From IMG/VR virus record IMGVR_UViG_3300030328_000995, positions 1-21,705 of that record: a stretch of 21,705 bases of DNA. One strand, written 5' to 3'. Each line of letters opens with the position of its first letter. The stretch's first letter is position 1. Source of the stretch: a virus. Made by a program: the position numbers and the translations under genes. The notes beneath the pieces are model-generated. The model had not been told where the DNA came from and did not search any database. It saw only the letters and a list, made by a program, of their open reading frames with translations. Shown here in pieces: positions 1-21,705 of this stretch.

Positions 1-411
1 TATCAGCGTAACGAACAATGGGAACAAGAAGTGCTTGAACCAACAGTAATTGATTTTAATAATCGTGTTGCTAATTTAGATTGGTATGATCCTTTTGATA
101 CCAAAGAAGCTGGATATATCACACCGCAAGACAATGGTGAATCTACTGAACTAACAAAGCAAGACCAAGTACAGATAGATAATATTGTGGCTTGGGAAGC
201 ACAGATAAAGAATCTAAAGGACAATATCGAAGAAGCTAAGAAAAGCATTATGATGTCAATAAAAGATGCCAAAGAAGGCTATTCTGAAAGCCATAAGGTC
301 GTGTGGCAGACTGTTAATTACAAAGCACAACCTGAGAAGGTAGTTCCAGCAAAAGAAGCCTATACCTCAAGAAGATTTAGTATCAAAGAATTACCTAAAA
401 AAGATGGTTGA
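1..411 (+). CDS. YqaJ-type phage exonuclease/recombinase, C-terminal fragment (5' truncated by window edge)
   Basis: The reading frame is open from base 1, so the GTG at 31 is an internal Val codon and the gene begins outside the window. The visible 136 residues are the C-terminal part only: a long charged helix (roughly residues 55-95 of the fragment, IVAWEAQIKNLKDNIEEAKK) followed by a short beta element (HKVVWQTVNYK) and the terminal RRFSIKE. This helix-then-beta ending is typical of phage YqaJ-family nucleases, which resect double-stranded DNA ends for single-strand annealing recombination. The catalytic residues would lie upstream and cannot be checked. It is on the + strand, opposite to the late genes, as expected for an early replication/recombination module. 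The family call rests on the tail alone; another coiled C-terminal domain protein is possible. Confidence 0.62.
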   Translation, partial: YQRNEQWEQEVLEPTVIDFNNRVANLDWYDPFDTKEAGYITPQDNGESTELTKQDQVQIDNIVAWEAQIKNLKDNIEEAKKSIMMSIKDAKEGYSESHKVVWQTVNYKAQPEKVVPAKEAYTSRRFSIKELPKKDG

Positions 412-1141
412 AAGTTTTGGCATAATTTATATGTGTCATTTACCAAACAATAAAAGATACATAGGATTAACAACACAATCATTAAAAGAAAGAATAAAAG
501 GACACTACTCAAAAAAGGTTAATAGACCTTTTTATAATTATTTAAAAAAATTTAAAAAACATGAAGTGTGCTGGAAAGTTTTAGATAAAGCAGAAAATCT
601 AGAAGATTTAAAACAAAAAGAAATATTTTATATAAAAAAATATAAAACATTTTTTTTTGAAAATAAAAATGGTCTTAACTTAACAAAAGGTGGAGAAGGT
701 ACTAAAGGACATATTCTTAATAAAAATCAAAAAAACATTTTGCGACAAAGAACTTTAGAACAATTTAGTAAACCTGAAAATGTAGAAAAACATTCACAAA
801 TAACAAAAAATTACTTTTTAAATAATCCTCAAGCAAAAGCAGAACATAGTAAAAGAATGAAAAAATGGTTTCAAACAGAGGTAGGATTAAATCATGCAAA
901 AAAAACAAGCAAAATAAATAAACAAAATTTTAAGAGTAAAAAATTTTTAATTGATTGGTTAAAAAAAAGAAATGGAATACTAAAACCTTTTATGGTGTTT
1001 AATCAAAATAAAGTACATATTGCAACATTCTTAATACAAAGAGATTGTGCAAAGTTTTTAAATATAGAATATAGAAATCTTAATGCTTGTTTAAAGAAAA
1101 AAAGAAATAGATGTGGTGGATATTATTTTAAATATATCTAG
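404..1141 (+). CDS. GIY-YIG homing endonuclease with C-terminal IENR1-type DNA-binding motif
   Basis: The 245-aa protein has the GIY-YIG catalytic domain at residues 5-95: G6-I-I-Y9, Y19-I-G21, a helix arginine (R30), the metal-binding glutamate (E73) and the following asparagine in GLNLTKGG (N92). Residues 105-190 are a Lys-rich linker. Residues 194-245 (VFNQNK, RDCAKFLNI, ending GGYYFKYI) match the IENR1/NUMOD repeat, a helix-turn-helix DNA-binding module of intron-encoded and free-standing homing nucleases. Such enzymes cut a specific allele lacking the gene so that repair copies it in. The start overlaps the upstream exonuclease gene by 8 nt and has no strong ribosome site. The gene is much richer in A and T than its neighbours, with many A runs, which fits a recently acquired selfish element. 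No intron or intein is visible around it, so it appears free-standing. Confidence 0.85.
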   Translation: MVESFGIIYMCHLPNNKRYIGLTTQSLKERIKGHYSKKVNRPFYNYLKKFKKHEVCWKVLDKAENLEDLKQKEIFYIKKYKTFFFENKNGLNLTKGGEGTKGHILNKNQKNILRQRTLEQFSKPENVEKHSQITKNYFLNNPQAKAEHSKRMKKWFQTEVGLNHAKKTSKINKQNFKSKKFLIDWLKKRNGILKPFMVFNQNKVHIATFLIQRDCAKFLNIEYRNLNACLKKKRNRCGGYYFKYI

Positions 1142-1569
1142 CTATCTATAACCAATTTATAGTTTCTATCGGCTCGTTTCTTTACTTGTACCGCATAAGT
1201 AGAATCTAATAGTTCTTCACCAGCTAGTTCAAAATCTCTTTCTTCCATAGCTTCAAGCATCTTCGTGAATTTTAGTAAATTTCTGATGCCCAAATTGAAA
1301 CACATATCTGCTAAGACTAATCTGACATTGTAAGGCATGGATTGCCAAAAAGGTATGTTTCTGTCTAAATCTGAAAAGACACCATCCATGTCATTCTTTA
1401 ACATTAACTCGGCTTCATCAATAGACACTCCATTGTCAGTTAGATTACGACCAACACCTATGGTCGTTTTATCGCTAGTGCATTGATAAGGTTTTAATTC
1501 AATGCCTTCATTCTTGATAAGCATTTCTTTTAAATCATCAATCAGTTCTTTGGTAACACCTGTTTCCAT
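1138..1569 (-). CDS. Endolysin: GH24 (T4-type) lysozyme with E-C-T active site
   Basis: This 143-aa protein hydrolyses the peptidoglycan glycan backbone to release progeny. The GH24 pattern is clear at residues 20-43: N-E21-G-I-E-L-K-P-Y, then C30-T-S, then T36-I-G-V-G-R-N-L. By spacing, E21 is the general acid (T4 E11), C30 takes the place of T4 D20, and T36 matches T4 T26. Cys at the second position occurs in many phage GH24 enzymes, and a Cys substitution at D20 is known to leave T4 lysozyme active, so the enzyme is probably functional. Residues 55-140 carry the C-terminal helical lobe (MCFNLG). No signal peptide or SAR anchor is visible, so release should depend on the holin just upstream. 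Its ATG overlaps the holin stop as TAATG; its own stop shares CTAG with the convergent nuclease gene. Confidence 0.92.
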   Translation of the reverse strand: METGVTKELIDDLKEMLIKNEGIELKPYQCTSDKTTIGVGRNLTDNGVSIDEAELMLKNDMDGVFSDLDRNIPFWQSMPYNVRLVLADMCFNLGIRNLLKFTKMLEAMEERDFELAGEELLDSTYAVQVKKRADRNYKLVIDS

Positions 1570-1991
1570 TATGGTTTGTATGTATCTTTGACGTTTTCTT
1601 CTCGCATATTATTTCTTGCGACACCTTTAAACTTTTCAAAACTACGCATACCACCTAAACCTAACATTGATAATGTTAAAGTCATAAGACCTTCTGTTTC
1701 AATATCAGGTGGCACTATATCAAAAGAAAAAGTCCAAACTATCCAATTCATTATCGGTGCTAAGAAATACGCCCATGCTAATCCCAATGCACATATCCAC
1801 ATGATGGCAGGTCTTGCACCAGCTACAAAGATAGAACCATGTTTAGCTTGTTCTAAATTTATTTCATTTTGTGATTTTTGCAAATCAATCATTTGTGATT
1901 TGATACTTGATTCAAGTTCCATACGTTTAGTTTTATCAGGTATGGCTTTACCGATTAAATCGCTTATTGGTTTAAAAAATTTATCAATCAT
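1569..1991 (-). CDS. Holin, GTA-type 3-TM family
   Basis: The protein is 140 aa. Residues 1-50 are an amphipathic, charged N-terminal arm. Residue 54 onward contains the family signature G-A-R-P-A-I-M-W at about 58-65, followed by hydrophobic stretches at about 62-80, 82-92 and 101-114, and the ending LGLGGMRSFEKFKG. This is the pattern of the 3-TM holins of gene transfer agents and related phages, which open lesions in the inner membrane so that the cytoplasmic lysozyme can reach the wall. A good Shine-Dalgarno (AGAGGG, 8 nt upstream of the ATG) supports the start. It sits between the MscS-like gene and the lysozyme, and the lysozyme ATG overlaps its stop by 1 nt, so the two are probably translationally coupled. 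Confidence 0.87.
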   Translation of the reverse strand: MIDKFFKPISDLIGKAIPDKTKRMELESSIKSQMIDLQKSQNEINLEQAKHGSIFVAGARPAIMWICALGLAWAYFLAPIMNWIVWTFSFDIVPPDIETEGLMTLTLSMLGLGGMRSFEKFKGVARNNMREENVKDTYKP

Positions 1992-2346
1992 TGTCTTTGC
2001 CCTCTAATATGTTTTTTAGTTTTTGTCGCTTTTCATAAGCAGAATCTTGATGCAAGTCTTTATCAACTATCTTTTCTAATTTAAGGGATTCAATCTTAGT
2101 ATTGCTAATATAACGCCATGTGTAGCCATCTCGACCATAAACACCAAAAACAGTAGTACCCATACCAATCTTGATTATCATGGCTTGTTCTCCATCTAAT
2201 AAGACCTTATCGCCTTCGTTGAATTGTGAATTGAGTTTAAATTTAAGACCTTTGATAAAAGATACCGAATAATCTTTAAGAGCAAGACCACCTAAGACAC
2301 TTGCAATAAATATTGAGATTTCAATATAATATTCTTCAATGTTCAT
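1984..2346 (-). CDS. Minimal MscS-like membrane protein (pore helix plus beta domain) in lysis cassette
   Basis: The 120-aa protein (126 aa if the ATG at 2364 is used) has one N-terminal hydrophobic helix (IEISIFIASVLGGLALKD), a charged linker, and then a small beta domain: FNEGDKVLLDG, then VFGVYGRDG, then W-R-Y-I-S-N-T-K-I. This follows the order of the third transmembrane helix and the beta domain of bacterial MscS channels (GLAL...S...G, FxxGDxV, T-T...DG, IPNxxI). The first two MscS helices and the cytoplasmic vestibule are missing; the last 35 residues are charged and probably helical. The ATG at 2346 is preferred because it sits just after the upstream stop (2348), but neither start has a clear Shine-Dalgarno. 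It overlaps the holin start by 8 nt, so it belongs to the lysis operon. The MscS resemblance is from memory; a role in lysis or membrane tension sensing is inference. Confidence 0.6.
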   Translation of the reverse strand: MNIEEYYIEISIFIASVLGGLALKDYSVSFIKGLKFKLNSQFNEGDKVLLDGEQAMIIKIGMGTTVFGVYGRDGYTWRYISNTKIESLKLEKIVDKDLHQDSAYEKRQKLKNILEGKDND

Positions 2347-2347
2347 T

Positions 2348-2584
2348 TCACATGAAGAAGGCATTAATCACTAAAGAAGAAAGTAAACCAATAACAATTC
2401 CTGCTATTTGCCACAATCTTTTATTGGTAGTATTTATATCCGATTCAATAGAATCTAATCTGCGAAAATTCTCCTTCCATTTTTGTTCGCATATTCTTTC
2501 ATGCCTATCTAAAGCATTTGCAACTTGCTGAACAGTTGGCTTTTTAGTCGATTGTCTTGGTTTCGCTGTCGCTTTCTTCGGCAT
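2348..2584 (-). CDS. Small coiled-coil protein with C-terminal membrane anchor (XhlA-like)
   Basis: The protein is 78 aa. Residues 1-18 are basic (PKKATAKPRQSTKK), residues 20-56 form a charged helix with coiled-coil character (RRLDSIESDINTTNKRL), and residues 57-76 are a single hydrophobic transmembrane helix ending two residues before the C-terminus. This layout is that of XhlA-type and other small membrane proteins that cooperate with holins. The start has a good Shine-Dalgarno (AGAGGT, 7-8 nt upstream). The first 41 nt overlap the end of the preceding gene in another frame. Its place directly before the MscS-like gene, holin and lysozyme argues for a lysis role; an alternative is an Rz-like accessory or a membrane anchor for another lysis protein. 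Confidence 0.65.
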   Translation of the reverse strand: MPKKATAKPRQSTKKPTVQQVANALDRHERICEQKWKENFRRLDSIESDINTTNKRLWQIAGIVIGLLSSLVINAFFM

Positions 2585-2798
2585 TTACTATACCTCTAAG
2601 GCTTTCTAATAATGACTGAGATTTTAGATCAACCAATTGTTTTTTATCTGCAAATTCTCTTGCCATTGGCTCAATCTCAACACATCTTTGTTGCAAAGCT
2701 AAGACATCATTAAACAAACTTCTTTGTTCATCGGTCATATCTTCTTTGTTATATTCTTCTACTTCACCATTATCGTTTCTAACTTGTATATCTGACAT
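2544..2798 (-). CDS. Small acidic helical protein of unknown function
   Basis: I do not recognise this 84-aa protein. It is acidic and mostly helical: a short polar beginning (SDIQVRNDNGEVEEY), a central helix of about residues 20-70 (DEQRSLFNDVLALQQRCVEI, then a Lys/Leu-rich stretch), and an acidic tail. There is no membrane segment and one cysteine (C39). The start is supported by TAGGAGA six nt ahead of the ATG. Its last 41 nt overlap the XhlA-like gene in a different frame, so the two are co-expressed. Small helical proteins in this position, between tail fibre and lysis genes, are common in marine siphophages, but no function is established that I know of. Confidence 0.7.
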   Translation of the reverse strand: MSDIQVRNDNGEVEEYNKEDMTDEQRSLFNDVLALQQRCVEIEPMAREFADKKQLVDLKSQSLLESLRGIVNAEESDSETKTID

Positions 2799-2799
2799 A

Positions 2800-3156
2800 T
2801 TATTCTCCTATTGTTTTTGTTTGTTGTGTTGGTGTTACTAAATTAGCTATTATCACATCAAGACTATCTTTCATTTCTGTAATCTTATCTTCGCCTATAG
2901 CTGTTTCTACCCAACCTTGTACATCACTTGCAGTTAAATCTGAAAAAGCTGTGAAGTCTGATAAGTCTGAAGTGTCTAGTGATTGCGTACCATATACTGT
3001 AGAAGCAGCAACGACATCATTATCACTCATATCTTTTACAGTATTACTATCATCTTCTGCGGTTAATCGCCAATGAACATTAAAGACAGCATCTTCATTA
3101 CCATCTATGTTTTTAACATCTACAGTTTTAACATCCCATGTGTAATTTATTGCCAT
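2800..3156 (-). CDS. Hypothetical protein next to the tail fibre
   Basis: The 118-aa protein has no membrane segment or signal peptide. The N-terminal half looks like beta strands with alternating hydrophobics (INYTWDVKTVDVKNIDG, VFNVHWRLTAED), and the C-terminal half like helices (DVQGWVETAIGEDKITEMKD). Proteins of this size and opening are often found beside tail fibre genes in marine phage genomes and are annotated only as hypothetical or DUF. The start has a strong AAAGGAG Shine-Dalgarno 7 nt upstream. It lies 2 nt after the S74 fibre stop, so it may be a fibre accessory or chaperone; this is inference from position. Confidence 0.7.
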   Translation of the reverse strand: MAINYTWDVKTVDVKNIDGNEDAVFNVHWRLTAEDDSNTVKDMSDNDVVAASTVYGTQSLDTSDLSDFTAFSDLTASDVQGWVETAIGEDKITEMKDSLDVIIANLVTPTQQTKTIGE

Positions 3157-3158
3157 TT

Positions 3159-4583
3159 TTATTCTCCTTTGAGTGTGTTAATTTCAGATTGTAAGGCTTC
3201 AATCTGTGTTTGCTGTTCTTGAATTGCTTTAGTTAATAAAGGTACTAATTTACTTTGGTCTATACCTTGATAATCAGGTTCACCTTCTTCATTAACAGCA
3301 TCTTTTTCACCTGTAATAGCTTCAGGAACAATATCAGAAACTTCATGTGCTAAAAAGCCATCTACTGTTGTATCTTCATTAGATATAAAATTAAATCTAG
3401 CTGGTTTAAGTTGTGCAACTCTTGATAAAGCATCAAATTCATAATTAACATTTTCTTTTAATCTATAGTCTGAACTTGTTGAATAAGTAGTAGTTGTGCC
3501 TGTAGTGGCAATTCCACCTGCAAAAGTAGCTGAAGAATCAGTATTTCTGAAAAATTGTATCTGTGATACAGCACTAGAACCTGTTTGTCTGAACATCATA
3601 TAGGAGTTTGTTGGTTCTAATGACATGGATGAAGTACCTGTTCTTGTAGTTGTAGCACCTATTACCAAATTACCTGCGGCATCAATACGCATTTTTTCTG
3701 TTACAGAATTAGCATTAGATGTATAAAAAGCTAAACCACCTGACCTATTTCCTGCACTTGTTCCATCAGCTTCTTTAAAGGCTTGAAGCCAAGCAGCGTT
3801 TGTACTTCCTAATTGAAATATTAATCTTGCACCTTCATCAGTAGAGCCTGATGATTGATTTGAATTTACAATTCTTACATCAGGAATACTACCAGCACCA
3901 CCATCTCCACCAAACTGAGCAACTGTTGATTCTCCTACATTATCGTGTACTACATCAAGTCTATAAGCAGGAGTTTGAGTTCCAATTCCAACATTTCCAC
4001 CATTTTCTATAGCAACTTTTGCATTAGAACCAACTGTTGAACCTGTGCCTATAAGTAAATCATCTGCACTATCATCTAAGCCAATATAAAAATCTTGTGC
4101 ATTACCATCAAATATTAATGCTGTATCTTCTTCTCCACCATCACCAATAGTAATTTTTGGTGTTGTTCCTTTCATAACTAAATGACTGTTTGTGAGAGTC
4201 ATAACATCAACAGCACCTACTCTAAAATCTATTTGATCGTCTGTATCTGCTGTTATAGATGTATCAGCATCAGCATCTAAAATTAATTCTTGTCCATTTA
4301 TATCTACTGTTCCTGTAGTGCTTAGATTACCATTTACTGTCAAAGCACCTGATGTTGCATTATCAGCAGTAATTGAAATAGGTATTGTTATCCAAGCATT
4401 GTTTGCAGAATTTCTTAGTTTTAATAAATTGTTTGAAGTGTCAATCCACCATTCATAAGCAAATGTTGTTGAAGGTGCAGATGAACCTGAATTGTTTGAA
4501 ACGATTGCATCTAGGGCATTATTTAAGTCTGTTCTAAAGTTTGCACCTGATTGGTTCGCTATATCGTAATCGTGTTGAGCCAT
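3159..4583 (-). CDS. Tail fibre with C-terminal S74 intramolecular chaperone domain
   Basis: The 474-aa protein is a receptor-binding fibre or side-tail protein. Residues 1-70 are an N-terminal attachment-type region (ANFRTDLNNALDAIVSN, WWIDTSNN). Residues 71-210 are short beta repeats (LTVNGNLSTTG, ITIGDGGEEDTALIFDG, ADDLLIGTG, GNVGIGT) of the kind seen in many marine phage fibres. The C-terminal 105 residues are the S74 self-cleaving chaperone: S371-D-Y-R-L-K376-E-N carries the Ser/Lys dyad with the usual spacing of five, followed by LKPARFNF, DGFLAHEVSDIVPEA and a coiled-coil ending (IQEQQTQIEALQSEINTLKG). After trimerisation the chaperone is expected to cut itself off before S371. The start directly overlaps the stop of the tip-protein gene. 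Host specificity should reside in residues about 210-370. Confidence 0.9.
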   Translation of the reverse strand: MAQHDYDIANQSGANFRTDLNNALDAIVSNNSGSSAPSTTFAYEWWIDTSNNLLKLRNSANNAWITIPISITADNATSGALTVNGNLSTTGTVDINGQELILDADADTSITADTDDQIDFRVGAVDVMTLTNSHLVMKGTTPKITIGDGGEEDTALIFDGNAQDFYIGLDDSADDLLIGTGSTVGSNAKVAIENGGNVGIGTQTPAYRLDVVHDNVGESTVAQFGGDGGAGSIPDVRIVNSNQSSGSTDEGARLIFQLGSTNAAWLQAFKEADGTSAGNRSGGLAFYTSNANSVTEKMRIDAAGNLVIGATTTRTGTSSMSLEPTNSYMMFRQTGSSAVSQIQFFRNTDSSATFAGGIATTGTTTTYSTSSDYRLKENVNYEFDALSRVAQLKPARFNFISNEDTTVDGFLAHEVSDIVPEAITGEKDAVNEEGEPDYQGIDQSKLVPLLTKAIQEQQTQIEALQSEINTLKGE

Positions 4584-7500
4584 TAAAATCCTCTTGCTAT
4601 ATAGTCAAATGTTCTAGCGACAATTGTACCACTACTGTTCTTGAATGTAATTGTAAAACCTGTGCTTGATACACTTGATATTTCATAAAAATCTCCACTT
4701 GCCATGTTCTGTGCAGTAACAGCAATTTTTGGAGTTACTAAAAATCCTTCACCAAAAGTTACACCTAATGAACTTGTACTTGATGTTAGTTGATTGGTGT
4801 CTATTTTTTGGAAAGCTTCTAAAGTTGCAGACAAAGATGTGACATAAACTTGATGTGTTACATCTCCTGACGTTACCAATAACTTAAATTTAAAAGCACG
4901 ACCATAGTAGTTACCAATTCTAAAATTTTGAAAATCAGACCATGATGGCGAACCAGCAGGATTATCATTGGTTGTTGCTATTTGCAATTGCACCTCTACA
5001 TCATCATAAGTATTAGCATCAATAGAATCCCATGTATCAATATTGCCTGAACGAGTATCAAAAAAATCAGAAGTTGAATTTGTGGTAAAAGCAAGTGCAG
5101 AAGTTAATCTGTAAGACTGTGCTGATATTCCTGTATCAATATAATTAGCAAATTCATAACTGCCTGATAAATCTACCCCACCAGCAGAATCAATTAATCC
5201 TACTTCATCAATCAAACCTAATGAATCAAATAAAGTATCTGCTTCTAGTTTCAATTGATTATCAACAGTAACCATATTACTTTTAGTTCCAGCAAAAGAT
5301 GGATTTTCTGTTCTTGTTAAAAAATCTGTTGATTGAAATAAGTCAGGTGTAACTGTATTTACTACAGATGTTGCATTAGTAGATTTAACACCTGTTGAAT
5401 CTACAGCTTTAATTAAATAAGTTCCTACCAATAATGGCACTTCTGCTTGATTGGATATACCTGATACAGCTTCTCCAACTTGTGTTGATTGCGACCAAAC
5501 TGCACCTGATGTTAAAGATGAATGTCTTATTTCAAAACTACCGCCAATCTTTACATCTAAATCAGTTGAAGGTGTCCAATTTAAAGTTGCAGTATTACTA
5601 TCTGCCCTTAAATAAAAATTAGATACATCAGATGGTACTGCTGTTAAACCATAAATTCTTTGCGTAGTAGATGAAAATGCTGATGCTACACCAACAGTAT
5701 TTACTGCTCTTACTCTAAATTCATATAAAGCTGGTTCTATATCAAAAAACTCAAAGTTTGTTCCTTGTGATGTTCCAGCACCTTGAAAAGATGCTTCTGT
5801 AGATTTTTTGAATTCAACGTCATAATGATCAATGGTTACTCCTAAATCTTCCCAATCAGAATTGGTTGATGCACCAAAAGTTAATATTGCTTTTGCTTTA
5901 ACACCTGAGCCTTGTGTAGTAGTAAATAATTCTTCTGTAACAAAATTAATTGCAGGTGTATTTACATCAGGCAAAGTTCCAAAGTTTTCTACCTCAAATA
6001 TTTCTGTAGCAAAATCAGAATAAACTCCTAATCTGTTTTTTGCTCTAACAGCTACAAAGTATTGACCAGCTTCTAATTTATCAATAGTGAAACTTTCAGT
6101 AACACTTCTGCCTTCAAAATCATAACTAGCTTTATTTTCAAAACGAACTGAATTTAATCTATTGATACCTATTTCATAAGATTCAACAGATGATTTTTTT
6201 GGTTGAGTCCAATTAATAGTAACTCTATTAAATAGTGTTGGCGGTATAGTAATCAATTCTTCTGAAGGCGTAGATATTGTTGGTTTATCTACAGATGAAA
6301 AATTAGGCAAGTTTGTATTTGGCGAAGTATCTTCTGCTTGTATCAAACCAAAATCATAAACATCATCATCGTATTCTCTTGCAGTAATATCTACTTCATC
6401 ATTATTTTTTATAGCAAGTTTCATTATCTTGAACTTCTTGCCTTGATTAGAATTCAATGTGTTCCAGCCTAAAGATTCCAATGAAATAAAAACTACATCA
6501 CCTATTTCTGCTCTGAGTCCTTCAATTGTTGATGTAAATTTAAAGACCAATGACTGCCTAGATTGTTTCATGTTTATTGTAGAAATCATCTGTGACCTTT
6601 CCATTTGATCTGTAAAAGGTAGTTCTATTGCTCTTTCAAGACTCAAACCATTATCTTCTGTTTTGAATGTTGAGCTTTCTACAATGGCAAAATCTCCTTG
6701 CATATCTCTTTCTTTATTAAAGAAAGTTGCTCTGATTTTATTTGCTTTATATTCTTTACCACCTAAAGCTAATTCAAAAGCACCAACAATATTATCTTCA
6801 TCAAAACTTTGTACTGCTGTACCTGTATCATCAATTAATAATTTATATTTACCACCTGAAAATATTAAAGAACCTCTGCAAGATGTAAGAAGTTTTTCAA
6901 TATTATCTAAGGCTTTGTTGTTGGTATTTAATATGCCATTACAGGTGTATTTTTTTTGTGTTTTGCCACCTACTGTAACTTCAGTATCACAAATATTTCT
7001 TGCAGTAGTAAATGATGTTGAATCGATTTGAGAAGTTGGTATTGATCTACCATAAATGGTATTTGTTAAGTAATCTTCAATGCAATCTGCTGGATTATCA
7101 CTAAATACTTTATATGTAGTTCCATCTGATGTTGTGCTTCTTGTTTTTTTTCCAATTACATCAAAATTTACTTGTGGAATTCCTGTATTACCAAACACTT
7201 CAGGCTCAAACTTAAATCTAAGGTAAGCGTAAGCAACACCTTGCAATCTATCTGATGCAGTCCAAGTGCCATTGGTTTCTGATATTAAATCTTGATCTGC
7301 TGTTTGTGTTGTCGTGCCATTGTATATTTCATATTTGACTATGCCTTCATATTTTGGTTTATGTATGTTTTCTGTGGCAAGTGTAGTTATTTGACCACCT
7401 TCACTTTCATTAATAGCTATAATATCTGTTAAAGAAGTATCATATAAATCAGGTGTAGTATTTACCTTGTCATTGTTTAAATAGATTTGGCTTACACCTT

Positions 7501-7924
7501 GAATCTCACCTTCGGCAATTGCATAAACCACATGAAGAAATTCATTATCATCTCCTGATACATGATAAAAAATTGGTGTGCCACCTACTCTTCTTTCTCC
7601 ATAAATTACAGGTAAAGGATTGGTAGAACCTTGTTGATTGGATAATGCTGATTGTGCCTGTGCTGACATATTATCAGGAAAGTCCATGTTCATAGCACCT
7701 AGCAATTGACTACCCACATAAGCACCAGCGACAACTGTTGCCACACCAATAGCGATTACTGTACCAGCAGCTAAAGGTATAAAAGTAATACCTGTAGCAG
7801 TTGCAAATGCAGCAACTACAGAAGTTCCAATACTAGCGAATACAGGTGCTAATGCTGGTAAAGCAAAAACACTACCTGTAAAAAATAAAGCTGATATAAA
7901 TAATATTATGTTTCTAATTTTCAT
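4583..7924 (-). CDS. J: Tail tip / host specificity protein, gpI C-terminus and gpJ-like, with FN3 domains
   Basis: I start this gene at the ATG at 7924 (1113 aa); an in-frame TTG at 7948 would add 8 residues but has no support. Residues 1-22 look like a signal peptide (KIRNIILFISALFFTGSVFA), followed by a Gly/Ala-rich hydrophobic segment to about 77. At 105-115 is PVIYGERRVGG, the motif that ends lambda gpI; residues about 190-430 are the gpJ/Phage-tail_3 hub (DCIEDYLTNTIYGRSIP, NKALDNIEKLLTSCRGSLIF). Residues about 545-850 hold roughly three fibronectin-type III domains (TPSEELITIPP onward, INWTQP, LNWTPSTDLDV). The remaining C-terminus is beta-rich and probably contacts the receptor. The protein closes the tail tube and triggers DNA release. 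It overlaps the NlpC/P60-like gene by 11 nt and its stop overlaps the fibre start. Confidence 0.88.
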   Translation of the reverse strand: MKIRNIILFISALFFTGSVFALPALAPVFASIGTSVVAAFATATGITFIPLAAGTVIAIGVATVVAGAYVGSQLLGAMNMDFPDNMSAQAQSALSNQQGSTNPLPVIYGERRVGGTPIFYHVSGDDNEFLHVVYAIAEGEIQGVSQIYLNNDKVNTTPDLYDTSLTDIIAINESEGGQITTLATENIHKPKYEGIVKYEIYNGTTTQTADQDLISETNGTWTASDRLQGVAYAYLRFKFEPEVFGNTGIPQVNFDVIGKKTRSTTSDGTTYKVFSDNPADCIEDYLTNTIYGRSIPTSQIDSTSFTTARNICDTEVTVGGKTQKKYTCNGILNTNNKALDNIEKLLTSCRGSLIFSGGKYKLLIDDTGTAVQSFDEDNIVGAFELALGGKEYKANKIRATFFNKERDMQGDFAIVESSTFKTEDNGLSLERAIELPFTDQMERSQMISTINMKQSRQSLVFKFTSTIEGLRAEIGDVVFISLESLGWNTLNSNQGKKFKIMKLAIKNNDEVDITAREYDDDVYDFGLIQAEDTSPNTNLPNFSSVDKPTISTPSEELITIPPTLFNRVTINWTQPKKSSVESYEIGINRLNSVRFENKASYDFEGRSVTESFTIDKLEAGQYFVAVRAKNRLGVYSDFATEIFEVENFGTLPDVNTPAINFVTEELFTTTQGSGVKAKAILTFGASTNSDWEDLGVTIDHYDVEFKKSTEASFQGAGTSQGTNFEFFDIEPALYEFRVRAVNTVGVASAFSSTTQRIYGLTAVPSDVSNFYLRADSNTATLNWTPSTDLDVKIGGSFEIRHSSLTSGAVWSQSTQVGEAVSGISNQAEVPLLVGTYLIKAVDSTGVKSTNATSVVNTVTPDLFQSTDFLTRTENPSFAGTKSNMVTVDNQLKLEADTLFDSLGLIDEVGLIDSAGGVDLSGSYEFANYIDTGISAQSYRLTSALAFTTNSTSDFFDTRSGNIDTWDSIDANTYDDVEVQLQIATTNDNPAGSPSWSDFQNFRIGNYYGRAFKFKLLVTSGDVTHQVYVTSLSATLEAFQKIDTNQLTSSTSSLGVTFGEGFLVTPKIAVTAQNMASGDFYEISSVSSTGFTITFKNSSGTIVARTFDYIARGF

Positions 7925-8330
7925 TGCTAAATCTATATGCAGAATCAAAATCGTTAAAATCAGATATTGGCAAAATTGCTGTACCTATTTCTTCATCTAC
8001 AGATGCCATTTTACTACCAATACAAATATGACATGAATCCCAATTTTCATTATGTTTAACTAAAATATCGCCAAATATTGCTTTAGTTGGATGATGTTCT
8101 GTCATACCTAATTCTAAACACCTACCTGATATTCTTTGAGCAAATTTTTTTTGAAATTCAATTGCACCTTCCTTAGTAGAATATTTTTGATAAATTATTT
8201 TTAACAAATCTGTACCTAATACCTTATCAAAGTATTCAACAATGAACGTATTACAATCATTAGTTCCCCATGCGAAAGGCTCTTTTAATTTAGCTTCTAT
8301 GTATTTATTTGCTTTTAATTTATCTATCAT
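7914..8330 (-). CDS. NlpC/P60-like tail tip peptidase (gpK-like)
   Basis: The 138-aa protein has the opening of the phage NlpC/P60-like family, F-A-W-G-T-N-D-C26 followed by TFIVEYFDKVLGTD, placing the catalytic cysteine at C26. Further on are GDILVKH (residues 87-93) and a strand with H101 (SCHICIG), the likely catalytic histidine. Family members cleave peptidoglycan peptides and are built into or act on the tail tip; lambda gpK is the positional counterpart. Its ATG overlaps the stop of the gene before it as ATGA, giving translational coupling. It lacks the JAB (Mov34) domain found in full-length lambda gpK, so it is the short, papain-like half only. Peptidase function is inferred from the Cys/His pair. 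Confidence 0.78.
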   Translation of the reverse strand: MIDKLKANKYIEAKLKEPFAWGTNDCNTFIVEYFDKVLGTDLLKIIYQKYSTKEGAIEFQKKFAQRISGRCLELGMTEHHPTKAIFGDILVKHNENWDSCHICIGSKMASVDEEIGTAILPISDFNDFDSAYRFSNEN

Positions 8331-10096
8331 CGTATTTCTGTTGGTAGATTTATTCTACTACCTGATGAACCATAATTAACTGCTGATGTTGCTTTTACAG
8401 GTCTTTCTAAAACACTATCACCACCACCGCCAAATTCTGTAGTTGTAGCACTTTCAGATAGAGTGATTGTAAAATAATCTGCATTAGAAGCATCAACTAC
8501 AGTATGTGATTTATTTAATAAACTACGATCTAAACCACCGACATCATCTAAACCTTCTAAAGTTATTGTGTCGCTGTTTGCTAAACCATGACTTCTATAA
8601 TGTACCTTTACAGTAGCAGAAGAAGCTGTGGTTTCTATTGGATTCGTTCTAATAATAAAACCATCTAAACGAACTGCATCACTACCACCTCTTGCGGTAC
8701 TTGTTGCTGTTGTCGAAACAACAACTGTAACTGTATTTTCTGTTATAGCTGTAACTGTGTGAGCTTTATTAATATCGGAAGTTGGTACACCGCCAACTGC
8801 TGTTGCACCCGAAATAGTAATTGAATCACTTACAGCAATATTATGTTCTGCAAAATCTATTACTAAAGATGTTGAACCTGATGTAGTTTTTAAAGGATTG
8901 GCTAGAACAATATTCTTTTGTGTTACTGCAACTGTAAGTGTATCTGTAGTTCTTGCTGTTATATTGTGGTCTAAAGAAAGAATCCTGCTTTCAATACCGC
9001 CAACAGATGTTGTTTCTAAATTAAAAGAAACTGCTTCTCCTACTTTGGCAAAGTTATCCGCATTGACTGTGATTAAATTAGAACCTGATGTGGTTTGTAT
9101 CAATACAGGTGCAACCAATTCATCATCAACTGTTATTTCACTACCACCAAACTTTCCTGATTTTACAGATGTTACTGTATTTGGAACTGCAATTGTAAAA
9201 CCAAAACCATCAGAATCTATTGAAGTTATTGCATGAGTTCCAGCACCCTCTGAATGATTGATTGCAGAACTTAAAATAAATTCGCCATCATCAAATGTTT
9301 TGGATTCAAAACCATTTATCTTTACTTGTTGTCCTACAGAAAAATTTGCTGTGCTTCTGTTTGCATAATTAATATGTATTCTTACTGAACCTGATTGCAA
9401 AGTGAGAGATGGATTCGTTGGTTTTATTTCTCTAAAAATACTTTTTTGCGCTGGTGAAGTATTATTGATTGGCGATGTTGTAGAACCTTGTGTTGATACA
9501 CTAGAACTGCCACCGCCTGATGCAGTAGCACCTGTAGTCATTCCCCAATTCAATTCTTTAACTACAACTGAACTGAATCTAAATCCTGTATCACCAGCAA
9601 AAAAACTTTGTTGAGATTCATTGTTTGTAAATCTTGTATTGATTCTATCAAAGTCCACAAATAATGAACTTGCTTGTACTGCTATTGTGCTTGTTCCAGC
9701 TTCAACATCTTCTTTGATTACAGGATTGTTTAACCTACCATCAAATATTAATAAAGGATCAGAAACTAAAGCATCGTTACTATCTAAAAATGCTTTATAA
9801 ATTTGTACTGTTCTGTCTAAATAACCGCCTGCTAAAAATAAATTGATATAAGTGGTATCAACTCCTGATAAGGCAATTGTGATGGTTTCTATATTAGCTT
9901 CATTCGTTTCAACAATATCAGAAAAACTTAAAAAACTTCCTGTTGGTGTATAAGTATCAGAATCATAGGTTACAGGAATATAAGCATCAGATAAAAAATA
10001 ACTGACATCATCAAAAGATAATTTAACTAAATGAAAAGGTTTGTTAGCAGATTTGACAATCTCTGTTTGAAATGCACCTGTGCTTCCTCTATCCAT
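8327..10096 (-). CDS. Minor tail / baseplate hub protein (gpL-like) with four tandem beta-sandwich repeats
   Basis: The 589-aa protein has an N-terminal hub domain at residues 10-185: HLVKLSFDDVSYFLSDAYIP, an ITIALSGVD strand, IYKAFLD, and ending RFTNNESQQSFF with GDTGFRF and LNWG, a pattern shared with phage tail proteins of the DUF2163 and gpL type. A Gly/Ser/Thr linker (186-215) leads to four repeats at about 224-328, 329-400, 401-476 and 485-562. Repeats 3 and 4 are clearest: T-T-S/A-S, then VHY or IDF, H-N/G-x-A-x-S-D-x-ITI-x-G, VGG, L/I-N-K-A/S-H-T-V, then a second strand and a GG-rich ending. Similar repeats decorate tail and capsid proteins in marine phages. Position between the M-like and K-like genes agrees with lambda L. 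No strong Shine-Dalgarno is seen at the ATG. Confidence 0.78.
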   Translation of the reverse strand: MDRGSTGAFQTEIVKSANKPFHLVKLSFDDVSYFLSDAYIPVTYDSDTYTPTGSFLSFSDIVETNEANIETITIALSGVDTTYINLFLAGGYLDRTVQIYKAFLDSNDALVSDPLLIFDGRLNNPVIKEDVEAGTSTIAVQASSLFVDFDRINTRFTNNESQQSFFAGDTGFRFSSVVVKELNWGMTTGATASGGGSSSVSTQGSTTSPINNTSPAQKSIFREIKPTNPSLTLQSGSVRIHINYANRSTANFSVGQQVKINGFESKTFDDGEFILSSAINHSEGAGTHAITSIDSDGFGFTIAVPNTVTSVKSGKFGGSEITVDDELVAPVLIQTTSGSNLITVNADNFAKVGEAVSFNLETTSVGGIESRILSLDHNITARTTDTLTVAVTQKNIVLANPLKTTSGSTSLVIDFAEHNIAVSDSITISGATAVGGVPTSDINKAHTVTAITENTVTVVVSTTATSTARGGSDAVRLDGFIIRTNPIETTASSATVKVHYRSHGLANSDTITLEGLDDVGGLDRSLLNKSHTVVDASNADYFTITLSESATTTEFGGGGDSVLERPVKATSAVNYGSSGSRINLPTEIR

Positions 10097-10100
10097 CTCA

Positions 10101-10703
10101 TTAAAATATTTCTACCAATGACATACTAAAACCATATAAAGCACTTGCATCAGTATTGAATTGAGTTATATCTTCTGTAAAAGAAACAGTAAAAGGTACT
10201 GCTGAAAAAGTTATGGTTTCATCATTAGCAACTGCATTCAAAAGATTAGGTGCAAAATTTAAGGTTGCATGACTTGTACCATCTGCATCCATGTCAGCAG
10301 TTGCCATATACACTTTTGAATGACCACTAAATTTAAAGAAATCACCTGCTTTAATAATGCCTGATTCTGAAGCTGTAAGACCATCTATGGTCGCTGAACT
10401 TGCACCAACTGACACCGCACCATCAACTACAGGATTTTCAGTTGTATCTCCTTGTGATGTGCTTATAACAGGTGGTATATAAGTGAAGGTTTCAAACTGA
10501 CCTTGTTGCTTCATAGCAAAAGCGTAGATAGGTGCAAACTCTGTCCTAGTCATTGGTGGAAATTGAACTTCTAACATCCATCTTTGACCGCCTCTCCTTC
10601 TAACCTGTCTTTTTAAATTTTGTGTGACAGATACTAAAGTAGGCTCAATAGATTTTATATTTACGCTACTTGCAGATGGTGATGTTGGAAAACTGCCACT
10701 CAT
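10101..10703 (-). CDS. Minor tail protein, gpM / distal tail-like
   Basis: The 200-aa protein opens with a Ser-rich leader and then QNLKRQVRRRGGQRWMLEVQFPPMTRTEF, a basic beta-hairpin region shared by tail-tip adaptor proteins whose mates attach the tape measure end to the tip. Residues about 85-165 form an inserted beta domain (VGASSATIDGL, GDFFKFSGHSKVY), which resembles the SGHxKVY-type inserts of phage tail proteins; the last 30 residues (FTVSFTEDITQFNTDASALYGFSMSLVEIF) return to the core fold. Its ATG overlaps the tape measure stop (ATGA). The order tape measure - M - L - K is that of lambda. The assignment rests mainly on position plus beta-rich composition. Confidence 0.7.
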   Translation of the reverse strand: MSGSFPTSPSASSVNIKSIEPTLVSVTQNLKRQVRRRGGQRWMLEVQFPPMTRTEFAPIYAFAMKQQGQFETFTYIPPVISTSQGDTTENPVVDGAVSVGASSATIDGLTASESGIIKAGDFFKFSGHSKVYMATADMDADGTSHATLNFAPNLLNAVANDETITFSAVPFTVSFTEDITQFNTDASALYGFSMSLVEIF

Positions 10704-12343
10704 GTTACAAAACCTCTTCTACCTCTCTTATTAAATTCGCTTTCTATTATGGCAGATATAGTAGGTGCATTTTCTGTAATTGCTTGTATCGTATCTCTTG
10801 AATCAAAAGATTGTATATTGTAAGTAATATTTATAGGCATACCGCCTGATCCCATGCCACCGCCTAATCTATTGTTTGGTACGATTGTTCCTGTTTTGTT
10901 TGGTACAAATAATTCTGCACCAGCTTCACCAACGATGTAAGGTTTGTTTGCGGTAACAGTACCACCTCTTTCCTTGCCTACAAGACCTGAAAATAAACTA
11001 CCAAAGCCACCTGTGATTTTATCTATGATAAATTTTCTAATTGCTATTCTTAATAATTCTTTGATAACAAAATCTGCAAAATCTTTGAAAGCAAATTTAC
11101 CTGACATCAAGCCATCAACCAAAGTATCTTCAAATTTTTTCATGCTTTTAACAATTGAGTTTTCAATAGCCTTGCCTGTATCTTCTAATTCTTGCTTAAA
11201 TTTACCTAATGGAGAAAGTAAATTTGTAAATGCTTGAGTACCTTTGTTTGCCGCTTGTTCTGTGCCATTTGTTAAAGTATTCATAGCTTCAACTGAAGTA
11301 CCAATCAAACCTTTGTATTCTCCTATTCTTCCTATTATTCCTGAAAAACCTTCTTTGGTTTTACTTTCAAATTCTAATTGTCTTTCTATTAAGGAACTGA
11401 TGGCATCTTCGTTCATGCCAAAAAAGTTAGTTGCTTCTAACAAACTTTGTTGCAAAGCAGTTACCATTTGACCGCCACCAATGACTAATTCTTGTATGGC
11501 TAATAAGGCTTTTTCTACACCATTGATAATATTTGTTGCCAATGCTTCGCTGAATTTAGCTATACCACCTTCGTTTTCAGCAAAGGTTTTAAACATTGTA
11601 GTGAATTGATTTACAAAAGTTTGTAAGATTGGTGTAAAAGCCGCAAAGACATTATCTTTGAGACTGTTTAATTGTCTGCTTAAAATATTAGAAGTATCGT
11701 TAAATCTTTCAACAGCATCTACAGCTTCACTTGATATACCAATACCAAGTTCGAGCATTTTATCTTTCAAACCAGCAACTGCATCTCCACCTTGATTCAG
11801 GATTGCAAATAATTGCTGTCCTGAACGACCAAATAAATTAGTAAGTGCAGAATTTTTTTCTGCGGAAGAACCTAAAGCCGCTATACCATCTGCTGTTTCA
11901 AGTAATAATTGTTCTGTACCTTTAAGGTTTCCTGAACTATCTCTTATTGAAACACCTAAATCTTTAAATAAATCTGCTTGTGTTTTGAGACCTCGACCAG
12001 CTTCACCAATATTTTTACTAAATTTAAGTAATGCTTTATTAGCACCTTCTGACGAACTTCCAGCTTCTTCTGCGGCAATTTGAAAGGCTTGTAAGAATTC
12101 TACAGATACGCCCAATTGATCTGACGTTTTTCCAAGCGTATCTATATAGGCAAATGATTGTTTTCCCAAAGCGGCTAATGCAAAGCCAACACCACCAATG
12201 GCGGCAGTTAAGCCACCAAAAACTTTTAGTGCTTTGCCAACACCGCTTTTTATTTTATTTAAACTTTGTGAAACCTGATTAAAAACAGCTTTGGTTTTAT
12301 TAACCGCAGAAATGACAATATTTAATTTACCTAAGTTACCCAT
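10700..12343 (-). CDS. Tape measure protein (gpH-like)
   Basis: The 547-aa protein sets tail length and is ejected with the DNA. It shows typical features: helical N-terminus (VNKTKAVFNQVSQSLNKIKS), a hydrophobic stretch at about 38-60 (KVFGGLTAAIGGVGFALAAL), the SDQLGVSVEFLQAFQIAAEE and NLFGRSGQQLF motifs common to tape measures, coiled helices in the middle, and a C-terminal region with RGGTVTANKPYIVGEAGAELFVPN, which is the conserved ending found before the processing or tip-binding site. At about 0.15 nm per residue it predicts a tail near 80 nm, short for a siphophage. The ATG at 12343 overlaps the stop of the frameshifted chaperone extension by 8 nt. Confidence 0.92.
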   Translation of the reverse strand: MGNLGKLNIVISAVNKTKAVFNQVSQSLNKIKSGVGKALKVFGGLTAAIGGVGFALAALGKQSFAYIDTLGKTSDQLGVSVEFLQAFQIAAEEAGSSSEGANKALLKFSKNIGEAGRGLKTQADLFKDLGVSIRDSSGNLKGTEQLLLETADGIAALGSSAEKNSALTNLFGRSGQQLFAILNQGGDAVAGLKDKMLELGIGISSEAVDAVERFNDTSNILSRQLNSLKDNVFAAFTPILQTFVNQFTTMFKTFAENEGGIAKFSEALATNIINGVEKALLAIQELVIGGGQMVTALQQSLLEATNFFGMNEDAISSLIERQLEFESKTKEGFSGIIGRIGEYKGLIGTSVEAMNTLTNGTEQAANKGTQAFTNLLSPLGKFKQELEDTGKAIENSIVKSMKKFEDTLVDGLMSGKFAFKDFADFVIKELLRIAIRKFIIDKITGGFGSLFSGLVGKERGGTVTANKPYIVGEAGAELFVPNKTGTIVPNNRLGGGMGSGGMPINITYNIQSFDSRDTIQAITENAPTISAIIESEFNKRGRRGFVT

Positions 12344-12491
12344 TGTTTTCCATTTTACTATTCATTTCTTCTAAATATGCCAACCAATAAATAAATTCAT
12401 TTACTGTCATGCTCTTTTGCAATTGTTCAACTGTCATGCCGAGCCTGTCCGCAAGAGCAAACATAGCAAATAAATCAGAATCGGCTTTTAC
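12336..12491 (-). CDS. Tail assembly chaperone T extension, made by -1 frameshift from the G-like gene
   Basis: The stretch between the G-like stop and the tape measure start is coding in the -1 frame. From 12491 the frame reads 51 codons, beginning V-K-A-D-S-D-L-F-A-M and containing LADRLGMTVEQL and VNEFIYWLAYLEE, and stops at 12338-12336, inside the tape measure start. The motif matches the short T domains of lambda-type GT chaperones (RLGxTVxELLxxM...E...WxAY). The -1 frame is open back to 12506, so it overlaps the G frame by about 19 nt, enough for slippage. Fused product: 112 + 51 = 163 aa. An independent start at the ATG at 12464 (41 aa) is the alternative, but it has no good Shine-Dalgarno. 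The T part recruits the tube protein to the tape measure. Confidence 0.75.
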   Translation of the reverse strand, partial: VKADSDLFAMFALADRLGMTVEQLQKSMTVNEFIYWLAYLEEMNSKMENNG

Positions 12492-12826
12492 TTTTCCTGT
12501 GCTTTTTCAGATGTAATACTACCTAAAATTTCAGATGCAACATTAGACAAAACTTCTACATCAGCTTTAGTCATAAGGCTATCCTTATCAGCTAATGTAA
12601 AAAGTTTGTTGCCATCTGCATCAAGACTTTTGGTAATGATTGCATAAACCATGACTTCTAAATCACCGCCATTTGCCATTTTGTAGAGTTTTTTAGACTC
12701 TTGCAATGTTAGCGGTTTTGTAAAAATTTCTAAAGGTTGATCCTCTGTTCCCCATTCTTTGACTTCAATTTTTTTTATTTCTTGTGAATCAAAGTGAGCA
12801 ACGACATTATCAATCGCTTTAGTCAT
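12488..12826 (-). CDS. Tail assembly chaperone G-like protein
   Basis: The 112-aa protein is a soluble helical chaperone that coats the tape measure during tail assembly and is absent from the virion. Features are TEDQPLEIFTKPLTLQESKKLYK at about 27-49 (a beta-to-helix opening typical of phage tail assembly chaperones), GGDLEVMVYAIITKSLDADGNKLF at 53-76, and a C-terminal helix (SNVASEILGSI). The gene sits exactly between the tube gene and the tape measure, and its last codons carry the slip site for the T extension. Its ATG overlaps the tube stop as TAATG. Confidence 0.85.
   Translation of the reverse strand: MTKAIDNVVAHFDSQEIKKIEVKEWGTEDQPLEIFTKPLTLQESKKLYKMANGGDLEVMVYAIITKSLDADGNKLFTLADKDSLMTKADVEVLSNVASEILGSITSEKAQEK
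12491..12497 (-). other. Candidate -1 ribosomal frameshift site (GGAAAAG)
   Basis: On the coding strand the last sense codons of the G-like gene are G GAA AAG followed at once by the stop TAA. The heptamer differs by one base from the lambda G-T slip site GGGAAAG. Slipping one base back moves the Lys tRNA from AAG to AAA (a cognate match), while the Glu tRNA moves from GAA to GGA with one mismatch. After slippage the ribosome enters the T frame at GTA. The stop codon directly after the site should lengthen the pause. The site is inferred from position and the overlapping open frames. Confidence 0.5.
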
Positions 12827-13218
12827 TATGAGTAAGTACCAATAGTCAATGCACCTGTTCCTTGAAATGCAATAGTCATTTCAACTAGTCCATCATGTGC
12901 AGCAGTTCTAGTGACATCAGTTACTATAGCTGTGCCTGACAATTTGTATGCACCACTTGCTGTTCCTTCAGGTGCTAAATTCATAGTGAATGAAGAGCCT
13001 ATAGTCAAAGAAACTTGTCCTGAAGTATCAGTATCATCAAAAAATACATCTACTGACCCTGAAAATTCAGTCAGAGTAGCTTCAAATGTTTTTGCTGAGT
13101 CACCCATTGAAGTAGATTCTGTAGTATCACCTGTTTGTGTGATACTGTAAGACCTAACTTCTGCTATAGCATTACTGCCTGTTTGAACTACACCAGCTTT
13201 ACCTGTTAATGTTGCCAT
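12826..13218 (-). CDS. Major tail tube protein (gpV-like)
   Basis: The 130-aa protein is nearly all beta strand with Thr/Ser/Gly-rich turns. Residues 17-50 (IAEVRSYSITQTGDTTESTSM) match the start of phage tube proteins, where a strand is followed by a long loop with D-T-T-E-S-T-S; further motifs are EFSGSVDVFFDDTD and VEMTIAFQGTGALT at the end. Hexamers stack into the tail tube. The short length (130 aa, lambda V has 246) shows that the C-terminal Ig-like decoration of lambda V is absent. A strong Shine-Dalgarno (AGAGGA, 6 nt upstream) fits its need for high expression. It follows the small ORF 13221-13358 by 2 nt. Confidence 0.88.
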   Translation of the reverse strand: MATLTGKAGVVQTGSNAIAEVRSYSITQTGDTTESTSMGDSAKTFEATLTEFSGSVDVFFDDTDTSGQVSLTIGSSFTMNLAPEGTASGAYKLSGTAIVTDVTRTAAHDGLVEMTIAFQGTGALTIGTYS

Positions 13219-13220
13219 TA

Positions 13221-13358
13221 TTAATCCTCTTTAGATTTTGTTTTAATTTTAGATTCTCCTTCAAGAATCCACCCATTTTGTTTTAGATTTTCTACTTCTG
13301 AATCAAAAACAGTAATTTTGCTTTTGCCATCAGGAGAAACCATTACATTTTTATCCAT
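13221..13358 (-). CDS. Small ORF between tail terminator and tail tube genes, unknown function
   Basis: This 45-aa ORF fills the 151-nt gap between the tail terminator and the tube gene. It begins M-D-K-N-V-M-V-S-P-D-G-K and contains a beta strand (KITVFDSEVEN), an N-G-W-I-L motif at about 28-32 and a Lys-rich tail. A good Shine-Dalgarno (AGAGG, 8 nt before the ATG) and the tight packing with both neighbours (11 nt upstream, 2 nt downstream) argue that it is translated. I do not recognise it; short proteins with a strand-helix-GW layout occur in this place in other siphophages. It could be a tail-tube accessory or a head-tail factor. Confidence 0.68.
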   Translation of the reverse strand: MDKNVMVSPDGKSKITVFDSEVENLKQNGWILEGESKIKTKSKED

Positions 13359-13369
13359 AATAAAAACCT

Positions 13370-13816
13370 CTATAAAGCGACATCTGCTGCCACTTCTGTA
13401 GTTTGATAACCTATATTATATACCATAGTCATAACAGCAATAGGTTGTTCGCCTTCGCCATTATAATTTATTTCTGTTGAGTCTAGGAAAGAATCTCTAG
13501 CCAAACTGTTATGAGTTACATCTGCACCCATAGCAGCTTCAACTTCTTTAGCGATAGTATCAATAGTATCATCATAATTGCTATTTGCTTTTACATACGC
13601 TTCAACCACTAGAGATAGATTCCTTTGTAGTGTTCTTGTTGAACCCATTTCTAGTAATTCTGAATCTTCAGATTTTGTATAAATAATTATTGCTGGTAGC
13701 TTAGAATCTTCTAAATTATAAACTCTGCTTTGATAAACATTTGATCCTGTAGTAGTTAAACCTGTTAAGGTTGTACCCACTCTTTCTCTTATTTGTTGTC
13801 TTATGTGATTAGCCAT
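13370..13816 (-). CDS. Tail terminator / tail completion protein (gpU- or gpZ-like)
   Basis: The 148-aa protein has the shape of the gpU/tail terminator family: an N-terminal helix (ANHIRQQIRERVGTTLTG), a strand-rich core with SRVYNLEDSKLPAIIIYTKSED, R-N-L-S-L-V-V-E-A-Y-V (family strand), a helix (YDDTIDTIAKEVEAAMG), and a final strand pair (PIAVMTMVYNIGYQT). Such proteins cap the tail tube and form the surface that joins the head. Its ATG overlaps the preceding stop as TAATG. The position just before the tube gene agrees with lambda U. It could instead be named a Z-like protein; only one protein of this type is present between FII and V. Confidence 0.8.
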   Translation of the reverse strand: MANHIRQQIRERVGTTLTGLTTTGSNVYQSRVYNLEDSKLPAIIIYTKSEDSELLEMGSTRTLQRNLSLVVEAYVKANSNYDDTIDTIAKEVEAAMGADVTHNSLARDSFLDSTEINYNGEGEQPIAVMTMVYNIGYQTTEVAADVAL

Positions 13817-14163
13817 TATTGTTCTTGTAATATTAAAGCTGTAATGCCTGTGTTGTCAGGTTGGACATTTACAACAGAATAAGTTTTTGCACCTTTTAGA
13901 GTATTACCATCTAAATCAGTTTGTGCTGAAAAAGCTAAAGTATCGCCATGACCTGCTGATGATACATCTTTGGTTTTGCAATATGCGACAGGTGTACTGC
14001 CCTCAACTCCTACAGTTAAACCATCAACTGACAAATATTCATCTTCAAGGATAACCTTGATAGTTGATGCAGAACCGCCTGATGGAGTATATGTAGCAGA
14101 TACACCATGTCCATAAGAATCATCAAAGTAGCCATCAAAATCAGCATCAAATTCTAAAGCCAT
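13816..14163 (-). CDS. Head-tail joining protein, gpFII-like
   Basis: The 115-aa protein is acidic at the N-terminus (ALEFDADFDGYFDDSYG) and beta-rich afterwards (ATYTPSGGSASTIKVILEDEYL, ending in TYSVVNVQPDNTGITALILQEQ). This matches the gpFII/head-closure type protein of lambda, which fixes the tail to the filled head. Its place after the capsid gene and before the tail terminator fits. The stop of the preceding 68-aa gene lies 3 nt before the ATG, with a purine-rich GGGAAAG ahead of the start. Sequence identity to lambda FII is not obvious by eye, so position carries weight. Confidence 0.72.
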   Translation of the reverse strand: MALEFDADFDGYFDDSYGHGVSATYTPSGGSASTIKVILEDEYLSVDGLTVGVEGSTPVAYCKTKDVSSAGHGDTLAFSAQTDLDGNTLKGAKTYSVVNVQPDNTGITALILQEQ

Positions 14164-14370
14164 TTACTTTCCCTTTCTCCTTTTGACTTTAATTTCTGAT
14201 TTTTCTAAGCCTACACTTCTATCTTTTTTTTCAGATACTTTGCCATCGGATGCTTCTGCCTTGCCATAACTTATTAAATTATTAGCAGTATCGTTATCTA
14301 ATTCGACAACATCACCAGCAGAAACTTTTTTACCATTAGCAACTGTATCTCTAAGAATTAAAACTTTCAT
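14164..14370 (-). CDS. Small basic-tailed head protein, FI-like position
   Basis: I prefer the ATG at 14370 (68 aa) over an in-frame start at 14439, because AAGGAAAG lies just upstream and the longer form would read through the hairpin at 14395-14419. The protein begins KVLILRDTVANGKKVSAGDVVELDND, a small SH3-like or beta-barrel pattern (G-x-K-V-x-A-G-D-V-V-E-L), then TANNLISYGKAE, and ends in a Lys/Arg-rich tail (EIKVKRRKGK). Small proteins of this design follow the capsid gene in many phages and in GTAs; lambda FI holds this place. A role in head stabilisation or DNA packaging is inference. Confidence 0.7.
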   Translation of the reverse strand: MKVLILRDTVANGKKVSAGDVVELDNDTANNLISYGKAEASDGKVSEKKDRSVGLEKSEIKVKRRKGK

Positions 14371-14394
14371 TTTACTTTCCTTGTTTTTTGAAAG

Positions 14395-14419
14395 GGCAGT
14401 AGAGAAAACCCCTACTGCC
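14395..14419 (-). terminator. Hairpin behind the capsid gene, possible attenuator or partial terminator
   Basis: An 8-bp perfect inverted repeat (GGCAGTAG / CTACTGCC) with a 9-base loop lies 24 nt beyond the capsid stop codon and about 25 nt before the next ATG. In the direction of the late transcript the stem is followed by CTTTC and then A residues, so the U tract is poor. It may be a partial terminator or a 3'-end stabiliser that lets capsid mRNA exceed the downstream genes. On the opposite strand it is followed by TTTT. Confidence 0.5.
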
Positions 14420-14442
14420 TTTTCAGTTGTTAATACCATCTA

Positions 14443-16386
14443 TTAACTTGCGTTACAGAATGAAACTGGATGACGTACCGCCACGTCTACACTCTGAAGC
14501 GCCACGATTCGTACTGTTCCAGAAGTAGAGTTAGAGTAAGGATCAACAGTAATGTCTAAACCGCCAAAAAACCCAATCAATAGGTCATTGAAGTTTCCGA
14601 ACACATAGTTATTCGCAGTAATTTGATTAGATACGACTACTGGATAACCATTAACCATGCCATTCTCAGCCACGAATAAACCACTACCTGAATCTTTAGC
14701 AGTAGTTTTTAGCGTACCGAAGTTAGCTGGATTAATGATGTAAGCTAAATCGCCCACTAAAGCATTATCTACAGCAACACTTGTTTCAATTGAAACCATT
14801 TCTGCAAAAGTTGGTGCAGCAGCACTACTTAAAGAAACAGTATTGATACCTGAAGTGTTAGTGATACCTCTTGGATTTCCACTTGAGCCACTACCTTCTA
14901 AAGCACCATCATCAATTGCAATTGCCATTGATTTAGCTAAATCATCACGTATTAAATTTTCAACATCCAAAGATGATTGAAGCATTAATTGCCTAGTGAC
15001 ATCTGTATGTACACCAACAGTTTTTGGAGACATAGTTACAGAGCCAATTACCATTTCAGACTCACCTGATGCACCACCTTCCGCACTAATAAAAGCAGCA
15101 GAAGCAGCAGATGTTTTCTTAGGAATCTTAACATCGCCTTGCAGTCCATTTAGGTTTGTAGCCAATGGCATTACAGCAGATGCGTTTCTGAGTGTGTCAA
15201 TGAAACTTTCAGGTCTGAAATCTTGTCCAACAAGACCAGCATCGTCAGATGCATTCAAATCCCTTTTGTTCCAATTAGCCATAACTTCAGGCGGTAACAT
15301 AATACCTTGTGCAGTTCTGCCATAGTGTTTAGATGCTTCTTCTGAACATTCAAATTCAAATTCAGCTTCCCTTTGTGCCTTTCTGTCAGTTGGATTAGCT
15401 AAAGCATTGATTGCTTTCATAATCGAAAACTGACGTACTTCCTTTTTATTCATGCCAATCTCAGGAGTTTCTAAAGGCTTATCAGTCGCTATTTGGTCTA
15501 ATAAGATTCCTCTAAATTCTTCTACTGAGTTACCATCTTGAATAGCCTTGTCAGCTAAGTCTCTTCTGTTGTGTCTAACAGCTAAATCCATAATTTCTTT
15601 AGAATTTCTAACAAATTCGGCTTTAGCTTCAGCAACAGATTCTTGCCTAACTTCATCAAGGTTTATTTCATTTTTAACTTCTTCAGTCATTGTTTTTACC
15701 TTTATGGTTGTTTGTTTATCTTCAGAACGTCCTACTCCGACAGCTTGTGATTGATCTGCTGGTACAGAAACAACCGACACCTCTAAAGGTGTAGTTGATA
15801 CTCTGAACATCGGCTTATCATCTTGGTTGCCACGCATACGTTCCATGCCATTTATCTTATAGCCAACGCTGATATTTTGACGAATACCATCTCTGACATC
15901 TTGATAAATTTCTTCTGCGAGTTCACTTCGACCAAAGCGAACAATTGCCTTCGCACTTTTTTCAGCAGAATCAATTTCATATCTTTCGACCACACCAATC
16001 TGTTTAGTCATGTCGTGATCTAAGAGTAAAGGACTTCTGCCACTACCAATAAAGCTAGTGTCAATATCCTCTTCAGAATGTGAGATTACTTCCATGCCAA
16101 AATCTCTTTCAACAGGCTCTTCGGAACTAACTCCGATTCTCACTCTTCTTTTTTCTTCATCGATATAAGATGCTCTTGAAAGGTCTAGAGTTCGATAGAC
16201 AATATCAGACTTATCTAGTCTTTCTTCTTCATCTTTATCTTCTTCATCATGGTATGGTTGAGATTCCATCATTTCTTTGTCATCATCTTCCATACTTTCC
16301 ATATCCTCATGTTTAGCAAAAGATACTACATAAGTATCGTCTGTTTCATCAACATTTAGGATATGTCTATCTTCTTTATATTCCAT
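14443..16386 (-). CDS. Fused prohead protease (S78) and HK97-fold major capsid protein
   Basis: The 647-aa polyprotein has three parts. Residues 1-60 are strongly acidic. Residues 62-220 are the S78 (HK97-type) prohead protease: YRTLDLSRASY, LLLDHD with H124, IGVVE, NISVGY with S173, and the closing LEVSVVSVPAD with E202, giving a plausible His-Ser-Glu triad. Residues about 235-345 are a helical linker that could act as the scaffold or delta domain. From about 360 to 647 runs the HK97-fold capsid protein (MLPPEVMANWNKRDL, GQDFRPESFIDTLRNASAVM, PKKTSAASAAFISAEG, GSGSSGNPRGI, ADNALVGDLAYIINP near the A-domain, and AVRHPVSF). The protease should cut the N-terminal part away during maturation. 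The start is supported by AGAGGA, 7 nt upstream. It follows the portal by about 80 nt. Confidence 0.92.
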   Translation of the reverse strand: MEYKEDRHILNVDETDDTYVVSFAKHEDMESMEDDDKEMMESQPYHDEEDKDEEERLDKSDIVYRTLDLSRASYIDEEKRRVRIGVSSEEPVERDFGMEVISHSEEDIDTSFIGSGRSPLLLDHDMTKQIGVVERYEIDSAEKSAKAIVRFGRSELAEEIYQDVRDGIRQNISVGYKINGMERMRGNQDDKPMFRVSTTPLEVSVVSVPADQSQAVGVGRSEDKQTTIKVKTMTEEVKNEINLDEVRQESVAEAKAEFVRNSKEIMDLAVRHNRRDLADKAIQDGNSVEEFRGILLDQIATDKPLETPEIGMNKKEVRQFSIMKAINALANPTDRKAQREAEFEFECSEEASKHYGRTAQGIMLPPEVMANWNKRDLNASDDAGLVGQDFRPESFIDTLRNASAVMPLATNLNGLQGDVKIPKKTSAASAAFISAEGGASGESEMVIGSVTMSPKTVGVHTDVTRQLMLQSSLDVENLIRDDLAKSMAIAIDDGALEGSGSSGNPRGITNTSGINTVSLSSAAAPTFAEMVSIETSVAVDNALVGDLAYIINPANFGTLKTTAKDSGSGLFVAENGMVNGYPVVVSNQITANNYVFGNFNDLLIGFFGGLDITVDPYSNSTSGTVRIVALQSVDVAVRHPVSFCNAS

Positions 16387-16448
16387 AGATTTATCCTCTT
16401 TGTTTTTGGTTGATAAAGGATGTTTTTCAATAAGTAAGTATTAATCAT
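16356..16448 (-). CDS. Possible 30-aa leader ORF upstream of the capsid gene
   Basis: In the 82-nt gap between the portal and protease/capsid genes there is an ATG (16448) preceded, 5 nt away, by GAGGTGG (16460-16454), the best Shine-Dalgarno in the window. The frame gives 30 residues (M-I-N-T-Y-L-L-K-N-I...) and ends 31 nt inside the capsid gene in another frame. It could couple translation or load ribosomes for the highly expressed capsid gene, which has its own weaker AGAGGA site. The peptide itself has no recognisable family. Chance is possible. Confidence 0.3.
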   Translation of the reverse strand: MINTYLLKNILYQPKTKRINLWNIKKIDIS

Positions 16449-16468
16449 GCTTACCACCTCGAAATCTT

Positions 16469-17995
16469 TTATTCACTATTTTCACCATTGCCATCTTCGC
16501 CACCCTCGCCACCCTGTATGTCAGCTTCAACAGGCATCTTCATACCAAAAGGTTGGAAAGCTGTTTTCACACCATATTGTTCTGCTAACTTCTGTTCTCT
16601 TTCGTGTTGCTCGAATAACTCCTCAACATCTCTACCATAGTTTGCTTGAACATCTTGAAATGTCACTAGACCTGACTGCATACCGCTTATAGAAGCCATC
16701 ATTTCTTTTTGTGGATCAACCCACGAAAAACTTCTTGGTATAAAGTTTGCTGAATTAGCAAACTTATCGTATCTGCTCATTGGCAAAGGTTGGTTGGTAC
16801 TTGGAGATGTTGAGATAGCACCACTTGATATTGACATCTCTAACCACCTTTCAAATACAGGTCTAACGAAATGGTCAATGGTAAATCTTTGATACAGTCT
16901 GTACATCTCTCTATCTTCTAATGCACCTGCTCTTAGGGAACTGTAATTAACAGAACTAAGGTCATTGGTTAAAGCGTGATAAGAAATATTTAAACCTGAT
17001 GCAATACTTCTTAAAACTTGTGTGCTGAATGATTCAAATGCTGATGTTGGATGGTCAGGATCAAAAGATTTAAAATCCATTCCTGCTGGTAGCTGTTCAA
17101 ATGTTCCAGCTTCAGCGTTCATTATAGGTACATATTCTTCATCTTCGCCATCGCCTACATAACTATCGCCATCAGGACTTGTAAAAAATCCCATCTTACT
17201 TGCCGAAACTCTTGCAGAAACTATTTCAGCTTCTAAATAACCACCAAGCATTTTTATATTTGCCATAGCGGATGCAGTAAATGGCACACCTCTATTTTGT
17301 TCAGGTCTATTAGGAATATAGGCATGAATCATTTCATCAGCATTTAATCTGATGTGGCTTTGTCTTGCATAGTATTGGTTATCAAATGGATGATTTTTGA
17401 AGAGATAATAAGCAATAGGTTTATTACTTGCATTTAGTTCAACGCCCATTTTTATTTTATTACCACCTTTTTCAGGATTGTCGTTTTTAGTTTCATCTAA
17501 ATGGTCAGCTTCTAAAAACTCTATCTGATAACCAAACTCTGAATCTCTTGACTTAACATGACGAACTAATACTTCGCCATCTCTTGCTAAAGATTCGATA
17601 AATAATTTTTGACAGTCTATAAATGTTAATCTGCCATTTGTTGTACAGTTTCCTAAACGACACCATTGATGCCATTTTTCTTCAATGATTCTGTTTGCTA
17701 CTAAATCCAAACTGCCATCATCGTTTCTTGCTTTCATCGACAAACGAATACCATTGTTGCCAACAACATTTGATTGCATAAGATTCAAATATCTTTGTAC
17801 ATAGCTATCGTTTCTCGCTAAATCTCTTGACCTATCTCTTAATAATCTTAAATTTGTTTTTATCTCTTCATCAGCAGATGTAGATGTTTGTAGAAAATCA
17901 GAAAATAATCTGCCTGTACTTGCACCATTGTATTTTCTTAAATTAAGCGTTTTTCTTCTTTTCGGTTTTCTTGTAAATCTGTCGTACCAAGCCAT
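16469..17995 (-). CDS. Portal protein (lambda gpB family)
   Basis: The 508-aa protein forms the dodecameric ring at the capsid vertex through which DNA enters and leaves. The N-terminus WYDRFTRKPKRRKTL followed by NDSYVQRYLNLMQSNVVGNNGIRL, FIDCQKLFIESLARDGEVLVRH, IEFLEADHLDE, DEMIHAYIPNRPEQNRGVPFTASAM, SGLNISYHALTNDLSSVNYSSLRAG and FVRPVFERWLEMS are the successive blocks of the lambda-type portal family. Residues 435-508 are an acidic C-terminal tail, ending in a Gly/Glu-rich stretch (GGEGGEDGNGENSE). Its ATG overlaps the gpW-like stop as TAATG. It lacks the C-like protease fusion, which instead sits on the capsid protein. Confidence 0.93.
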   Translation of the reverse strand: MAWYDRFTRKPKRRKTLNLRKYNGASTGRLFSDFLQTSTSADEEIKTNLRLLRDRSRDLARNDSYVQRYLNLMQSNVVGNNGIRLSMKARNDDGSLDLVANRIIEEKWHQWCRLGNCTTNGRLTFIDCQKLFIESLARDGEVLVRHVKSRDSEFGYQIEFLEADHLDETKNDNPEKGGNKIKMGVELNASNKPIAYYLFKNHPFDNQYYARQSHIRLNADEMIHAYIPNRPEQNRGVPFTASAMANIKMLGGYLEAEIVSARVSASKMGFFTSPDGDSYVGDGEDEEYVPIMNAEAGTFEQLPAGMDFKSFDPDHPTSAFESFSTQVLRSIASGLNISYHALTNDLSSVNYSSLRAGALEDREMYRLYQRFTIDHFVRPVFERWLEMSISSGAISTSPSTNQPLPMSRYDKFANSANFIPRSFSWVDPQKEMMASISGMQSGLVTFQDVQANYGRDVEELFEQHEREQKLAEQYGVKTAFQPFGMKMPVEADIQGGEGGEDGNGENSE

Positions 17996-18585
17996 TAGAA
18001 TTTAACCTCTATAGTGTTACCTGACCTTTGTTTATTTTTAATTCTAGCCTTTTTTACTTCTTCCAAGTATTCAGCATGGTATCTATCTCTAAATGTTAAT
18101 AATTCATCTATCGACATTCTTGAAAGAGAACGACCTGCAATGGAAAAAGAAGATTGATCTATTGATGCTCTGTTTTCCAAAACAGCTTCAATATTATCTA
18201 AAACCTTTTTTGCATGACTTCTTAAATCTGCATTGGTATTAGCTAGATTTTTAACAACTGTGCTTCTGCCTGTATCAATCCTAATTCTTTGCGAATCGGA
18301 TGTCCTAGTAATAAAAGCGTTCCAAATATAATCACCATCAGCATAACTTGCTGTTGTTGAAGATGCTACTTCAACAAAATAAGTATCATCAGCTTCGGTT
18401 GCTGTGATATCAAACTTATGTGAGCCACCACCGCCTGAATCTTCATGAAATTCATAAGTAAGAGCATAAGCAGATGTTGGATAAGTATCAGCTAAATCAT
18501 CTCTACGCCACAATAATCTATCACCTACAACAATAGTGTCTGGTTCTTGCGTTGGATAATTGGTTCTGTCAAATGCGTTGGACAT
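17995..18585 (-). CDS. gpW-like head-tail joining protein with N-terminal beta domain
   Basis: The 196-aa protein sits at the lambda W position. Its C-terminal about 80 residues (NADLRSHAKKVLDNIEAVLE, SFSIAGRSLSRMSIDELLTF and RDRYHAEYLEEVKKA) form the helix - beta hairpin - helix pattern of gpW, which binds the portal to close the head. The N-terminal 115 residues are a beta-sandwich-like domain (VVGDRLLWRRDDL, ALTYEFHED, HKFDITATEAD) not found in the 68-aa lambda W; it may be an extra contact domain. The start codon has no clear Shine-Dalgarno. It is the first late gene after the + strand 148-aa insertion, and the 160 nt ahead of it hold no convincing - strand promoter. Confidence 0.75.
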   Translation of the reverse strand: MSNAFDRTNYPTQEPDTIVVGDRLLWRRDDLADTYPTSAYALTYEFHEDSGGGGSHKFDITATEADDTYFVEVASSTTASYADGDYIWNAFITRTSDSQRIRIDTGRSTVVKNLANTNADLRSHAKKVLDNIEAVLENRASIDQSSFSIAGRSLSRMSIDELLTFRDRYHAEYLEEVKKARIKNKQRSGNTIEVKF

Positions 18586-18666
18586 ACTATAAATACAAAA
18601 ATTTCTTCTAAAAAGATAGAATTAAAAAGCATTTTATCATTAAAAGGTAAATAAAATTAATTTAAT

Positions 18667-18680
18667 TTATTTGCAAATAA
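18667..18680. promoter_or_regulatory. 14-bp perfect palindrome, candidate operator
   Basis: TTATTTGCAAATAA is a perfect palindrome located 3 nt before the candidate -35 box of the 148-aa gene and about 80 nt before the gpW start on the other strand. Its position suits an operator for a dimeric regulator controlling the + strand gene. AT-rich sequence makes short palindromes less surprising, so this is tentative. Confidence 0.4.
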
Positions 18681-18683
18681 TAG

Positions 18684-18711
18684 TTGTATATTTCTGTAGA
18701 AAGCGTATATT
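18684..18711 (+). promoter_or_regulatory. Candidate sigma70-type promoter for the 148-aa gene
   Basis: TTGTAT (18684-18689) and TATATT (18706-18711) are separated by 16 nt and would start transcription near 18718, about 28 nt ahead of the ATG. A perfect TATAAT also occurs at 18717-18722 but has no good -35 at proper distance. The gene lies opposite to all its neighbours and must have its own promoter, which supports a site here. Confidence 0.45.
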
Positions 18712-18745
18712 GATAATATAATTTTAATTAATAAAGGAGAAAATT

Positions 18746-19192
18746 ATGATTAAACAAATAATAAATAAATTAAATAGTACAAGTAATTTTTCTATGACTT
18801 GCTTTTTAGAAGAAGCAATTTTGTGGAAAGATATGTATGAAAAGCTAGATATACCTAGTTGTGATTTTAAGGAATTGCAAAACTTTGATATTTCAATATC
18901 TGATGTAAAAGGAAAATCTAATTTCGATATTTATTTCAATGATTTAAAATTAACTATTATAGAATTTTTAATAAAAGATTATTTTGACCTTAGAAATAGC
19001 CATAGTTATGATTTCGAAGTAGAAGAATTATTTGAAGGATGGCTCATAAGTGGTGGTTTGCATGAATATTTTTTAGCAGTCTATCCACATCTTAATCCTC
19101 TTAATTACAAGATTAATCAAGATTTTGGTAGAACAGAAAAATCTAATCACTTGAAAAAAATGCTGATTGGTAAATTTCATACATATTCTTAA
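18746..19192 (+). CDS. Autonomous cargo gene of unknown function (moron-like)
   Basis: I do not recognise this 148-aa protein. It is acidic to neutral, soluble, with no signal peptide or clear membrane segment: a helical N-terminus (IKQIINKLNSTSNF, MTCFLEEAILWKDMYEKLDI), a central beta-rich part (NFDISISDVKGKSNFDIYFNDLKLTIIEFLIKDYFDL) and a C-terminal part with FEVEELFEGWLISGGLHEYFLAVYPHLNP and KKMLIGKFHTYS. The start has an AAGGAG Shine-Dalgarno 6 nt away. It is the only + strand gene in the structural module, splitting TerL from gpW, and carries its own promoter candidate and a strong terminator. That design is typical of cargo genes acting outside virion assembly, such as anti-defence or host-modifying proteins; this is inference from context only. 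Confidence 0.8.
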   Translation: MIKQIINKLNSTSNFSMTCFLEEAILWKDMYEKLDIPSCDFKELQNFDISISDVKGKSNFDIYFNDLKLTIIEFLIKDYFDLRNSHSYDFEVEELFEGWLISGGLHEYFLAVYPHLNPLNYKINQDFGRTEKSNHLKKMLIGKFHTYS

Positions 19193-19207
19193 TTCTCCCC
19201 TAAGAAG

Positions 19208-19236
19208 AAAGCCACCTAATCAGGTGGCTTTTTTTT
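19208..19236. terminator. Intrinsic terminator of the 148-aa gene, partly bidirectional
   Basis: A 7-bp stem GCCACCT / AGGTGGC (19211-19217 and 19222-19228), extended by AAA/TTT to 10 bp, with the loop AATC, is followed by eight T residues (19229-19236): a textbook intrinsic terminator for + transcription. On the - strand the stem is followed by TTTCTTCTT, a weaker U tract, so it could also trim terminase transcripts. The T run reaches into the TerL stop codon at 19235-19237. Confidence 0.9.
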
Positions 19237-21061
19237 ACCAATCATTAACCCAAGTATTTTTTCTTCTGCGATTGATTAGATTCTTCCTTTTCTCTTGTTT
19301 TGGTTGTGCTTCTTGAGATTCGCTTTTGGTTTTTATTTTATTTAAATTTGGAGAAAGAATATAGAAACCAGCTAAAGCATAAACAAAACAATCCAATGCT
19401 TCATTTCTTTCCCTTGTCTGTTTCCAAACCAATTTCTTTTGTCCACGATGAAACTTGATAATTCTTTTCTCTGCTGTCAGTTGTTTAAAATATTCTTCAT
19501 CAACTGTACTTGGGAAATGGATATATCCAGCTTCATCTTCTTCTGAGACATTCAACCAACTAAACAAAGTATCTTTTGCAGTATCAGTTCCGATTGGATA
19601 AAGACTTACTCTTTGTCTACCCGATTGTGTTGGTCTGTTGGCTATTGGCTTACCACTTATACTTTGTCCTTTGACAGCAAATACTCTTATACCTTGTCTT
19701 GGTTTTACAAAACCATAAACGCTTTGCGTGGCATAACCTGAATCAATACAAGTAATTGCTATTTTTAATTTATGATTATTTTCTTTTGTGAATGATGATA
19801 ATAAATATTCATCAAGTTCTTTCCATACTTCTAGTTGATTAGGATCACCCCAAAAGATTTTGTATTCAATTACATATACCTGATTATCAGCACTCCATCC
19901 CACAACTTGTGCTTCTAATCTATCTGACTGGCAGTCAATTCCGCAACTGAGAACTAAAACATTTTCAGGTATGGTTTCATGATCGTAGTTTTCTCTACGA
20001 TTTAATAAACTATCAGATTCTATTTCTTCACCTTTTTCTGCAAAACATTCTCCTAATGATGTATTTACCCAAACTCGTAATTGTTCAGGATTATTCTTAG
20101 CAACTAAAAATGATTCGACAACTTCTTTCCATGTACGCCACGATGAATACAATTCGTTTAGATGAAAACCAGCAACATTACTTTTATTGCCTTCTTGAAT
20201 CCATTTGCCATTTTGCATCATGTAAGGTTTATCAGATTCATCAATAAGAACACCACAACTTTTGCAAACGTAATTTACATTTTTTAAATCTTCATCCCAT
20301 TTGATGTTTGACCATTCTAAATGTTGGTAAGTCTTACAATGTGGACAAGGTACATGATATTTTCTTTGGTCTGATGTATTCCAAGCATCTTGGATTCTAC
20401 TCATGCCATCTATAGTTGGTGTTGATGTCATTATGATTTTACGATTCCAAAAAGTTGAAGTTCTTTTTCTTGCTAAATCTACAGGATCACCTTCAGGTGT
20501 TGGTTGATATCTATCAACCTCGTCTAATAAAACAATCCTACATGGTCTTGATGATAAAGATGCTGGTGAGTTACTTCCTGAGATAACAACAAAACCACCG
20601 CCAAATGATTTGGATAATATGGTATTGCCACTATCTCTGCTTTTGGAATCTTTGACTTTACCTCTAAGAGCATCAGAAGCAGTTATCATTTTAGATAATC
20701 TTTGTGTTGAAAAGGCTCTTGCCATTTCTAGCGTTGGCATAACTACCAGCATTGGTGCTGGATCATGGGCAATATGATAGCCAAGTATATTTAAAAGTAT
20801 TTCGGTTTTGCCAACTTGAGCAGATGACATGATGACAATGCTTTCAATATCTCTGTCATTGAGTGTGTCCATGATGCCTCGCTGATATTCAGCACGACTT
20901 GTTTTCCATTGACCAGCTTCTGCACTAGATTCTGATGTTAAGACTCTATGATTATCTGCCCATTCAGAAACATTAAGTTTCTTCGGTGGCTTGAACGTCT
21001 GTATCGATTGTTTCCAAATTATCTGTAGAGTTTTTTGGAAGTCCTGAGTTTGCGAGTTCAT
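19235..21061 (-). CDS. Terminase large subunit (lambda gpA / GpA family)
   Basis: The 608-aa protein is the DNA packaging motor and nuclease. The N-terminus (VSEWADNHRVLTSESSAEAGQW) is that of the GpA family. The ATPase carries the Walker A site S80-A-Q-V-G-K-T86, Walker B I176-V-L-L-D180-E181 and the coupling motif MTSTP (211-215). A Cys4 zinc-ribbon type motif (C239, C242, C266, C269) sits between ATPase and nuclease, as in many GpA members. The nuclease begins with LSCGIDCQSDRLEAQVVGWS, where D376 and D380 are metal-ligand candidates. The basic tail (KQEKRKNLINRRRK) could bind DNA or the portal. The start overlaps TerS by 89 nt; no later Met fits because the family N-terminus begins here. 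GpA-type terminases usually make cohesive ends, but the cos site is not identified. Confidence 0.95.
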   Translation of the reverse strand: MNSQTQDFQKTLQIIWKQSIQTFKPPKKLNVSEWADNHRVLTSESSAEAGQWKTSRAEYQRGIMDTLNDRDIESIVIMSSAQVGKTEILLNILGYHIAHDPAPMLVVMPTLEMARAFSTQRLSKMITASDALRGKVKDSKSRDSGNTILSKSFGGGFVVISGSNSPASLSSRPCRIVLLDEVDRYQPTPEGDPVDLARKRTSTFWNRKIIMTSTPTIDGMSRIQDAWNTSDQRKYHVPCPHCKTYQHLEWSNIKWDEDLKNVNYVCKSCGVLIDESDKPYMMQNGKWIQEGNKSNVAGFHLNELYSSWRTWKEVVESFLVAKNNPEQLRVWVNTSLGECFAEKGEEIESDSLLNRRENYDHETIPENVLVLSCGIDCQSDRLEAQVVGWSADNQVYVIEYKIFWGDPNQLEVWKELDEYLLSSFTKENNHKLKIAITCIDSGYATQSVYGFVKPRQGIRVFAVKGQSISGKPIANRPTQSGRQRVSLYPIGTDTAKDTLFSWLNVSEEDEAGYIHFPSTVDEEYFKQLTAEKRIIKFHRGQKKLVWKQTRERNEALDCFVYALAGFYILSPNLNKIKTKSESQEAQPKQEKRKNLINRRRKNTWVNDW

Positions 21062-21491
21062 TTAATGCTTCATGTACTTCAGTTGTTATTAAATCTTCTA
21101 CTTCAGCGTAGGATTTGAGTCCTAAAACCTGATGTGTGACTTTTGCAGGTATATTTAATAGTTTAGAACGACAATTTGCAATAAAGTTTTGCCAAGTATC
21201 AATGACATCATCAGAATGTACTAACTTGCTTGATAATACTGCTACTTCTATTTCTTTATGATCTGCTTGATTCTTAGTAAGTCTTAATTTCTCTTCATTG
21301 ATGTCATTTGGCACATCTTTAAGATGTAATCTTGCTCTTTGTCTAAGATATTCTATGTATGCTTTACGACAAGCATCCATATCCATACCACCACGACCAA
21401 TGCCTTTAGGTAATATGCCTTGAGATACAAGATTAGAAACATACTGTTTTGTTAAGCCTAAATGTTCGCCAACTTCCTTTTGATTCGCCAT
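20973..21491 (-). CDS. Terminase small subunit (Nu1-like)
   Basis: The 172-aa protein recognises the packaging site and recruits TerL. Residues 1-35 form a winged helix-turn-helix (KEVGEHLGLTKQYVSNLVSQ, ILPKG) like Nu1; residues 36-75 hold an R/L-rich helix (CRKAYIEYLRQRARL). The middle section EEKLRLTKNQADHKEIEVAVL and LVHSDDVIDTWQNFIANCRSKLLNIPAKV is the helical oligomerisation region seen in Nu1-type small terminases. The acidic C-terminal tail (TDNLETIDTDVQATEET) is coded in the same DNA as the first 29 codons of TerL, in a different frame. The gene begins 3 nt after the small basic protein's stop. Confidence 0.88.
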   Translation of the reverse strand: MANQKEVGEHLGLTKQYVSNLVSQGILPKGIGRGGMDMDACRKAYIEYLRQRARLHLKDVPNDINEEKLRLTKNQADHKEIEVAVLSSKLVHSDDVIDTWQNFIANCRSKLLNIPAKVTHQVLGLKSYAEVEDLITTEVHEALNELANSGLPKNSTDNLETIDTDVQATEET

Positions 21492-21494
21492 GTC

Positions 21495-21638
21495 TTACTT
21501 TTTGACTAATTTTTTGCCTAATCTGCGCCTTTTGTGCTTATTCATGCTTGAAGTCTTGAGTTTTCGCCTACCAATGCTGGTTTTTTTGTATTTATGCTTA
21601 ACTTCGTTGTAATTTGTTTCTTTTCTAACTTTTGCCAT
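21495..21638 (-). CDS. Small basic protein preceding the terminase genes
   Basis: This 47-aa ORF is strongly basic (about 20 Lys/Arg, hardly any acid), beginning A-K-V-R-K-E-T-N-Y-N and containing RRKLKTSSMNKHKRRRLGKK. It ends 3 nt ahead of the TerS start and so opens the visible late operon. Very short basic proteins with an SSMNK-like motif occur ahead of TerS in many marine phages, with no function established that I know of. It likely binds nucleic acid; a packaging or ribosome-related role is speculation. The upstream AAGATA is a poor Shine-Dalgarno. Confidence 0.65.
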   Translation of the reverse strand: MAKVRKETNYNEVKHKYKKTSIGRRKLKTSSMNKHKRRRLGKKLVKK

Positions 21639-21705
21639 TTTTTATCTTAAATAAACTCAATACTTGTAAGCTGTGACTAAAAAAATATCGGTCGTCAAAT
21701 CACCA

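Follow-up and report, generated by a model that had tools for sequence, protein, structure and literature searches.

The window analysed here, a 21,705-base stretch of a virus record with 33.8% GC, encodes a true but minimal homologue of MscS, and its homology to TM3 and the beta domain of that channel is strongly supported. Such very short relatives of the bacterial pressure-relief channel occur in marine phages. The best explanation, to which we assign a probability of roughly 0.55, is that this minimal MscS homologue would form a ring-shaped pore, which is made together with the holin of a lysis cassette and tunes lysis. The relevant features of the window are the following:

1138-1569, minus strand: Phage_lysozyme endolysin (PF00959; Pfam E-value 2e-9), the gene after the holin
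1569-1991, minus strand: GTA_holin_3TM holin (PF11351; Pfam E-value 5e-13), directly downstream of the MscS-like gene
1984-2364, minus strand: gene for the MscS-like one-helix protein, of 126 aa as the longest ORF and of 120 aa from the probable start codon at 2346
2065-2223, minus strand: MscS beta domain, residues 48-100 (FNEGDKV..DG..GYTWRYISN), from alignments, the AF2 model and fold comparison
2230-2340, minus strand: TM3-like helix, residues 9-45, from the AF2 helix (residues 9-44) and mapping to E. coli MscS; TM3a about 12-30 and TM3b about 32-45, with K30/D31 at the position of the MscS Q112/G113 kink
2348-2584, minus strand: 78-aa protein with a charged N-terminus and one C-terminal TM helix, XhlA-like by layout only

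The longest reading of the MscS-like gene on the minus strand comprises 126 codons. In relatives of the protein, the start codon is consistently that of M7, which is ATG or often GTG, and in the window the M7 ATG abuts the upstream stop codon as TGA-A-ATG; both observations make 1984-2346 (120 aa) the probable true extent of the gene. The sole hydrophobic stretch of the protein covers residues 11-29 (KD19 maximum 1.47), and the hydrophobicity profile contains no second TM helix ahead of the beta domain. An earlier note on this DNA had described a single hydrophobic helix and, after it, a beta domain with its motifs in MscS order, and indeed GGLALKD, FNEGDKVLLDG, GRDG and WRYISNTKI all lie in this ORF in that order.

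When searched alone, the window protein had no match in Pfam, PHROGs or PDB (phmmer), and BLASTP against E. coli MscS returned an E-value of 7.4. Thus, the relation to MscS becomes visible only with a diverse alignment. More than 110 close relatives were present in IMG/VR, and divergent phage members were found with a DNA pattern for the helix-to-beta stretch. Alignment-based scans then widened the family, the last two giving 488 and 445 relatives in overlapping sets with duplicates kept, and the matches to the family in IMG/VR number more than 440. The members that were read out are about 104-157 aa long and share one common plan. Alignment A5 comprises 36 members that are 31-92% identical to the window protein, and ten of its positions are invariant (G39, F42, E50, G67, F73, G80, W83, Y85, N88 and K95). 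The median dN/dS in the MscS-like gene is 0.069, and the gene is under strong purifying selection.

Aligned with a reference of 30 PF00924 genes and E. coli MscS, A5 reached an hhalign probability of 97.4% (E-value 1.5e-11, 81 columns); the helix alone gave 87.2% and the beta domain alone 89.3%. The reversed alignment scored 0.4% and eight column shuffles 0.1-5.0%. Since a DNA pattern that fixes MscS-like positions could bias the selection of members, hhalign was repeated with only those members found without the helix pattern, and the probability was still 97.1%. The earlier note had named a profile probability well below 80% as one that would speak against the resemblance to MscS; the resemblance is thus borne out, also by the structural comparison described below. 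When the A5 profile was run over 16 whole bacterial genomes, all 22 places found at E <= 1 coincided with PF00924 genes, as compared by coordinates and with a mild bias because the genomes had been reached via an MscS-type pattern. In a profile search of 177,635 PDB sequences, the nine best matches all belonged to the MscS family, with weak E-values from 0.04. Moreover, PF00924 is the Pfam family that most members hit; it was matched by 10 of the 36 members of A5, one of which lies above the curated cut-off (22.6 vs 20.2 bits), and NCBIfam MscS models match family members as well. The alignment with E. coli MscS passes from helix to beta domain without a gap (G26 = G108, F48 = F130) at about 20% identity, and in a small tree built from this 90-residue core the phage proteins group together in a single clade with a support of 0.75.

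The structure model points in the same direction. With 12 close sequences as input, AF2 gave a poor model (pLDDT 52). The AF2 model of the window protein has moderate confidence (pLDDT 72.3, pTM 0.45), with a pLDDT of about 85 in the beta domain. The top 50 Foldseek matches of the predicted structure were all of the MscS family (best E-value 5e-5), and VIA-align superposed the model on residues 92-180 of 2oau with a Z of 8.7 and an rmsd of 3.6 A over 87 residues. The model and the Foldseek matches contain the beta-domain fold after TM3a, kink and TM3b as in MscS, and a short helix is predicted for the tail that follows the beta domain. In BFVD, the best matches to the model were three viral proteins of 104-138 aa without names.

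The order of TM3 and beta domain is common to the phage protein and E. coli MscS (PF00924; PDB 2oau, 6rld), and residues of the pore lining are retained. The seal positions V23 and L27, which correspond to MscS L105 and L109, carry an aliphatic or aromatic residue in 35 and 36 of the 36 members, respectively, and the kink glycine G39 (MscS G121) is invariant. However, E. coli MscS has 286 aa compared with 120 aa in the phage protein, which lacks TM1, TM2, the N-terminal anchor, the cage and the alanine face. That the rest of MscS is missing had been stated before and is correct: with a single hydrophobic segment, too few residues precede the helix for TM1 and TM2, and the roughly 10-60 residues beyond the beta domain contain no alpha/beta cage with side portals. 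The packing alanines of MscS TM3 (A98, A102 and A106) are replaced by bulky residues, small residues recur at positions 18, 22 and 26 of the phage helix, and the G+A content of the helix is 15% in the phage family vs 40% in the MscS references. Thus, helix packing must differ from that of MscS. The lost alanine face would also suit a protein that is no channel at all, in which the TM3-beta module survives as a scaffold anchored in the membrane, or as a poison subunit interfering with host MscS, and so would E50, W83, Y85 and K95, which are invariant in the family and absent from E. coli MscS. We regard this alternative as unlikely, since the positions of the hydrophobic seal and the kink glycine are conserved and co-assembly with the host channel is improbable at such low identity.

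MscS channels are thought to need TM1 and TM2 for sensing membrane tension. As both are absent, it is doubtful that the phage protein is mechanosensitive. Acidic residues before the helix and positive charges after it suggest an N-out/C-in topology as in MscS.

Among known systems, the closest architecture is that of MscS2 from the microsporidium Nematocida displodere, a eukaryotic parasite gene to which the phage protein is likened by architecture only. MscS2 consists of a TMH3-like helix and a beta domain only and was reported to be a heptamer, the number of TM helices being left open by the authors (PMC11262690). The phage protein has this same minimal layout. The MscS of Trypanosoma cruzi lacks TM1 and the C-terminal cage and is nevertheless a mechanosensitive heptamer with a conductance of 478 pS (PMC12334622). 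The fold of the phage model matches this channel (PDB 9bgq) with a Z of 7.7 (VIA-align), but TcMscS has an extra TM helix before TM3 that the phage protein lacks. Viral MscS proteins have been noted as well. Aureococcus anophagefferens virus, a giant algal virus, encodes a putative MscS of 261 aa with three TM helices (PMC6163359), compared with one in the phage protein. Furthermore, gp51 of the cultured marine Paraglaciecola myophage PANV1 matched MscS 6RLD by HHpred with 99.7% and has one marginal TM helix; it is noted there in two sentences and is likened to the present family by description only (PMC9239159). Thus, the TM3-beta architecture in microsporidia, MscS homologues in giant viruses and a passing mention in PANV1 are already known. 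The open-access papers searched contained no account of this group of phage proteins, nor of a lysis cassette with an MscS-like gene.

In cultured phages, tblastn with the window protein and the members L342, L309 and L351 gave no match at E <= 1, and L421 and L497 gave nothing below E 0.4. Plasmids searched with one family member contained no match, no relative turned up when species genomes were scanned for exact peptide patterns, and no PHROG entry was found for the family. The missing PHROG entry and the lack of matches in the cultured phage records searched explain why routine annotation misses the family.

The structural genes of the window phage are of the siphovirus type, and its terminase is nearest to those of Roseobacter phage CRP-821 and relatives (47% identity). 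The major head protein (14443-16386, minus strand) has a further match to a 'major head and protease' family, so that capsid and protease are apparently fused. An orphan 148-aa ORF without a Pfam match (18746-19192, plus strand) reads in the opposite direction to the terminase and portal operon genes on either side of it, and a tail-fibre-like protein (3159-4583, minus strand) carries a Peptidase_S74 intramolecular chaperone domain close to its end. Beside the lysis genes, again on the opposite strand, there is a homing-endonuclease-like ORF (404-1141, plus strand; phrog_314, E-value 1e-17; weak I-HmuI NUMOD match).

In the lysis cassette, the holin ATG overlaps the stop codon of the MscS-like gene by 8 nt (ATGATTGA), and GAGGG, which resembles a ribosome-binding site, is located within the MscS-like gene. 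The three-TM holin named in the earlier note is confirmed by its match to PF11351. The MscS-like protein itself matched no holin family, PF11351 included, in Pfam or PHROGs; one member of the family hit NCBIfam TIGR01593 at the noise level (E-value 0.094). For the 78-aa protein encoded upstream, the described layout of charged N-terminus and C-terminal TM helix holds, but family profile searches gave no XhlA match and no family match at all. XhlA was therefore rejected as a family name for this gene, the likeness being one of layout and not backed by homology. Sequence inspection of the window lysozyme revealed no N-terminal signal, TM or SAR helix, so that the enzyme still depends on a separate large-hole holin. 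Through a pore of MscS size, only ions and small solutes could pass, and the MscS-like pore itself would not release the lysozyme.

The position between a one-TM protein and the holin, with co-translation, could be taken to mean that the MscS-like pore acts like a pinholin, collapsing the membrane potential and thereby triggering the holin or starting lysis. Small TM proteins are indeed enriched among the neighbours of the family (12 of 31 clusters vs 10.5% of genes, by an approximate test in which one-locus genes are non-independent). However, a small pore cannot release a lysozyme that lacks a SAR or signal sequence, and for over half of the distinct members no holin was recognised at a distance of up to three genes, the holin count being a lower bound. 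This makes a pinholin-like effector the least probable of the readings considered here.

Across the family, a GTA-type holin lies within three genes of the MscS-like gene for at least 61 of 145 distinct proteins and a lysozyme or M15 endolysin is nearby for at least 43 of the 145, both counts being lower bounds because the contigs are incomplete. In the 42 loci with the holin called immediately downstream, the two genes overlap by 8 nt in 33 and by 17 nt in 9. The holin linkage occurs in two separate clades, that of the window and one around L328. The gene is therefore found beside GTA-type holins in other phages too, but many relatives lie away from lysis genes. Some sit between the neck genes and the terminase of T4-like regions, others close to genes for tail fibres or next to a gene for a replication helicase; neighbours called neck, terminase or helicase were so labelled by reading their sequences, except where the analysis named them. 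Moreover, in the cultured Methylophilales phages MEP301 and Venkman, a small one-TM protein, the holin and an M15 endolysin follow each other in the same order with no MscS-like gene. The lysis regions of cultured phages of Methylophilales and Roseobacter that share this holin family gave no profile match that would point to a diverged copy upstream of the holin.

In phages without the GTA holin, a small membrane protein of about 116 aa and unknown function (phrog_10198) is repeatedly encoded one or two genes away from the MscS-like gene and may be a functional partner (L489, as the gene just upstream of 6004, L458, L495, L497 and L444). At L425 and L427, a multi-TM protein of 113-115 aa without a clear family match is encoded directly downstream, overlapping the MscS-like gene, between the genes of the small and large terminase subunits.

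Because members exist outside lysis cassettes and cultured sister cassettes lack the gene, the MscS-like gene is an accessory in the cassette and not the lysis hole. The proposal that it is a new way of making the lysis lesion is unsupported as stated, given these same facts and a lysozyme that needs the holin. The description as a phage-encoded, minimal MscS-like protein in a lysis cassette is right for the window and its lineage. The varied settings and the sister cassettes without the gene would also agree with an osmotic safety valve that has no bearing on lysis timing, which protects the membrane of the infected cell from tension and for which the lysis cassette is merely one convenient late locus. 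We consider this doubtful, though less so than the scaffold or the pinholin-like effector, because the protein has lost the sensors TM1 and TM2, the holin gene is overlapped by 8 nt in locus after locus and the holin linkage appears in two clades.

According to the preferred reading, in which the minimal homologue is a ring pore tuning lysis, the protein most likely inserts into the inner membrane with its N-terminus out and its C-terminus in. TM3 and the beta domain would assemble into a homo-oligomeric ring with a narrow pore, and Nematocida MscS2 supports the view that so stripped a protein can form a ring (PMC11262690). Pore formation by the phage protein is likely. The protein would be co-translated with the holin, presumably late in infection, and a leak of ions and small solutes or a relief of tension while the holin builds up could tune the timing of lysis; ion or tension relief by the putative pore is plausible. 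A wider version, which we put forward tentatively, is that single-helix MscS pores are widespread in uncultured phages and that, in one lineage, such a pore has been recruited to the lysis cassette, where it is co-translated with the holin and modulates it.

If such a recruitment has occurred, the protein would join holins, pinholins and antiholins as another type of membrane protein in lysis, and if the copy in the lysis cassette alters lysis timing, osmotic channels would be linked to phage lysis. If the reading as pores is true, the phage proteins would be among the smallest functional MscS channels. Finally, a large family that consists of TM3 and beta domain only provides many natural minimal constructs for questions of how MscS pores are built and gated.
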